A stretch of DNA of 64,000 nt from Pectinatus haikarae. Its GTDB lineage: Bacteria > Bacillota > Negativicutes > Selenomonadales > Selenomonadaceae. Made by a program: the position numbers and the translations under genes. The notes under the pieces were generated by a model that was not told where the DNA came from, did not search any database, and saw only the letters and a program-made list of their open reading frames with translations. Shown piece after piece: positions 1 to 64,000 of the stretch. The DNA lies in NCBI RefSeq assembly GCF_015732185.1, contig NZ_WIQM01000008.1, forward strand, positions 124,001 through 188,000, given 5' to 3'. Position 1 is the first letter of the stretch, and each line of letters opens with the position of its first letter.

Positions 1-738
1 TACGGCAAGGCAAAAGACGGTACTTTTTATAATCGCATGTTGTCTCTCGGCAGCGCTGCTTTCGGCACTTCACAGCAGGCCATTCCGCTCTCGCATACCC
101 TGGTGCCAGCGAATACTCTGATAAAAATAAAACTTATCACTCCAATCAATTCGGAAACGATGAAAGCCAGCGACGAAATAAAGTATCAAATTGCCGAGGA
201 TGTCATATCTAACGGCAGCCTTGTTTTTGCTGCGGGAGGTCTCGGTGAAGGACATGTTACCAGTGTGCAGACGGCAAAAAATTTTGGTCGCGACGGCAAA
301 GTCAATATTGATTTTGAACAGACACAGGCGTTTGACGGTACCATGGTCGAAACAATTCTGGGTGAAAAAGCAAAAGAAGAAATGAAATCTGAAGCCATGG
401 CTGCCGGGGCCAGCATTGCCGGTATTGCTCTTCTCGGCCCTATCGGCATCGTCGGCGGACTCTTCGTCAAGGGAAAGAATATTGATTTGCCCGCGGGAAC
501 TGAACTTTTTATCCAAACCAAATCAGATATGACTCTCTATGGTGTAAAAACCAACGGTGCTTCAACAGACAACGCTCTTGTTTCTGCCGCTCAAACAGTC
601 AGCCAGTCCAATTCGTCTTCAGAAGATATATTAAGCGAGCGCTCTGACAACAGCAATTCTTCGGCAGTGGCTTCAAATACAGCGACGCTCAGCCAATATA
701 ATTCCGGTTCGCAAAATGATCTGAAGGAACATCTATAA
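1..738 (+). CDS. Secreted conserved protein of unknown function, 5' end incomplete
   Basis: The frame is open from the window edge to the stop at 738, so the start lies outside or is disrupted. The body is soluble, with a glycine-rich hydrophobic stretch (roughly AGASIAGIALLGPIGIVGG) in the middle and a Ser/Asn-rich, low-complexity tail of about 60 residues. A convincing signal peptide (KTVLFIIACCLSAALLSAL) is read in the +2 frame over bases 17-73, while the mature-looking sequence (QAIPLSHTLVPANT) is in the +1 frame from about base 76. The two parts therefore seem to be separated by a single-base frameshift. I do not recognise the family; an envelope or periplasmic location is inferred from the signal peptide. 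A strong terminator follows at 789-840. Confidence 0.6.
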   Translation, partial: YGKAKDGTFYNRMLSLGSAAFGTSQQAIPLSHTLVPANTLIKIKLITPINSETMKASDEIKYQIAEDVISNGSLVFAAGGLGEGHVTSVQTAKNFGRDGKVNIDFEQTQAFDGTMVETILGEKAKEEMKSEAMAAGASIAGIALLGPIGIVGGLFVKGKNIDLPAGTELFIQTKSDMTLYGVKTNGASTDNALVSAAQTVSQSNSSSEDILSERSDNSNSSAVASNTATLSQYNSGSQNDLKEHL

Positions 739-788
739 TTTAAATAGATAAGGACCGATAACTGCCCTTTGCTCAATCGCATCCAAAG

Positions 789-840
789 ACAAAGGCTTGA
801 ATGGACATGTACGATCTGTCCATTCAAGCCTTTGTTTTAT
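789..840. terminator. Rho-independent terminator
   Basis: Perfect 19-bp stem: the left arm at 789-807 begins ACAAAGGCTTGAATGG, the loop is 9 nt, and the right arm at 817-835 is followed by TTTAT. It closes the transcript of the upstream secreted-protein gene. The bases between it and 1005 hold only a possible -10 (TATAAT, 981-986). Confidence 0.85.
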
Positions 841-1004
841 CTTATAAAAATAATCCCTGAATACGAAACAGCAGAACACCTGCCCGAATTTATAATACCT
901 TTTTATATGCATTCTGCCGGCATTGCAATCAAAATGCTGACGTGGTATCTTAATGTTATTGGTTTTTATATTTTTTACTATATAATACCCGAGGATGATG
1001 TATT

Positions 1005-2423
1005 TTGATAAAAACATTTTTTATATTTTTGCCTGCCATTCTGCTGGCATATCTGATCATCACCAATATCAATTTTTCGGCAGGAAAACAGCTGCTGACG
1101 GATTTTATATCTCCGCAGGAAAAAACAAAATTAGTCAATATTGCCAATACTTCCAGCGGCTCTTTTCAAGATATAATTTATCATAACAGGCAATCTGCCT
1201 TCCCTTATCATGAACCATACGGCTCTGGGATTGGCATATATCCCGGCCGCGTGGTCTGGGCTCATGATCCGGCCAGTGTCCGATGGGATGGTAACGGCTA
1301 TTGGTGGAATACAGAGCATTTCGATAAAAATGCAATCCTCCAGATGGTGGAAAAAAGTATAACCTCGCTCACAGGGACAAATAATGCCTCTGCCGGATGG
1401 AATATGCTTTTCACAAAGCATAATGAAATGCAGGGCATCCTGACAGGCTACACGCCGGGCCAGAAAATAGCCATAAAAGTAAATCTTAACGGCACATCCG
1501 AATACAGCGAAGACAGCTCGGGCAATACACAGATAAGTTATGCCAATCCAGTTTTATTAAAAGCAGTTTTAATATCATTAGCCGACAGTGCCGGTGTGCA
1601 TCCTGAAGACATCTCAGTGTACGATGTCTCACGGATTTTTCCTAAATATATGATCGCCATGTGTACCGAGGGAAAACTTAATGGTATACATTTCATTGGC
1701 AGAGACAATGCCGCAGCCGACAAGAATACACCTCTGATCTGGTCGCAGAAGTTTGACGGCAGTGATGTTGTCAGCTATCTTCCGACAGTCGTGACAGAAG
1801 CATCCTATATTATCAATCTGGCCAATTTAAAGGGACACAGCTGGGGCATATCCCTGTGTGCTAAAAATAATTTTGGTTCATTTATGAACGACAACTATGT
1901 TCGCCCTCCTGTCGGCGCCAATCTTCATCCATTTATGACAGACAAAAAAATGGACGCCTACACGCCTTTGGTCGATTTGATGGCCAACAGTCAGCTGGGC
2001 GGTAAAACTATATTGTACATGCTTGACGCTCTGATAACCGCGCCCAGTGAAGAAGCCGCTGTTACAAGTGAAAATTCAAAATGGCAGCAATCTCCCTTCA
2101 ATGGCAACTATGCCTCCAGTATATTTGTGTCGCAGGATCCCGTAGCCGTCGATTCCGTCGGTGCTGATTTTCTGATGAATGAACCCGCTATCCTCAGTGA
2201 AAATGGTGCGATACGTCATCACCCGGAAATAGAAAGCTATCTTCATGAAGCCGGTCAGGTGGCAGATGCACCGTCCGGAACCGTTTACTATGATGGAATG
2301 GGCCATGCAGTAAAGAATCTTGGTACCCATGAACACTGGGCAGATGAAAATGATAAAAATTACAGTCGCAATCGCGGCGGCAACAACGGTATTGAACTTA
2401 TATATATTGATATGGCAAAATAA
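1005..2423 (+). CDS. DUF362 domain-containing protein
   Basis: A 472-residue protein starting at a TTG, with GAGG about ten bases upstream. The first 25 residues form a hydrophobic signal peptide or membrane anchor, so the rest is probably extracytoplasmic. Two segments are typical of DUF362: a KVNLNG stretch near residue 150, and LKGHSWGISLCAKNNFGSF near 280, which matches the family's usual LKTH...SLKNLFG pattern. A second conserved block with a QDPVAVDSVGADFL motif lies near residue 375. Some DUF362 proteins carry 4Fe-4S motifs, but none is visible here. The biochemical role of the family is poorly defined and I do not assign a substrate. It appears to be a single-gene unit between a terminator and the convergent PTS gene. 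Confidence 0.8.
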   Translation: MIKTFFIFLPAILLAYLIITNINFSAGKQLLTDFISPQEKTKLVNIANTSSGSFQDIIYHNRQSAFPYHEPYGSGIGIYPGRVVWAHDPASVRWDGNGYWWNTEHFDKNAILQMVEKSITSLTGTNNASAGWNMLFTKHNEMQGILTGYTPGQKIAIKVNLNGTSEYSEDSSGNTQISYANPVLLKAVLISLADSAGVHPEDISVYDVSRIFPKYMIAMCTEGKLNGIHFIGRDNAAADKNTPLIWSQKFDGSDVVSYLPTVVTEASYIINLANLKGHSWGISLCAKNNFGSFMNDNYVRPPVGANLHPFMTDKKMDAYTPLVDLMANSQLGGKTILYMLDALITAPSEEAAVTSENSKWQQSPFNGNYASSIFVSQDPVAVDSVGADFLMNEPAILSENGAIRHHPEIESYLHEAGQVADAPSGTVYYDGMGHAVKNLGTHEHWADENDKNYSRNRGGNNGIELIYIDMAK

Positions 2424-2462
2424 CAGAAACAGCCTGTTGTTTTGCCATATTTTTATTTAAAA

Positions 2463-2909
2463 TCAAATAACTATTTCATTTAAATAATTCAAAATTTCCT
2501 GCTTATTTTCAGTCTGAATCAGCTTAGAACGAAATGCAGAATCAATAAGTTTTCTTGACAGTTTTGCCAATATTTTCAAATGTACATCATCTGCGTTATT
2601 CGGAACGGCTATCATAAATATAAGATTTACCAGAGTTCCGTCAGAACTTTCAAAATCAATTCCTTTTCTGGAAACAGCCACTGCAACACGCGGTTTATTA
2701 ACGGCATCTGTTTTTGCATGGGGAATGGCAATCCCGAACCCTATAGCGGTATTTGATACACCTTCCCGTTGCAAAATAGCCTGTTTATAACGATCTCTGT
2801 TATTTAGTATCCCGTCAGCCAACAGCATATTCATCATCTCATCAATTGCTTCCATCTTATTTTTGGCCGCTATATTAATATTTATTGTTTTCTCACTAAA
2901 TAATTTCAT
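2463..2909 (-). CDS. PTS fructose-type EIIA component
   Basis: A 148-residue PTS EIIA type-2 (fructose/mannitol) domain. The phosphoryl-accepting histidine is H64 in the motif GIAIPHAKT. It takes phosphate from HPr and passes it to the cysteine of the EIIB domain. An AAGGAGA ribosome site precedes the ATG. It is the last gene of the fructose-type locus on this strand, but a 1.2-kb insertion sequence (2938-4115) now lies between it and the EIIBC gene. Its own transcription therefore has to pass through or start within the element. The protein itself looks intact. It could also serve another EIIBC elsewhere in the genome. Confidence 0.9.
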   Translation of the reverse strand: MKLFSEKTININIAAKNKMEAIDEMMNMLLADGILNNRDRYKQAILQREGVSNTAIGFGIAIPHAKTDAVNKPRVAVAVSRKGIDFESSDGTLVNLIFMIAVPNNADDVHLKILAKLSRKLIDSAFRSKLIQTENKQEILNYLNEIVI

Positions 2910-2959
2910 TTTTGAATCTCCTTATACAGGTTTTCGTTTTGTTAACTTAAATGAAAATT

Positions 2960-3028
2960 GAGGCACCGAACCTTTCAATGGTACAATGTTTCTGCTAGAA
3001 AACACACCAATCGAAAGGACGATGCCTC
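2960..3028 (+). promoter_or_regulatory. Inverted repeat masking the transposase ribosome site
   Basis: The arms at 2960-2981 (GAGGCACCGAACCTTTCAAT...) and 3007-3028 are complementary at about 18 positions with one bulge. The right arm contains the AAAGGA ribosome site and ends at the base before the ATG at 3029. In a transcript reading in from outside, the site would be paired. That is a known way for insertion sequences to limit transposase synthesis; its operation here is inferred. Confidence 0.55.
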
Positions 3029-4057
3029 ATGCAGAAAATTATACCGATTGTATGCCCTAAATGCAACAATAATCACCATTTTCATAAGTTTGGCAAAGAT
3101 AAATTCGGTAATCAAAAATATCGCTGCCTTGCTTGTAAACATCAATTTGCACCAGATGCTCTCCCCAGGGTCAGAGGTAAAAAGTATCCTCCTTGCCCTA
3201 TGTGTGGAAAATCGTCTTTCTTGCATCACGATTATCGTGATTATTCTAACTTTCGTTGCTCTGATAAAAAATGTAATCATTCATTTTTTCAACCAAAATC
3301 AACTGCTACTTTGCCACCTTCTGTTTCTAAACTTTTTGGTAAATCCGATTTATCACGCATGCGTCATCCAGTTCATTTAATCATCACTGTTTTAACTCTT
3401 TTTTTCATAGGCAAAAGTTCTACTCGTAACATTTCTCTCATGCTTTATCAGCTCTACAGCATCAAGCTTTCTCATGTTACTGTTGCTGAGTGGTGCAAAA
3501 AATTCGCTCCGCTTTTTGATAATATTTCTTTAAAGCTCATACCTTCTATGAATTTCAATTCTGATGAATGGCATGCTGACGAAACAGTGGTTAAAATTGC
3601 TGGAAAGAAATACTACATCTGGTTCATCATCGATAGTGAAACCCGCTTTGTTCTTGGTTTTCATCTTTCACCACATCGTTCTTCTCCTCAGGCACATGCT
3701 TTATTTCAGCATGTTTCCCCTTTAGGTAATCCCAATGCCATTGTTAGCGATCGCTATAGTGCCTACAAGATTCCTACTAAGTGCTACTTTCCTCATGCTA
3801 AACACATTCGTGTCGAGAGCTTTAAGGACGATATTAGCAACAATCTTATCGAAGCTTTTAACAACCGTTTCAAGGCTTGGTATAAAACCAAACGTGGTTT
3901 TCATTCTTTTCACTCTGCTAATGCTACTATTTCTGTTTTTGTCTTCTTTTTCAACTTCATGCGCCCTCATACTGGTCTTAATCATTTAACTCCTGCTCAA
4001 GTTGCCGGAGCTAACTATAATCCCAATATGAAAAACTTGTTTTCTTTAGCAAGTTAA
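3029..4057 (+). CDS. DDE transposase, IS6/IS240-like, with N-terminal zinc motifs
   Basis: 342 residues. The N-terminus has two zinc-binding motifs, CPKC...CLAC (residues 9-36) and CPMC...C-x4-C (56-82). A DDE catalytic domain of the IS6/IS240 kind follows, with D184 (HADETVVKI), D241 (SDRYSAY) and E275 (IEAFNNRFK). The D241-E275 spacing fits IS6. The C-terminus has the usual RPHTGLNHLTPAQ block. All catalytic residues are present and the frame is intact, so the element may still be active. AAAGGA eight to nine bases upstream serves as ribosome site and lies inside a hairpin arm. Cut-and-paste zinc-ribbon families such as IS1595 were considered, but the residues around the acidic triad fit IS6 better. 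Confidence 0.85.
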   Translation: MQKIIPIVCPKCNNNHHFHKFGKDKFGNQKYRCLACKHQFAPDALPRVRGKKYPPCPMCGKSSFLHHDYRDYSNFRCSDKKCNHSFFQPKSTATLPPSVSKLFGKSDLSRMRHPVHLIITVLTLFFIGKSSTRNISLMLYQLYSIKLSHVTVAEWCKKFAPLFDNISLKLIPSMNFNSDEWHADETVVKIAGKKYYIWFIIDSETRFVLGFHLSPHRSSPQAHALFQHVSPLGNPNAIVSDRYSAYKIPTKCYFPHAKHIRVESFKDDISNNLIEAFNNRFKAWYKTKRGFHSFHSANATISVFVFFFNFMRPHTGLNHLTPAQVAGANYNPNMKNLFSLAS

Positions 4058-4107
4058 TAAAATTTAGTGCTTTTCTACAGAAACATTAGCTATCTTTTCA
4101 TTTTTAC

Positions 4108-5493
4108 TTAACAAAGCCCAGGTTTTTTTCTGGTCAGTCCATATATCAATGCCCCTATAAGAGAACCAGCCAGAATACATATCACCCAAATAAATGGTTT
4201 ATCTACCAGCGCCAATATCAAAAATCCCCCATGCGGTGCAGGCACCTGTATCTTCATACTATAGGTCAGTACGGCTGACACAGATGAGGCCAGCATCAAT
4301 ATGGGTAATACTGTAAGTGGTGATTTTGCCGCAAAGGGTATTGCGCCTTCGGTAATATGCGTACATCCCAGTATATAATTGACAAATCCGGCTGCCTTTT
4401 CATCCTTGGTAAATTTTCTAGGAAAAATGGTAACAGCAATTGCGATGACAAGCGGCGGCGTAATACACGCAGCTGAGACACCAGCCATAAAATAAAAGTT
4501 GCCCTGTCCAAGCAAAAGAGTTCCTGTCACATATGCTGCTTTATTTATCGGCCCTCCCATATCAAAAGCACTCATGCAGCCAATAACAATTCCCAAAAGT
4601 ATAGGATTAGTATTCTGCAAATTAGATAAAAAGTCCATCATAAATTTATTAACTGCTGAAACAGGCCCCCCTAATAAGGCCATTATCACACCAATAACAG
4701 CGACGGTCACCAAAGGTATAAGAAAAATAGATTTTAATCCTTCAAATTCTTTTGGTAGTCCAGAGAGCATCTTTACCATCCACTTAGCAAAATATCCTGC
4801 CCCAAAACCTCCGATAATCCCACCAATAAAACCGGAACCGGTCGTCAACGCTATGGTTCCCGCAACAAATCCGGCAACAAGCCCGGGCCTGTTGGCAATA
4901 GAATTTGCTATATATGCTGTTAATATAGGCACCATCAATCCCATGGAGGCTCCGCCTACCGACTTAATCAATGCTGCAGTAGGATTATATTGATCCGAAT
5001 TGGGATCAAAGGAATATATTCCCCATAAAAAAGAAACAGCCACCAAAACACCGCCGGCAACAACAAAGGGGATCATATTAGAAACACCGGCCATTAAGTG
5101 TTTATATATATTATGTCCTATAGATGGTTTACCATCAAAATTATCCGCAGCCGCGTCAAGAAAATTTTTTTCTCCGCCGCGGACAGCAGCCTTACCCGAT
5201 ATTGCTATTTTTATCAAAGCATCTGCCTTAGATATTCCATCGGATACCGGTACTTCTATTACTGCTTTTCCATTAAATCTTTCCATTTCAACATCTTTAT
5301 CACATGCGATTATGATGCAGTCTGCGTCTGCTATCTCTTTTTCTGTCAGTTCATTTTCTACCCCGACAGCTCCATTTGTTTCAACTTTTATTTGGACTCC
5401 ATTAGCTTTAGCCGCTTGTTCCAAAGCTTCAGCCGCCATAAAAGTATGCGCTATCCCTGTTGGGCAACCTGTAACCGCTAACAATTTTTTCAT
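4108..5493 (-). CDS. fruA: PTS fructose-type EIIBC
   Basis: 461 residues. The N-terminal EIIB domain carries the phosphorylated cysteine C10 in GCPTGIAHTFMAAEAL. From about residue 125 the rest is a polytopic EIIC membrane domain, with the family's GGPxNKAAY and ITEGAIPFAA segments. It imports and phosphorylates a fructose-type sugar. The start overlaps the stop of the kinase gene by four bases (ATGA), a sign of translational coupling. The stop codon and the last one or two residues (LC) fall inside the right terminal repeat of the insertion sequence, so the natural C-terminus has been replaced, probably by only a few residues. An EIIA domain is not fused; the separate EIIA gene lies beyond the element. 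Confidence 0.9.
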   Translation of the reverse strand: MKKLLAVTGCPTGIAHTFMAAEALEQAAKANGVQIKVETNGAVGVENELTEKEIADADCIIIACDKDVEMERFNGKAVIEVPVSDGISKADALIKIAISGKAAVRGGEKNFLDAAADNFDGKPSIGHNIYKHLMAGVSNMIPFVVAGGVLVAVSFLWGIYSFDPNSDQYNPTAALIKSVGGASMGLMVPILTAYIANSIANRPGLVAGFVAGTIALTTGSGFIGGIIGGFGAGYFAKWMVKMLSGLPKEFEGLKSIFLIPLVTVAVIGVIMALLGGPVSAVNKFMMDFLSNLQNTNPILLGIVIGCMSAFDMGGPINKAAYVTGTLLLGQGNFYFMAGVSAACITPPLVIAIAVTIFPRKFTKDEKAAGFVNYILGCTHITEGAIPFAAKSPLTVLPILMLASSVSAVLTYSMKIQVPAPHGGFLILALVDKPFIWVICILAGSLIGALIYGLTRKKPGLC

Positions 5494-6416
5494 TTTATCT
5501 TTCCTTTCTTTATAATTCGTATATTTTGGATATATCTTCCCACGTTCTTCATATCGCCCAAAGCATTGCTTTCAGCGACATTAGCTCCTGTAGCTGCCGA
5601 TTTCTTCATGGCATCTTCAATTCTTCCCCCATGCAGAAATTCGCTTAAAAAAGCTGCTAAAGCCGAATCTCCCGCACATGCTGAGCTGAGCAGCTTGATC
5701 TTCTGCGCTGTAGAAAAATAAATTTCATTGCCGTCTGTGAAGTATGCTCCTTTGTCTCCCATGGTCAGCAAAATATTTCTGGCACCCTGCTTGCTGAGAC
5801 TGACCAAAGCTGCTGCTGCACTCTCATCGGAAATGATTTCATAGCCGAATATTTGCCTTGCCTCATCATCATTGGGTTTAATAAGAAACGGTTCATATTT
5901 GAGCAGTTCCTTTAAATAAGGTGAGCTTATATCCAGAATCAGCTTTATATATTTTTTTTTGCATATCCGAGCTATTTTGTCATAATACTCCTCATCCACT
6001 CCCGGCGGCAGGCTGCCGCTTATAGACAGATATTCACAGTCCGCCAGATTTTCTATCTTCCGCAGCAGTTCCCGCTGATTTTCCCCGGATACGAACGGTC
6101 CTTTATTGACAAATTTATACTCATCGTCTCCGTCGTTTAAAAACACATTTATCCTTGTGATATCGTCCACCCATACAGGTTCTGCTTCAACGCCGGCGTT
6201 TCGCAATTCCTCAATAATATATCTGCCGCTGAATCCTCCGAAAAAACCCATTACAACCGATTTATACCCAAAATGCTTTAATACCAGCGATACATTTACG
6301 CCCTTGCCGTTTGGTGTATATACCGGAGACCACGTTCTGTTTACATAATTTTTCCTGATATTGCTTCCGGTAATATTAAAATCAATCGCAGGATTCATAG
6401 TTAAAGTATAAATCAT
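5490..6416 (-). CDS. fruK: 1-phosphofructokinase (PfkB family)
   Basis: 308 residues. The PfkB/FruK fold is shown by TMNPAIDF at the N-terminus, GKGVNVSLVLKHFG near residue 38 and the anion-hole/catalytic motif ACAGDSALAAF near residue 248. In the last motif the first Gly of the usual GAGDS is Cys, but the catalytic Asp is kept. It phosphorylates the sugar phosphate made by EIIBC (fructose-1-P to fructose-1,6-P2). Tagatose-6-phosphate kinase (LacC) is the close alternative and cannot be excluded, because the neighbouring aldolase is of the GatY/KbaY kind. It lies between the aldolase (17 bp) and EIIBC (4-bp overlap) in one operon. Confidence 0.85.
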   Translation of the reverse strand: MIYTLTMNPAIDFNITGSNIRKNYVNRTWSPVYTPNGKGVNVSLVLKHFGYKSVVMGFFGGFSGRYIIEELRNAGVEAEPVWVDDITRINVFLNDGDDEYKFVNKGPFVSGENQRELLRKIENLADCEYLSISGSLPPGVDEEYYDKIARICKKKYIKLILDISSPYLKELLKYEPFLIKPNDDEARQIFGYEIISDESAAAALVSLSKQGARNILLTMGDKGAYFTDGNEIYFSTAQKIKLLSSACAGDSALAAFLSEFLHGGRIEDAMKKSAATGANVAESNALGDMKNVGRYIQNIRIIKKGKIK

Positions 6417-6433
6417 CTAATATTCTCCCCGAA

Positions 6434-7333
<900 letters not shown>

Positions 7334-7372
7334 TTAATCATGAAAATCTTTTCGCAATTTGAAAAATAATAG

Positions 7373-7415
7373 AAAAAGCCGTCGTAAAAATTGTTTTACA
7401 AACAATCAATACGGC
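7373..7415 (-). terminator. Terminator after rpiR-family gene
   Basis: On the minus strand, GCCGT pairs with ACGGC around an inner perfect ATTGTTT/AAACAAT hairpin, followed by TTTTTC. It sits between the regulator stop (7420) and the aldolase gene. A TATAAT-like -10 for the aldolase promoter lies just downstream at 7322-7327. Confidence 0.7.
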
Positions 7416-7419
7416 AGCT

Positions 7420-8175
7420 CTATGTTTTTTCGTTATTTTTTTCCACTAAATAATCAACTATTATGCGTGCTATCATCGACAACGGTATTCGTGAGGTGAC
7501 ATCAAATTCTTTTATTGCAATTTTTTTATGATAGTATCCAAGCAGATAATGTGACGCATATTGCAGCAAGGGACTATCGGACGCACAACTAATCACAATC
7601 AGCTTAGCTTTATTTAAATAACAATTCTCAGCCACCTCTATAAGTTCCTTGGTTTCTCCCTTCAAAGAAAATAATATAATCAATTGATTATTGGATCGTT
7701 GGCTTATTTTAACCATAATAGTGGGATCCTCTGTCGCTAAAACATTATATCCTAGCAATTGCAATCGCAGAGAAAATTCTTTGACCACCTGCTCTGTTGG
7801 TCCCCTTCCGAAAATATAAATCTGCTTATCAAACGCTCCTGTTATCTCATTTACGACGTCCAGGACATCCTTTAATGATATCCTTTGCAAAACCTCATTT
7901 GCCTCTATCAAAGTTTTTTTCATTATCTCGTTAATGCTTATTAATTCTTTATTATCTTTTGGTAAATTGAGCCTATATCTCAATTCATTGAATCCATTTA
8001 TACCGCATTTTCTGATAGCCCTGGAAACAGTAGCCGGTGATGTAAAAGTTTCAAAAGCAATATCCACAATCGACATATCCGACAGTTCTTTTTCCTTTTC
8101 ATTTATATATTGAATAATTGATAATTCTGTTTTTGACAGCCTTTCCACTATATATCTGTCAATATTTATAAGCAT
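7420..8175 (-). CDS. RpiR/MurR-family transcriptional regulator
   Basis: 251 residues. The N-terminal helix-turn-helix (about 1-80, with SPATVSRAIRKCGINGFNELR) is followed by a sugar-isomerase (SIS) domain from about 105 to 240, with IYIFGRGPTEQVVKEF and IILFSLKGETKELIEVA. SIS domains bind phosphosugars, so it is expected to sense a sugar phosphate and control the adjacent fructose/tagatose PTS genes. It is in the same orientation and directly upstream, but a terminator separates the units. The ATG at 8175 has a purine-rich AGGAGAGG about 15 bases away, which is long, so the start is less certain than the frame. Confidence 0.88.
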   Translation of the reverse strand: MLINIDRYIVERLSKTELSIIQYINEKEKELSDMSIVDIAFETFTSPATVSRAIRKCGINGFNELRYRLNLPKDNKELISINEIMKKTLIEANEVLQRISLKDVLDVVNEITGAFDKQIYIFGRGPTEQVVKEFSLRLQLLGYNVLATEDPTIMVKISQRSNNQLIILFSLKGETKELIEVAENCYLNKAKLIVISCASDSPLLQYASHYLLGYYHKKIAIKEFDVTSRIPLSMIARIIVDYLVEKNNEKT

Positions 8176-8370
8176 TTTTATTCACAAGTCCTCTCCTGCA
8201 GCTGCCCATAAACTCTTTTCCTGCCAAGTACAATACTACACATTCTTTTGATTATCATGCATTCATAATCTGCCTATATTTTCCCCGTTCGATATTGCAT
8301 CTTACAATTTATTTGGTTTCTTATGATTGCCCGGTAAAATTTATCTTCGTCTCTTTGTATGCAGATTCCC

Positions 8371-8772
8371 TCACTTATTCTGACGCAGTTTCTCCTCGTC
8401 AAAAGAAAAAGGCAGTAACTCTTCCAATAATGCCTGTTTTCTTTTGCCCTGCATATTGCTCATGATTATCCTGTTTATCCTAAACTCCGCCATAACCTGG
8501 CGACAAGCTCCGCATGGTGCAACAGGCGCTTTAGTATCGGCGGTCACTGCCAATATTTCAAATTCTTTTTCCCCCGCTGAGATTCCTTTGAAGATAGCTG
8601 TTCGTTCAGCACAATTAGTGAGTCCATAAGATACATTTTCTATATTGCAGCCTGTATATATTCTGCCGCTTTTGCCCAGAACAGCCGCCCCCACCTTAAA
8701 CCCGGAATAGGGACAGTATGCATATTCTCTCGCCTTTTTCGCAGCTTCAAGCAGACTATTTTCTATTTCCAT
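8371..8772 (-). CDS. cdd: Cytidine deaminase
   Basis: 133 residues, the usual length for a homotetrameric cytidine deaminase. Zinc-site motifs are NCAERTAI (Cys ligand and catalytic Glu) near residue 52 and PCGACRQVMAEF (two Cys) near 86. An N-terminal YCPYSGFKVGAA block completes the family pattern. It converts cytidine and deoxycytidine to uridine and deoxyuridine, feeding the phosphorylase encoded 12 bp upstream. GAGGAG precedes the ATG. It is the last gene of the nucleoside-salvage run. Confidence 0.95.
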   Translation of the reverse strand: MEIENSLLEAAKKAREYAYCPYSGFKVGAAVLGKSGRIYTGCNIENVSYGLTNCAERTAIFKGISAGEKEFEILAVTADTKAPVAPCGACRQVMAEFRINRIIMSNMQGKRKQALLEELLPFSFDEEKLRQNK

Positions 8773-8784
8773 AGGGAATACTCC

Positions 8785-10107
8785 TCAGTATCTTTCAATT
8801 TTTTCACTTTCAATTCGTGCAAAAACCAATGGTATTTTTTCCGGTTCTTTTTCATTTATTGCAACAGCATCCTTATATATGTGTTCTGCTTCCTCCAGAC
8901 GCTTTTCCTCTGAGGTAAATAATTCAGCTAAAATATCTCCTTTTCTCACTGCTTCACCATATTTTTTTCGGATCATTATTCCTGCCGAAGAATCTATTTC
9001 AGCACCCTTGATCTCGCGTCCTGCCCCCAGGATAGCTGCTGCTATACCGCATTTTTCAGCATTCATTTTACTGATAAAACCATCAGCGGCTGCAAGAATT
9101 TTTCTGGAATAATGCGCTGCCGCAAATTTGTGAGTATCGTAAATAAAAGATGCATCACCGCCCTGTGCTTGGACCATAGCCGCAAATTTTTCTAAGGCAC
9201 TCCCGTTATTTATAGCATTTTTTGCCATTGCCCGGCATTCAGGCACACTGCCTTTATCAAGCAGATGCAGCATGTTAGCCGCCAGCTGCAAACATATTTC
9301 CGTTAAATCGTCCGGACCGCTGCCCCGCAGTGTTTCAACAGATTCAATGACCTCCAGCGAATTGCCTATGGCCGCCCCGAGCGGAATATCCATATCAGTG
9401 ATCAATGCCACTGTTTTTCTGCCGGCCCTTTCTCCTATAGATACCATTTTTTGTGCCAATTCTATCGATTCGTCCAAAGTTTTCATAAAAGCGCCGCTGC
9501 CAGTCTTTACATCAAGCACTATACAATCGCTGCCGGCAGCAAGTTTCTTGCTCATTATGGATGAAGCTATCAAAGGTATACTGTCAATTGTAGCTGTTAC
9601 ATCACGCAATGCGTATATTTTTTTATCGGCAGGAGCAATATTTCCCGTCTGACTTATGACAGACAAGCCGATTTTATTAACAATGGAAAAAAATTCTGTT
9701 CTTGTCAGCGATGTGCGCAATCCCGGTATAGATTCCAGTTTATCAATCGTTCCGCCTGTATGTCCAAGTCCCCGTCCCGACATCTTTGCGACCTTACCGC
9801 CGCATGCAGCCACAAGCGGTGCTACTATCAGTGTAGTTTTATCCCCAACACCGCCGGTACTGTGCTTATCGGCTTTTTTCCCCTCAATAGCCGATAAATC
9901 TACGCTATCCCCTGACTTCGCCATAACTTGCGTTAAAACTGAAAGTTCATGGTCATTCATTCCTTGAAACCACACTGCCATCAGCATAGCCGCCATCTGA
10001 TAGTCGGCTATGTCCCCCTTCACAAAGGCATTTATCATATAGCTTATTTCTTCATCCGTCAGAATGCCGCCGTGCTTCTTTTTCGTAATGATATCAAATA
10101 TTCTCAT
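8785..10107 (-). CDS. pdp: Pyrimidine-nucleoside phosphorylase
   Basis: About 440 residues from the ATG at 10107 (MRIFDIITKKKHGG), which aligns with the N-terminus of pyrimidine-nucleoside phosphorylases; an upstream TTG at 10131 would add eight residues. The family signature SGRGLGHTGGTIDKLE lies near residue 110, and the phosphate-binding KHSTGGVGDK near 80. It splits uridine, deoxyuridine or thymidine with phosphate to the base plus (deoxy)ribose-1-phosphate, which DeoB then converts to the 5-phosphate. It could be annotated deoA (thymidine phosphorylase); the low-GC Gram-positive-like sequence favours pdp. Confidence 0.92.
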   Translation of the reverse strand: MRIFDIITKKKHGGILTDEEISYMINAFVKGDIADYQMAAMLMAVWFQGMNDHELSVLTQVMAKSGDSVDLSAIEGKKADKHSTGGVGDKTTLIVAPLVAACGGKVAKMSGRGLGHTGGTIDKLESIPGLRTSLTRTEFFSIVNKIGLSVISQTGNIAPADKKIYALRDVTATIDSIPLIASSIMSKKLAAGSDCIVLDVKTGSGAFMKTLDESIELAQKMVSIGERAGRKTVALITDMDIPLGAAIGNSLEVIESVETLRGSGPDDLTEICLQLAANMLHLLDKGSVPECRAMAKNAINNGSALEKFAAMVQAQGGDASFIYDTHKFAAAHYSRKILAAADGFISKMNAEKCGIAAAILGAGREIKGAEIDSSAGIMIRKKYGEAVRKGDILAELFTSEEKRLEEAEHIYKDAVAINEKEPEKIPLVFARIESEKIERY

Positions 10108-10171
10108 TATATTTTCCCGCGACTTTCTCAATATTTATCCTGCTTAAGACATATTACAGACAAATATCATA

Positions 10172-11344
10172 TCACAATAATATTTTATCCGTCATACTTT
10201 TTCCCTGCGTTTTAAAGGGAACATGGAATATATCGGCCACTGTTGCCGCAATATCCGCAAAAGTCGTACGTGTACCCAGATTTATACCCGCCCTTATTTT
10301 TTTGCCGAAAAGAAGCAGCGGAACATATTCTCTGGTATGATCTGTACCTGGAGCTTTGGGATCGCAGCCATGATCGGCAGTAATCATAAGTATATCATTT
10401 TCGCGCATACCTGCCATAAATGCGCCAAGCTGACTGTCAAATACAGTTGCAGCACGGGCATATCCGTCAGTATCACGTCTATGTCCGTATTTCATATCAA
10501 AATCTACTAAATTGACAAAACATAAGCCTTTAAAATCTTCTGCCTGTTCCGCCATAGTTTTTCTCATCCCATCTTCATTGCCTTCAATGGGTACATATCT
10601 GCCAACGCCCCTACCTGCAAAGATATCTGAAATTTTTCCCACGCATATTGTGGCAAGATCATTTTTCTGCAATGCATCAATTATTGTATCTGCCGGTGGC
10701 AGCAAAGAAAAATCATGACGATGCGGTGTTCTTTCATAATTCGGGTATTTCCCCGTGAACGGCCTTGCGATGATCCGTCCCACTGAATGCTTTCCCTTCA
10801 TTATCCCGCGTGCTATCCTGCAATATTCATATAATTTTTCCAAAGGGACAACTGCTTCATGCGCTGCTATCTGCAGCACACTGTCCGCCGATGTGTACAC
10901 TATCAGGGCTCCCGTGCTTTCATGTTCCTGTCCGTAATCATGAATGACCTGAGTTCCTGAATAAGGTTTATTGCAAAGTATTTTTCTGCCAAAAGCCTGC
11001 TCAAGTTCCTTTATCACTTCCTGCGGAAAACCGCTGGGATATGTGGGCAATGCCTTTTGAGAAATAATTCCTGCTATTTCCCAATGACCGGTCGTCGTAT
11101 CTTTTCCCATTGATTTTTCCTGCATGCGGGCAAATGCTCCTATTGGATCTGCTTCACCTTCAAGATAATCGACTCCGTCAATATTAAAAAGACCTATCCT
11201 TTTCATATTAGGCGTCAAGTATTCTTCCGATGAAACAATAGAACGCAGTGTATTGCAGTCATGATCGCCAAACCTGTCCGCATCAGGAGCGGCACCCATG
11301 CCGTAACTGTCAAGAACAATCAGAAACACTCTGTTTATATCCAT
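10172..11344 (-). CDS. deoB: Phosphopentomutase
   Basis: About 390 residues from the ATG at 11344, preceded by GGAGGT with a good spacing. It is an alkaline-phosphatase-superfamily metalloenzyme: IVLDSYGMGAAPDA at the N-terminus carries the first metal site, GKDTTTGHWE near residue 85 the nucleophile threonine, and MITADHGCDP with THTR-type DHTREYVPLL near the C-terminus the remaining ligands. It interconverts ribose-1-P/deoxyribose-1-P and the 5-phosphates. It lies 64 bp upstream of pdp and 58 bp downstream of the riboflavin transporter, with no terminator visible on either side. Confidence 0.95.
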   Translation of the reverse strand: MDINRVFLIVLDSYGMGAAPDADRFGDHDCNTLRSIVSSEEYLTPNMKRIGLFNIDGVDYLEGEADPIGAFARMQEKSMGKDTTTGHWEIAGIISQKALPTYPSGFPQEVIKELEQAFGRKILCNKPYSGTQVIHDYGQEHESTGALIVYTSADSVLQIAAHEAVVPLEKLYEYCRIARGIMKGKHSVGRIIARPFTGKYPNYERTPHRHDFSLLPPADTIIDALQKNDLATICVGKISDIFAGRGVGRYVPIEGNEDGMRKTMAEQAEDFKGLCFVNLVDFDMKYGHRRDTDGYARAATVFDSQLGAFMAGMRENDILMITADHGCDPKAPGTDHTREYVPLLLFGKKIRAGINLGTRTTFADIAATVADIFHVPFKTQGKSMTDKILL

Positions 11345-11402
11345 TTTCCTACCTCCACAATTCAGCTGCAAATTAAAAATCCATGTTTCTTTATATTATA
11401 AA

Positions 11403-11945
11403 CTATTCTCGATGCACAAATTTACTCACAGGCTTATAGATTATCCAGGTCAGGATGGAATTTATCCCCGCCTTCAACAAATTGAACGGAATGATAACAG
11501 GCAGCAGCATCTCTACTATCTTTTCCATTGGCGCTCCCAGAAAAAGAGGTGTAAAGATCAGATTAAACACCACCATGACAACGGTCATAGTCAATGTCCC
11601 TGACAAAAGCGCAGCACAGGCTGCTTTTCTTGTCTTTGCCCTATGATAAATAGTACCTGCCACCAAAACGAAACTTCCCGTAGCAAAAAAATGCATCAAT
11701 ATGCCGATAGGACCGCCATCCGTACTTATTAAAAGCCCCTGCAGAACAGCTGTAATTGCCGTCAGAAGCAGTCCCGCCGATGTTCCGAATAAAAAAGTTC
11801 CCAGCAATATAGGTACATCCGCCGGATCATATTTTAAATACGATGCTGCCGGAATAACCGGAAATGCAACAGCTGCCACCAACACCAATGACACTGCGGT
11901 CAGCATAGCCATACTGGTCAAAAATCTTACCTTATTAAATTCCAT
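11403..11945 (-). CDS. ribU: ECF transporter S component, riboflavin type
   Basis: 180 residues with about six hydrophobic segments. The motif YLKYDPADVPILLG near residue 37 is the hallmark of RibU-type substrate-binding (S) components of energy-coupling-factor transporters. It needs the shared EcfAA'T module, which is not in this window. Riboflavin uptake is inferred from the motif. No FMN riboswitch lies upstream; only 28 bp separate it from cydC, so it is probably transcribed with the cytochrome bd genes. The C-terminus is basic and short. Confidence 0.85.
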   Translation of the reverse strand: MEFNKVRFLTSMAMLTAVSLVLVAAVAFPVIPAASYLKYDPADVPILLGTFLFGTSAGLLLTAITAVLQGLLISTDGGPIGILMHFFATGSFVLVAGTIYHRAKTRKAACAALLSGTLTMTVVMVVFNLIFTPLFLGAPMEKIVEMLLPVIIPFNLLKAGINSILTWIIYKPVSKFVHRE

Positions 11946-11973
11946 AAACTCGGTTCCTCTACTTTTATTTTTC

Positions 11974-13662
11974 TTAAATAATATTGCGGCAGCACATCAT
12001 TTCGGCAAATAAACCATTTGCTTTGATCAAGTCTGCCGGTTTTCCCGCTTCGGCTATTCTGCCGTCATCAAGGATAAGCACTCTATCAAATTTTTCAATT
12101 CGGCTCAGATCATGTGTTATCACAAAAACATTTTTTTCCGCTGACACCTTCATTATTGTTTCGACTATTTCACCGGCTGATAAGGCATCAAGACCCGCTG
12201 TCGGTTCATCGAGAATAAGCAGCGGCGACTTTCTTGCAAGAGCCAGCGCAATAATCAGCCGCCGGCGCTGTCCGCCTGATAAATATCTGCCGTCACGGCC
12301 GATGTCCGTATCCAGCCTTTCGGGCAATTGTTCGATAAAATCCCCCAGCCCGGCCGACTGCAGCACCGCATATATTTCTTCATCATTTATTTCCGGGTAA
12401 AGAATTTTAAAATTCTCTCTTATCGTCGTGTCAAAAATATACTGTTCCTGCAAAGCTGTTCTTATTTTTTCTCTTATTTCTTCCTCGGCAATATCGTTAT
12501 AAATGCGTTCTTTCCAGAAGACAGCTCCGCTGTTATATGCCAACAACCTTACCAGCAGGTTCACTATAGTACTTTTCCCGCTCCCGCTGCTGCCTATAAG
12601 TGCTGTTTTTTCTCCCTTGCCCAAAGAAAAATCAAGTTTTTTATACAGCAGTTTTTCTCCCGGATGAGAAAAAGAAAGCTCCTGTACCGTCAGCAAATTT
12701 TCTTTTGGCGGTGAGTCCAAATGAGAGCTGGGTAATTTATTTTCTCTCGCCTGCAAAAGCAGATCAAGACGCGCGAAGGCATCGGCGGCCTTTTGCCACT
12801 GCCCTCCCAGACCGGCGAGAGGAAGAATCACCTCGAATGCCGCCATGACCGCCAAAAGCAGTACCGCAGCTTCCACGCCTGTCATTGCCGACTGTGACTC
12901 TATAAAAATCCCCAGTATAAACACTATAGCTGCGGCGGCAATAAGCTGCGCTGTCATCTCAGCTGCCGCAGTGGAGCGAAACGATCTTTTTTCTGCCGCA
13001 GCTGTCTCTTCTATCTTACTCTGTGCCAGCTCAGCCCGTCTTCCGGCATAACCAAAAGCTGCCATATCCGATGCACCGTCTATAAATTCATACAACTCTG
13101 TCTGCAGAGCAGAAAGAAGTTTTTTCCTGCGCGGGTGAAAAATAAACGGTACCATTATCGTTATTATAAAAAACGATACCGCAAAAACCCCCGCAGCGGT
13201 TCTATCGTATGGAAAGAGGAACACAAACAGCGCTGCCGTCAGCAAAAAACCGCCCAAAGGAGGTAAAAAAAGCCGCAAAACTGCATCCCGCAATTCATCC
13301 AGCGCTTCTATCACTGTCATGAATACATCACCGCTATGTATAGTTTGCTCAGAAAAAGGCAATGCCCGCATAACACTTTTATAAACTTCAAAACGTAATT
13401 CACGCCATGCAGCAAAAGCCGCATTGTGTGAAATATATCTTTCGGCATAGCGAAAAACGGCACGGCTGATACCGCATGCGCGTACACCTGTTATCGCCAG
13501 AGCCAAAGCATAGAGCGGTGTATGCAGTGCCGCACTGGTGACAAGATAGGCAGAAGCCGCCATAAGCCCGACCACACTCATGTTGCACAAAAAACCGATG
13601 AATACAGAAAGCAGCAAATAAGGCATAATTGACCGCAGCAAAAGCCATTTTCTTTTTTTCAT
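11974..13662 (-). CDS. cydC: Heterodimeric thiol exporter subunit CydC (ABC type)
   Basis: 562 residues. An N-terminal six-helix ABC exporter domain (to about 315) is followed by an ATPase domain with Walker A GSSGSGKST, signature LSGGQRRRL and Walker B LLILDEPTAGLD. With CydD it forms the cysteine/glutathione exporter needed to assemble cytochrome bd. The start overlaps the cydD stop by four bases, which supports equal synthesis of the two halves. All ATP-site residues are present. The assignment to CydC rests on position downstream of CydD and on the overall pattern. Confidence 0.9.
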   Translation of the reverse strand: MKKRKWLLLRSIMPYLLLSVFIGFLCNMSVVGLMAASAYLVTSAALHTPLYALALAITGVRACGISRAVFRYAERYISHNAAFAAWRELRFEVYKSVMRALPFSEQTIHSGDVFMTVIEALDELRDAVLRLFLPPLGGFLLTAALFVFLFPYDRTAAGVFAVSFFIITIMVPFIFHPRRKKLLSALQTELYEFIDGASDMAAFGYAGRRAELAQSKIEETAAAEKRSFRSTAAAEMTAQLIAAAAIVFILGIFIESQSAMTGVEAAVLLLAVMAAFEVILPLAGLGGQWQKAADAFARLDLLLQARENKLPSSHLDSPPKENLLTVQELSFSHPGEKLLYKKLDFSLGKGEKTALIGSSGSGKSTIVNLLVRLLAYNSGAVFWKERIYNDIAEEEIREKIRTALQEQYIFDTTIRENFKILYPEINDEEIYAVLQSAGLGDFIEQLPERLDTDIGRDGRYLSGGQRRRLIIALALARKSPLLILDEPTAGLDALSAGEIVETIMKVSAEKNVFVITHDLSRIEKFDRVLILDDGRIAEAGKPADLIKANGLFAEMMCCRNII

Positions 13663-15377
13663 GCCAACCCGCCTCCTGAAACGGCTTCAAGCATTTTACA
13701 ATAAATGCCCCCTTCTGCACGCAGCGATGCATCTGTTCCGCACTCCGACACTGCGCCACTGTCCATAACATAGATCATATCCGCGTTTTTTATTGATGAT
13801 AATCGATGTGCTATGATTATCACTGTCCTGCTTTTTACCATTTCTTTAATGCCCGCCCAGACTGCCTTCTCGGTCATTATATCCAAGCCTTCCATTGGTT
13901 CATCCAGCATCACAACAGAAGATTCGACTAACAATGCTCTGGCAATAGCTACCCGTCTTGCCTGTCCGCAGCTTAGTCCGCGCGCACCGGCGCCCACCAG
14001 TGTTTCCAATCCGTTCGGCATGACGTCCGTCAGCTCCTGCAAGCCCGCCAACTTTATAATATTCTTTATCTTTTCATCACTTATCGTTTTTCCCATGCAG
14101 ATATTTTCTCGCAGGGTGGCATTAAATATATGCGCCTGCTGCGGCACATAGGCAATATTGCTCCGCCATGCCCTTTCATCCAGGGTGGTAATATCCACAC
14201 CATCGATAAGTATTTTACCTGAAATCGGTGAAATATATTTTAACAGTAATGAAAATACAGTAGATTTGCCTGCTCCGCTGCGTCCCACGATAGCCGTAAC
14301 CTTTCCTGCAGCAAAATTTAAATCAATTTTTTTCAGCGCATTTTCACGCTGACTGTTATATTGATATCCCACAGAGGAAAATTTTATCTGAGGTGCCTCG
14401 GTCAAATTAATCATTGTTTTTCCTGCTGCTGCATTTTTTTCTTCAATTGCCGCAAAAATTTCCCCGGCATTTGTAATTGCCCCCATCGCGTCATGAAACA
14501 TACTGCCTGTTTGGCGCAATGGCTTATAAAATTCAGGAGCCAGCAGCAAAATAAAAAATACCGGCAAAAAATCCGCCTGTCCGTACAAAAGCCGCAGACC
14601 AATATTTACGGCAATCACAGCGATACTTAAAGTTGCTATGAGTTCCAGAAAAAAAGCTGATAAAAAGGCTATACGGAGAACCTTCAGTACCGCCTGTGAA
14701 AACCTTTCACCTGCCCACACCGTTTTTTCCAGCTGCCTTTTTCCCTGATTGTAAATCTTAATTACAGCCATCCCGGCCAAAAGTTCAGAAAAAAGCTCGC
14801 TTAAATGTGCCAGGGCCGCCCATTGCCGATTATTTTCCGATTGTGCTCTTTTTCCTATAAGTACCATAAAAAAGGGGATCAATGGCAGCGTAAATAAAAA
14901 TATAAGACCCGATATCCAATCATTATAAAAAGCCGTGATTAAAATAACTATCGGCAATATTGCCGTCAATGACAATTGCGGCAAAAATTTTGAAAAATAC
15001 GGTTCAAACGAATCCACTCCCTTAGTCACCATCTGCAGTATATTTACATCATATATGGATGACATGGGACTGCTGCATGCCAATTTTTTTATAAATGCGC
15101 CGCGTATTTTTTTTCTTATATCAAGCGAAATATTATGTGCGGTAAACCGTATAACCAAATTAGCTGCCGCTTCAAGTGAAAAAAGAAAAAGCAGCAGCGC
15201 CAGCTGAGGCACTGCCGCTTCCCTGCTCAAACGGGAAAACAGCATCTTATCAATAACAGAAGCCAGACAATAGCAGCGCACCGCAATGACCAGAGCAGAT
15301 ACGACATCACAAAGAATTATCATGACCACTTTATATTTATAAGGCTGCAATTCTTTCAACAAATTCTTATCAATCAT
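13659..15377 (-). CDS. cydD: Heterodimeric thiol exporter subunit CydD (ABC type)
   Basis: 572 residues: an ABC transmembrane domain to about residue 315, then an ATPase domain with Walker A GRSGAGKST, Walker B SVVMLDEPMEGLD and the H-loop IIAHRLSS. The ABC signature reads LSCGQ instead of LSGGQ; because composite ATP sites use the partner's signature, this affects the site that pairs with the CydC Walker A. It partners CydC in thiol export for bd-oxidase maturation. The gene lies 91 bp downstream of cydB with no terminator visible. Confidence 0.9.
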   Translation of the reverse strand: MIDKNLLKELQPYKYKVVMIILCDVVSALVIAVRCYCLASVIDKMLFSRLSREAAVPQLALLLFLFSLEAAANLVIRFTAHNISLDIRKKIRGAFIKKLACSSPMSSIYDVNILQMVTKGVDSFEPYFSKFLPQLSLTAILPIVILITAFYNDWISGLIFLFTLPLIPFFMVLIGKRAQSENNRQWAALAHLSELFSELLAGMAVIKIYNQGKRQLEKTVWAGERFSQAVLKVLRIAFLSAFFLELIATLSIAVIAVNIGLRLLYGQADFLPVFFILLLAPEFYKPLRQTGSMFHDAMGAITNAGEIFAAIEEKNAAAGKTMINLTEAPQIKFSSVGYQYNSQRENALKKIDLNFAAGKVTAIVGRSGAGKSTVFSLLLKYISPISGKILIDGVDITTLDERAWRSNIAYVPQQAHIFNATLRENICMGKTISDEKIKNIIKLAGLQELTDVMPNGLETLVGAGARGLSCGQARRVAIARALLVESSVVMLDEPMEGLDIMTEKAVWAGIKEMVKSRTVIIIAHRLSSIKNADMIYVMDSGAVSECGTDASLRAEGGIYCKMLEAVSGGGLA

Positions 15378-15468
15378 AAACTATTTCCCTACCCTAACAG
15401 TCGGACACCCATACAGTTTATCAGCATATGACTGCCGCCCCGTCCGCTGAGAATTTTATTCTTTCATG

Positions 15469-16479
15469 TCAATGCTTCAAATCATTGACCGTTATGCGCT
15501 TCCTAAATATCCAATATGTCCATCCCTGATAAATAATCACCACTGGCACAAAAATCAAAGCGGCTATCGTCATTATCGAAAGAGTATACGGTGAGGAAGA
15601 AGCATTTGTTATAGTGAGACTCCATTCCGGATTCATCGTCGAAATAAGTATCCTCGGAAACAGTCCGGCAAAAACACTCACTGTCGTCAGCACCACAGCT
15701 AAAGAACTGCCGATGAAAGCTGTTCCGCTGCTATTTTGACGACGTGCGATTATAGCCAGCACAAACACCAGCGCCGCCAAAATCATTAAACCAAGGCATA
15801 ATGACGATTTATATACGTCCGTATTTGCGTATGTCAAGGCAATGCATATCAAATAAAAAACAGCTGCCGTCCCGCCAAGGCATGTACCGACCAAGCGAAA
15901 ACGAGGCATGAGCGCTGATTCCTTGTCTATTTTCAATGACAAAAATGTCAGTCCGTGAAAGGCAAAAACAAGCACAAAGGTTATCCCGCCTATTACAGTA
16001 TACACGGAAAGCAAATCCCAAAACGTTCCCATATATATCTTATCACCGTTAATCATAAAACCTTTCATGAGATTGGTGACTGCCACTCCCCACAAAAATG
16101 CGGGAAGAAAACTGCCGATGAATATCATCCAGTCCCATAAGCTGCGCCAGCAGGCAGTATGGTGTTTACCACGAAATTCGAAGGCTACCCCGCGCACTAT
16201 AAGCCCTATGAGCATCAGGAACAAAGCCATGTAAAGCATGCTGAACATAGTAGCGTAAACATGCGGAAAGGCTGCGAACAGCGCTCCGCCCGCGGTTATC
16301 ATCCATACTTCATTACCGTCCCACACAGGCCCTATACTGTTTATCAGCATACGCCGCTCATCATCATCCTTAGCGACAAACGGCAGAAGGATACCCACGC
16401 CGTAATCAAAACCTTCCAGAAAGAAGAAGCCGGTGAATAAAACAGTTACCAATATAAACCATAATACCTGTAAATCCAT
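15469..16479 (-). CDS. cydB: Cytochrome bd ubiquinol/menaquinol oxidase subunit II
   Basis: 336 residues, about eight to nine membrane helices. Family segments include EGFDYGVGILLPF near residue 23, GPVWDGNEVWMITAGGALFAAFP near 50 and RGVAFEFRGKH near 97. Subunit II of the terminal oxidase stabilises the haem-bearing subunit I in the membrane. Its ATG overlaps the cydA stop by one base. In an anaerobe this enzyme typically scavenges oxygen and supports respiration at very low oxygen tension. Confidence 0.95.
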   Translation of the reverse strand: MDLQVLWFILVTVLFTGFFFLEGFDYGVGILLPFVAKDDDERRMLINSIGPVWDGNEVWMITAGGALFAAFPHVYATMFSMLYMALFLMLIGLIVRGVAFEFRGKHHTACWRSLWDWMIFIGSFLPAFLWGVAVTNLMKGFMINGDKIYMGTFWDLLSVYTVIGGITFVLVFAFHGLTFLSLKIDKESALMPRFRLVGTCLGGTAAVFYLICIALTYANTDVYKSSLCLGLMILAALVFVLAIIARRQNSSGTAFIGSSLAVVLTTVSVFAGLFPRILISTMNPEWSLTITNASSSPYTLSIMTIAALIFVPVVIIYQGWTYWIFRKRITVNDLKH

Positions 16480-17828
16480 TATAAACCGCTCCCTTCAGTA
16501 ACATCCTGCCGGACTACCTTGGCGGCAACAAACAATGCAGCGATCGCCAGCAGCGCGTAAACCACAGTAAAGCCAATAAGTGATATCCAGACCTCTGTCG
16601 ATGTTATATTCTGCGACACAGCATCAGCCACTTTTTGCAGCCCGGTAACCATCCACGGCTGACGTCCGCCTTCCGCTATATACCAGCCTACCGTATTGGA
16701 AATAAACGGCAGAAATACTCCCAGCATCAGCAGCCGCAGCCACGTAGTATTATATTCTGAAAGACGGTTCGTAAAGCTCATATATAAAGTCACGAGCATC
16801 ATTAAAAGCATGATTCCGCCGCAGGCGAGCATTATCCTAAAACTCCAGAACAACAGCGGCACATTTGGTATATAATTATCATAGCCATATTTTTTCTGGT
16901 CCTCTTTTTGCAGTGTCTTTATCCCTTTGACTTCCCCGTTTGGTGAATTATATAACATAAATGACAATGCATAAGGAACCTCAATCGTATTTTCGTTTTC
17001 TTCCTTCTGTGTATCGATCGTTGCATACAGTGTAAAAGGGGCAGGATCCGCATCTTCCCACAAAGCCTCCATCGAAGACAATTTCATAGGCTGCGCGCTT
17101 CCTACATATTGTGTATGCAAATGTCCGCTGCCCATAACGGCAAAAAGACCGATAGCTGCATATATGGCTCCTGCTCTGATACCAGTTTTAAAAATACCAA
17201 TATTTTCACCGCGCAGCAGCTTATAAGCACTGACGGCAACGACCAATATGCCTGCCGTAACGATGCCGGAGGTCATAACATGCGCAAACTGACCAAAAAC
17301 ATAAGGATTAGTTATAAGTGCAAAAAAATCTGTCATTTCAGCGCGTCCGTTATTGAGAGCAAAGCCTACCGGATGCTGCATAAAAGAATTGGCAACAAGA
17401 ATCCAGAACGATGACAAATTACTGCCAAACGCCACGAGCCATATAGACAGGCAGTGCACTTTTTTTGGCAGTCTGTTCTCGCCGAAAATCCATACCCCAA
17501 GAAAAACAGATTCCAAAAAGAAAGCCGTCAAAGCTTCAAGCGCCAGCGGCGCCCCGAAAATATCCCCCATGAATCTGGAGTATTCGGACCAGTTCATCCC
17601 AAAGTGAAATTCCTGAACAATCCCTGTGACGACACCCATGGCAAAAGAAATAGTGAACAATTTGCCAAATAATTTTGCCAGCTGCTTATAGACAATATTT
17701 CCGTTCTTTAAATATATCGTCGACAGTATAGCAACAAGCACAGACAATCCCAAAGACAGCGGAATAAATAAAAAATGGTAAATAGTGGTTATCGCAAACT
17801 GCAAGCGCGATAATGTAATAACATCCAT
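16479..17828 (-). CDS. cydA: Cytochrome bd oxidase subunit I
   Basis: About 449 residues from the ATG at 17828, chosen because GGGAGGAT stands eight bases upstream; the reading to 17849 adds seven residues without a better site. Haem ligands and quinol-site features are visible: H18 in SRLQFAITTIYHFLF, a second His in FGQFAHVMTSG near residue 180, and GWYIAEGGRQPW near 385. The Q-loop is short, as in Firmicute CydA, rather than the long E. coli type. It is the first gene of a run that continues through cydB, cydD, cydC and ribU into nucleoside-salvage genes. Confidence 0.95.
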   Translation of the reverse strand: MDVITLSRLQFAITTIYHFLFIPLSLGLSVLVAILSTIYLKNGNIVYKQLAKLFGKLFTISFAMGVVTGIVQEFHFGMNWSEYSRFMGDIFGAPLALEALTAFFLESVFLGVWIFGENRLPKKVHCLSIWLVAFGSNLSSFWILVANSFMQHPVGFALNNGRAEMTDFFALITNPYVFGQFAHVMTSGIVTAGILVVAVSAYKLLRGENIGIFKTGIRAGAIYAAIGLFAVMGSGHLHTQYVGSAQPMKLSSMEALWEDADPAPFTLYATIDTQKEENENTIEVPYALSFMLYNSPNGEVKGIKTLQKEDQKKYGYDNYIPNVPLLFWSFRIMLACGGIMLLMMLVTLYMSFTNRLSEYNTTWLRLLMLGVFLPFISNTVGWYIAEGGRQPWMVTGLQKVADAVSQNITSTEVWISLIGFTVVYALLAIAALFVAAKVVRQDVTEGSGL

Positions 17829-18071
17829 ATCTGTATCCTCCCCATTCAAGCAAAATATAATACCTGTGATATAGTATAATTTTTTATAAAGAAAAATGCA
17901 ATCTGTTATTACTTAATAATATAAACTAATACCGTATTTCTTTTCATTCAAAAAATTTTCTTAGGGGATTCTTAATGCATATTATAATAATACGCTTTTT
18001 ATTTAAAATGCACCTGCCTGTTTTCCTAATATTTTGTTATTTTCCTTCAATATATAAATTTAATCTATCAT

Positions 18072-18115
18072 ATATTACAAAAATCCAGGTCTTGCGACCT
18101 GGATTTTTGTAATAT
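18072..18115. terminator. Strong bidirectional terminator
   Basis: Perfect 19-bp stem (left arm ATATTACAAAAATCCAGGT) around CTTGCG. It ends the ptsH-ptsI transcript (minus) about 100 bp after the last gene. The rest of the 384-bp gap from 17829 to 18212 is AT-rich and must hold the cydA promoter; I see no clear -35/-10 pair or riboswitch in it. Confidence 0.85.
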
Positions 18116-18212
18116 TGCATCATTTTAAGACAATTCGTGATATTTATCATATCATATATTTACTAAATAGTAATATACACTGCACTGCAAGGCAGACAGA
18201 ATTCTGCCCTTA

Positions 18213-18596
18213 TTAATGCTTATCCCTTGCCTTTTTTATTTTATTTTCAAGAAAAGCCGCAAATTTTTTATGGTGTTCAACGGCAAATAAAATACGCTTT
18301 TTTACATCTTCTTCCTCTATGCCGGCCATTGACGTTTCCAGCTGCTGGCAACGCTGACGCACCTGCATAAGAGCCGAATTCAAAGGGCCTTCTTCATCAA
18401 GGCCTATTCCGTAAACGGATTGTATACAATCCCTTACATTTTCCTTATATCCCTTTTCACCTGAAATTCTTTCCAGATAATCCGCCATATAAAGAATGAT
18501 TTCATACGGGTCTTTTCCTTCGTTGATCATCTGCATAAGAGCCATTTTTATATTCTGTTCTCCACCATAAACCGTCCGCCCGGATTCTTCGCTCAT
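18213..18596 (-). CDS. Uncharacterised 127-residue protein in the pts operon
   Basis: A small, charged, probably all-helical cytoplasmic protein with no signal peptide and no motif I recognise. It lies 24 bp downstream of ptsI and before the terminator, so it is probably co-transcribed with the general PTS proteins. The sequence has a compact N-terminal half (NIKMALMQMINEGKDPYEII...) and a lysine-rich C-terminal helix. A role linked to PTS or carbon control is only suggested by position. Base composition and codon use are like the neighbours, and a purine-rich ribosome site is plausible. Confidence 0.75.
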   Translation of the reverse strand: MSEESGRTVYGGEQNIKMALMQMINEGKDPYEIILYMADYLERISGEKGYKENVRDCIQSVYGIGLDEEGPLNSALMQVRQRCQQLETSMAGIEEEDVKKRILFAVEHHKKFAAFLENKIKKARDKH

Positions 18597-18620
18597 AATT
18601 CAATCACAGTCCTGCATAAT

Positions 18621-20342
18621 TCATTTTCTATCATCAAATTTTTCATGCAGATATGCCTTTATGTCAGATGCATGTTCCATTGACATTACCTTATCCAGCA
18701 CTTCTTTTGCTTCCGCCATGCTCACGCTTCTGATAAGTTCCTTTACGCGCGGTATTGACGGTGCACTCATGGAAAGCTCAGTAATACCCATAGCCATAAG
18801 CAATACGGCAGCATGAGGATCACTTGCCATTTCACCGCACATTCCTGCCCAGATCTTATTTTCATTGGCAGAATCAATGGTACGTTTAATAAGTGCAAGC
18901 ACTCCCGGATTAAGCGGATCATATAAATAGCTGACATTGCTGTTGACACGGTCAACTGCCAAGGTATATTGAATAAGATCATTAGTGCCTATACTGAAGA
19001 AATCCACATGCTTGGCAAATATCGGTGTCATGACAGCGGCTGCAGGTGTTTCCACCATTATCCCCAGCTGTACATTATCCGAATAAGCTTTATTTTCCTG
19101 TGACAAAAGCACTTTCGCTTCTTCTATTATTTGTTTGACTTTATCAACTTCACTCAGTCTGATTACCATCGGCAGCATCATAGCCGCCTTACCGTATACA
19201 CCAGCCCGTAAAATAGCCTTTACCTGCGGCATGAATATATCACGGCGCGACAGACAGATACGAAGCGCACGCCAGCCAAGGAAAGGATTTTCTTCTTTCG
19301 GTATGTTCAGATACGGCAGAGGCTTATCCCCGCCTATATCCATTGTGCGGATGACACACAGATTGCCCTTGCATTTTTCGACAGCTTCCTTATATGCCTG
19401 AAACTGCATTTCCTCATCAGGAGCTTCATTTCTGCCCATGAATAAAAATTCCGACCGGAAAAGTCCCACACCTTCGGCGCCAAAATTGCTGACAGCAGCT
19501 TCCACATCAAGATGGGTACTGATATTGGCAACAAGCATGACTTTATGGCCATCGGTGGTTTCCGCCGGCAGTGAAGTAAGCTGTGCATAATGTTCTTTAA
19601 GCCTGTTCTGTTCTTTTATCCGCTCATTGAAAGAAATCAGCTGTTCTTCGGTGGGATGAACATAGACTTCACCCGTTTCTCCGTTGATGATCAGCTGATC
19701 ACCGCTTTTTATATCCTTAAGATTTGCTTCAAGACCAACAACAGTAGGAATAGCACGAGCCTTTGCGATTATGACCGCATGGCAGGTAGTGCTGCCTTGT
19801 CCTAAGACTACGCCCGCTATCTGTTCTGTGGGAATATTTGCAATGACTGACGGTTCAATCTCATGCCCGCACAAAATAACCGGTTCACTGCCTATGTCCG
19901 GTCCTTTAAGCCCCAAAATTTGGCGCACAACACGCTTGCCTACATCACGAATATCCACAGCACGTTCACGGAAATAAGAGTCTTCCATGTTTTCGAAAAT
20001 TGCTGCGGATTCCTCAGATGCCGCTAAAACGGCTCTCGGCGCCGATTTCAATTCACCGGCTTTAGCAACAGCATTATCTTCAAGCATCGGATCCTGTACC
20101 ATAACACGATGCGCTTCCATAATGCCAGCTTGTTCAGCCATATCCTTGTCTGTGAGAGTTTTCACATTTTCTGCAAGAATATCGGCTACTTCTCCAATTG
20201 CCTTTTTTACCTTGCCTATTTCCGCTTCAACGCTTCCCGGATTATACAACGCAACATATTTTTCTAGATCCTGTTCCAGAGTTAAAGCTTTAGCTATGGC
20301 TATACCGGCAATAACGCCTTTACCGCGTAATTTACTTGACAT
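18621..20342 (-). CDS. ptsI: PTS enzyme I (phosphoenolpyruvate-protein phosphotransferase)
   Basis: 573 residues from the ATG at 20342, which has AAGGAGGT at ideal spacing; the TTG just before it is a less likely start. The phosphorylated histidine is about H188 in STTCHAVIIAKARAIPTVVG. The PEP-binding barrel shows GVGLFRSEFLFMGR near residue 295, a TMDIGGDKPLPYL block near 360 and the C-terminal GMCGEMASDP. It moves phosphate from PEP to HPr, the first step for all PTS sugars, including the fructose-type system in this window. Directly downstream of ptsH. Confidence 0.96.
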   Translation of the reverse strand: MSSKLRGKGVIAGIAIAKALTLEQDLEKYVALYNPGSVEAEIGKVKKAIGEVADILAENVKTLTDKDMAEQAGIMEAHRVMVQDPMLEDNAVAKAGELKSAPRAVLAASEESAAIFENMEDSYFRERAVDIRDVGKRVVRQILGLKGPDIGSEPVILCGHEIEPSVIANIPTEQIAGVVLGQGSTTCHAVIIAKARAIPTVVGLEANLKDIKSGDQLIINGETGEVYVHPTEEQLISFNERIKEQNRLKEHYAQLTSLPAETTDGHKVMLVANISTHLDVEAAVSNFGAEGVGLFRSEFLFMGRNEAPDEEMQFQAYKEAVEKCKGNLCVIRTMDIGGDKPLPYLNIPKEENPFLGWRALRICLSRRDIFMPQVKAILRAGVYGKAAMMLPMVIRLSEVDKVKQIIEEAKVLLSQENKAYSDNVQLGIMVETPAAAVMTPIFAKHVDFFSIGTNDLIQYTLAVDRVNSNVSYLYDPLNPGVLALIKRTIDSANENKIWAGMCGEMASDPHAAVLLMAMGITELSMSAPSIPRVKELIRSVSMAEAKEVLDKVMSMEHASDIKAYLHEKFDDRK

Positions 20343-20374
20343 CAATAGACCTCCTTGGGGCTTTGTGATAAATA

Positions 20375-20638
20375 TTAATCTTCGCCGAATTTAGATTTTA
20401 CAAGATCAGTAAGTGCATCAAGAGCTGCCTGTGCATCTTCCCCATCAGCGCTGATCGTAACATCCGTACCCTGCTGAAGACCAAGGCTCATAATCATAAG
20501 AATGCTTTTAGCATCGACGGTTTTTCCTTTGGCTGTAAGTTTGATCTTAGCTTTGAACTTGTTTGCTGTTTGAACAAACATTGATGCTGGGCGTGCATGC
20601 AGGCCCGTTTTGTTTTCGATAGTTAATGTTTTTTCCAT
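20375..20638 (-). CDS. ptsH: HPr phosphocarrier protein
   Basis: 87 residues. The catalytic histidine is in TGLHARPAS (H15), and the regulatory serine region KSILMIMSLG is conserved around residue 46, the target of HPr kinase in Firmicutes. It carries phosphate from enzyme I to EIIA domains. GGGGAT precedes the ATG. A -10-like TATAAT on the minus strand lies at 20701-20706, about 65 bp upstream, with a 13-bp palindrome (GCAGTCAGACTGC, 20679-20691) just downstream of the expected start. Confidence 0.96.
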   Translation of the reverse strand: MEKTLTIENKTGLHARPASMFVQTANKFKAKIKLTAKGKTVDAKSILMIMSLGLQQGTDVTISADGEDAQAALDALTDLVKSKFGED

Positions 20639-20678
20639 GAGTCATATCCCCTTTTATCTAAAAAAAATTAAATTTATA

Positions 20679-20706
20679 GCAGTCAGACTGCACTTCTTAA
20701 ATTATA
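20679..20706 (-). promoter_or_regulatory. Putative ptsHI promoter with palindrome
   Basis: On the minus strand a TATAAT (20701-20706) is followed at about +3 to +15 by the palindrome GCAGTCAGACTGC (20679-20691). The -35 is poor. The rest of the 370-bp gap to 21008 is very AT-rich, and apart from the aminotransferase promoter region I see nothing in it. Confidence 0.4.
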
Positions 20707-21008
20707 CCGAATAGAATGAAAAATTACCAGTAAAAATTTACATAAAGTATATAATTATTTAACACTGTATTCATACTTATTTTGATTTAATCTTTTTTTT
20801 ATTTTTTAATTCCGCTGTTTATAGTGATTTTTTTATATATTTTATATGATCAATCTCTGTAAAAGAAATTAAATAAAGTTTCTTTTATAATCGTTATCGT
20901 TTGTATATTGATATATAGTTTATTTTGCAAAAAGCATATGGAAAAATATACGGAAAAATAGTAAACTGATATAAATAATTTTTTATCTAAGTAAAGAAGG
21001 TATATTAT

Positions 21009-22193
21009 ATGTATGATTTTTCCAGCTGTCCTGACAGAGAAAACTCGGGATCGGCAAAATGGGCAGCCATGAAAAAAGTTGCTCCTCAGATCTCTTCCGA
21101 TATAATTCCCCTTTCCGTAGCAGATATGGAATTACCCACCGCACCGGAAATAATTTCTGGTCTGCAGGATTATCTCTCCGGTGCCGTTCTTGGTTATACG
21201 ATCCCCACGAATGAGTATTTACAAGCAGTATGCGGCTGGATGCTGCGCCGCCATGAGTTTGAAATATCCCCGGAATGGATAGTTTCCTCGCCCGGTGTTG
21301 TTCCGGCAATTTTCAATTCCATACGCTCTTATACAAAAAAAGGCGACGGTGTCATTGTCATGACGCCTGTATATTATCCCTTTTACAGAGCAATCACTGA
21401 AAATAAACGCCGCATCGTAAAAAACCCGTTACTGCATACGGGCAGCACCTATCACATAAATTTTGATGATCTGGAACAAAAAGCACGCTCTGAGCAAAAT
21501 AAGCTGCTTATTTTATGCAGCCCGCATAACCCCGTCGGCAGAGTATGGACAAATGAAGAATTGCAGCGAGTTGCTGACATATGTCTGAAAAACAATGTTC
21601 TCGTCATCGCCGACGAAATACATTCAGACATTATTATGCCGGGACACAGGCATACTGTTTTTGCCACTCTTTCCGAAGATGCCGCTGACAATTGCCTGAT
21701 ATGCACCGCTCCCAGCAAAACTTTCAATCTTGCAGGCCTGCAGGTATCCAATATTATTATAAAAAACGATCTAATACGGCGTAAATTTATAAAAACTGCC
21801 GTTAAAGCCGGTTACGGGACATTGAATGTACTTGGTTATAAAGCATGCGAAATTGCTTATACAAAATGTGAAGCGTGGCTGGAACAGCTTTTAAAGCTCA
21901 TTGACGGAAACAGAAAACTCTGTGAAAACTTTATGGAAAAAAACATTCCGCAGATTAAGATAACCAAGCTGGAGGGCACCTATTTGCAATGGTGGGACTG
22001 CCGCAAACTTAACATGGAAAAAAATGAACTAGAATCCTTTATGACTAAAAAAGCCTCTCTCTTTTTCGATGAGGGATATATTTTCGGTAAAGAGGGTGAA
22101 GGCTATGAAAGGATAAATTTAGCCTGCCCGGCAAAAGCATTGGACAGCGCTTTACTGCGTCTGAAAAATGCGCTGTCAGTCAAAAGCAAATAA
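21009..22193 (+). CDS. PatB/MalY-family C-S lyase (PLP aminotransferase fold)
   Basis: 394 residues, fold-type I PLP enzyme. The N-terminus has the MalY/PatB block (PLSVADMELPTAPEI). Substrate-site features are SPGVVPAI near residue 96, CSPHNPVGRVW near 172 and ADEIHSDI near 205; the PLP lysine is in APSKTFNLAGLQ near 238. Family members are cystathionine beta-lyases/cysteine desulfhydrases that release homocysteine or sulfide; the Escherichia coli MalY also has a regulatory role. AGAAGG precedes the ATG. It is the only gene of its unit, divergent from ptsH. Confidence 0.87.
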   Translation: MYDFSSCPDRENSGSAKWAAMKKVAPQISSDIIPLSVADMELPTAPEIISGLQDYLSGAVLGYTIPTNEYLQAVCGWMLRRHEFEISPEWIVSSPGVVPAIFNSIRSYTKKGDGVIVMTPVYYPFYRAITENKRRIVKNPLLHTGSTYHINFDDLEQKARSEQNKLLILCSPHNPVGRVWTNEELQRVADICLKNNVLVIADEIHSDIIMPGHRHTVFATLSEDAADNCLICTAPSKTFNLAGLQVSNIIIKNDLIRRKFIKTAVKAGYGTLNVLGYKACEIAYTKCEAWLEQLLKLIDGNRKLCENFMEKNIPQIKITKLEGTYLQWWDCRKLNMEKNELESFMTKKASLFFDEGYIFGKEGEGYERINLACPAKALDSALLRLKNALSVKSK

Positions 22194-22241
22194 AAATTTC
22201 AGATTGTTGATTAAATTAAGTAAACCATATTTTAAAATAAG

Positions 22242-22270
22242 TTGACATATTTTTAACACTAAAATATAAT
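22242..22270 (+). promoter_or_regulatory. Consensus sigma-70 promoter for bioB
   Basis: TTGACA at 22242-22247, a 17-bp spacer and TATAAT at 22265-22270: a perfect match to the housekeeping consensus. The implied leader is about 115 nt and contains a small ACAATG/CATTGT hairpin followed by TTTTT just before the ribosome site. A half-palindromic BirA-like sequence overlaps the -35. Confidence 0.8.
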
Positions 22271-22393
22271 ATATGCAATACAGTCTTAGAAGCATTAAAT
22301 ATATAAGGCTACATGCTATTCGACAGACATCATTTTATATCAGCACCGGTAAAATGACAATGCTGCCATTGTTTTTAGAAGAGAGGATAAATA

Positions 22394-23380
22394 ATGTCAA
22401 ACTTACTGCTTTCTGACCTGACAGAAAAAATCATCAAAGGCTATCGCATAAAACGCGGACAGGATCTCTCTATATTTCTCACAGCTCCGCTTGATGAGCT
22501 GCAAAAAAATGCTCAGTTACTGCAAAAACATTTTTGCGGTGATCATGTTGACTTATGCACTATTATAAACGGGCGCAGCGGACGCTGCAGTGAAGACTGC
22601 AAATACTGCGCACAGGCTGCCTGCCATCATACGGGCATTGAGGAATATGACATGCTGCCCATGGATAAAATCGTAGCAAATGCCCACGCCAACGAAAATG
22701 CCGGTGTAAACCGCTTTTCAATAGTAACATCCGGCAGAACAGTCACTGACAAAGCTTTCACCTCCCTGCTTGAAACTTACAAGCAGATGCGCAAGGAACT
22801 CAGCATCGACCTTTGTGCGTCACACGGCTTTCTCACTGCTGAACAGTTTCATCTTCTGCATGAAGCGGGAGTCAGCAGTTATCACCACAATATTGAAACC
22901 TCGAAACGTTTCTTTTCTCATATATGCACCACTCATACATATGAAGACAAGATCCGCACTATAAAGCTCGCTCAGGCAGAAGGCCTCTGCGTCTGTTCCG
23001 GCGGGATCATCGGCATGGGAGAAACATGGGACGACCGGTTCGATATGGCTGTAAGCCTTGCCGAACTCAATATCCAGTCTATTCCGGTAAACGCTCTTAT
23101 GCCTATAAAAGGCACAAAATTGGAAAACCTTCCTCAACTTGAAGCAAACGATGTCCTCCGAACAATAGCTTTTTTCCGCTTTATCAACCCAGAGGCAAAT
23201 ATCCGTTTAGCGGCAGGCCGCAAATTGCTGCCCGGCAACGGAGAAACGGCACTTATCGGTGGTGCCTCAGCTTCTATTACCGGCAATATGCTGACTACCT
23301 CCGGTACTACCATCCGCGAAGATATGCAAATGCTTGATCGTCTTGGCCTCAGCAATAAACAGCCCTGCTGTGTGTCCTGA
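22394..23380 (+). CDS. bioB: Biotin synthase
   Basis: 328 residues, radical-SAM family. The 4Fe-4S cluster cysteines are C65, C69 and C72 in GRCSEDCKYCAQA. The second-cluster region (SYHHNIETS, near residue 157, and CSGGIIGMGE near 198) and the C-terminal arginine site (NIRLAAGRKL) are also present. It inserts sulfur into dethiobiotin, the last step of biotin synthesis. No other bio genes are adjacent. The promoter is a perfect sigma-70 consensus with a long leader, and a strong bidirectional terminator follows. Confidence 0.95.
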   Translation: MSNLLLSDLTEKIIKGYRIKRGQDLSIFLTAPLDELQKNAQLLQKHFCGDHVDLCTIINGRSGRCSEDCKYCAQAACHHTGIEEYDMLPMDKIVANAHANENAGVNRFSIVTSGRTVTDKAFTSLLETYKQMRKELSIDLCASHGFLTAEQFHLLHEAGVSSYHHNIETSKRFFSHICTTHTYEDKIRTIKLAQAEGLCVCSGGIIGMGETWDDRFDMAVSLAELNIQSIPVNALMPIKGTKLENLPQLEANDVLRTIAFFRFINPEANIRLAAGRKLLPGNGETALIGGASASITGNMLTTSGTTIREDMQMLDRLGLSNKQPCCVS

Positions 23381-23407
23381 CCTTAATGCGCTTTATCCAT
23401 CTGCTCA

Positions 23408-23445
23408 GCAAAAAGTCCCGGTGAAAAATCACCGGGACTTTTTGC
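23408..23445. terminator. Bidirectional terminator between bioB and trxB
   Basis: Perfect 17-bp stem (GCAAAAAGTCCCGGTGA and its complement) with an AAAA loop. The A and T runs inside the stem let it work for both convergent units. Confidence 0.9.
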
Positions 23446-23486
23446 CGAAACGACAAAACCATAAAAATATTATCACTCAAAATATT

Positions 23487-24425
23487 TCAAGATTCCTGTA
23501 AAGTTTCTATATAGCGCCCGGCAACCTGCACAGCGATAGCGCCATCGTTTACAGCGGTCACTATCTGCCGCAGAAATTTCCTGCATACATCGCCGGCTCC
23601 GTATATCCCCTTCACTTTTGTCTGCATATTCTCATCGGCAATAACATATCCGTTCTCATCTGTAACACCAAGCTTTTCAGCAAAACCCGTAACGGGATCA
23701 TTGCCTATATAAGGGAAAATTCCCTTAGCATAAATGTCCGTCAGCTCATTTGTCTTGGCATCTTTGACCTTGAGCCCTGCTACCTTGCCGTCTTTTATCA
23801 GCACTTCCTGCGGAAGCTTGCTTTTGATAATTCTTATTTTGTCATTTGCCAGCACTTTATTTTGAATAACTTCATCAGCCCGAAAAACATCGCGCCTAAT
23901 CACAATAGTAACACTTTTTACTACCCGTGTAAGATAAACAGACTCTTCCAACGCCGAGTTACCACCGCCGACAATAATTACATCTTCATTCTTATAAAAA
24001 GCTGAATCGCATACGGCACAAAAGCTTATGCCCTTGCCGATCATTTCCTGTTCGCCCGGTATATTCATAAGTCTTTCGACCGTGCCCGACGCTATTATTA
24101 CCGCACGAGCTTTATAACTGGAACCATCCCTGCACAGCACAGATTTCAGCATTCCATGATCTTCTACATCAATTACCTCAGCGAAAATAAATTCCGGACC
24201 AAGAGCCGTAGTTTGCTCATACATAGACCATGCCAGATCAGCACCGTTTACTGTTTTAGCACCCGGCCAATTCTCAATGGCAAAAGTTTTTACGAGCTTT
24301 CCGCCGGGAGCATCAGCTTCCAGCACTATAGTCTTCAAACCTGCCCTGCTGGCATATATAGCGGCAGTCATACCAGCCGGACCGCCGCCTATCACCGCTA
24401 TATCATAAATACTATTATTTTCCAT
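23487..24425 (-). CDS. trxB: Thioredoxin reductase
   Basis: 312 residues. FAD-binding GGGPAGMTAAIYASRAG at the N-terminus, redox-active cysteines C136 and C139 (CAVC), NADPH-binding GGGNSALEE near 155 and the C-terminal GAGDV FAD motif. The usual NADPH-phosphate motif HRRxxxR reads IRRDVFR, so the two arginines and the last arginine are kept while the His is Ile. It reduces the thioredoxin encoded four bases upstream. Together they form the main thiol-reducing couple of the cytoplasm. Confidence 0.94.
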   Translation of the reverse strand: MENNSIYDIAVIGGGPAGMTAAIYASRAGLKTIVLEADAPGGKLVKTFAIENWPGAKTVNGADLAWSMYEQTTALGPEFIFAEVIDVEDHGMLKSVLCRDGSSYKARAVIIASGTVERLMNIPGEQEMIGKGISFCAVCDSAFYKNEDVIIVGGGNSALEESVYLTRVVKSVTIVIRRDVFRADEVIQNKVLANDKIRIIKSKLPQEVLIKDGKVAGLKVKDAKTNELTDIYAKGIFPYIGNDPVTGFAEKLGVTDENGYVIADENMQTKVKGIYGAGDVCRKFLRQIVTAVNDGAIAVQVAGRYIETLQES

Positions 24426-24429
24426 GCGC

Positions 24430-24762
24430 TCACTCAGCTTTTTGGGCTGCCAGATCTTTTAATTTCGGCGCCAGTACATTTTCGGCTACAAAACCGCTCA
24501 TATTCTCTTTTGCTTCACCATTAGCTATAAAATAGAGTGTCGGGACAACACTGACATCATATTTCTGGGCCAATTCCGGTTCCTCATCTATATCCACCTT
24601 AACAATATCAACCGGCAATTCACCTTTATTATCTATATTTTCAATAACGCGGCCGAGCATTTTGCAGGGACCGCACCATGTAGCAAAAAAATCCGCCAAA
24701 AAAGTTTTTTTATCCGCTACCATCTTTTCGAAAAGTTCTTTATCTGCATGTATTACAGCCAT
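24430..24762 (-). CDS. trxA: Thioredoxin
   Basis: 110 residues with the active site WCGPC (C30, C33) and the conserved cis-proline block VVPTLYF near residue 76. It transfers electrons from TrxB to protein disulfides. AGAGGGGG precedes the ATG, and only four bases separate it from trxB, so the two are one operon with trxA first. The C-terminus is slightly longer and charged compared with E. coli thioredoxin. Confidence 0.95.
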   Translation of the reverse strand: MAVIHADKELFEKMVADKKTFLADFFATWCGPCKMLGRVIENIDNKGELPVDIVKVDIDEEPELAQKYDVSVVPTLYFIANGEAKENMSGFVAENVLAPKLKDLAAQKAE

Positions 24763-24891
24763 AATAAAATCCCCCTCTCAATATATATCTTACTGACTAT
24801 ATAATATTTTATCCCTGTTAAATTGTCAAGTATTTAAGAAGCTTTTTTTCCCAAAAACATTATTTACCGGCGAATCATTATATATTAATAT

Positions 24892-25161
24892 TCAGCGCAA
24901 ATCCGGATGGGTAAAAACAGCGGTATCTTCTGTCTTTATTTTCTTAAAATCACTCAGTTTCCCCGCTTCATCTGCTATCTGGGCAAATGATTTATTTTGC
25001 TGATAGCTTTCCGTTAAAACACTGTCCACGCTTCTATTTGTCAGCTTGGCTACAATTCCCGCATTGCCGGTTTCTCTCGCCGTTGCTGCAAAGGCCGTAA
25101 TAGACGCCATGCCGATTGCAAGAGCCGCACAGATGGCAACGATCAATTTTTTACCTTTCAT
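24892..25161 (-). CDS. Small secreted protein, DUF2680-like
   Basis: 89 residues: a clear signal peptide of about 26 residues (IVAICAALAIGMASITAFAA) and a short mature helical part. The pattern KLTNRSVDSVL...NKSFAQIADEAGKLSDFK resembles the repeated helical unit of DUF2680-type secreted proteins; this is a resemblance, not a firm assignment. About 95 bp upstream lies a Pho-box-like direct repeat, and the gene is divergent from a two-component system, so it may be one of its targets (inference). Confidence 0.65.
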   Translation of the reverse strand: MKGKKLIVAICAALAIGMASITAFAATARETGNAGIVAKLTNRSVDSVLTESYQQNKSFAQIADEAGKLSDFKKIKTEDTAVFTHPDLR

Positions 25162-25255
25162 TTCGATACTTTCCTCCCAATTTCAATATACAAGCATATA
25201 TTAATGTTTTATGATGACATTTTTTATTTATATTATTTAAATATTACCAATAAAG

Positions 25256-25277
25256 TATGACAAATTTATGACAAAAT
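25256..25277 (-). promoter_or_regulatory. Pho-box-like 11-bp direct repeat
   Basis: On the minus strand: TTGTCATAAAT followed directly by TTGTCATA, two copies exactly 11 bp apart, the arrangement bound by OmpR/PhoB-type regulators. A third TGTCAT occurs about 45 bp further on. It lies upstream of the small secreted protein and in the 423-bp gap (25162-25584) before the response regulator; the rest of that gap shows nothing else. Confidence 0.4.
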
Positions 25278-25584
25278 AGGATAATCCTTTTCATTTGGCA
25301 AAATATATAGCTGTTACGGCTTCACTGTTTTTCTAAATTCTGTATAAATTACCATAGAAAAAACAAATTTATCTGGTATTATCATTTACAAATAATATAA
25401 CCATATCCAATCGTAATTTATTGCAGTAAAATAAATATGCTTTAAACTTTAACATCGTTTTTTACCTGAAATTCAAATGAATCTGCAAGAACACCTGTCA
25501 TTCTCCGGCCGCATCCACTTTCTAATAGGTGCTGTGTTCCAGAATCCATACACAGGCGGTTCACGTGTAAGAAAGAGGTTACCT

Positions 25585-26277
25585 ATGAAAAATATGCTTA
25601 TTGCAGAAGACAACGAGCAAATAGCTGTCGTTCTCGGTGAATATGCTAAACAGGAAGGATTTAATGTTTTTTTTGCGGCTGACGGTGAAGCTGCATCCGC
25701 TGTATTTGCTAAGGAAAAGCTTGATATCATTCTGCTTGATATTATGATGCCCAAAAAAGATGGTTTTGCTGTATGCAGAGAGATAAGACAGACTTCCAAT
25801 GTTCCTGTGATAATGATAACCGCCCGGGGTGAAGATTTTGAACGTATAATGGGTCTTGACATCGGTGCCGATGATTATATAGTAAAACCGTTTTCTCCGG
25901 CAGAGGTCATGGCCAGAGTCAGAGCTGTGCTGCGCCGTATGGATACAGCCTCCGGACAAAAAAACATCCTCAAATATGATAATCTGCAAATTGATCTTGA
26001 CAGCTATACGGTCACTGTCACCGGGAAGGATATATCCCTGACCAAAAAGGAAATTGAACTTTTATGGCTGCTCGCTTCCAACTACGGCAAAGTCTTTTCC
26101 CGCGACAATCTGCTTGACAGTATATGGGGCTATGATTATTTTGGCGACACAAGAACCGTCGACTCGCATATCAAGCGGCTGCGTGCCAAATTGAACGCTG
26201 GAAGTATCTACGGTAAGATGATAAAAACTGTCTGGGGGGTGGGATATAAATTTGAAACTGCCGAAAATGAAGAATAA
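25585..26277 (+). CDS. OmpR-family response regulator
   Basis: About 230 residues from the ATG at 25585, chosen for GAGG a few bases upstream and because the receiver begins at once (MKNMLIAEDNEQ). The phosphorylated aspartate is D52 in LLDIMMPKKDG; the receiver lysine is in YIVKPFSP near 101. A winged-helix DNA-binding domain fills residues about 130-225 (SLTKKEIELLWLL, WGYDYFGDTRTVDSHIKRLRAK). It pairs with the sensor kinase whose gene overlaps its last 26 bases. The target is not known from the sequence. Confidence 0.93.
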   Translation: MKNMLIAEDNEQIAVVLGEYAKQEGFNVFFAADGEAASAVFAKEKLDIILLDIMMPKKDGFAVCREIRQTSNVPVIMITARGEDFERIMGLDIGADDYIVKPFSPAEVMARVRAVLRRMDTASGQKNILKYDNLQIDLDSYTVTVTGKDISLTKKEIELLWLLASNYGKVFSRDNLLDSIWGYDYFGDTRTVDSHIKRLRAKLNAGSIYGKMIKTVWGVGYKFETAENEE

Positions 26278-27838
26278 AATAGTCTATAAATTATTTGCCT
26301 TTTTTACCGCTGTTCTTTTTATTTTCATGCTGATAATAAACGGTTTTTTCTATTTTTTCTTTAATAAGCAAACGATAGAACTGCGACGCACCGATCTGCG
26401 GGAGAAGGTAAGCACCATCGCCAATACCATCAGTCTCTTTCTCCAAAATGATACAACAAATGATGACCAGCAGCAGCAATCTCCGCCGCCAATACCGCCG
26501 GGAAACGGTATGCCTCCCGCCGTCCATGGCCATATGGGTATGGGCATGCATCCAAGTGCCATATCGGACACCGCAATTCCATACTATAGGGCACTTGTCT
26601 ATTATATAAAGCTGCTCAACAGAATGGATATGTCAGACATATGGATAATAAACAATGACCGCCAATTTCTTATAAGCAATAATCGGCATCATCGCCCTGT
26701 ACAGTATAATGAGCTTCCGCCTGGCGGCATTGAAGTAATAAACGAGGCACTGCAGGGAAATGTTATAGTAGCAGACAGTTTCAGCGGGGTACTCGGTACT
26801 CCTGCCACTACAGCCGCAGCACCCATAAAAGGAGCAGACGGCAGTTATGTCGGTGCCGTTTTGATGCATTCTCCCATAAACGAAATGAATAATTCCATCC
26901 TATATGCCATAAGGCTTCTGCTTATCAGCTCTCTTTTTGCTATGATGATAGCTCTGCCTGCCTCACTTCTTGTTTCCTATTATTGCACTGATCCTCTGCG
27001 GAAAATGAAGAAAATGGCTCTTGCTATCGCTGACGGTAAATACAACATCAAAACTGATGTCCATCAATCTGACGAAATAGGTGACCTAGCCTCATCTTTC
27101 GATCAAATGGCCATAAAGCTCAATGAAGCTGCCAAGGAAAGCGGACGCCTTGACAAAGCCAGACGTATCTTCACCGCCAACGTATCACACGAATTAAGAA
27201 CTCCGGTCACTGTTCTTCGCGCTTCTCTCGAGGCTCTGACGAGCGGAGTGATAAATGATGAGACACGCCAGAAAGAATATCACCAGCAAATGCTCAATGA
27301 AACCATCTATCTGGAACGTCTTGTCAACGACATGCTGGAACTGTCAAAACTGCAAAATCCCGATTTTAAAATAGAAATGTCAAAATTTATCTTGAATGAT
27401 CTTATAAGCGATGCCGCAAGAGCCATGCGCCCCTTCGCCGCAGCAAAGCAAATACGCATAATCACTGATATCAGCCTTCCCCCTGCCGAAATGTTCGGCG
27501 ATTATGGCAGGCTGAGGCAAATGCTCATTGTCGTGCTTGACAATGCTATCAAATTTTCTGAACCAGATTCTGAAATCAGTTTGCAGCTTTGTCTTAAGGA
27601 TGATCTGGCAATCCTCAAAATAACAGATAATGGCTGTGGTATAAGTCCTGACGTATTACCTCACATCTTTGACCGTTTCCATAAAGTAGATAATGAACGC
27701 AACAAAAAAGGTACCGGACTCGGCCTTGCCATTGCCAAGCAAATAGCGATGAGACACGGCGTTGAGATTAAAGTTGACAGTGTACTAGACAAAGGTTCTG
27801 TATTCAGTTTCATTTTTAAAAATCTGTCATTTCTATAA
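26252..27838 (+). CDS. Sensor histidine kinase
   Basis: About 528 residues from TTG 26252; an ATG at 26267 (MKNKIVYKLF) is an equally possible start. Order: transmembrane helix 1 (about 8-33), an extracytoplasmic region to about 215, transmembrane helix 2, HAMP (about 245-300), HisKA with the phospho-histidine in VSHELRTPVTVL, and HATPase_c with DNAIKFS, DNGCGIS and GTGLGLAIAKQ. The sensor region contains a proline, methionine and histidine rich stretch (near residues 70-95, with HGHMGMGMHPS), which could bind metal. Overlap with the response regulator shows translational coupling. A terminator follows at 27846. Confidence 0.92.
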   Translation: MKLPKMKNKIVYKLFAFFTAVLFIFMLIINGFFYFFFNKQTIELRRTDLREKVSTIANTISLFLQNDTTNDDQQQQSPPPIPPGNGMPPAVHGHMGMGMHPSAISDTAIPYYRALVYYIKLLNRMDMSDIWIINNDRQFLISNNRHHRPVQYNELPPGGIEVINEALQGNVIVADSFSGVLGTPATTAAAPIKGADGSYVGAVLMHSPINEMNNSILYAIRLLLISSLFAMMIALPASLLVSYYCTDPLRKMKKMALAIADGKYNIKTDVHQSDEIGDLASSFDQMAIKLNEAAKESGRLDKARRIFTANVSHELRTPVTVLRASLEALTSGVINDETRQKEYHQQMLNETIYLERLVNDMLELSKLQNPDFKIEMSKFILNDLISDAARAMRPFAAAKQIRIITDISLPPAEMFGDYGRLRQMLIVVLDNAIKFSEPDSEISLQLCLKDDLAILKITDNGCGISPDVLPHIFDRFHKVDNERNKKGTGLGLAIAKQIAMRHGVEIKVDSVLDKGSVFSFIFKNLSFL

Positions 27839-27845
27839 AAAAAGA

Positions 27846-27886
27846 AAACTAAGCAGCAATAAGCTGTATTTATTGCTGCTTAGTTT
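27846..27886. terminator. Terminator after the two-component operon
   Basis: Perfect 17-bp stem (AAACTAAGCAGCAATAA and complement) with a 7-nt loop, eight bases after the kinase stop and before the gltA-like gene. Confidence 0.85.
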
Positions 27887-27965
27887 ATCTTTATTTTTAT
27901 CAATAATATAAAAATGATATAATATTAAATAATATTTATTAAAAAATTCATAAAGGAGGATAATT

Positions 27966-29330
27966 TTGGAAGAATTAGAAAGATTTATTGAATATGATCC
28001 TGCCGGCTTTACTCTGCGCGAAGCTATAATAGAAGCTAAACGCTGTCTGCATTGCTCAAAGCCGCGCTGCCGGACAGGGTGCCCTATCGAAAATGAAATT
28101 CCGGACTTCATAGAGGCAATGGCGCACGGCAATCTTGGTTCGGCCAGCACCATCATAGCAAAACACAGCAATCTGCCTGCCGTGTGCGGACGCGTCTGCC
28201 CCCATGAAAAGCAATGTGAAGGCTCCTGTATATTAAATAAACAGGGCAAAGGCATCAAAGTAGGTAAAATAGAACGTTTCATTGCCGATATGGACGGTGA
28301 CCTGGCTTTGATCCCTGCTGTTATTAAAGAAAAGCGAAGCGGACGGATAGCCGTTATCGGGTCAGGCCCCGCCGGTCTGACAGTCGCCGGTGATCTGGCA
28401 AAAATGGGGTTTTCCGTGACAGTATATGATGCCCAGCAGGAGGCAGGCGGTGTTTTGATGTATGGTATACCGGAATTTCGTTTGCCCAAACAAGTGGTCC
28501 GCCGTGAAGTAAAAAAAATAGCTAATCTCGGTGTACAGTTTAATCTCAATACCATGATCGGTCCCAGCCTTACTCTTGATAATTTATTTGAGCAGGGTTT
28601 TGATGCTGTCTTCATCGGCACGGGCAATGCATTGGCAAAGTCCCTTTCTCTTCCCGGCATCAAACTTCCCGGTGCCGTGCAGGCAACATACTTTTTGCAA
28701 ATGGTCGAGCTTGCCAACCAGGGAAGCGTTGATGCCATGGAAGTCCCCATCCATCCGGGCGATAATGTGGTCATCATCGGCGCCGGCAATACAGCCATCG
28801 ATGCGGCGCGCACAGCCATCCGCAGAGAGGCCGCATCCGTTACCGTACTTAACCGCGACAGAGAAAGCCATATAGCCGCTCTTGCTTCCGAAGTCGCATC
28901 AGCCCGAAAAGAAGGTGTGAACTTTACATCACTGCGCCGCCCCCTTGAATTGATCGGTGAATATTTTGTCACAGGTGTCCTCTGCCATATTATGAGTGAC
29001 CCAGGCGAAGGAAAAGATCTCATCCCTACAGAAAAGACCTCCATTATTCCTGCCAATAAAGTCATAATCGCTATCGGGCAGCGTCCTGCCAGCCGCATCA
29101 TCGGCTCCACCAAAGGCATAGAAGTAGATGAGTCCGGTTATGTAAAAACCCGTGATATACCTTATGGCATGAGTATGCGCAGCGGAGTTTTTTCCGGCGG
29201 TGACGTAGTAAACGGTCCTGCCACAGTCGTAAAAGCCATGAAAGACGCAAAAACAGTCGCCAAGGGTATAGCTCAATATGTGGAAGCAAAAAAACTCATG
29301 GAAAAATGCGGCCTGAAAATGACTGACTGA
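27966..29330 (+). CDS. gltA: Glutamate synthase small-subunit-like NADPH oxidoreductase
   Basis: 454 residues, TTG start preceded by AAAGGAGGA. The N-terminal Fe-S region has CLHCSKPRCRTGCP near residue 37 and CGRVCPHEKQCEGSC near 77. FAD-binding GSGPAGLTVAGDLAKMG lies near 125 and NAD(P)H-binding GAGNTAIDAARTAIRR near 265, with the C-terminal GGDVVNGPATVVKAMKDAK FAD motif. It belongs to the GltD/NfnB/SudB group. No glutamate synthase large subunit or NfnA partner is adjacent, so it may act as a stand-alone GltA-type protein or with a partner elsewhere; the exact reaction is uncertain. Confidence 0.88.
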   Translation: MEELERFIEYDPAGFTLREAIIEAKRCLHCSKPRCRTGCPIENEIPDFIEAMAHGNLGSASTIIAKHSNLPAVCGRVCPHEKQCEGSCILNKQGKGIKVGKIERFIADMDGDLALIPAVIKEKRSGRIAVIGSGPAGLTVAGDLAKMGFSVTVYDAQQEAGGVLMYGIPEFRLPKQVVRREVKKIANLGVQFNLNTMIGPSLTLDNLFEQGFDAVFIGTGNALAKSLSLPGIKLPGAVQATYFLQMVELANQGSVDAMEVPIHPGDNVVIIGAGNTAIDAARTAIRREAASVTVLNRDRESHIAALASEVASARKEGVNFTSLRRPLELIGEYFVTGVLCHIMSDPGEGKDLIPTEKTSIIPANKVIIAIGQRPASRIIGSTKGIEVDESGYVKTRDIPYGMSMRSGVFSGGDVVNGPATVVKAMKDAKTVAKGIAQYVEAKKLMEKCGLKMTD

Positions 29331-29403
29331 GTATTGCAGGCCACACTTCTCTGTTCATATATCTTGCCGCTTCGACAGTACAGTATATAATATTTGCAAT
29401 TGG

Positions 29404-29440
29404 CAAGAGTGATTTTTCCTTATTTTTCACTCTTGTTGCT
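29404..29440 (+). terminator. Probable terminator after gltA-like gene
   Basis: A 9-bp stem CAAGAGTGA/TCACTCTTG (29404-29412, 29427-29435) with a 14-nt loop, followed by TTGCTTTTG. Weaker than the other terminators here. Confidence 0.5.
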
Positions 29441-29526
29441 TTTGATTTTGATTGAGGTTTGATTTATGATGGTGTATAATATTAAAATATTTTTATCAAA
29501 AATCATATTATTATAGGAAATGGAAA

Positions 29527-29964
29527 ATGACAAAATTTGATCTGCATTTAAATGATTGCACACTGGAAGAAGCCGTCAAATCTTTTTACGAAGACAACCC
29601 TTTTACCAAGGAATTAGGGATCACTATAGAAAAAATCGACAAAGGCAGTGTATGCATAAGTCTTGCCATCGAACACAGACACACTAATGTGTACCGCATA
29701 GCTCACGGCGGTGTGATGATGTCACTGGCAGATACGGCTATAGGCGCCGCCTGCCTGAGTATAAATAAACGTGTTGTGACTCTTGATTTCAATATAAATA
29801 CGTTAAAAGCTGTACCCGAAGACAGCATCATAAGGGCAAAAACACAAATTATTCACAACGGCAGACAGACAATTGTTGCCGAATGTTCTATTTTTGATGA
29901 AGAAGATAATTTATGCTGCAAAAGCCGCGCTACGATGTTTGTTATAGGTGAATTGCAGAAATGA
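29527..29964 (+). CDS. PaaI-family hotdog thioesterase
   Basis: 145 residues with a single hotdog fold: HTNVYRIAHGGVMMSLADTAIGAACLS contains the family's HGG motif with the catalytic Asp in LAD, and VVTLDFNINTLKA is the following beta strand. Members hydrolyse acyl- or aryl-CoA thioesters; the substrate here cannot be told. Only 19 bp separate its stop from the displaced start of the dacA-type gene, so before the insertion the two were probably one operon. Confidence 0.87.
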   Translation: MTKFDLHLNDCTLEEAVKSFYEDNPFTKELGITIEKIDKGSVCISLAIEHRHTNVYRIAHGGVMMSLADTAIGAACLSINKRVVTLDFNINTLKAVPEDSIIRAKTQIIHNGRQTIVAECSIFDEEDNLCCKSRATMFVIGELQK

Positions 29965-29983
29965 AAAATAAAGGGGTATTTTT

Positions 29984-30028
29984 GTGCGATTTTTACGGTA
30001 TTTGATTTTTGGGTTGATTGTAAAATGA
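29984..30028 (+). pseudogene. Displaced 5' end of the dacA-type gene
   Basis: A GTG with AAAGGGG nine to ten bases upstream begins MRFLRYLIFGLIVK and then stops at 30026-30028, inside the insertion element. The codons TAT TTG ATT TTT match those of the signal peptide of the downstream carboxypeptidase (31227-31238). This is therefore the original start of that gene, cut off by the IS30 element. Confidence 0.7.
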
Positions 30029-31220
30029 AAATGAACAGTTAGCAAAAAGTCCACAGTGACTTTTCTTTAAATGGTAAAATGGAGTTCTCACAGCACCATT
30101 AACCAAAGAGGAGACAATCACTATGGACTGCCATAATTATATCACAGTATTCCCTGAACGAAAACGTGGTCAGCATTTGGGACGGGAAGAACGCGGAGCG
30201 ATCCAGCAACTAAACAAGCAAGGATACTCTCTGCGGGCAATCGCCCGAGAAATCAATTGTTCGCCAAGTACTATCATGTATGAATTGCGCCGCGGTACAC
30301 CGCTGCGCAAAAGCCATAGAGGACGTACACCGGAGTACAGCGCCAAACGAGGTCTTGCAGTATATGAAATGAATCGAATGAAGTGCAAAAGGCCGCATTA
30401 TATCACACATTGCTCAGATTTTGTTAAGTGGGTGGTTGCGCAAGTTAGGGCAAAAAAGTGGTCGTTAGACGCTTGCGTCGGTCATGCGCGCCTGCACCAG
30501 CTCTTTGCTGATAAAGAAATGGTATGCACGAAGACCCTATATAACGAAATGGCTGCTGGTAATTTGCCGCTATCGCTGTTCGAGCTGCCTGAAATTCTAA
30601 AGCGAAAGCAAAACAAAAAAGGAACCCGAAAGCATAAACGTCTGAAAGGTCGCAGCATTGACGAACGTCCTGACATCGTAGATTTACGCACGGAATTCGG
30701 CCATTGGGAAGCTGACACGGTGATTGGCAGAAAAAAAGGCAGAGAAGCTGCTGTTTTAACTCTGATTGAGCGTGTTACAAACAATTACCTGGCTATTCGC
30801 ATTCCTGGTAAAAACAGTGAGTCTGTCATGGCTGCGATGAAAGAACTACACGCTGAATATGGTGAGCGTTTCAGTTCTGTTTTCAAAACCATTACAACCG
30901 ATAATGGCTCTGAATTCGAGGAATTTTCCAAGATTGAAGCCTGGGGTTCCAGTGTTTATTATGCACATCCTTACTCCTCTTGGGAGCGACCAGTAAATGA
31001 ACGGCACAACGGCTTCTTGCGTCAATATATTCCAAAGGGCGTTTCGATTGAGAAATATACTTATGAAGATATATTACATTTTGCCGATGAATTGAATAGC
31101 CGTCCGCGCAAGCGACTTGCCTACCAGACACCGGAAGAATTGTTCGACGCTTTTCTCGATAAACTTTATATTGCCTGAGATCATCGGCATTTTACCAAAG
31201 TGTTCAATTTGCTATTGCAA
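30018..31220 (+). mobile_element. IS30-family insertion sequence
   Basis: About 1203 bp with one transposase gene. The ends match in 18 of 26 positions: left 30018-30043 (begins TTGTAAAATGAAAATGAACA), right 31195-31220 (complement begins TTGCAATAGCAAATTGAACA). Flanking direct repeats at 29992-30017 and 31221-31245 share TTTACG and TATTTGATTTTTG with one indel and a few mismatches. They look like an unusually long (about 25 bp), partly diverged target duplication. Long duplications are known in some IS30 relatives (IS1630). An AAAAGTC/GACTTTT hairpin near 30046-30066 may shield the element from outside transcription. Confidence 0.8.
30123..31178 (+). CDS. IS30-family transposase
   Basis: 351 residues. 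The N-terminal helix-turn-helix (about 20-60) contains LREIGREE-like sequence and YSLRAIAREINCSPSTIMYELRR, typical of IS30. The catalytic triad is D198 (HWEADTVIG), D260 (TTDNGSEF) and E293 (VNERHNGFLRQYIPKG). All are intact, and the C-terminal ELNSRPRKRLAYQTPEELF block is the standard IS30 ending. GAGGAG precedes the ATG. The reading frame shows no damage. Confidence 0.95.
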   Translation: MDCHNYITVFPERKRGQHLGREERGAIQQLNKQGYSLRAIAREINCSPSTIMYELRRGTPLRKSHRGRTPEYSAKRGLAVYEMNRMKCKRPHYITHCSDFVKWVVAQVRAKKWSLDACVGHARLHQLFADKEMVCTKTLYNEMAAGNLPLSLFELPEILKRKQNKKGTRKHKRLKGRSIDERPDIVDLRTEFGHWEADTVIGRKKGREAAVLTLIERVTNNYLAIRIPGKNSESVMAAMKELHAEYGERFSSVFKTITTDNGSEFEEFSKIEAWGSSVYYAHPYSSWERPVNERHNGFLRQYIPKGVSIEKYTYEDILHFADELNSRPRKRLAYQTPEELFDAFLDKLYIA

Positions 31221-32399
31221 TTTACGTATTTGATTTTTGCGGTCATATTCTCTTTATCCTCTCTGACATCAGCATCTGCGCAGGATATCAGCCTGCAGCA
31301 ATTTTCTTCCGGCGCTCCTCCCGAATATGGGTTGACCGCTAAATCTGCAATACTGATCGAAGCATCAACAGGGCGCGTCATCTTTGAAAAAAACGCTGAT
31401 GTACATGAATATCCGGCCAGTATGACCAAAATGATGACAGCTGTTTTATCATTGGAAATGACGAATCCCAATGATATTGTACATATTTCTGATGAAGCCA
31501 CCAATGTTGACGGCTCTTCCTTATATTTGGAAAAAGGCGATATTATGCATATGGATGAATTGCGTCAGGGAATGATGCTTGTTTCCGGCAATGATGCTGC
31601 TGTGGCAATAGCTGATGCCATAGGCGGCACCACTTCTGCTTTTGTCGACCTTATGAACAAAAAAGCCCAATCACTGGGCGCTGTGAATACCCATTTTGTC
31701 AATCCAAATGGTCTGCCCGATCCCAATCATTATTCAACCGCACGCGATATGGCCAAAATAGCTGCTTATGCTTACGAAAATGAAGATTTTCGCAAAATAG
31801 TTTCAGCCAAAGAAAAGGAGATTCATTGGCTGACTCCCGATAAAAAAATGGTATTTGAAAATACCAATCATCTCCTATGGAATTACCCTTACGCGAATGG
31901 TATAAAAACAGGCTATACCGATGATGCCGGCGGCTGTCTGGCTGCATCAGCCACACGTAACGGCGTCACTCTTATTGCTGTGGTCATGCATACAGAAGAC
32001 GGACAAAACCGATTTTCAGAAGCTCAGGAGCTTTTAGATTACGGTTTTAAAAATGTCCGCATGCAGCCGGGCTATAAGAAAACAGATCTCATGCAATCTA
32101 TTCACGTGCATAATGGAAAAACAGCAAAAATCAATGTCGTCCCGCAGTCTGACATATCATATCCTCTGATAGACGGTGAAAGCGGAACTTCTTATTCTAT
32201 CAAAGTGAACCTGCCCCAGTATCTTGAGGCACCCGTCAAAACCGGTGACAAAGTCGGATCAGTAGATATATTCTATAACAATAACAAAGTCGGTGAAGTG
32301 CCTATGACGGCTGACAGATCCAGCGGCACTGGTTTTAATTTAGAATCATTATGCTATGCTCTGTATGACAGTATTACCAGTTTGTTTGCGACAGCTTGA
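31200..32399 (+). CDS. dacA: D-alanyl-D-alanine carboxypeptidase (S11, PBP5-like), start replaced by IS30
   Basis: About 399 residues counted from GTG 31200, which lies in the right terminal repeat of the IS30 element. The signal peptide (…YLIFAVIFSLSSLTSASA) and the mature enzyme are intact: active-site S74-x-x-K77 (SMTK), S129-G-N and K236-T-G. A C-terminal PBP5-like domain follows. It trims the terminal D-Ala of peptidoglycan stem peptides in the periplasm. The first nine residues come from the IS, and no good ribosome site precedes GTG 31200 or the TTG codons after it, so expression may be reduced. The gene symbol is a family-level label. The original start survives as a remnant at 29984. 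Confidence 0.85.
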   Translation: MFNLLLQFTYLIFAVIFSLSSLTSASAQDISLQQFSSGAPPEYGLTAKSAILIEASTGRVIFEKNADVHEYPASMTKMMTAVLSLEMTNPNDIVHISDEATNVDGSSLYLEKGDIMHMDELRQGMMLVSGNDAAVAIADAIGGTTSAFVDLMNKKAQSLGAVNTHFVNPNGLPDPNHYSTARDMAKIAAYAYENEDFRKIVSAKEKEIHWLTPDKKMVFENTNHLLWNYPYANGIKTGYTDDAGGCLAASATRNGVTLIAVVMHTEDGQNRFSEAQELLDYGFKNVRMQPGYKKTDLMQSIHVHNGKTAKINVVPQSDISYPLIDGESGTSYSIKVNLPQYLEAPVKTGDKVGSVDIFYNNNKVGEVPMTADRSSGTGFNLESLCYALYDSITSLFATA

Positions 32400-32488
32400 T
32401 CGAAATGACGGACACACTTTCATAAATTCATTATCTAATCCGTCATAAATATTAACTGATATCGGCAGAATTTTAAGGAGGCTTTTTA

Positions 32489-33442
32489 GTGTCTGTTTTC
32501 CTTCATGCAATAGAAGGTGTCATCACCCTTCTTCTTATGGGACTTTCAGGATGGTATATGGCCTACAAAGGCTGGATAGACAAAAATAACCGGGCTCTGC
32601 TGCCAAAACTGGTAAACTATATATCATTGCCTCTTTTTTTTGTTTATAACCTGACCGCCACTTTCAGTAAGGATCAGCTTGAACATTTGATTTCCGGTGC
32701 CGCCGTGCCCTTTCTTTCTATGATAATATGCTATTTTTTGAGTTTGCTTTTTATAAAATTCCTGAATATCAGGCATGGTCATCGCGGTACCTTCAGTGCC
32801 TCTTTCACCAACTCAAACTCTATTTTTGTCGGTGTCCCTGTTACTGTTGCCCTGTTTGGCGAAAAAGCCCTGCCTTATGCGCTTTTGTTTTTCTTTGCCA
32901 ATACGACTTTTTTTTGGACAATAGGCAATGCTTCTATCCAATCGGACGCAAATAAATCTGCTTCATGGAAAGATTATATGACAGCGGCTACCTTAAAAAA
33001 AATTTTTTCGGCACCTATCTGCGGCTTTCTGATATCTGTTCTTCTCATATTAGCTGATATCAAACTACCGCCGTTCGTCCTGGACACCGCCAAGTATCTC
33101 GGCAATATGACTACACCTGTCGCACTCATATTCATCGGCGCCACACTCTATTCTATGAATTTCAGCAAACTCAAATTCAATCGCGATTTAAATGGTGTTC
33201 TTATCGGTCGTTTTATTGCGGCGCCAATTATAACTTATATTGTCGGTTCATTCTTTTCCATACCGGACCTTATGTTCAAAGACTTTATCATAATGTCTTC
33301 TCTGCCGGCAATGATCCAGACTGTAGTTTTATCCAGCCTTTATAAAACCGATGTGGAATATGCCACTGTGATAGTATCCATAACCACGATACTTTCCATA
33401 ATAACAATTCCCGTTTACATGGTATTGCTCAGTTACATATAA
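32489..33442 (+). CDS. AEC-family (auxin efflux carrier/malate permease-like) transporter
   Basis: 317 residues with about ten membrane helices in two repeats. The family's discontinuous-helix segments are seen in NYISLPLFFVYNL (near residue 44) and FTNSNSIFVGVPV (near 107), with TTPVALIFIGATLYS near 210 in the second half. GTG start with AAGGAGG upstream. Members export or exchange organic acids such as malate; the substrate cannot be told here. It is followed by a strong bidirectional terminator. Confidence 0.85.
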   Translation: MSVFLHAIEGVITLLLMGLSGWYMAYKGWIDKNNRALLPKLVNYISLPLFFVYNLTATFSKDQLEHLISGAAVPFLSMIICYFLSLLFIKFLNIRHGHRGTFSASFTNSNSIFVGVPVTVALFGEKALPYALLFFFANTTFFWTIGNASIQSDANKSASWKDYMTAATLKKIFSAPICGFLISVLLILADIKLPPFVLDTAKYLGNMTTPVALIFIGATLYSMNFSKLKFNRDLNGVLIGRFIAAPIITYIVGSFFSIPDLMFKDFIIMSSLPAMIQTVVLSSLYKTDVEYATVIVSITTILSIITIPVYMVLLSYI

Positions 33443-33495
33443 AAATATTGGTCAAAAAGGATATTTATGATTTTATTTTGATAAACGATCATATC

Positions 33496-33538
33496 ATGAA
33501 AGCCCAGACAAATTATTGATATTTGTCTGGGCTTTCAT
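33496..33538. terminator. Bidirectional terminator
   Basis: Perfect 18-bp stem (ATGAAAGCCCAGACAAAT and complement) with a 7-nt loop, between the convergent AEC transporter and aminotransferase genes. Confidence 0.9.
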
Positions 33539-33553
33539 TTTTATGTAAAAATC

Positions 33554-34726
33554 TTATCGGCTTCTTTTTTTTATTTTCTTCCGCATCGTCCCCAAACGTT
33601 CCAATGCCCCTGTAAGCACTTTTTCACTTTTGGCAAAATGAAAACGGATAAAATCATTTATGTCATCATGGAAAAAAGATGAGCCCGGCACAGCACCAAC
33701 ACCCACATCCCGCGCCAGTACTTCACAGAATTCCAAATCATCCGCATAGCCAAATTCACTTATATCCACCATAACATAATAAGCTCCCTGCGGTTTTGTA
33801 TATCTTATATTAAGCGCTTCCAAACCATTTAAAAATATATCCCGTTTTCTGCTGTATAAGGCAAGAAGGTCAGCATAATAAACGTCATCCATTTCCAAAC
33901 CTGCCACCGCGGCCTGCTGCAGAGGAGCTGCCGCACCGACAGTCAGGAAATCATGTACCTTCTTCGCCCTTTCTATGATCTCCGGCGGAGCAATAATATA
34001 GCCCAGCCGCCAGCCTGTTATCGAGTAAGTTTTTGATAACGAACTGCAGGAAATCGTCCGTTCGTACATTCCGGGTAAAGAAGACATATAAATATGCTTA
34101 TACGGTTTATATACAATATGCTCATATACTTCATCCGTGATCACAAACACATCATATTTAACAGCCATATCCGCAATTATCTTCAACTCATCATAACCAA
34201 ACACCTTGCCTGTGGGATTGGAAGGATTGCACAAGATCAAAGCTTTTGGTCTCTGCTGAAAGGCAGCTTCAAGTTCTCCGATTGAAAAATGAAAATCTGG
34301 CGCATGAAGAGAAACATAGATCGGTTCCGCACTGCTCAAGATGGCATCTGCGGCATAATTCTCATAAAACGGTGAAAAAACTACTACCTTGTCACCCGGA
34401 TCGGCCACACTGATCATAGCAGCCATCATTGCTTCAGTACTTCCGCAGGTCACCACTATTTCCTTATTTGCGTCAATTTTTCGCCCCATGAAATGTTCCT
34501 GCTTCTTCGCCAGAGCTTCACGAAAATTCTGTGCCCCCCATGTCACGGCATATTGATGCGGCCCCTTATGTGCTGTGTCTGCCAAAGAATCCATCAATTT
34601 ATGAGGCGGATCAAAATCAGGAAATCCCTGCGAAAGATTTATTGCATCATATTTCAGTGAAATTCTGGTCATGCGCCTGATAACCGAATCCGTAAAATTC
34701 TGCGTTCTTTTTGATAACGACGGCAT
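33554..34726 (-). CDS. Class I/II PLP aminotransferase
   Basis: 390 residues, fold-type I. NLSQGFPDFDPP at the N-terminus, CNPSNPTGKVF near residue 168, TDEVYEHIVY near 200 and the PLP lysine in SSLSKTYSITGWRLGY near 236. The SQGFPDFDPP block is typical of the group holding methionine (YbdL), kynurenine and some aspartate/aromatic aminotransferases, so the amino-acid substrate is not assigned. A basic C-terminus (KKIKKRSR) is unusual but short. It lies 34 bp downstream of the epimerase-like gene, probably co-transcribed. Confidence 0.85.
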   Translation of the reverse strand: MPSLSKRTQNFTDSVIRRMTRISLKYDAINLSQGFPDFDPPHKLMDSLADTAHKGPHQYAVTWGAQNFREALAKKQEHFMGRKIDANKEIVVTCGSTEAMMAAMISVADPGDKVVVFSPFYENYAADAILSSAEPIYVSLHAPDFHFSIGELEAAFQQRPKALILCNPSNPTGKVFGYDELKIIADMAVKYDVFVITDEVYEHIVYKPYKHIYMSSLPGMYERTISCSSLSKTYSITGWRLGYIIAPPEIIERAKKVHDFLTVGAAAPLQQAAVAGLEMDDVYYADLLALYSRKRDIFLNGLEALNIRYTKPQGAYYVMVDISEFGYADDLEFCEVLARDVGVGAVPGSSFFHDDINDFIRFHFAKSEKVLTGALERLGTMRKKIKKRSR

Positions 34727-34760
34727 ACTATTATCTCCTTTACCTATAGGACTTATATAT

Positions 34761-35630
34761 TTATCGGATCTCTATTTCATATTGGGTGGAAAAGTCTGCG
34801 CCTCCGGCCAGACTGTTGCCAAATTCCCTATCCTTAAGCTCTCCCGTAAAATCCACAGAATCACATCGGCCAAACCACGGTTCAAGGCAAACAAACGGTG
34901 CGTCTTTATGCGGCGGTGACCAAATTCCCATTACAGGTGCATGGCACTTCATTGACAAATACGGCTTTCCCTGTTCGTCGAGAAATGCAGCTTTTTCTAT
35001 TTGATAATTTTCAAAAATATACGCATCCTGATCAAAAACATCTTTCTCAAAACTCCATACATTTTTTTCCAGAGGAAGTTCATGCACCTGATGCTCTGCA
35101 AGCGAGTCTTTATTGAGTTTTTTATAAAACAATGATCCCTGCGTATCAAATTGAAGGCGGCACAATTTCTCTCCAGGCATACTTGGGCAGACAAATGCCG
35201 GATGAGCGCCTATTGAAAAATACATTATTTTTTTATCAGTGTTTATTACTTTCCAGCTGACTGTTACTTTATGACCATCCAAAGAATATTTTTGAATCAA
35301 TTTAAAATGAAACGGATATTCTTTATATATTTGTGTATTATCTGTCAGCATAAAGGATATGCTTGTCTCATCTTTTTCTGATACTTCAAATTCTAAATCC
35401 CTTGCAAAGCCATGCTGCCCCATTTCATAAGATTCACCCTTATGAATATAACGCTGGCAGTTCAACCGTCCCACAAAAGGGAATAATATGGGTGAGCTTC
35501 TTTTCCAATAAGCAGGATCCGCATTCCAAATATATTCTCTGCCTGTCTGCCTTGAAACCAAAGAGCTCAACTCTGCACCCAGACTTTTTACTTTGATTTG
35601 AACAAAATTATTATGTAATTCATAAAGCAT
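34761..35630 (-). CDS. Aldose 1-epimerase family protein (LacX-like)
   Basis: About 289 residues from the ATG at 35630, which has GGAGGA at good spacing. A beta-rich galactose mutarotase fold: LGAELSSLVSRQTGREYIWNADP at the N-terminus, ILFPFVGRL near residue 47, a QHGFARD block near 70 and SIGAHPAFVCP near 155. Members interconvert alpha and beta anomers of aldoses, or in some cases sugar phosphates. It is downstream of the rhamnose genes but separated from rhaM by a terminator at 35688. Confidence 0.85.
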   Translation of the reverse strand: MLYELHNNFVQIKVKSLGAELSSLVSRQTGREYIWNADPAYWKRSSPILFPFVGRLNCQRYIHKGESYEMGQHGFARDLEFEVSEKDETSISFMLTDNTQIYKEYPFHFKLIQKYSLDGHKVTVSWKVINTDKKIMYFSIGAHPAFVCPSMPGEKLCRLQFDTQGSLFYKKLNKDSLAEHQVHELPLEKNVWSFEKDVFDQDAYIFENYQIEKAAFLDEQGKPYLSMKCHAPVMGIWSPPHKDAPFVCLEPWFGRCDSVDFTGELKDREFGNSLAGGADFSTQYEIEIR

Positions 35631-35687
35631 TATGCAATCCTCCAATTCTTTTTTTTATTATACCATACTGCATCCCTGTGCACTGCA

Positions 35688-35722
35688 AAAAAGCTGTCCA
35701 GTAATATACCGGGCAGCTTTTT
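35688..35722 (-). terminator. Terminator of the rhamnose operon
   Basis: AAAAAGCTGTCC (35688-35699) pairs with GGGCAGCTTTTT (35711-35722) with one G-U pair. On the minus strand the stem ends in TTTTTT. Confidence 0.75.
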
Positions 35723-35765
35723 CAGTCTTTTTAATCATATTCAGCCTATTGAATAGGTCTGCTAT

Positions 35766-36083
35766 TCATTCCAAAAAGAATACCTGCTTCATTTTCGGCT
35801 GGGCGCCTGTTTCCTTGTCCATCTCCATTGTCATAACATCCTTCATATATTCATTCCACTTGTCGACAACGGCGCTTTCAGCCTGATACTTTTCAGCATA
35901 GGCAATGCTTTTTTCACATTCAAAATAGCCAAACACTTCATTGCCTGTATTCCATATAGTATAATTTTTTATGCCGGCATCTTTCAATACCTTTTTCATT
36001 TCCGGCCAGATATTATCATGGCGTTTTTTATATTCTCCGATCATTCCGTCTTTAATGACAGCCTTCCACGCAAAACGTTCCAA
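35766..36083 (-). CDS. rhaM: L-rhamnose mutarotase
   Basis: 105 residues, close to the 104 usual for RhaM. The ferredoxin-like fold shows KRHDNIWPEMKKVLKDAGIKNYTIW, with the catalytic histidine in the first helix, and NEVFGYFECE. It speeds conversion between anomers of L-rhamnose so that the isomerase receives its preferred form. TTG start with AAGGAGG upstream. Last gene of the rhamnose operon. Confidence 0.93.
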   Translation of the reverse strand: MERFAWKAVIKDGMIGEYKKRHDNIWPEMKKVLKDAGIKNYTIWNTGNEVFGYFECEKSIAYAEKYQAESAVVDKWNEYMKDVMTMEMDKETGAQPKMKQVFFLE

Positions 36084-36138
36084 CTTTATGCCTCCTTAAT
36101 ATTCTCCATCATTATTTATTTTAAGCAAGCCGTCTGTC

Positions 36139-37422
36139 TTATTTTACTTCATGTCCATAACGTTCGATTTCTATTTGTTTCAATGTCTTTCCGCTCGTAT
36201 TAGGTGCTCCCAATGTTCCTATTATCCAGCTGATAAGAGCAAACGCAACCATCAGCATAGCGGCATATCTAAAGCCTAATGAATCCATGATTATAGGTAC
36301 GCTGAAGCCCCAGACAGCCGCGGCAATACGCGTGATAAAGAACGTCAGTCCCTGTGCCGTAGCGCGATATTTTGTAGGGAAAAGTTCCGAACACCACAGC
36401 TGATAGAAAGCCTGCTGACCGGAACCATTATTGACACCGGCAAAAACTGTAAACATCACCAGCATCCACATGCTGAGCATTTCCGGCGGCAATACCCATA
36501 CACCCCAGCCGATAACGTAAATACCGCCGATTATTGTATATAAAAGCCGACGGCTCACTTTATCACCCAGCCGCATAAATATAAAATAAGTACCTACGAA
36601 GGAAATGACGAATGACCCAACTGACATAAGCTGAGACATACTGTTTGACAGATTTCCCACATGTTCATAGATATAAGGCATGAAGAAGCCCCAGGTGCTG
36701 GCACAGAGATTCCATACGGAATAAACACCGCAGAGGAACAAAACTGTTTTTAAATTAATCCCCGATAAAATAGTTGAGTATGATACTTTTTCTACCTTGC
36801 CTTCAGCAAGAAGTTTTTCTTCAGCTTCTTTTGCCGCGCGCCAGTCTTTCGATTCCGGCATTTTCAGACGCTGATACCATACCCATGCGGCAACAATGAT
36901 CAAATGAGCAAAAACAATACGATTGCCTATTATACCGAATTGATTTATCCATGCCGAAATCAATAGTACGACTGCCGGCCCCAAAGCCCATGCAAACTGA
37001 GCCGAACCGCAATGCTTAGCTCTGTTTTCAGCCGGCGCTTCCTCTGCAATAAGCGTCCATGAAGCAACGATATCAGCTCCGACACCCAGCCCGACGATGA
37101 TATACCCGGTCAAAAGCATCGCATAATTTACACCAAACACAATTAAAAGCATTCCCACAATGTAAATTAACAAATCATACGTATAAACAAATTTTCTGCC
37201 GTATTTATCACATATGCGCCCGCCTATAAGTGCTCCCACAGCTGCAGACCCGGCATTCGAAGACAATGCCGCCAATGCGCCCATCTGATATCCGTCCATA
37301 CCAAGATATGACTGCCACAGGCTCAATCCTGCCGCCCCTGCCACGATGGAACCTGCATCAATATAACTGGTCATAGCTGCAAGGATCGTTTTTTTCCAAG
37401 GTGATGGTTCATTATGATCCAT
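36139..37422 (-). CDS. MFS sugar transporter, probable rhamnose importer
   Basis: 427 residues with twelve predicted helices. It belongs to the sugar-porter-like part of the major facilitator superfamily: GGRICDKYGRKFVY between helices 2 and 3, a RLGDKVSRR equivalent in the second half, and the ELFPTKYRATAQG block near residue 335. The gene lies between rhaD and rhaM in the same orientation, so L-rhamnose is the likely substrate; this is from context only. GAGGAA precedes the ATG. Confidence 0.85.
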   Translation of the reverse strand: MDHNEPSPWKKTILAAMTSYIDAGSIVAGAAGLSLWQSYLGMDGYQMGALAALSSNAGSAAVGALIGGRICDKYGRKFVYTYDLLIYIVGMLLIVFGVNYAMLLTGYIIVGLGVGADIVASWTLIAEEAPAENRAKHCGSAQFAWALGPAVVLLISAWINQFGIIGNRIVFAHLIIVAAWVWYQRLKMPESKDWRAAKEAEEKLLAEGKVEKVSYSTILSGINLKTVLFLCGVYSVWNLCASTWGFFMPYIYEHVGNLSNSMSQLMSVGSFVISFVGTYFIFMRLGDKVSRRLLYTIIGGIYVIGWGVWVLPPEMLSMWMLVMFTVFAGVNNGSGQQAFYQLWCSELFPTKYRATAQGLTFFITRIAAAVWGFSVPIIMDSLGFRYAAMLMVAFALISWIIGTLGAPNTSGKTLKQIEIERYGHEVK

Positions 37423-37579
37423 TATAATTCCTCATTTCTTTTGTATAATGCGTATTCACAATATTTATCAAATATTGTGAATACATACACTTCATGAAAA
37501 CATGTAATATATAATAGCTGTAAATCAGATTGGACAAGAATATATAATAATCCTTATCCAATCTTTTCTCCTCTATCAG

Positions 37580-38398
37580 TCAGTGCAAAAATTCTTCATT
37601 TAGTTTTATATTGAATGCTTTAGCCAGATCGCGAAAATCCTGATCGCCGATAGTCTGTTTTTTACCGCCCATAGAATGAACTTTTACAGATATTTCAGCG
37701 GCTTTTTCTATTGTATCCATAAACCCGAAAGCTTCATCAAAATCCTGTCCTGCACAGAACACGCCATGATGTGCCCAAATGACGGCATTATACTTTTTCA
37801 TAAGCTCTCCTGTGACATCAGCGATAGCTTTTCCACCCGGGACCATCCATGGTATCACACCTATTCCCTCAGGAAAAATCACAGGAACTTCTGTCATCAT
37901 TTCCCACAATTCATGAGAAAATGCCTCTGCGTCAAGCGGAAGTATAAAAGTAAGCGCTATTGCATTGACAGGATGCGCATGATAAATTACTCTGTTCAAT
38001 CCATTGGTAGCATCTTTTTTTATGCCGTGATTCATAAGATGAGTAGGCAGTTCACTCGTTGGTCTGCCGCCATGCGCATATCCCCAGAGCACACTGTACC
38101 TTTCACCTTTATCGTCTATTTTTATAACGGCTATATTATCTTCCGGACATAAAATTACATTCCTCATATATTTGCCGCTGCCGGTGACCAAAAAATATTC
38201 ACCCGCGATATTGGGCACAGTAGTGCCTATAGGCTGCCAATCTGCGGCCGGTTTTAAATCCGGCATTATCTCTTTTACTTCTTCATCTTTGATACGATAG
38301 CTGAAATTACCGCCGTTTCTTTCATGCCAGCCTTTCCTGAAAGCATCATCGGTCAGTCTGATATATCCTTGTATAAATTCCGCATCTTTAATCGCCAT
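37580..38398 (-). CDS. rhaD: Rhamnulose-1-phosphate aldolase
   Basis: About 272 residues from the ATG at 38398 (E. coli RhaD has 274); GAGGGAG precedes it, and the longer reading to 38449 has no ribosome site. The class II zinc site is shown by VIYHAHPVNAIALT near residue 140 and WAHHGVFCAG near 210, and the NGGNFSYR phosphate-binding motif lies near 28. It cleaves L-rhamnulose-1-P to dihydroxyacetone-P and L-lactaldehyde. Confidence 0.95.
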   Translation of the reverse strand: MAIKDAEFIQGYIRLTDDAFRKGWHERNGGNFSYRIKDEEVKEIMPDLKPAADWQPIGTTVPNIAGEYFLVTGSGKYMRNVILCPEDNIAVIKIDDKGERYSVLWGYAHGGRPTSELPTHLMNHGIKKDATNGLNRVIYHAHPVNAIALTFILPLDAEAFSHELWEMMTEVPVIFPEGIGVIPWMVPGGKAIADVTGELMKKYNAVIWAHHGVFCAGQDFDEAFGFMDTIEKAAEISVKVHSMGGKKQTIGDQDFRDLAKAFNIKLNEEFLH

Positions 38399-38538
38399 TT
38401 GTTCTCCCTCATTCAAGTCTAATTTTATAAAATCAACCGGCAGTAACATTAATTCACCGATTCACCAGAACATATATCGGCAATTTTTCTATCCTGACAG
38501 CCTCATGCAGCTGTCATTAGACAAAAACACGATATTTT

Positions 38539-39774
38539 TTAACGTTTTGCCAGAACATCATGTTCATAGCTCTGTATTTCCTTGTACCATTCTTTCTTCT
38601 GCGGCACATTTTGTACCTGACAGTAATAATCCCATACCGCACCGAACGGATATGTTTTCAGTTCTTCCATTGAAGCCATGAGTTCAGTAAAGTTTGCTTC
38701 ATCCTGCATTTTTTTCAATGCTTCATGTGGTGTGAGCAATGCATAAAGCAGTGCCTTTTCCATATTGCGCATTCCCACTACCCATGCCGAAATACGATTG
38801 ATGCTTGCATCAAAGAAATCAAGACCGATAAATACTCTGCCCAATGCGTCACAGCGAACCAGTTCCTTGGCAATTTCCTTTAATTCATCATCAAATAAAA
38901 TCACATGATCGCTGTCCCAGCGAACAGGACGGCTTACATGCAGTGCCAGATTTTTGTTGAACAAAAGCATTGTCGGTATTTTATCGGAAACCATTTCCGT
39001 GGGATGATAATGTCCAGTATCCAGCAAACACATCTTATTATTTTTTGCCGCATAATTCATATAAAATTCATGCGATCCCACAGTATAGGATTCCACCCCT
39101 ATGCCAAACACTTTCCCTTCGATACTGTCAGCCAAATATTTTTCATCATAGTTTTCACTGAATATCTCATCAAGAGCTTCTTTCAAACGTCTGCGCGGTC
39201 CGATTCTGTCAGCCGGAACATCCTTATAACCATCCGGTATCCAAATATTATTCAACGATGTCATAGAAAGTTCTTTGCCAAAATATTCCGCTATTTTACG
39301 GCTGGCTTTGCAATGATCAATCCAAAAATCGCGAATATTTTTATCTGGATTGGACAATGTCAGATTATCGGATGCCTTCGGATGGGAAAATAACGTCGGA
39401 TTAAAATCCAAACCAAGATTATTTTCTTTGGCGAAATCAACCCATGCCTTAAAATGTTTTGGTTCCAATTTATCACGATCAATTTTTTCATCGGTAATAG
39501 CATAAGATGCATGCAGATTTATTTTATGATTGCCCGGAATAAGCGACAAAGCTTTTTTCATATCCGCCATCAGCTGATCTGGATTTGTGGCTTTTCCCGG
39601 ATAGTTTCCCGTTGCTGATATGCCCCCTGTTAATTCTGTGGAATCAAATCCAAGCACATCGTCACCCTGCCAGCAATGCATGGAAACACGGACCTTTTTC
39701 AGCCTTTCTATAGCCTTGTCCACATCCACCCCAATTTGACCATAAACTTCCTTTGCTTCATCAATACTTGCCAT
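38539..39774 (-). CDS. rhaA: L-rhamnose isomerase
   Basis: 411 residues. Family blocks [13 protein letters not shown] near residue 32, [13 protein letters not shown] near 57 and [20 protein letters not shown] near 172 are followed by the metal site in [12 protein letters not shown] and [12 protein letters not shown]. It converts L-rhamnose to L-rhamnulose with Mn/Zn. GGAGAG precedes the ATG. It lies between rhaB and rhaD. Confidence 0.96.
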
Positions 39775-39875
39775 TTTTTACACTCTCCTGTTTTAATAAT
39801 CAATAATTTAAAAAATCATTGCACAATTTATCTTATATTTATGACTGACTTTATCTGCTGATAGTTCATATAAAC

Positions 39876-41300
39876 TCAGTCTTCAAAGCAAAATTCATCG
39901 TCATTCACTTTTTTTACGGCAAATGATTTTGTTATTGTTCCGCGAGCCTGGACCAGATCATCAAATTCTTTTGTTTTCAGCATCTGCGCTGTTATATTAC
40001 CGATTGCCGTGGCTTCCACCGGCCCTGCATAAATATTTTTCTGAGTGTGAAAGGCCGTAAGTCTGTTTAGAAATCTGTCCTGACAACCGCCGCCGACAAC
40101 ATATATGTTTTTATAATCATTTCCTGTCACTGCTTCAATCTCTTTTACAACATCACCATAACATTTCGCCAGACTGTTGTAGACACAAAACAGCAGTTCG
40201 CACTCAGTCTGCGGTTCCGGCTGATTCGTTCCGCGGCAGTGTTCTTGCACAGCCTGCCTCATGCTGTTCGGAGCAAGAAAACATATATCGGTCACATCCA
40301 CCACAGAACTGAAATAGCGGCCTATATACGCCAAAGTGAAGAGTTCATCAAAGGTATATTTATGGGAAAATTCTTTTCTTATCGACTGCATCATCCATAA
40401 ACCCATGATATTTTTTAAGTAACGATACCGATAATGATATCCGCCTTCATTAGTAAAATTATGAATGCGGCTTTTTTCTGTACAGTCAGGAATAAGACGC
40501 TCTATTCCCATCAATGACCATGTACCTGAGCTGATATAAATAGCATCATCATCATTGGTCGGAACAGCCATGACAGCTGAGCCGGTGTCATGCGTTGCCG
40601 GTAAAACCACTTCGCTGGTGAAGCCTACCTGCCTTTCGATTTCTTCCTTCAGCAGTCCCACAGAATCTTTCGGCATATAAAGTCTGCCGAAAACTTTTCG
40701 CGGCAGTCCAAGCATATCCAGAAGCTCCCAGTCCCAATCCCTATTTTCAGCATTTACAAGCTGAGTAGTTGTTGCATTTGTATACTCATTTTTCATTACA
40801 CCGGTAAGCCTGTAATTTAAATATTCCGGTATCATAAGAAAATGTTCGGCCTTTTCCAAAAGTTCAGGCTTATTAAGCTTAAGTGAATATAAGTGATAAA
40901 TAGTATTGAGAAGCATTTTTTGGATGCCGTTACGACTATATAGATCTTTTTCATTTATTATTTCATATACTTTTTTATCCATTCCCTTTGTACGATCGTC
41001 GCGGTAGCCTACTGCTTCACCCAGCATCTCACCTGCTCCGTCTAAAAGAACAAAGTCAACCCCCCATGTATCTATGCCGATGCTTTTAGGAATGCGATTA
41101 AGCTCACTGCACTTGCCAATACCGGTCACTACTTCCTTGAAAAGTCGTTCCATATCCCAGCAGAGTTCTCCGTTTTTATTATCAAGATGATTTTCAAAAC
41201 GGTATATTTCTTCTATACGCATCTTGCCGTTTTCCATCCATCCCAGAATATGGCGTCCGCTGGAAGCTCCTATATCAATTGCCAGATAATAATTTTTCAC
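39876..41300 (-). CDS. rhaB: Rhamnulokinase
   Basis: About 474 residues from the GTG at 41300 (VKNYYLAIDIGASSGRHI), which fits the usual RhaB N-terminus. AAAGGA stands 11 bases upstream. A GTG at 41321 would add seven residues. FGGY-kinase motifs: AIDIGASSGRH (phosphate 1), GIDTWGVDFVLLD near residue 72, HDTGSAVMAVP near 235 and VVGGGCQDRFLNR near 390. It phosphorylates L-rhamnulose at O-1. First gene of the rhamnose operon, divergent from the DeoR regulator. Confidence 0.94.
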   Translation of the reverse strand: MKNYYLAIDIGASSGRHILGWMENGKMRIEEIYRFENHLDNKNGELCWDMERLFKEVVTGIGKCSELNRIPKSIGIDTWGVDFVLLDGAGEMLGEAVGYRDDRTKGMDKKVYEIINEKDLYSRNGIQKMLLNTIYHLYSLKLNKPELLEKAEHFLMIPEYLNYRLTGVMKNEYTNATTTQLVNAENRDWDWELLDMLGLPRKVFGRLYMPKDSVGLLKEEIERQVGFTSEVVLPATHDTGSAVMAVPTNDDDAIYISSGTWSLMGIERLIPDCTEKSRIHNFTNEGGYHYRYRYLKNIMGLWMMQSIRKEFSHKYTFDELFTLAYIGRYFSSVVDVTDICFLAPNSMRQAVQEHCRGTNQPEPQTECELLFCVYNSLAKCYGDVVKEIEAVTGNDYKNIYVVGGGCQDRFLNRLTAFHTQKNIYAGPVEATAIGNITAQMLKTKEFDDLVQARGTITKSFAVKKVNDDEFCFED

Positions 41301-41664
41301 CCGTTTCTGTATCCTTTCCACATATTAGCATTTTTTCTGTTTTATCAGAAAATTTATATATTTATTTTTTTGATAATTGCGAACAACAGATTAAACAATA
41401 ATAATAAGCTGTTTTATTGTCTGTTTTTCTTTGTTAGTGTTATATTAACATTCGGAATATTTTTTGTCAACTTTTTTTATTTGTTTATGTCTGTTTATAC
41501 GTTTTAAATATTTTTTTATGTTGTTTTTGTACAACTGCAATAATCTGCATATTTTTCACCGCCACAGCTCAGATATAAAAATATGCGATTGTCCGCAATA
41601 TTACACTGCTGTATAATAATTATTTGAACAGCACTTCACAAAAATGCATAAACGAGGTATTAGA
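41301..41664. promoter_or_regulatory. Divergent rhaB/deoR regulatory region
   Basis: 364 bp, very AT-rich. TGTCTGTTT occurs twice in the same direction (41418-41426, 41488-41496), 70 bp apart, that is near seven helical turns. Such spacing suits looping or multiple-site binding by a DeoR-type protein; this is inference. No convincing -35/-10 pair can be chosen and no riboswitch is seen. Confidence 0.35.
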
Positions 41665-42420
41665 ATGCTTGGAATAGAACGCAGACAAAAAATCATCAAT
41701 AAGATGCAGCAGGAACGAAAGGTATACGTAAATGAACTTGCCGCTTTATTCAAAGTCACCGAAGAAACCATACGCCGTGATTTGGAAAAACTTGAAAAAC
41801 AAGATTTTCTGCGGCGCAGCTATGGCGGAGCAGTTTTAAAAGAACACACTTATGATGATATCTCTTTTTCCAAAAGAATCACCTTAAACCTGGAAGAAAA
41901 ACAACAAATAGCACAGAAAGCCTGCTCGCTCATAAATAAGGAAGATTCCATAATGGTCGATGCCAGCACAACATGTCTGGAAGTTGTTCAATTATTAAAA
42001 AATGAAAAATCACTGACTTGGATAACAAACTCCATAAAAATCGTTTACACACTGATCCATAACAGTGCAAAAGTCATTGCCAGCGGAGGTATACTGCGCA
42101 ATCACTCTTATTCGCTGACCGGCAGTGATGCTGTCAATACCCTCAACAATTATTGTGTTGATATTGCCCTTATCGGCTGCAAAGGAATGTCTATGCAGCA
42201 GGGGATCACCGAATCCAACGAAGCAGAAAGCATAATAAAAAAGAAAATGGCCGAACAAGCCAGGACGATTATCCTGCTTGCCGACCATTCCAAATTTGAT
42301 AATAACGGATTTGCCAAAACACTTGATTTCAAACAAATAAATTATGTTATAACAGATAAACAGCCTTCTGCCAAGTGGGCATCATTCCTCAAAAAGCATA
42401 ATATAAAACTCATTTATTAA
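41665..42420 (+). CDS. DeoR-family transcriptional regulator, probable rhamnose regulator
   Basis: About 251 residues from the ATG at 41665 with GAGGT upstream. The N-terminal helix-turn-helix (YVNELAALFKVTEETIRRDLEKLEKQDFLRRSYGGA) is the DeoR hallmark. The C-terminal sugar-phosphate-sensing domain has MVDASTTCLEVVQLL near residue 95, ASGGILRNHSYSLTGSDA near 140 and ILLADHSKFDNNGF near 205. Position next to and divergent from rhaB suggests that it controls the rhamnose operon, sensing rhamnulose-1-P or a related phosphate. Confidence 0.88.
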   Translation: MLGIERRQKIINKMQQERKVYVNELAALFKVTEETIRRDLEKLEKQDFLRRSYGGAVLKEHTYDDISFSKRITLNLEEKQQIAQKACSLINKEDSIMVDASTTCLEVVQLLKNEKSLTWITNSIKIVYTLIHNSAKVIASGGILRNHSYSLTGSDAVNTLNNYCVDIALIGCKGMSMQQGITESNEAESIIKKKMAEQARTIILLADHSKFDNNGFAKTLDFKQINYVITDKQPSAKWASFLKKHNIKLIY

Positions 42421-42446
42421 AACAGATGAACAAAATACCTGCCAAA

Positions 42447-43169
42447 TCATCTGAGCTCTTTCTTCTTTTTCGCCTGCTCCCGTATTTGTGCAAATACAAA
42501 TCTATTTATCTTTTGCTGCACTATAAAGGAAGGGTCCACAAACTGAGCACCAATAAGATAAAGTCCGTCATTTTCCTTTACCTTATTACAGCGCAGTACC
42601 TGCGCAGTCTGACGACAGCCGTCCAAATCAGGCGCTATAAAGGCAAGGTCAATAAGTACATTTGTTTTTGGGGCAATTGCCTCCGTATCATAAAAAGCTA
42701 TACCGCCGCCGCTTATATCAAAACTTTTTACACGGCGTGTATTTATCGAAAAATCATTTTTCAACAGCCGCCCTGTACCCATTTGTTGTTTATTTTGAGC
42801 AACAACAAAAAGCAATATATCTTTATTGATGGAGATACGGACAAACTCGCGTTTTTGTTCACGGAATACTGATACGGGATAATTTACGCTCAATGTAAAA
42901 AAGCGTCCGACTTTTATATATGTGCATTTTCCCTGGTAGCTGTAACAACATTCTTTTGTCTTCAATATAACCAATACATCATCGTCTTTTTTAAACGGTA
43001 TTTTTTGTACATCACATTCTTCAGAAGTACATGTTTTTGTTATCATAAAATCTATTTCGCTTTTCATTACAAGCTTTATATCTGCCAAATAAGAAATTTC
43101 TCTGTCATCGGCATAAGCGACTTCAACGCCAAGCGTATTTTCCAATATATCACTGATTTTATTTCCCAT
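42447..43169 (-). CDS. PilZ-domain c-di-GMP-binding protein (YcgR-like)
   Basis: 240 residues: an N-terminal YcgR-like domain (to about 100) and a C-terminal PilZ domain. The c-di-GMP-binding residues are visible in QKREFVRI (RxxxR) near residue 107 and SFDISGGGIAF (D/NxSxxG) near 150. YcgR-type proteins slow the flagellar motor when c-di-GMP rises; the presence of two chemoreceptors in the window fits a motile cell. It is convergent with the DeoR gene (26 bp apart) and transcribed alone. Confidence 0.85.
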   Translation of the reverse strand: MGNKISDILENTLGVEVAYADDREISYLADIKLVMKSEIDFMITKTCTSEECDVQKIPFKKDDDVLVILKTKECCYSYQGKCTYIKVGRFFTLSVNYPVSVFREQKREFVRISINKDILLFVVAQNKQQMGTGRLLKNDFSINTRRVKSFDISGGGIAFYDTEAIAPKTNVLIDLAFIAPDLDGCRQTAQVLRCNKVKENDGLYLIGAQFVDPSFIVQQKINRFVFAQIREQAKKKKELR

Positions 43170-43311
43170 ATTACTCTCTCACATCCACAAAATTACTTTA
43201 TGTATTGCCGGTATCAATACTTTTCCTTAAATATCAGACAAATAACAAAAAATCAGCCAGCAGAAGATCTGTATTGCATCAGGCTGCGAAACTATAATTG
43301 CAATATGTCAT

Positions 43312-43337
43312 AAAAATCTCAGCACAGATTGGCTGAG
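43312..43337 (-). terminator. Terminator of the LysR gene
   Basis: On the minus strand CTCAGC pairs with GCTGAG around 8 nt, followed by ATTTTTA. Short stem, suitable position 38 bp after the LysR stop. The remaining 140 bp to the PilZ gene show nothing. Confidence 0.5.
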
Positions 43338-43375
43338 TATGTTTATTTTTCTCTTTCATGCCTGAAATATCCTCC

Positions 43376-44242
43376 TTATATGGCCGTAAAATGGTTTATA
43401 AACTTTTCAGCCAGCAGCGATAAGTAACGACCCTTCATCCAAATGGCCGTTATCTGTGTACGCAGCCTTTTCTCTTCAATTATTTTCACACGCAGATTCT
43501 CATGGGAAGCCAATGTCACAGCAGAAGCCGGTACCACAGCAATACCATGTCCGGCATTTGCCCAAAGTATTGAAGTGCGCGCATCATCTGTGCGGCAAAA
43601 AACTTCGGGTGAAAAACCATGAAATGCACAAACATCTTCTATAAGTCTGTCAAAACGTCTGTAAATTATCAGCGGTCTCCCCTTCAATTCTTCCAGTTTG
43701 ATATTTGTACCGCTTTGCCAATCATACTTTTTATCCATAACAGCTGCCATAGGCTCTTCTTCTGCATAGCGGCAGTGAAAGAGGGCATTTTTAAAGGGTG
43801 TTCTGACTATTCCGACTTCAATAAGACCTCTGGTGAGCAAATCAATAAGCGTATATGTATTGCTTTCGTGTATTTCAAACCTCACCCCGCTGTATTCCTT
43901 ATGAAATTTTGCTATTCCTTCGTTCAATAAAATATTCCCTGAAGAAGATACTGTCCCTATATTCAGCGTTCCCTTGAAACCTCTTTTGAAATCCTCTATT
44001 TCCTTTATCGTTGAATCAGACAATTCTATTATCTGTCTGGCACGATTGAACAATATCTTCCCCGCGTCTGTCAATTGGATCTGTCTCGGTCCCCGCTCAA
44101 AAAGGACCACACCTAATTCATCTTCCAGTAATTTCATTTGGTGGCTTAACGGCGGCTGTGCCATCCAAAGCTTTTTTGCAGCGGCTGTTATCTGCCCTTC
44201 TTCTGCTATAGTAATAAAATATTTTAGCTGCCGTATATCCAT
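43376..44242 (-). CDS. LysR-family transcriptional regulator
   Basis: 288 residues. The N-terminal winged helix (MDIRQLKYFITIAEEGQITAAAKKLWMAQPPLSHQMKLLE) is canonical. The inducer-binding domain runs from about residue 90, with GTLNIGTVSSSGNILL at its start. It is divergent from the ABC exporter genes with about 130 bp between, so control of that exporter is the likely role. The effector is unknown. The intergenic region is AT-rich with no palindrome strong enough to call. Confidence 0.9.
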   Translation of the reverse strand: MDIRQLKYFITIAEEGQITAAAKKLWMAQPPLSHQMKLLEDELGVVLFERGPRQIQLTDAGKILFNRARQIIELSDSTIKEIEDFKRGFKGTLNIGTVSSSGNILLNEGIAKFHKEYSGVRFEIHESNTYTLIDLLTRGLIEVGIVRTPFKNALFHCRYAEEEPMAAVMDKKYDWQSGTNIKLEELKGRPLIIYRRFDRLIEDVCAFHGFSPEVFCRTDDARTSILWANAGHGIAVVPASAVTLASHENLRVKIIEEKRLRTQITAIWMKGRYLSLLAEKFINHFTAI

Positions 44243-44375
44243 ATATTTTCTCCCATACTTTTTTTATATGTCATACTATATTTTAAATATTTTTAATATG
44301 TATTTTTTTATATTATAATCATACTAATAAACATTATTAATTACAATTAAAAAATTGCAGAAGGGTATGATCATT

Positions 44376-46115
44376 TTGCTTAAACTGGCTTTTTTCCTGA
44401 AAAACTATAGAAAGGAATGCTTCATAGGCCCGATATTTAAATTATTTGAGGCCATTTTAGAATTGCTCCTGCCCACCATGATGGTGTTCATAATCAATAA
44501 TGGCGTAGCCAGACATGATATGAACTATGTACTCCGCATGGGCGGCTGGATGCTGTTCATGTCCATTCTCGGTTTTTGCTGTTCAATGGTATGCCAGTAT
44601 TTTGCAGCAAGAGCTTCACAGGGCTTTGGCACCACTTTACGCGATGCGGTTTTCCGGCATGTGCAGACATTGTCCCACTCAGAACTTAATGCCCTGGGGA
44701 CCGCCTCACTCATTAATAGAATAACAAATGATATCAACCAGCTCCAGCTTGCAGTAGCCATGCTTATAAGGCTTGTTATACGCACACCCTTCATTTGCAT
44801 CGGTGCCATAGTCATGTCTATGATGCTTGATCTGCGGCTTTCTGTCATACTATGGGGTGCGGCACCGATCTTTGCCCTGATTTTATATTTCATTGTTAAG
44901 CGTTCTTCCTTTCTTTACAGTTCATATCAAAAAAAGCTTGACAGAACGGCTGCTGTACTGCGGGAAAATTTATCCGGTGTCAGAGTAATAAGAGCCTTCG
45001 CCAAAATTACAAAAGAAAAGAAACGTTTTTCTGAAACAAATGACGATCTTATGAATAATGCCTTGAAAATAGGTCATGTTTCTGCCCTTTTAAATCCACT
45101 TACTACCTTTATTATGAACGCCGTGATAATTATGATCCTTTGGGTTGGAAGCAGCCATATCAATGAAGGAACACTTGCCAAAGGTCAGATAATCGCCTTC
45201 GCCAATTATGTGACGCAGATCCTGCTGGCGCTTATCGTTATATCCAATCTGGTCGTAATCTTTACCAAAGCATTCGCCTCTGCCGCCCGTGTCACTCAAG
45301 TGCTTGATACTGTCTCATCCCTGCCCGAATCACCTGCTGATGCACCACATATGATCAAAAACAGCAGCGCTCCACTTCTAAGCCTGCATGATGTGTCTTT
45401 TAAATACAGCCGTACAGGTGATATGGCTCTGTCACATCTGAATATTGATATTCTCCATGGCGAAACTATCGGTGTCATCGGCAGTACCGGCTCCGGTAAA
45501 TCAACCTTTATAAATCTGCTGCCGCGATTTTATGACGCGACAGAAGGACAGGTGCTTGTAGATGGTGTTGATGTACGTGACTGGAAGCTTCCTCTGCTTA
45601 GAAAAAAATTCGGCATAGTTCCACAAAAATCTTTACTATTTACCGGTACTATCGAAGAAAATCTGCGATGGGCCAAGGATAATGCCTCTCTGTCAGAGCT
45701 CAAAAAGGCTTCTCAAATAGCACAAGCCTCGGAATTTATTGATGAACTGCCGGCAGGATACAAAACATTAGTAGAACGCGGCGGACTAAATTTTTCCGGC
45801 GGTCAAAAACAAAGGCTGACTATAGCACGCGCTTTGGTCGGAAATCCTGAAATACTTATCATGGACGATTCGACCAGTGCCCTCGATTTTGCTACTGATG
45901 CTGCCGTACGCACTGCCATCAACAAAAACTATACACAAAGCACGGTTATAATTGTTTCCCAGCGGGCCAGCTCCATAAAGCATGCTGACAAAATTCTCGT
46001 TTTTGATGATGGTCTTTTAGTTGGCTGCGGCACTCATCCTGAATTGATGAATGGCTGCGAAGTATACCGTGAGATCTGCCTGTCACAGCTTTCATCAGAG
46101 GAGGCATACGCATGA
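44376..46115 (+). CDS. Heterodimeric ABC exporter subunit with degenerate ATP site
   Basis: About 579 residues from TTG 44376, chosen because AGAAGGG lies ten bases upstream; ATG 44367 sits too close to that site. An ABC exporter transmembrane domain (to about 325) is followed by an ATPase domain: Walker A GSTGSGKST, signature FSGGQKQRL, and Walker B LIMDDSTSALD. In the Walker B the usual catalytic Glu is Asp, the mark of the degenerate half of heterodimeric exporters (TM287, BmrC, LmrC). It overlaps the second half gene by four bases. Drug or lipid-like export is probable; the substrate is unknown. Confidence 0.87.
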   Translation: MLKLAFFLKNYRKECFIGPIFKLFEAILELLLPTMMVFIINNGVARHDMNYVLRMGGWMLFMSILGFCCSMVCQYFAARASQGFGTTLRDAVFRHVQTLSHSELNALGTASLINRITNDINQLQLAVAMLIRLVIRTPFICIGAIVMSMMLDLRLSVILWGAAPIFALILYFIVKRSSFLYSSYQKKLDRTAAVLRENLSGVRVIRAFAKITKEKKRFSETNDDLMNNALKIGHVSALLNPLTTFIMNAVIIMILWVGSSHINEGTLAKGQIIAFANYVTQILLALIVISNLVVIFTKAFASAARVTQVLDTVSSLPESPADAPHMIKNSSAPLLSLHDVSFKYSRTGDMALSHLNIDILHGETIGVIGSTGSGKSTFINLLPRFYDATEGQVLVDGVDVRDWKLPLLRKKFGIVPQKSLLFTGTIEENLRWAKDNASLSELKKASQIAQASEFIDELPAGYKTLVERGGLNFSGGQKQRLTIARALVGNPEILIMDDSTSALDFATDAAVRTAINKNYTQSTVIIVSQRASSIKHADKILVFDDGLLVGCGTHPELMNGCEVYREICLSQLSSEEAYA

Positions 46116-47863
46116 AAATGAAAAAAACTTTATCCCAGCGCTGCATCGGCTATCTTACCTGCTATCCTGGTTATTTTGCCGCATCTTTGTCATCGGCTCT
46201 CATAAGTGTCATAGCCAGTTTACTCGGTCCTTTCTATATAGGACGCAGCGTGGATGTTATGCTCGGTCCTGGAATGGTAAATTTCGACTCAGTGCTTGTC
46301 ATCTTAAAATTATTATCTGTAATTTACATTTTAAACAGCCTTTTCAGCTGGATTCTGACCTATTGCACAAATGAAATATCATACCGGACCGCAAATAATC
46401 TGCGTCATCAAGTATTCGACAAAATCAATAAATTACCCATCAGCTTTTACGATCACAATTCACACGGTGACATTGTAAGCCGCTTCATCAATGACGTCGA
46501 TACAATTTCTGACGGCATGGTCCAAGGCATGGCAAATCTTCTGACAGGTATCGTCACCATTTTCGGTGCCATCGGTTTTATGCTGTATATAAGTTTCCAA
46601 ATGACAGTGGTTGTTATCATCTCTGCTATAGGGACATATTTTATGGCCCGCTTCATAACCAGAAAAACACAAAGCCTTTTTAAGGCTCAAGCCCGTTATC
46701 TTGGTCTTTTAAACGGCTATGCTGAAGAAAGCATTTCCGGTCAAAACGTAATTAAAGCATTCACTTGCGAAGACAGATCCTTCGATAAATTTCGTTCTCT
46801 AAACCAGGAACTATATAAAAAAGGAGTACGGGCACAGTTTTTCGGCTCTCTCACAAACCCCTCCACACGACTTGTCAACAATATTACCTATGCCATAATC
46901 GGTGTCAGCGGCAGTGTTCTTACCATACTGGGACAAATAACCGTAGGTGACATAGCCAGTTTTCTCATTTATTCCAGTCTTTTTGCAAAACCGTTCAACG
47001 ATATAACTGCAGTCTTTACCCAACTGCAAAGTGCGGCAGCTTCAGCTAAACGAATTTTTTACCTTCTGGATCTTCCTGCCGAAGCTGACAGACCGGAATC
47101 ATCCTCACCTGTCAACTTCAAAGGGCATATAATTTTTGAACATGTAAGCTTTGCCTATGACCAAAAGCGCCCGCTGATACAGGACTTTAACCTTGAAGTA
47201 ACCCCCGGGAAAAAAATAGCCATAGCCGGTCACACCGGTGCCGGAAAAACGACTCTTGTCAACCTTTTAATGCGTTTTTACGAATTGAACGAAGGTCGTA
47301 TATTAATTGACGGCAGAGATATAACCTCTTTTTCCCGCAGTGAATTACGCCGTAATTTTGGTATGGTACTGCAGGATACTTGGCTGTTTGCCGGTACTAT
47401 ACGTGAAAATATAGCCTATGGCATGCCAGATGCAACAGATGAACAAATAATAGCGGCTGCTACAGCTTCTGACGCCCACAGTTTCATACGCAGGCTTCCT
47501 CAGGGATATGAAACTATCATAACAGATGCCGGCGGCAATCTTTCACAGGGTCAAAAACAGCTTCTGACTATTGCCAGAGTCATGCTGGTAGATCCACCCA
47601 TACTTATTTTGGACGAGGCAACAAGCAATATTGATACACGTACCGAGCTGCGTATCCAAAAGGCTTTCCTTAAAATGATGAATGGACGCACGAGTTTCGT
47701 CATTGCTCATCGCCTGTCAACTATTCGCGAAGCAGACGAAATAATAGTAATGGATCAGGGACATGTTGTGGAATGCGGCACACATGAAGAGCTTTTAAAT
47801 AAAGACGGCTATTATTCAAAACTATATAACAGTCAATTCTCGCAGGAAAATCTTTCTATATGA
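46112..47863 (+). CDS. Heterodimeric ABC exporter subunit with catalytic ATP site
   Basis: 583 residues, ATG overlapping the previous stop (ATGA). Six-helix transmembrane domain with SFYDHNSHGDIVSRFINDVD near residue 112, then an ATPase domain: Walker A GHTGAGKTT, signature LSQGQKQLL, Walker B ILILDEATSNID and H-loop VIAHRLST. The catalytic Glu is present here. The partner subunit has Asp in its place, so this is the active half of a BmrCD/LmrCD/TM288-like pair. Confidence 0.88.
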   Translation: MKMKKTLSQRCIGYLTCYPGYFAASLSSALISVIASLLGPFYIGRSVDVMLGPGMVNFDSVLVILKLLSVIYILNSLFSWILTYCTNEISYRTANNLRHQVFDKINKLPISFYDHNSHGDIVSRFINDVDTISDGMVQGMANLLTGIVTIFGAIGFMLYISFQMTVVVIISAIGTYFMARFITRKTQSLFKAQARYLGLLNGYAEESISGQNVIKAFTCEDRSFDKFRSLNQELYKKGVRAQFFGSLTNPSTRLVNNITYAIIGVSGSVLTILGQITVGDIASFLIYSSLFAKPFNDITAVFTQLQSAAASAKRIFYLLDLPAEADRPESSSPVNFKGHIIFEHVSFAYDQKRPLIQDFNLEVTPGKKIAIAGHTGAGKTTLVNLLMRFYELNEGRILIDGRDITSFSRSELRRNFGMVLQDTWLFAGTIRENIAYGMPDATDEQIIAAATASDAHSFIRRLPQGYETIITDAGGNLSQGQKQLLTIARVMLVDPPILILDEATSNIDTRTELRIQKAFLKMMNGRTSFVIAHRLSTIREADEIIVMDQGHVVECGTHEELLNKDGYYSKLYNSQFSQENLSI

Positions 47864-47912
47864 CTGCCATGAAATTATTATCCTCTTTCATACAAATTTC
47901 ATAGGAAGAATA

Positions 47913-48055
47913 TATAATGGGGGTAAATGGAGACTTAATTCAGACGGTGTTTTGACGCCGCCTGAATAGTAGTCGAAATTATCCATGGAGTTAGCCGCTC
48001 TTTACTCACCGCTTGCAGAAGCGGGAGCATTAGAGCGGGTTAGTTATCGGATAAA
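47913..48055 (+). promoter_or_regulatory. Structured leader RNA candidate upstream of uppP
   Basis: A -10-like TATAAT (47913-47918) is followed by a GC-richer leader that folds well. Hairpin 1 (47939-47966): TTCAG/CTGAA with inner CGGTG/CGCCG. Domain 2 (47979-48054): closing TTATCC/GGATAA, then CCGCTCT (47995-48001)/AGAGCGG (48032-48038), then CCGCTT/AAGCGG with a GCAG loop. The closing stem ends about ten bases before the AAAGGGA ribosome site of uppP. I do not match it to any riboswitch class I know. No good -35 is visible. Confidence 0.55.
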
Positions 48056-48078
48056 ATAAATATAAAGGGAGTATTGCC

Positions 48079-48897
48079 TTGGATTTTATACAAACATTAA
48101 TTTTATCTCTCGTGCAGGGGATCACCGAGCTTTTTCCGATAAGCAGCCTTGCTCATAGTGTCCTCACTCCATATGTATTCGGTTGGAATTTAGATCCTGT
48201 ATTCTTAAAAGAAAATTTTCTTCCATTTATGGTCATGCTCCACTTAGGTACGGCTCTCTCTCTTTTTATTTTTTTCAATAATGAGTGGAAAGATATTATC
48301 AGCAAATTGTGCCGCGGCAGATTTACCGACAATCATCTGCTTTATTTAATAATTATTGGCACTCTGCCTGCTGTGATCATCGGCTTTTTATTCGAAAAAA
48401 ACCTGCGCTTTATGTTTAGCAATGTAACCACTGCAGCCATTTTTCTGATGATAAATGGTTTTTTCCTTTATGGAGGCGAAAGATTCAGGCAGCGAGGTAC
48501 AAAGACATTGAACGACCTTTCTTACAGAGAAGCCTTTATGATAGGGCTCTTTCAGTGTCTGGCCTTTATTCCGGGTTTTTCCCGTTCCGGTACAACGATA
48601 ACAGGCGGTTTTGCTGCCGGGCTGCGCCACGATGAGGCACTGCGCTTTTCCATGCTGCTTGCAGCACCCGTTATCCTTGGTGCCGGCATTCTGGAAGTTC
48701 CTCATCTCTTGAATAACAGTATCACAGGTACATTCCATACAGCTATCATAGGCGGCATCATTTCGGCCCTGGCGGCCTTCCTATGTGTGTGGCTGATGAC
48801 CCGATGGTTCCATAAAAATGAATATACAGCAATGTTTCCTTTCGCCGTTTACTGCTGGCTGCTCGGCGGTATAATTTTAATAAGCAAACTTATATAA
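48079..48897 (+). CDS. uppP: Undecaprenyl-diphosphatase
   Basis: 272 residues, polytopic membrane protein, TTG start after AAAGGGAG. Catalytic motifs: GITELFPISSLAH near residue 15 (the E and the later H are kept; canonical members read SSSGH or SSTGH) and PGFSRSGTTITGG near 165. It removes phosphate from undecaprenyl diphosphate to recycle the lipid carrier for cell-wall synthesis and gives bacitracin tolerance. The first motif is divergent (SSLAH), but the catalytic residues are in place. A structured leader precedes it. Confidence 0.9.
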   Translation: MDFIQTLILSLVQGITELFPISSLAHSVLTPYVFGWNLDPVFLKENFLPFMVMLHLGTALSLFIFFNNEWKDIISKLCRGRFTDNHLLYLIIIGTLPAVIIGFLFEKNLRFMFSNVTTAAIFLMINGFFLYGGERFRQRGTKTLNDLSYREAFMIGLFQCLAFIPGFSRSGTTITGGFAAGLRHDEALRFSMLLAAPVILGAGILEVPHLLNNSITGTFHTAIIGGIISALAAFLCVWLMTRWFHKNEYTAMFPFAVYCWLLGGIILISKLI

Positions 48898-48940
48898 TGA
48901 AAAAACTGTATGCCCTCTGATGGACATACAGTTTTTTCAT
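48897..48940. terminator. Bidirectional terminator
   Basis: 16-bp perfect stem (ATGAAAAAACTGTATG and complement) with a 12-nt loop, beginning at the last base of the uppP stop codon. It serves uppP and the convergent rubrerythrin gene. Confidence 0.88.
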
Positions 48941-48988
48941 TTCATATTTATAGGAACTATTACAAATAGCGGAGAATTCGTTAAGAAA

Positions 48989-49534
48989 TTATTTGCCGAA
49001 ATAACGCTTGAGCAGACCATTAAAGCCGCAGCCATGGCGGGCTTCATCTTTTGCCATTTCATGCACAGTATCGTGAATGGCATCGAGATTCAATTCTTTA
49101 GCCAATTTAGCAAGATCTAGTTTTCCCTGGCATGCGCCATGTTCAGCAGCAACACGAAGTTCAAGGTTCTTTTTAGTACTGTCTGTTATCACTTCACCCA
49201 GCAATTCGGCAAATTTGGATGCATGTTCGGCTTCTTCAAAGGCATAGCGCTTATAAGCTTCCGAAATTTCAGGATAACCTTCTCGTTCAGCTACCCTGCT
49301 CATAGCCAGATACATTCCCACTTCAGAGCATTCACCGTTAAAATTTTGACGAAGTCCTTCTATGATACGTTCATCTACGCCCTTTGCTATACCCACACGA
49401 TGTTCATCAGCAAAGATCAGTTCTCCGGACTGTTCGATGAATTTTGAAGCAGGTGCCTTACATATAGGACATTGTTCCGGTGCTTTTTCTCCTTCGAATA
49501 CATATCCGCAAACACTGCAAACCCATTTCTTCAT
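48989..49534 (-). CDS. Reverse rubrerythrin (peroxidase)
   Basis: About 181 residues from the ATG at 49534 with GGAGG upstream. An N-terminal rubredoxin-like Fe(Cys)4 site ([15 protein letters not shown]) is followed by a ferritin-like di-iron domain with two ExxH/ExxxxxxE helices ([39 protein letters not shown]). The domain order is reversed compared with classical rubrerythrin. Members reduce hydrogen peroxide with electrons from NADH/rubredoxin chains and protect anaerobes. It is alone between a terminator and the AT-rich DnaA-box region. Confidence 0.92.
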
Positions 49535-49774
49535 AATAATTTCCTCCAATTTTATATGTAGTACTATCCAGCTTGTTTATCAGCTGTATTTATCTTTATG
49601 TATCATATTATAATCATAATTCATTTATTTTTAAACACCTGTATATGCGTATTTTATAGTATTTTCATTGCATATACTCTTTATTTCTCAATCTTATGCT
49701 TTCTATCTAAATATTTACTTTTTTTTAATTTTTTATATTAAATAATAATCACTTTCCTGTTATTCTTTTAAAAC

Positions 49775-50040
49775 TTATCCACAGGATGTTTATAACTTTG
49801 TGTATAAGTTTTAACAAGTTTTTAACTATATTATTAAAAAGGCTTCTGCAAATAGTTATCCACAATATATTTTTTATCCCTGTGGATAACTAATATTTCA
49901 AGCATTAATCTTTTTTGATACAACTATATATGATAACAGGCTTTATTATTGGATTTTTATATATACATAATATTTATGGCCCGGTTTTTACAATAAAAAA
50001 ATTTTCTTTAATTATACACATTTTTATCCACTTATCAACA
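49775..50040. other. Cluster of DnaA-box-like sites in an AT-rich intergenic region
   Basis: Seven sites matching TTATNCACA exactly or with one change: 49775-49783 (+, TTATCCACA), 49799-49807 (-, TTATACACA), 49856-49864 (+, TTATCCACA), 49881-49889 (-, TTATCCACA), 50012-50020 (+, TTATACACA), 50024-50032 (+, TTATCCACT) and 50032-50040 (+, TTATCAACA). The first four form two inverted pairs repeated about 81 bp apart. About 120 bp of very AT-rich DNA lies between the fourth and fifth. No dnaA, dnaN or other origin gene is next to it. It resembles an origin or a DnaA-binding (titration/regulatory) locus. The rest of the 552-bp gap shows only AT-rich DNA. Confidence 0.65.
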
Positions 50041-50086
50041 AAATGTATTTACATAAAATGATACGTTTGACTGAACAATTCCATTT

Positions 50087-50989
50087 TTACATCAGAATAT
50101 TTATAAAGTCTCCATTGATTGAGTCCGTCCAACATTTTCTGTATCCTTTCGGTGTGACACCAATATATTTTTTGAATATTGTCTGAAAATAGCTTCCGCT
50201 GTTAAAACCAACTATATAAGCAATATCAGTGATTGTTTTATTTGTCTGCAGCAAATAAGACTGTGCCTCGCCCAGCCTGCATCTGACCAAGTATTCTATA
50301 ATCGAACTGCCCACATTTTTTTTAAAGATATGGGCAATATAATATTGATTTAAATTCATTATCCTTGCGATTTTCTCCAGAGAGATCTGTTCTCCAAAGT
50401 GGGAAATAATATAGTGGCATATATTATTTGAATATTTACATTTTGCAAACTGCTCTACATCTGTATTTTTTTGCCGACATAACAACTCCAATAAATTCAT
50501 CATCAATGCTTTTAAAATATGTATGGCAATTTCCCCGGAGTATATACTATTTTTATTTATATGCCCATACATCATTAAAAACATATTTTCTATTTCTTGT
50601 TTTTGATATTCAGATAAATCTTTTATTATAGGGAATTGTATATCAGAAATCAGGCAGTTGGCCTTTAAACCGTCGACGTGCAGATTTGTCACAGCACAGC
50701 TATACACCACCGCCCCATCATTATCCGCAGCTATTTCTTCATGTGGTACGCCGCTGTTGATAATTACAACATTTCCCTGAGAAGCATAATATTTCTGTCC
50801 ATTTATAATGTATATATTCTTCCCTTGCTTAATGAATAATATTTCCAGCCGATCGTCATGCTGATGCATAGCCCGCAGCATCCTGGTGCATTTTATATCA
50901 CCTTTTCCCATGGATACCAATGAGATTGCTGAAAATGCAGTGCAGCAACTGTAATTCTCTATTTTCGGGGGATAATTAACAGTTAACAT
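50087..50989 (-). CDS. AraC-family transcriptional regulator
   Basis: 300 residues. The N-terminal cupin-like sensor domain (about 45-150, with HQHDDRLEILFIKQG and NSGVPHEEIA) is followed by the two helix-turn-helix motifs of AraC (about 195-290: ISLEKIARIMNLNQYYIAHIFKK and TITDIAYIVGFNSGSYFQTIFKKYIGVTPKGYR). It probably senses a sugar or sugar acid and controls the isomerase gene 160 bp upstream of it in the same orientation. Its 3' end borders the DnaA-box cluster. Confidence 0.9.
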   Translation of the reverse strand: MLTVNYPPKIENYSCCTAFSAISLVSMGKGDIKCTRMLRAMHQHDDRLEILFIKQGKNIYIINGQKYYASQGNVVIINSGVPHEEIAADNDGAVVYSCAVTNLHVDGLKANCLISDIQFPIIKDLSEYQKQEIENMFLMMYGHINKNSIYSGEIAIHILKALMMNLLELLCRQKNTDVEQFAKCKYSNNICHYIISHFGEQISLEKIARIMNLNQYYIAHIFKKNVGSSIIEYLVRCRLGEAQSYLLQTNKTITDIAYIVGFNSGSYFQTIFKKYIGVTPKGYRKCWTDSINGDFINILM

Positions 50990-51078
50990 AAAATATTCTC
51001 ATTTCTCTGATATTTTTTTTACTAAGTATACATTTTCATCATTTTTACATTCTTGAATTTATCAGAAAGGATTAATTA

Positions 51079-51125
51079 TAAAAATAACTTCCTATTTATT
51101 TAAAATACAATTAACAGGAAGTTAT
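51079..51125 (-). terminator. Terminator of the isomerase gene
   Basis: On the minus strand ATAACTTCCT pairs with AGGAAGTTAT (51084-51093, 51116-51125) around 22 nt, followed by TTTTTATAA. It lies 25 bp after the stop. Confidence 0.65.
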
Positions 51126-51149
51126 GTCAACAATTTATATGCTAATTAT

Positions 51150-51938
51150 TTAAAAACAGTTTTTTATGGCTTTTATGGCCTTGGCAGTATTATTACTGGC
51201 ATATAATTCAAAGCCAGCAAACTCTTTGTAATCTAATTTTTCCAAGTATTCAAGAAAATTTTTGTAATTGATAACACCCGTACCCGGTTCGCAGCGGCTC
51301 GGAGCATCAGCAATGTGAATATGCCCGATATAAGGCAGATATTTTTCAACAGTTTCACAAATTTTGCCTTCATTTAAATACATATGATAAGCATCATACA
51401 ATATTTTTAAATTAGGTGAACTGACGGCACTCACCAAGTCAACCGAAGCGGCGGTCGATGCCAGGAAATTCCCGCAATGATCTTTTACAGTATTTAAAGC
51501 TTCCAAAACGAATGTTATGCCCTCATCCTCAGCCAGGGGAGTGATGATTCTCAAAACATCAAACATTGCACACCACCTGCGCAGATCAGAATAATCTCCG
51601 CTCATTGGTTTAGCAAATTGTGGATTGTCTTCCAGCGAATCAGAGTGAATCACCAGAGTAGGACAGCCGATAGCTTTTGCCGCTTTAATGGCTTCTTTTA
51701 TGTAATCGATGTATACCTTCTTATTAACCGGATCACACATGGAATAAGGACCGTCGCCAGACATTACCGAAATTTTCAAATCATTCTTCTCCAAAAGCTT
51801 TTTTACCTCAGGCAAATCTTTATCCTCCCATCCCCAAAGCTCTACGAAACCAAAACCATCATTTTTAGCGGCAGCAAACCTATCCGAAAATTTCAATTCT
51901 GTGTACAGTGATTCAATATGAATATCTTTCTTCAACAT
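51150..51938 (-). CDS. Sugar isomerase/epimerase of the hydroxypyruvate isomerase type
   Basis: 262 residues, TIM-barrel of the AP-endonuclease-2 superfamily. Metal-site residues are in FVLEALN (Glu) near 143, LKILYDAYHMYL (Asp, His) near 175, GHIHIADAPSRCEPGTGVINY near 205 and FAGFELYAS (Glu) near 242. The pattern HIADAP-x-R-x-EPGTG-x-INY matches hydroxypyruvate isomerase/2-keto-sugar epimerases. The substrate is not settled. It is transcribed in the same direction as the AraC gene downstream, with a terminator between. A purine-rich GGAGG precedes the ATG. Confidence 0.82.
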   Translation of the reverse strand: MLKKDIHIESLYTELKFSDRFAAAKNDGFGFVELWGWEDKDLPEVKKLLEKNDLKISVMSGDGPYSMCDPVNKKVYIDYIKEAIKAAKAIGCPTLVIHSDSLEDNPQFAKPMSGDYSDLRRWCAMFDVLRIITPLAEDEGITFVLEALNTVKDHCGNFLASTAASVDLVSAVSSPNLKILYDAYHMYLNEGKICETVEKYLPYIGHIHIADAPSRCEPGTGVINYKNFLEYLEKLDYKEFAGFELYASNNTAKAIKAIKNCF

Positions 51939-52152
51939 AAAACAACCTCCTGATTTTTATAACATAGATTTTAAGAGCACTACCTTTACTTCTGTCCGCA
52001 ATCATCCGTGAAAATAATCTATTGTTCATTTATATTATAAAAAATAATACTGCTGTTGTATTTCTCAATTTTGTCTTCTTTACCCCCAACGATACTGATA
52101 AAATAATCAAAATAAATAAATTTATAAAGTATCTTGCTTTTATAGTTTTTTC

Positions 52153-52185
52153 TTAATATTGCTATTGGATTAATAGCAATATTAA
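52153..52185. repeat. 13-bp perfect inverted repeat
   Basis: TTAATATTGCTAT (52153-52165) and its complement (52173-52185) with a 7-nt loop, in the 613-bp gap 51939-52551. No T run follows on either strand. The gap holds no gene I can support. Confidence 0.4.
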
Positions 52186-52358
52186 ACTGAACAAATAGGA
52201 ACGTCCGTAAATAATTTTTTACCAAAACACAGTACAAAAGTCCTATCACATATACCGTTGCTTAATCTTTGTCAGATTAATAATCAAACAAGTTTGCATT
52301 TTATCCGAAGTTATATAAAAGCACAGTGAGAATATTCATCAGTTCCAGAAAAAAATCA

Positions 52359-52383
52359 AGGCTTCCGAAAATTTCGGAAGCCT
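52359..52383 (-). terminator. Terminator hairpin downstream of the P-type ATPase operon
   Basis: AGGCTTCCGAAA/TTTCGGAAGCCT with a single-base loop. On the minus strand it is followed by TTGATTTTTTT. It is 169 bp beyond the ATPase stop, after a first stem-loop at 52448. Confidence 0.65.
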
Positions 52384-52447
52384 AAGAGCGTTGAGAAAAA
52401 CCACAAATTTCTTTAAATCAAGGTTTATTTTCACGGATATTTACAGC

Positions 52448-52482
52448 GAAAGCACCTGCTGCGGATAAATGCAGGTGCTTTC
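52448..52482 (-). terminator. First stem-loop after the P-type ATPase gene
   Basis: Perfect 12-bp stem GAAAGCACCTGC/GCAGGTGCTTTC with an 11-nt loop and only a short T stretch. It may be a weak terminator or a 3'-end stabiliser. Confidence 0.5.
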
Positions 52483-52551
52483 ATCTACGGGCATCACATA
52501 TTTTTAAAATACACGCTGCTTATCAATATATGCCAAACAATAAAATTTTTT

Positions 52552-54705
52552 CTATTTCCTGTTTCCGGACGGCAGTATTCCTTTTTCAAGAGAAATCAGA
52601 ATACGCCCGCTGTTCAGGACCACAGCCAATGTCGCCGCATTATGCACAATTGCGGCAACAAGCGGATTTATTCTTCCCAATGCCCCCAGCACCATGGCAA
52701 TTGAATTTAAGGTGATCGTTGCCGTAAAATTCTGCCTGATCATATTCATTGTGTCGTCACCTATTTGTGTTATCTCCATAAGTTTAGACGGATCATCCGA
52801 ATTTATGGTTATATCCGATGATTCCACAGCAATATCTGTCCTCCGCCCGCCAAGTGCGACCCCAACATCGGCAAAGGAAAGCGCAGGAGCATCATTTATT
52901 CCGTCCCCGACCATCAAAACACGCCCGTTCTTCTGAAGATGACGTACAATATCAGCTTTATCCTCCGGCAGCACTTCGGCATAATAAGAATCAAGATCCA
53001 TTTTTAAGGCTACTTCCTTCGCTGCCTCTTCCGTATCACCGGTCAGCATCACTATTTCATCAACTCCCCGCCGTCTGAGCTGATTGAGAGTCCGCTTCAT
53101 CTGCGGTCTGATAGGATCATTTATTTCCAGACAGCCGATAAATTTATCATCACGAGCTATATATACAACAGAGGAGCCGGATGTATGCCTAAATTCATCT
53201 ATTTCATTATAGTTTACTACATTTTCCTCACGCATAAACCGACGGCTGCCAACGATGATTTTACCGCCGCTGCCGTCGGCAAAATCATCCACCAGTCCTC
53301 TTATACCTCTGGCTACCACCGTTTCTGTGGTAATATGCGGCGGAGCTTCCCATTTTTTGTCCTTTATATACTTTTGAATAGCTACCGCCAAAGGATGAAT
53401 AGAATGCATTTCCACTGATCCGGCCAATAGAAGCAGTTCTTTTTCAGTTACTTCTCCGGTCGTATGAATAGCAGCAATCTGCGGTATGCCAAGGGTAATT
53501 GTTCCTGTCTTATCCAGCACCACAGTGTCGATATCGGCAAGTGTTTCTATATAATTGCCGCCTTTTACCAAAATCCCCTGCCTAGCAGCTCTGGCAATAG
53601 CAGCAGAAACCGCAGTAGCCGTTGACAGCTTTAATCCGCAGGAAAAATCTATAAACAGTAAATTCATTACTCTTTGCCAGTCCCGTGTAACTCCATACAC
53701 CAATGCCGCGCCTATAAAGGAAACAGGTACCAGCATATTTGCCATGCGGTCGGCAAAATTCTGCACCGGAGCCCTGCGCGTCTGCGCTTCTTCCACCAGA
53801 TGAACGATACGTGCGATAGACGTATCGTCACCAACTTTTTCCACTAAAATAGTAAGACTGCCATTCTGCACCACAGTACCCGCGTACACACGCGAATTTT
53901 TATGCTTCATTGCAGGCTGCGATTCCCCTGTGATGGAAGCCTGGTCAACAGCAGCACTGCCTTCCGTCACAATACCGTCTATACATATTTTTTCGCCTAA
54001 ATGCACACATATCCTGTCTGCCGGCCGTATATCCTCAATTGCGGTGCGTCTTTCCACTCCGTCGGTATCTATACGCCATGTAAACTGCTGGTCAAGACTA
54101 AGCAGATCCGATATATGCTTTCTTGCTCGTTCCGCAGCATAACTTGTGAGCATTTCCGCTGCATTTGACAGGCTCAGCAAGGTCAGACTTGATTCCGGTT
54201 TCCCTGCAATCACCGAGGCTATTACGGCAGTGGCCGTAAGCGTATCGGCATTGGCTTCTCTGTCCTTTACAACACTATTGAATCCGTCATGAATGATTTT
54301 ACGTGCAGAAAATAGAACAAATGCACTGCGCAGCAATCTCATGCTAATATAAAATTGTGGGAAAAAACGCTTCATTACCTGAAAAAAAACGAATCCACCC
54401 AAAGAAACAAAAGCTTCCCGTCCAAATTTTTCTGTCTGATTTTCTACTGCCTTCAAATCGGCAGCCTTATTCCTATTTCCTTTAATTTTTCGGGGAACGA
54501 TTTCTACCGGTCTGCCGCTCATTGCGTCATTCAACCAGCTATTCTTCCATATGCCTTCATAATATACTGTCAGTGTTCCATTTTTTATACTGGCAAAAGC
54601 AATATCAGAAGCTGCCTGCAGACGCATGCAGATTACAAGCTGCATGCGTCTGCTCATCGGAACAGTTAGCGCAATCCGTCTGAAAAAATACTTTTTCATC
54701 GGCAT
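52552..54705 (-). CDS. P1B-type metal-transporting ATPase with non-canonical metal motif
   Basis: About 717 residues from the ATG at 54705, which has AGGAG at proper spacing. ATPase motifs: ITGESQP (actuator) near 270, DKTGTITLG (phosphorylated Asp) near 400, the HP motif as HSIHPLA near 435, and GDGINDAPAL near 605. The transmembrane metal motif, usually CPC or SPC, reads FSCGLKLSTATAV. The N-terminus (about 10-60) looks like a degenerate heavy-metal domain without CxxC. It exports a metal ion; which one is not clear. It is the last gene of a unit with two small membrane/HMA-like proteins, overlapping the one before it. Confidence 0.88.
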   Translation of the reverse strand: MPMKKYFFRRIALTVPMSRRMQLVICMRLQAASDIAFASIKNGTLTVYYEGIWKNSWLNDAMSGRPVEIVPRKIKGNRNKAADLKAVENQTEKFGREAFVSLGGFVFFQVMKRFFPQFYISMRLLRSAFVLFSARKIIHDGFNSVVKDREANADTLTATAVIASVIAGKPESSLTLLSLSNAAEMLTSYAAERARKHISDLLSLDQQFTWRIDTDGVERRTAIEDIRPADRICVHLGEKICIDGIVTEGSAAVDQASITGESQPAMKHKNSRVYAGTVVQNGSLTILVEKVGDDTSIARIVHLVEEAQTRRAPVQNFADRMANMLVPVSFIGAALVYGVTRDWQRVMNLLFIDFSCGLKLSTATAVSAAIARAARQGILVKGGNYIETLADIDTVVLDKTGTITLGIPQIAAIHTTGEVTEKELLLLAGSVEMHSIHPLAVAIQKYIKDKKWEAPPHITTETVVARGIRGLVDDFADGSGGKIIVGSRRFMREENVVNYNEIDEFRHTSGSSVVYIARDDKFIGCLEINDPIRPQMKRTLNQLRRRGVDEIVMLTGDTEEAAKEVALKMDLDSYYAEVLPEDKADIVRHLQKNGRVLMVGDGINDAPALSFADVGVALGGRRTDIAVESSDITINSDDPSKLMEITQIGDDTMNMIRQNFTATITLNSIAMVLGALGRINPLVAAIVHNAATLAVVLNSGRILISLEKGILPSGNRK

Positions 54706-55283
54706 CCCCATCTCCTAAGCAAAGAAAATGACCACCACAGCAGCTGCGGTGCCGCTGGCAGCTGTTTTTGCAACAACAGCTTTCGTAATCCTGTAACCAT
54801 GAACATGAACGCTGTAAAAGAACGCAGGTCGACCGCATTAGCCGTTTTTTCTTTTAAATAATTATCCCAGAAAATGAAGAAATCATATATTTGGCTGCCA
54901 AGACTGGCTAATTCGATATTTTTTCTCTTCTTTGCAGAATCAGCCACACCAAAAACGTGTTCTGCTAAATAATCCATTAATTCATCTATTTTCTTGGCAT
55001 CACGGGAAAATTCAATTATAAGCGACCCTGTAATTGCATTCGCATTTACTTTTTTTACATAATCCAATTTTATCAGATATGTTTCCAATACAGCAGCCAG
55101 ACCTGCGTTATCTTTCAATGCAGCTATACTGTACCGGCGGCGTTCCTGCAGTGAATGCACAAGTTTTACCTGAGGAACCACACTGATGATTTTATTTTCA
55201 GTCACCGGTACACCCTTCGCAAATAATTCAAAAATTTTCTGCCCGACGCTCATCCCCAATACCATCCCAGCAGCATATGACAT
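54696..55283 (-). CDS. Membrane-associated degenerate HMA-like protein (HMA2 type)
   Basis: About 195 residues from the ATG at 55283, placed by GGGAGG seven bases upstream. A short hydrophobic N-terminus (MSYAAGMVLGMSVG) is followed by a ferredoxin-like domain of the heavy-metal kind (about 45-115: RYSIAALKDN...VKKVNANAITGSLIIEF) without the CxxC metal site, then a hydrophobic C-terminus. The stop overlaps the ATPase start. It is probably an accessory to the P-type ATPase, which lacks a normal metal-binding N-terminus. The same GxLIIE/GSVLIEY pattern occurs in the next gene. Confidence 0.75.
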   Translation of the reverse strand: MSYAAGMVLGMSVGQKIFELFAKGVPVTENKIISVVPQVKLVHSLQERRRYSIAALKDNAGLAAVLETYLIKLDYVKKVNANAITGSLIIEFSRDAKKIDELMDYLAEHVFGVADSAKKRKNIELASLGSQIYDFFIFWDNYLKEKTANAVDLRSFTAFMFMVTGLRKLLLQKQLPAAPQLLWWSFSLLRRWGCR

Positions 55284-55296
55284 ATACATGCCTCCC

Positions 55297-55779
55297 TTAT
55301 CTTTTTATCCTAGTTTGTATATATGTTTCAATATCAGCCAATTCTTTATTTTTGCGGAGTATCTCCGGCCGATATTCTATAAGCACCGAACCTGTAAGAA
55401 TATTTATCCTTACGTCATCAATTTCCTTATATCTGCTTATCATTTTTTGCAGCATACCTTCGGCATAGCCATTATTAACCAACTGCCGGCTGTATATTCT
55501 TATCCGTCCCGGTATATATGAAGCAATCTCCGCTTTCTTCACTATTGAAGCCAAATCTTTATTAGGCAAAAATGATGCAAATATATCCACCTTTTTTAGT
55601 TCCTCCGTCAAGTCACAAAAATCTTTATATATTTTTCTTCTGTATTGATAAACATGCCAAAATGAAAGACATGTAAAAATTACTCCCCAATGTTTATGCA
55701 TGCCGCGTCTACCTGCCAAAGAAAAAATCGTCCCTCCCATGCTTATTAAAAGAGGCAATCCCAAAGGCATTTTTTGCAT
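55297..55779 (-). CDS. Membrane-associated degenerate HMA-like protein (HMA2 type)
   Basis: About 160 residues from the ATG at 55779 (GGAAGGG ten bases upstream); an ATG at 55788 is too close to that site. A short hydrophobic segment lies at 10-50. The C-terminal half has PGRIRIYSRQLVNN...DDVRINILTGSVLIEYRPE, the beta-alpha-beta pattern of a heavy-metal domain without cysteines. It is homologous in layout to the neighbouring protein. The gene is 14 bp upstream of it and probably the first gene of the ATPase unit, since a terminator separates it from 55902. Confidence 0.75.
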   Translation of the reverse strand: MQKMPLGLPLLISMGGTIFSLAGRRGMHKHWGVIFTCLSFWHVYQYRRKIYKDFCDLTEELKKVDIFASFLPNKDLASIVKKAEIASYIPGRIRIYSRQLVNNGYAEGMLQKMISRYKEIDDVRINILTGSVLIEYRPEILRKNKELADIETYIQTRIKR

Positions 55780-55843
55780 GATGATCATTCCCTTCCAGAA
55801 GCAGTATCAGCAAATCAAAAATCGGATTAACTAGTTTATTTTA

Positions 55844-55882
55844 TAAAAAAAGAGATGCCGCACTAAATTATCTAGCATCTCT
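55844..55882 (-). terminator. Terminator between the 68-residue gene and the ATPase unit
   Basis: On the minus strand AGAGATGC pairs with GCATCTCT (55851-55858, 55875-55882) around 16 nt, followed by TTTTTTTATAA. It may end, or only reduce, transcription into the HMA-like genes. Confidence 0.75.
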
Positions 55883-55901
55883 CCCAAATAAATAAAAACT
55901 A

Positions 55902-56108
55902 TTATTTTTCCTGCTTTGCAGCTTCCTGTGCGGCTATCATATCTTCTAATTCTTCCTTCTGTCTGATAAGATCAGCCATCGGTACTTCTGTTGTTCCCAC
56001 GGCTGCAGGCTGAAAAGCAGCGCTGCGGCTTGCTGCATATTTATAACCCACAATTCCTGCAACTACTCCGACAGCCATTCCGATCCAAAAATCTCCTCTG
56101 GAAAACAT
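55902..56108 (-). CDS. Small membrane-anchored protein of the metal-ATPase locus
   Basis: 68 residues: one hydrophobic helix (WIGMAVGVVAGIVGYKYAASRS, positions 7-28) and a charged, probably coiled-coil tail (LIRQKEELEDMIAAQEAAKQ). AAGGGGG precedes the ATG. I do not recognise the family beyond a single-pass membrane protein. Position at the head of the ATPase genes suggests a link to metal handling, but a terminator intervenes. Confidence 0.7.
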   Translation of the reverse strand: MFSRGDFWIGMAVGVVAGIVGYKYAASRSAAFQPAAVGTTEVPMADLIRQKEELEDMIAAQEAAKQEK

Positions 56109-56254
56109 AAAAAATCCCCCTTGCTTTTATATAAAATATTACAATATTATAAAAAATATTCCAAAAATAGAATGTTTTTTACATGCACATAACATTATTA
56201 TATATATTTTAATAATCAACATCAACAATGTTTTTATATTTTTTGAAAAAGTTA

Positions 56255-56312
56255 TTGAAAATAGTTATCATTTATATTATAATTTTATTGTTATTGAAAA
56301 TCATTATCATTT
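56255..56312 (+). promoter_or_regulatory. Two Fur-box-like repeats over a promoter
   Basis: TTGAAAATAGTTATCATTT (56255-56273) and TTGAAAATCATTATCATTT (56294-56312) differ at two bases and resemble the Fur consensus (GATAATGATTATCATTATC). The first also contains a -35 TTGAAA, 17 bp before a perfect -10 TATAAT (56278-56283). An iron repressor bound here would block the DUF3793-flavodoxin promoter. The boxes lie about 150 bp from the divergent gene at 56108. Confidence 0.75.
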
Positions 56313-56328
56313 ATCTGGAGGCGGATAT

Positions 56329-56901
56329 ATGGAATCTTTTAAGAAATTTGAACATTTACTTGCATTTCATTGTGCTCCTACATTAGCGGGAATAAAATCC
56401 GGCAACCTAATTTCAATAAATAAAAACAAAATAAATAATTTCAGGCAAATACAGCAAAAATATAGGAAATGCCTGAGTTGCAATGATGTTTTTATGTTTA
56501 CCGTATCTGATTCACAAAACTATCGTTTACTGATGATTTATCACAAAACCAACCTTGCCAAAATTCTTTCAGAAGCCGATAATCAGACTTTTTTGAAATC
56601 CTATGGTTATAAGGATTTTTCCAGTGTTATTTCCTGTCTTCGTTATTTGAAGATACGCATGCATTTGCAAAAAGGATTTCCCCATGAAATAGGTCTTTTT
56701 CTGGGTTATCCACTTCCCGATGTTGAAGGATTTATCAAAAACAACGGCCAGAATTTTAAATACTGCGGACAATGGAAAGTATATTCAGATATTGAATCAG
56801 CAGAAAGACTATTTTCGCAATACACAAAATGCTGCACCAAGTTCTGCTCTTCCCTTGCTGAGGGCAAAAGTCTTGAAAATATTATTGAAACAGCTGTTTG
56901 A
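56329..56901 (+). CDS. DUF3793 family protein
   Basis: 190 residues, cytoplasmic, with the family's characteristic HEIGLFLGYPLPDVEGFI near residue 125, a CxxC-like CLSC near 45 and a Cys-rich C-terminal part (CCTKFC). Ribosome site GGAGG before the ATG. DUF3793 genes are often found next to flavodoxin in anaerobes; their function is unknown. Two Fur-box-like sequences cover the promoter, so expression is expected to rise under iron limitation. It is 21 bp from the flavodoxin gene. Confidence 0.85.
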   Translation: MESFKKFEHLLAFHCAPTLAGIKSGNLISINKNKINNFRQIQQKYRKCLSCNDVFMFTVSDSQNYRLLMIYHKTNLAKILSEADNQTFLKSYGYKDFSSVISCLRYLKIRMHLQKGFPHEIGLFLGYPLPDVEGFIKNNGQNFKYCGQWKVYSDIESAERLFSQYTKCCTKFCSSLAEGKSLENIIETAV

Positions 56902-56922
56902 TTAAAGAAAAGAGGTAATATC

Positions 56923-57354
56923 ATGGGAAAAATTGCAATTATTTATTGGAGTGCTTCCGGTAATACAGAACAGATGGCGCAGGCTATCGCCGAAGGAATA
57001 AGCCAAACCAGCAATGATTATGAGCTTTTCCAGGTTTCTGAGTTCCCCGCTGACCGCATAGATGAATTTTCAAAAATAGCTTTTGGCTGTCCCGCAATGG
57101 GTGCTGAAGAACTTGAACAAGATGAATTTGAACCTGTTTTTTCAGCATTGGAATCTAAATTGAATGACAAACTTATAGCTCTTTTTGGTTCCTATGACTG
57201 GGGCGACGGAGAATGGATGCGTTTATGGCAGGACAGGATAAAAAAAGATAATGTTTCTTTATTTGACGATAAAGGTCTAATCGTACATAATACCCCTGAT
57301 GAAAATGACAAAAAAACTTGCAGCACCTTTGGCATGCTTTTTGCGCAAGCTTAA
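56923..57354 (+). CDS. Flavodoxin
   Basis: 143 residues, a short-chain flavodoxin. The FMN phosphate loop is YWSASGNTEQMAQAIAEG near residue 8 and a second loop GSYDWGDGEWM near 90. It carries electrons in place of ferredoxin when iron is scarce, in keeping with the Fur-like sites upstream. Co-transcribed with the DUF3793 gene, followed by a terminator at 57399. Confidence 0.93.
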   Translation: MGKIAIIYWSASGNTEQMAQAIAEGISQTSNDYELFQVSEFPADRIDEFSKIAFGCPAMGAEELEQDEFEPVFSALESKLNDKLIALFGSYDWGDGEWMRLWQDRIKKDNVSLFDDKGLIVHNTPDENDKKTCSTFGMLFAQA

Positions 57355-57398
57355 TACCATTTCATTTACAATATCCCCCTAATTTTAATATAATAAAA

Positions 57399-57429
57399 AT
57401 AACCTGAAGCAGTAAATGCTTCAGGTTAT
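57399..57429 (+). terminator. Terminator of the DUF3793-flavodoxin operon
   Basis: Perfect 13-bp stem ATAACCTGAAGCA/TGCTTCAGGTTAT with a 5-nt loop, followed by CTTTATT. Confidence 0.85.
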
Positions 57430-57539
57430 CTTTATTATCCGAACTTAAAATCTCCATAAATTAACATATTATATATAGACAATGTTCACCAATTATTGTA
57501 TTATGTAGTAAAAGTTTCTGATAATTTTAGTTTTCACCT

Positions 57540-57565
57540 AAATTTTATTGATATCAATAAAATTT
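57540..57565. promoter_or_regulatory. 26-bp perfect palindrome in the chemoreceptor leader region
   Basis: The left half AAATTTTATTGAT and its exact complement meet at GATATC. It is too AT-rich and loop-free to be a terminator and is more like an operator. It lies about 140 bp upstream of the chemoreceptor start. Confidence 0.5.
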
Positions 57566-57633
57566 TCTGCTGCTTATTGCGGTGATATGGCTATACCCAA
57601 TGACCAGCAAAAACGAATAATCTTTGTCAAAGA

Positions 57634-57668
57634 AGACTGAGAAGTCCTGTTATCTCAAGTCTTTTTTT
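57634..57668 (+). terminator. Terminator-like hairpin (attenuator candidate) before the chemoreceptor
   Basis: AGACTGAGA pairs with TCTCAAGTCT (one bulge) and is followed by seven T, only 36 bp before the chemoreceptor ATG. With the palindrome at 57540 and the small CTTTG/CAAAG hairpin at 57622 it may form a regulated leader. The rest of the 349-bp gap shows nothing else. Confidence 0.55.
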
Positions 57669-57703
57669 ATTATCCTGAGAAATGAATCGGGGGGGTATTT
57701 CAA

Positions 57704-59692
57704 ATGAATTTAAAAAGCAAAATGACTCTTGTCTTCTCACTGCTTATGGCAGTGGTCGTCATCGCGATCTCATGTACAGCATATTTTTATGCAGAAAACA
57801 CGTTAAAAGAACAAATTGAAGCAAGAGCACAAGAAATTGTGGTATCAACATCTAATCAGCTTGACGGCTGGCTTTCCAGTAAAGCTGCCGTGATAAAGAC
57901 CAAGGCTGCAACCATTGATGAATTTTCCAAAGACGGTCCTATATCGTTCTCTATGGTAAGCGGCTTTAAAAATGCCGACAATGATATAAGCGATTTGTAT
58001 TTCGGCAATGCTGCCGACGGTTCTATCGTCGACGGTTCCGGCTGGACTCCTCCTGCCGATTTTGATGCCCGTACACGTTCCTGGTATCAAGATACCTTAA
58101 ACGCCGGCAAACTTACCTTTGGGGAACCTTATCTGGATAAAGTAACCAATAAAATGGCTTTGCCGATAGGCATCCCTATGAAAAACAGCACTGGCCAAAT
58201 ACGCGGTATATTATCCGAGGATGTACTTATTGATACCATCTTAAAAACAGTAAACCAAATAAAACCTTTTGATGACAGCTTCGCCTTTCTCATAAATACA
58301 AAAGGCACAGTAATGGCTTATCCTGATAAAGATGCCGTAAATAAAAACATAAAAGAAACCGCTTCTTTAAAACCTCTCAGCACAGCTCTTGATCAGTTGA
58401 ACAGTTCTGACCAGCTCCAGGGTATGACCACATATTCTATGGATGGCAGAGAACTTCTGCTCGTGTTTGAAAAAATTCCGTCCACCCAATGGATATTGGG
58501 TATAAATATTCCTACGGCCATTGCTTATGCTCCTCTTGCTTCACTGAAATGGATCTTCCTTGTAGGAACTATTCTGGCTTTAGTCGTAGTATTTATAGCC
58601 ACAAATCTACTGGCAAAAAAATTTACACGACCTCTGCAAATCTTATCTGATCACGTAGAGAAAATTACGAAAGGTGATTTCACTCAAAAGATAGAAATAG
58701 CAGGCAAAGATGAAATAGCACTTCTGGCTTCCGGTTTCAATAAAATGCGTGACGAATTGTATGTTCTCATTAAAAAGGTTCAGGAAAAATCCGAACACAT
58801 CGCCGCTTCCAGTGAAGAATTGACTGCAAGTGCTTCTCAGACAGTTCAATCCGCCAACCAGGTGGCAAACTCTATTACCACTGTGGCAGCCGGTATTCAA
58901 AAGCAAACAATATCCACTGATGAAGTTTCATCAACTGTGAATTTGATGAATACCACAATTGAAAAAATTGTCAATGACAGTGTAACTGTGGCTAACGAAT
59001 CCGTACAGGTCGCAAAATATGCCGACGATGGAAGCAATGATGTTGATCTTATGGTAAAAAATATGCGTGAAATAGAAGTATCGGTACAGGATTCAACTAA
59101 TGTCATCATAAAGCTTGGTGAGCAGTCTAAAAGGATCGGCCAGATAACTGAAACCATATCCAGTATAGCTGCCCAGACAAACCTGCTGGCGCTGAACGCA
59201 GCTATCGAGGCAGCCCGTGCCGGAGAGCAGGGACGCGGTTTTGCCGTTGTTGCCGAAGAGGTCAGAAAATTAGCCGAAGAAGTTCAATCCGCTGCCCAAA
59301 AAATATCCGAAGAGATACTTACAGTTCAACAGGATACGGAGTCTGCCGTACTGACAATGACTGCCGGTAATGATAAAGTAAAATCAGGTGTTGACAGTGT
59401 CAATACCGTGGGCAACAGTTTAAAGCAGATCGCAAATCTAATCCATACCAGTACAGGAGGAATAAAAAATATTCATACCGCTTTGCAGGAAATTGCCGCC
59501 AACAGCGAAAGACTGAATAATTCCGTAAAAATCATTGACAACGTGGGCAAATCAAACACCGATGAATCACAGATGGTTTCAGCTGCCGCCCAGCAGCAGC
59601 TGGCTTCAATGGATGAAATAGCTTCCGCCAGCCAAAGTCTGGCGCAAATGGCACAGGAACTGCAAGAATCCATAAATGCATTTAAGATATAA
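57704..59692 (+). CDS. Methyl-accepting chemotaxis protein with Cache sensor
   Basis: 662 residues. Transmembrane helix 1 (about 7-28), a periplasmic double-Cache domain to about 280, helix 2, HAMP (about 305-360) and the methyl-accepting domain with the signalling tip [27 protein letters not shown]. The Cache region has RSWYQD and EPYLDK, part of the dCache_1 amino-acid-binding motif, though the later Asp position reads INTKG. It signals ligand binding to CheA. GGGGGG precedes the ATG. A possible attenuator lies upstream. Confidence 0.93.
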
Positions 59693-59724
59693 TTTTTATT
59701 AATAATATTTCCAGCTGTTAAATA

Positions 59725-59768
59725 ATCCCCCTATCGATCAAGGACAAAGCTTCGATCAATAGGGGGAT
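59725..59768. terminator. Inverted repeat after the chemoreceptor
   Basis: A 15-bp stem with one mismatch (ATCCCCCTATCGATC and complement) around 14 nt. There is no T run, so termination is likely but not certain. It lies between convergent genes. Confidence 0.55.
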
Positions 59769-59845
59769 CTGCTGGTAAATCACTGTAAAAATCCTCAACA
59801 AACTGCCATATACATAAAATCAGTTTCTATTCATATTTGACAGAT

Positions 59846-60343
59846 TCAGGATCTTCTTTTCAATTCCCTGTCATGTTTTTTGGCATATTCAGCAATATAA
59901 TCATATATTTTCTCATCATCGCTGCCTTTTATAATTTTTTGCCATGTACTTCTTGTAATAGTACCTATAATCATACTGTTTGCATCAAAAAACGATATAT
60001 TCCCCTGATATATTTTCTTATTTTTTATATCATATCTATATTCCGCTACAGAATATGATACCTGACTCCAATCTATACCGCTGTCGAGCTGCTCCAGTAT
60101 TGCAGCTGTATTTTGAGGATTCCAATAAACTTTTTGAGCATAAAAATCTATTATATTTTTATCCGGTTTTATTTCATCCCGCTTATTTTCAGGAGCTGTC
60201 CTCCCATACGAGATAGTCAATGTATCAAAATAATATCTGTATTCATCAGTGTTTATAACTTTCTGCCAACGCCCCTCCGCTGAAACCGATACTATAGCCG
60301 CCAGCATAATAACAAATGTTATAGCTAAAATTTTTTTACTCAT
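59846..60343 (-). CDS. Secreted protein, surface-adhesin E-like
   Basis: About 165 residues from the ATG at 60343 with GAGAGG upstream. A signal peptide of about 22 residues (ILAITFVIMLAAIVSVSA) is followed by a domain beginning RWQKVINTDEYRYYFDTLTI, which resembles the start of surface-adhesin-E-type domains (a Trp, then strand, Tyr-Tyr-Asp). The mature part is acidic, with a WNPQNTAAI segment near 95. Function unknown; it may be an envelope protein. It is alone between two chemoreceptor genes. Confidence 0.6.
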   Translation of the reverse strand: MSKKILAITFVIMLAAIVSVSAEGRWQKVINTDEYRYYFDTLTISYGRTAPENKRDEIKPDKNIIDFYAQKVYWNPQNTAAILEQLDSGIDWSQVSYSVAEYRYDIKNKKIYQGNISFFDANSMIIGTITRSTWQKIIKGSDDEKIYDYIAEYAKKHDRELKRRS

Positions 60344-60444
60344 AAGGCAGTCCTCTCTTCCGTATGCTATACCATTCATACTTCGCCGCGGCTGCTTTAT
60401 TTCCTTTTTAAGGTAACTGCCACTGATACCTTTTTATTAAAAAC

Positions 60445-62157
60445 TCATATATGAAATTTACTGACCTGCACTGTCAGATCCTGTGCTATATCCGCCAGCA
60501 TTTTACTTGACGAAACTATTTCTTCAAGCGATGCCGACTGTTCCTCGATGGATGCTGATGTACTTTGGATCTGGTCATTTACATTATTGATGTCACCGTC
60601 TATCTGACTGACGCTTTCCACCACATCTTTCGATGCTCCGGATAATTCCGCTGCACTGCTTGATATAATTTCTATCTGTCCTGACATGCTGCTGCTTATC
60701 CTTGTCAGCTGTTCGAAGATTTCCCCCGATTTATTTACATCGGCAGCGCCTTTATTGACCTCTTTACTATTTACCGTCATTATCTCGACTGTTTTATCCG
60801 TTTTTGCACATATATTCTTTATGATTTCTTCTATCTGTTTCGCTGCTTCCTGCGACTGTTCAGCCAGTTTTCTTACTTCATCTGCTACGACCGCAAACCC
60901 CTTCCCGTATTCTCCCGCCCGTGATGCTTCAATAGCCGCATTGAGTGCCAGAAGATTGGTTTGCCGGGCAATACTGCTTATTGTATCCACTATCTCAGCT
61001 ATATGCCCTGAATTTTCTCCCAGAATATTTATTCCATCGACCAGCTTGACATTCGTCATTGATATTGACTCCATCTGTTTTCTGGTCTTTTTTATAGATT
61101 TACCTCCTGCTTCAGCAATACTGGCCGAAGCATATGCCTCATCTGCTGAATTTTTCGCCTGCTTTGCCATATTTTCTATATTATCAGACATATTATTCAC
61201 CAAAGAAGCCGCATTTCTGATATTCTTTACCTGCCTGTCTACAGAATCCGCCGCTGATGCCGCTGATACAGCGACCTGACTGACTACTTCGGAAGATTGC
61301 GCGGAAATATCCATTATCTGACCTGCCGTATTCACTACTTTTTCTGACATGTTTTGTATACTGCCTATCAAAGAACATATCTTATCAAGCATCATATTAT
61401 ATGATGCCGCTATCATCGCAAATTCATTTTTTCCGGTAAATTCCAAATGAACAGCCAGATTTCCTGCTGCATTCTGACTGGCCGTCGTCAAAAATTTTTG
61501 GATAAATTTATTAAGGTATCTGCCAAAAACAACTGCTATTAAAACTGTCACGGCAATAACAGCCATTATCCCTCCGGCCATTGCTGCAGCAGCTTTTTTA
61601 TACTGCTGATCTCCATCCTTCACAACAATATTTACATAGCCTTCATTAAGCTGCCTGAATCCTTCCGATAATGTTATAAGCTTACTGTAAGCTTTTCCCA
61701 AGTCGCCCGTATTTGACATACTTTTTTCTATATCAGCGGAATTATCGCCATTTTTGTCAACAATTTCCTTTTTAACCGTTTCGCTATACTTTTTCCATGT
61801 ATTTTCGATATCTGCAACATTTTCTGTTTGATCATCTCTGGCATATTTTTTCATCTGCCTTATGTGTTCATCTATATCTTTAGCTGTTTCATCTATATCC
61901 TTTATAACAAATAACTCTGCCTGAGCTGAGATCTGTCCATTATGCCGCTCCCACAGCAATTTATACGTGTCGGCCCTATGTACTTCCAGCAAACGTACCG
62001 TTTCCTGCATCGCTGTCATTCTAGTCAAATTTGTGTCTGCCATCATCTGCAAATAACTGTTCACTGTTTGCAGGCAATAAATCGCATAAAATCCCACTGC
62101 CGCTGTCAAACAGATGATAATCGCAAAGCTCATTCCCAATCTGACCTTAATTCCCAC
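60445..62157 (-). CDS. Methyl-accepting chemotaxis protein, four-helix-bundle sensor
   Basis: About 570 residues from the GTG at 62157: GGAGGG lies seven bases upstream of it, whereas the upstream ATG at 62172 overlaps that site. Transmembrane helix 1 (about 8-30), an all-helical periplasmic region of about 150 residues (4HB_MCP type), helix 2 (about 190-210), HAMP and a methyl-accepting domain with [24 protein letters not shown]. No CheR-binding C-terminal pentapeptide. The ligand is unknown. Confidence 0.9.
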
Positions 62158-62398
62158 ACGGTATCCCTCCATGTAATATATACTTTACAGCAATTTTTTT
62201 TGCAAATTAAGACAAACTGCCTGCTTCATTACGTTAGCACAAATTTACCGTCCTTACTTTAAAAAATTATTAAATTTATGTTAATTGAGAAAAACAGTTC
62301 TTTCTTCATCATTTGTAAAATTTATATTTTAGCTGTAAAATAATAATTTATAAGAAATCTTTCATTTACAATCAGTAAATATATAAAGGATGTAATAT

Positions 62399-63670
62399 AT
62401 GAAAAAATACTACGACGTCGAGGAAAAAGTTCCTTTACTAGAAGGAATTCCTCTCAGCCTGCAGCATCTATTTGCCATGTTCGGCTCCACTGTACTTGTA
62501 CCTTTTTTATTGAAAGTCAATCCTGCTACGGCACTTTTTATGAACGGCATCGGCACTATTTTATATTTAGTTATCTGTAAAGGCCGCCTCCCTGCATATC
62601 TTGGTTCAAGTTTTGCTTTTATTTCACCGGTGTTAGCAGTTCTTGCAACTGCCAACATGAGTTACGGTGACGCACAAGGCGGATTCATAGCTTTTGGACT
62701 GTCATTCATTGTTTTATCATTGATCATTAATAAAACGGGAACCAAGTGGATTGATTTTATTCTGCCGCCTGCTGCCATGGGAGCGGTTGTCAGCGTCATC
62801 GGTCTGGAGCTTGCCCCGCTTGCTCTTACCATGTCTGGTTTCATTACTGATCCCTCGGCACCTCCGGCTGTACAGCCGCACTTAGCCATGATTTCCTCCG
62901 GCCTTACCCTTATCATTACAATTCTAGCTTCCGTCATTGGTCGTGGCTTTATAGGCATTATTCCCGTATTGATCGGTGTCGTCGGTGGATATATCATTTC
63001 TTTTTTTCTCGGTATCGTTGACTGGTCAGGTGTCCAAAATGCTCCGTGGTTTGCCGTGCCGACATTTTACCGGCCAAATTTCAATTTTAGCGCTATTATG
63101 ATGATAATGCCCGCTCTGTTCGTCGTTTTTGCGGAACATGTGGGACATCTTTTCATTACAGGCAGCATCGTTCACCGTGATCTGCTGAAAGATCCCGGAC
63201 TGCACCGTTCACTTTTTGCCGATGGTCTTTCCAATATAATCTCCGGTTTTGTCGGTTCTACACCAAATACTACTTACGGCGAAAATATAGGTGTCATGGC
63301 CATAACCCGTGTCTACAGTGTCTGGGTAATAGGCGGCGCTGCCGTATTTGCTGTTCTGTTTTCCTTTATTGGTAAAATAGCAGCCGTCATCCATGCCATT
63401 CCCGTCCCCGTAATGGGTGGTGTCAGTATACTTCTTTTCGGCATCATAGCCTGCTCAGGTATACGTATGCTCATAGAAAAACAGGTAGATTATACCAAAT
63501 CAAAAAATATGATACTCACCGCCGTAACTATGGTCAGCGGCCTGAGCGGTGCCGTGTTAACGTTGGGACCTGTCCAGCTTAAAGGAATGGGACTTGCTAC
63601 CGTGGCAGCAATGGTTCTGAGTATTTTTTTCGGCATCTTTGAAAAACTGCATATAGACAATAAAAATTGA
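62399..63670 (+). CDS. uraA: Uracil permease (NCS2 family)
   Basis: 423 residues, fourteen-helix NCS2 transporter. UraA substrate-site residues are visible in FAEHVGHL near 240 and STPNTTYGENIGVMAITRVYS near 287. It imports uracil with protons. The start has AAAGGA upstream. It is convergent with pyrD, separated by a strong hairpin. It complements the pyrimidine-salvage genes at 8.4-11.3 kb. Confidence 0.94.
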   Translation: MKKYYDVEEKVPLLEGIPLSLQHLFAMFGSTVLVPFLLKVNPATALFMNGIGTILYLVICKGRLPAYLGSSFAFISPVLAVLATANMSYGDAQGGFIAFGLSFIVLSLIINKTGTKWIDFILPPAAMGAVVSVIGLELAPLALTMSGFITDPSAPPAVQPHLAMISSGLTLIITILASVIGRGFIGIIPVLIGVVGGYIISFFLGIVDWSGVQNAPWFAVPTFYRPNFNFSAIMMIMPALFVVFAEHVGHLFITGSIVHRDLLKDPGLHRSLFADGLSNIISGFVGSTPNTTYGENIGVMAITRVYSVWVIGGAAVFAVLFSFIGKIAAVIHAIPVPVMGGVSILLFGIIACSGIRMLIEKQVDYTKSKNMILTAVTMVSGLSGAVLTLGPVQLKGMGLATVAAMVLSIFFGIFEKLHIDNKN

Positions 63671-63680
63671 TTCAAATATA

Positions 63681-63721
63681 AAAATACAGCCGGAGAATTT
63701 ATTCTCTTCCGGCTGTATTTT
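63681..63721. terminator. Bidirectional terminator between uraA and pyrD
   Basis: 13-bp perfect stem AAAATACAGCCGG/CCGGCTGTATTTT with an inner AGAAT/ATTCT, overlapping the first base of the pyrD stop codon. Confidence 0.88.
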
Positions 63722-64000
63722 TATGTTCGCAGCTTTCCTATCAGATCTCTTATATCTGTCAAATTCTTCTGCTCCAGATATTTCTTTAAATCCCTATATA
63801 TTTTAACAGTTGAGTCAGGCTCGACGAAATTTGCGGTCCCTATAGCGACTGCATCAGCCCCTGCGAGAAAAAACTCTATGGCATCCTGGGCATTCATTAT
63901 TCCGCCCATGCCTATTATTGGCAGAGAAATCGCTTTTCTAACCTGCCAAACCATGCGCAGTGCAACAGGTTTAACAGCCGGTCCCGACAAACCACCCGTA
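63721..64000 (-). CDS. pyrD: Dihydroorotate dehydrogenase, C-terminal part (runs off the window)
   Basis: The last 92 codons of a class 1 dihydroorotate dehydrogenase catalytic subunit: TGGLSGPAVKPVALRM at the window edge, IIGMGGIMNAQDAIEFFLAGADAVAIGTAN in the middle (FMN phosphate site). The 5' end is cut by the window, not broken. It oxidises dihydroorotate to orotate in pyrimidine synthesis. Type 1B is likely from the motif, and would pair with PyrK, not visible here. Confidence 0.9.
   Translation of the reverse strand, partial: TGGLSGPAVKPVALRMVWQVRKAISLPIIGMGGIMNAQDAIEFFLAGADAVAIGTANFVEPDSTVKIYRDLKKYLEQKNLTDIRDLIGKLRT

Follow-up and report, generated by a model that had tools for sequence, protein, structure and literature searches.

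A conserved, origin-linked cluster of DnaA-box-like sites upstream of rubrerythrin in Pectinatus haikarae, one of four that may tune replication initiation

A short intergenic region of the Pectinatus haikarae chromosome, between a rubrerythrin gene (rbr) and a gene for an AraC-family regulator, contains a real and likely functional DnaA-box cluster, conserved in the genus. On the basis of sequence comparison, we interpret this cluster, with a probability of roughly 57%, as a non-coding, origin-linked site of DnaA assembly, one of a set of four (B, C, D and E), that holds DnaA and tunes initiation; we infer all three of the steps involved, namely DnaA binding, the withholding of DnaA by binding and the effect on timing. 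In the proposed mechanism, DnaA would bind the strong boxes of the cluster, and boxes placed head to tail 12 bp apart, together with a facing box, would give rise to small DnaA oligomers that are kept away from oriC. All four clusters are located no more than ~210 kb from oriC and would therefore double in copy number soon after initiation, leaving less free DnaA and delaying re-initiation. Counted in favor of this interpretation are the excess of boxes, their conserved placement and geometry, an origin located elsewhere, and the lack of a YabA match and of a second Bac_DnaA match; counted against it are a weak cluster in one congener (G001), a genome of another genus without the boxes (G010), distant clusters in two further genomes (G033 and G011), and the ordered 12/12 geometry of the cluster.

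The window analyzed here is the whole 64-kb stretch of DNA at positions 124001–188000 of contig C4 in the draft genome of P. haikarae (G000; 3.11 Mb, 17 contigs); four congeners are labeled G001–G004, and the cluster in the window is cluster C. The features of cluster C and its surroundings, in window positions, are the following.

48989–49537, minus strand: rubrerythrin gene rbr (182 aa); cluster C lies 238–503 bp upstream of its start
49607–49635, minus strand: promoter-like site closest to rbr, 10/12, a consensus match only, without DnaA boxes
49775–49807: three-box module with box I at 49775–49783 (plus, TTATCCACA), box II at 49787–49795 (minus, TTATAAACA) and box III at 49799–49807 (minus, TTATACACA); start-to-start spacing 12/12
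49856–49864, plus strand: predicted DnaA box TTATCCACA, opening the second inverted pair
49881–49889, minus strand: predicted DnaA box TTATCCACA, closing the second inverted pair, 25 bp start to start
49890–50011: AT-rich stretch of 122 bp that separates the two box groups of cluster C
50012–50040, plus strand: head-to-tail box row of 29 bp, with TTATACACA (50012), TTATCCACT (50024) and TTATCAACA (50032)
50038–50011, minus strand: promoter-like site, 11/12, directed toward rbr and formed by boxes of the 29-bp row
50087–50989, minus strand: AraC-family regulator gene, whose 3' end abuts cluster C

Five exact sites for TTATNCACA, which is the DnaA-box consensus given in PMC4447404 (in part), are present within 266 bp (49775+, 49799−, 49856+, 49881− and 50012+), and three further sites in 49775–50040 have one mismatch (49787−, TTATAAACA; 50024+, TTATCCACT; 50032+, TTATCAACA), for a total of eight. 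The preliminary description of this DNA had the five exact sites right and listed two one-off sites where there are three, so that its seven sites become eight; its account of the first four sites as two inverted pairs holds, with a repeat interval of 81–82 bp, as do the roughly 120 bp of A/T-rich DNA before the last three sites (122 bp as measured, 49890–50011) and the identification of the neighbors as rubrerythrin and an AraC-type regulator. The araC–rbr intergenic region (49550–50086; 537 bp, 22% GC) gave, upon dinucleotide shuffling, a mean of 0.07 exact sites and a maximum of 2, with five or more in none of 5000 shuffles. Throughout the 3.11-Mb genome there are 228 exact TTATNCACA sites (117 + 111), compared to 81 + 67 for the reversed word, and uniform placement of 228 sites would be expected to produce ~1e-6 clusters like C genome-wide. 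Candidate IHF-like words, each with one mismatch to the consensus, occur at 49617, 49812 and 50033.

Boxes adjoining AT-rich DNA, as seen in cluster C, would also fit a second chromosomal origin or a relocated one, the latter being the first of two possibilities raised in the preliminary description; we regard both as highly improbable. The sole Bac_DnaA match in the genome is dnaA itself (C4:213256–214674), located on the same contig 39 kb from cluster C and followed by dnaN- and recF-like genes (named by eye and by tblastn in the congeners). In 4-kb bins over the 240 kb examined, the regions to either side of cluster C both have negative GC skew, and the sign switches to positive from the bin that starts at 208000 to the one that starts at 212000, that is, at dnaA. 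The oriC has two halves, with box clusters flanking dnaA on both sides, and the gap between dnaA and dnaN in all five genus genomes contains a TTATCAACA box, a GCCCC run, trinucleotides of the TAC/GAC/TAT type and an AT-rich stretch. Judging by these elements, the gap is the probable origin core; the oriC2 of Clostridioides difficile has an arrangement of the same kind (PMC7561715, in part). In P. haikarae the gap corresponds to C4:213010–213255 (L065:13010–13255). Cluster C, in contrast, is neither at the skew switch nor beside dnaA or dnaN, and inspection by eye of 49775–50040, including the AT-rich stretch at 49890–50011, revealed no element that combines a box, a GC run, trinucleotides and an AT-rich unwinding stretch as in the dnaA–dnaN gap. 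The position of dnaA, the sign change of the skew and the conserved dnaA–dnaN element thus led us to reject relocation of the origin. The bipartite origins of Firmicutes, such as those of B. subtilis and C. difficile, do resemble cluster C in their box clusters, and the box triple at oriC1 of the genus is similar to the module at 49775–49807, but the GC-run/trinucleotide/AT-rich element belongs to the dnaA–dnaN gap and not to cluster C.

All of the TTATCCACA clusters in P. haikarae are located on contig C4, namely E, D, C, both oriC halves and B; of the 78 TTATCCACA sites, no two on any of the other contigs were found by eye at a distance of 300 bp or less. The three sister clusters, in contig positions, are these.

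C4:6103–6272: cluster E, between MgtC- and Nramp-type genes
C4:35948–36185, plus TTATTCACA at 35936: cluster D, upstream of a YloV/DAK2-type gene
C4:222460–222719 (L066:2460–2719): cluster B, with five TTATCCACA

Cluster B is flanked by a gene for a 235-aa protein without a family match, which follows an rsmG-like gene, and by a purH-type formyltransferase gene. Orthologous clusters were located by tblastn with the flanking proteins, and the counts include P. haikarae: B was recovered in five of five genus genomes with the same genes adjoining (with just a single pair in G002), D in four of four in which the D genes were fetched, again with the same genes, and E in four of four in which the E genes were fetched, reduced to a single exact pair in G001 and in G004. 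Cluster E was not found in the two G002 stretches covered (L089 and L090), and a candidate for D in G001 (L082), which has no adjoining D gene, was left out of the count. Within cluster B, the pairs at 35 and 25 bp are retained in G001, G003 and G004, and the 35-bp pair also adjoins a homologue of the 235-aa gene in another genus (G020, L101).

The distances to the origin are similar as well. In all five genus genomes, cluster B is upstream of dnaA, at a distance of 7.4–8.0 kb; on the opposite side, cluster C is 39 kb (G000), 37 kb (G003), 53 kb (G004) and 28 kb (G002) away, followed on that same side by D at 177, 167 and 160 kb and E at 207, 207 and 191 kb (G000, G003 and G004, respectively). 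In G001, clusters C and E are not on the dnaA contig. The 2.6-Mb main contig of G004 has four TTATCCACA clusters (at least three sites in 400 bp), all at 1.25–1.42 Mb, with dnaA at 1.26 Mb, as well as one isolated pair at 473 kb; the region up to 210 kb from dnaA has 21 of its 65 TTATCCACA sites, versus 10.4 expected, and random placement of 65 sites produced a cluster of three in 300 bp in 14 of 10000 trials. E. coli also shows conservation in how far datA and the DARS loci are from the origin (PMC4585315, in part). The description of cluster C as "orphan" and "unlinked" therefore had to be abandoned, since cluster C belongs to a group of four extra-origin clusters (B, C, D and E) on the origin contig, with the same genes and similar origin distances in the congeners; the accompanying proposal of a DnaA-binding locus that tunes initiation survives as to its kind, with boxes conserved in place throughout the genus and putative binding.

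To follow cluster C across relatives, rbr was searched in 60 genomes, including that of P. haikarae, and 30 loci were fetched, 5 from the genus and 25 from other relatives. The 900 bp upstream of rbr contain 5, 1, 3, 7 and 8 exact boxes in G000–G004, respectively. In four genus genomes, no shuffle out of 1000 attained the weighted count, defined as twice the exact boxes plus the one-off boxes; in G001, which has one exact box (as many or more in 73 of 1000 shuffles) and five one-off boxes, 5 of 1000 did. Chance in AT-rich DNA is ruled out on exact boxes in four of the five genus genomes, while G001 stands out by weighted count alone. The conservation in relatives to which the preliminary description had looked is thus present within the genus (boxes at rbr in 5/5, weak in G001), and the upstream DNA of rbr in the other relatives (1.5 kb; shorter in three) has exact boxes in 0/25. 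One of these, G010, from another genus, has rbr ~50 kb from dnaA like the congeners but lacks exact boxes and has a weighted count in the range of shuffles, which suggests that the site of cluster C is dispensable over longer time. The 29-bp row of three boxes upstream of rbr is common to G000, G001 and G004, and another three-box module to G000, G003 and G004. A MAFFT alignment of the five upstream regions was poor beyond the last ~100 bp and was kept out of the counts. The weakness in G001, the lack of exact boxes at rbr in the other genera sampled and a box order that varies more between species at C than at D and E are all compatible with a remnant, decaying or neutral, that has no present role, such as what is left of an older DnaA-bound site; we consider this improbable, as exact boxes far exceed shuffles in four genomes and a 12/12 triple persists in four of five despite the poorly aligning sequence that surrounds it.

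When six genes of the window were used as tblastn queries, rbr alone adjoined the cluster in all four congeners. The neighbor on the far side differs, being AraC in G000 and a P-type ATPase in G003, and the AraC regulator was not found in the four congeneric stretches (tblastn, 1e-8); it was rejected as an anchor, its matches in named genomes being distant only (14 loci, best-segment identity 25–39%). The constant association with rbr would be explained if DnaA regulated the transcription of rubrerythrin here and thereby linked an oxidative-stress gene to the replication state, and the 11/12 promoter-like site on the minus strand (50038–50011), built from boxes, points the same way, as do promoter-like sites that modestly exceed shuffles (11 versus 6.0, sd 2.1). 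However, in the five genus genomes 246–453 bp separate the rbr match from the nearest exact box upstream, the nearer promoter-like site is free of boxes, and clusters B, D and E flank unrelated genes, so that we find control of rbr distinctly unlikely. The final T of the -10 element of the site at 50038–50011 is missing in G001 and G004.

The internal geometry of the clusters was analyzed by scanning for one box facing two same-strand boxes, with at most one mismatch per box and two in total, in 22 loci picked for their boxes or genes and in 274 kb of P. haikarae sequence. Across the 22 loci, a spacing of 12 bp between the same-strand boxes gave 21 triples, compared to 4–6 at 9–11 bp and none at 13–18 bp, and the facing distance fell into two classes, 11–13 and 21–22 bp, about one helical turn apart, as might result from contact between DnaA molecules. 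The triple is 11/12 at oriC1, upstream of dnaA, in five of five genus genomes, 12/12 at cluster C in four of five (in G002 with two one-mismatch boxes), and 22/12 at both D and E, in four of four each. The scan returned no triple in cluster C of G001 or in cluster B, and none at either rbr or the origin of G010. The 274 kb of P. haikarae sequence have triples at oriC1, C, D and E only, and 2.19 Mb of shuffled sequence has none; the module at 49775–49807 is the sole such triple within the 64-kb window. The strict 12-bp spacing and the facing box would suit an ordered complex more than a passive sink. Run on E. coli DNA, the same scanner found a single 14/12 triple both at 17.5 min and at 64 min, in the stretches that hold DARS1 (between bioD and uvrB) and DARS2 (between rppH and mutH). 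In the 10 kb around E. coli oriC there is no triple even at a three-mismatch limit, which admits both DARS cores.

These comparisons bring forward a bolder alternative, DARS-like reactivation, in which ADP-DnaA bound head to head on boxes I and II, with box III helping, would lose its ADP, be recharged with ATP and promote initiation, and which would need neither IHF nor Fis. Like DARS1 and DARS2, cluster C has two same-strand boxes 12 bp apart and one convergent box, with box I (49775+) opposite boxes II (49787−) and III (49799−), and the scanner finds this topology at DARS1/DARS2 (14/12), C (12/12), and D and E (22/12), while it is absent from the 10 kb around E. coli oriC. The DARS cores act through head-to-head DnaA contact, and the head-to-head boxes I and II are characteristic of DARS and essential, with box III assisting (PMC10380432, PMC5742627; both in part). 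However, the spacing of boxes I and II is 14 bp in E. coli, making a 14/12 core, and 12 or 22 bp here, with 12/12 at cluster C, and the same topology is present at oriC1 in all five genus genomes and hence is not specific to extra-origin sites. Moreover, IHF and Fis sites have been described for DARS2 (PMC10380432, PMC5742627; in part), which requires IHF (PMC5742627, in part), whereas P. haikarae has no protein above the IHF cut-offs. With oriC1 sharing the topology and box I–II spacing differing from 14, cluster C falls outside the DARS class on spacing; a DARS-like function is conceivable and, in our estimate, unlikely.

Holding of DnaA, the interpretation that we prefer, has known counterparts. 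B. subtilis initiates early when its six extra-origin DnaA-box clusters are removed (Okumura et al. 2012, via PMC5295017 and PMC13220808, in part), and these clusters are proposed to withhold DnaA from oriC (PMC5295017, PMC13220808; in part). The Pectinatus set resembles them in comprising a small set of clusters of consensus boxes (B, C, D and E) outside a bipartite oriC around dnaA, and differs in the organism and in the lack of a YabA match in P. haikarae; the control search does find YabA in B. subtilis and Lactococcus lactis. The E. coli datA locus is likewise non-coding, has several DnaA boxes and is thought to lower active or free DnaA, but its function requires IHF, for which HU does not substitute (PMC5742627, in part), and P. 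haikarae has two HU/IHF-family proteins, both under the curated cut-offs set for the listed models of HU and IHF, and scoring best with those of HU. The genome contains no second Bac_DnaA match beyond dnaA. Hda would presumably match the Bac_DnaA family, and the single match therefore indicates that there is no second DnaA-like gene such as Hda; together with the lack of a YabA match, neither of the model protein brakes on DnaA is visible in P. haikarae. Among literature titles for Negativicutes, Selenomonas and Veillonella, and for DARS in Firmicutes, none concerned such clusters in this lineage, which is not proof of absence. The kind of element is already known, and this set with its locus-specific three-box geometry was not found in the literature searched.

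A more speculative and doubtful reading is that, in this lineage without a YabA match, an Hda-like match or a clear IHF, initiation is run by distributed DARS-like three-box elements that need neither IHF nor Fis to recharge or trap DnaA. By the same tentative reading, each element would have a fixed facing distance of its own (boxes I and II about one or two helical turns apart, boxes II and III at exactly 12 bp) as well as its own fixed place near oriC. If true, the DARS principle would exist outside Proteobacteria, built from the module of oriC1 itself. More generally, the clusters bear on replication timing in bacteria without the best-known protein brakes of E. coli and B. subtilis, and, with the same three-box module employed at oriC1 and again at three distant loci, they tie origin architecture to extra-origin control. 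Conserved in place and, for three of the four, in internal geometry, they are defined DNA fragments that could be sinks, ADP/ATP switches or transcription switches.

Box pairs of this type extend beyond the genus. Convergent TTATCCACA pairs, including those at origins, are present in 97 of 121 genomes of the family, versus 3 of 121 for the reversed control. Among the 75 pairs listed, from 25 genomes, a further box (at most two mismatches) at 12 bp accompanies all 21 pairs with a spacing of 23 and all 11 with a spacing of 33. The common class of 36-bp convergent pairs has a 12-bp middle box in 0/22 among the pairs listed and, from this arrangement, may be a second kind of module. In other genera, clusters can be distant from the origin: a group of three sites in G033 is found at 692849–692916, ~693 kb from dnaA (near position 500 of a 2.57-Mb contig), and this genome has further groups at 2.386–2.400 Mb (~170–180 kb away on the other side) and 2.560 Mb (8 kb), and G011 has three sites ~318 kb from dnaA (by eye). 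By eye, G010 has groups beside dnaA only and G022 has no TTATCCACA group of three. The distant clusters imply that it is the genus, and not the family, that is characterized by placement near the origin. In one genome each of three other genera (G013, G020 and G011; L095, L099 and L103), a box group is near a similar gene, which encodes a proline/lysine-rich start and one membrane span (by eye), and at L103, in G011, an mgtC homologue also adjoins the box group, as at cluster E.
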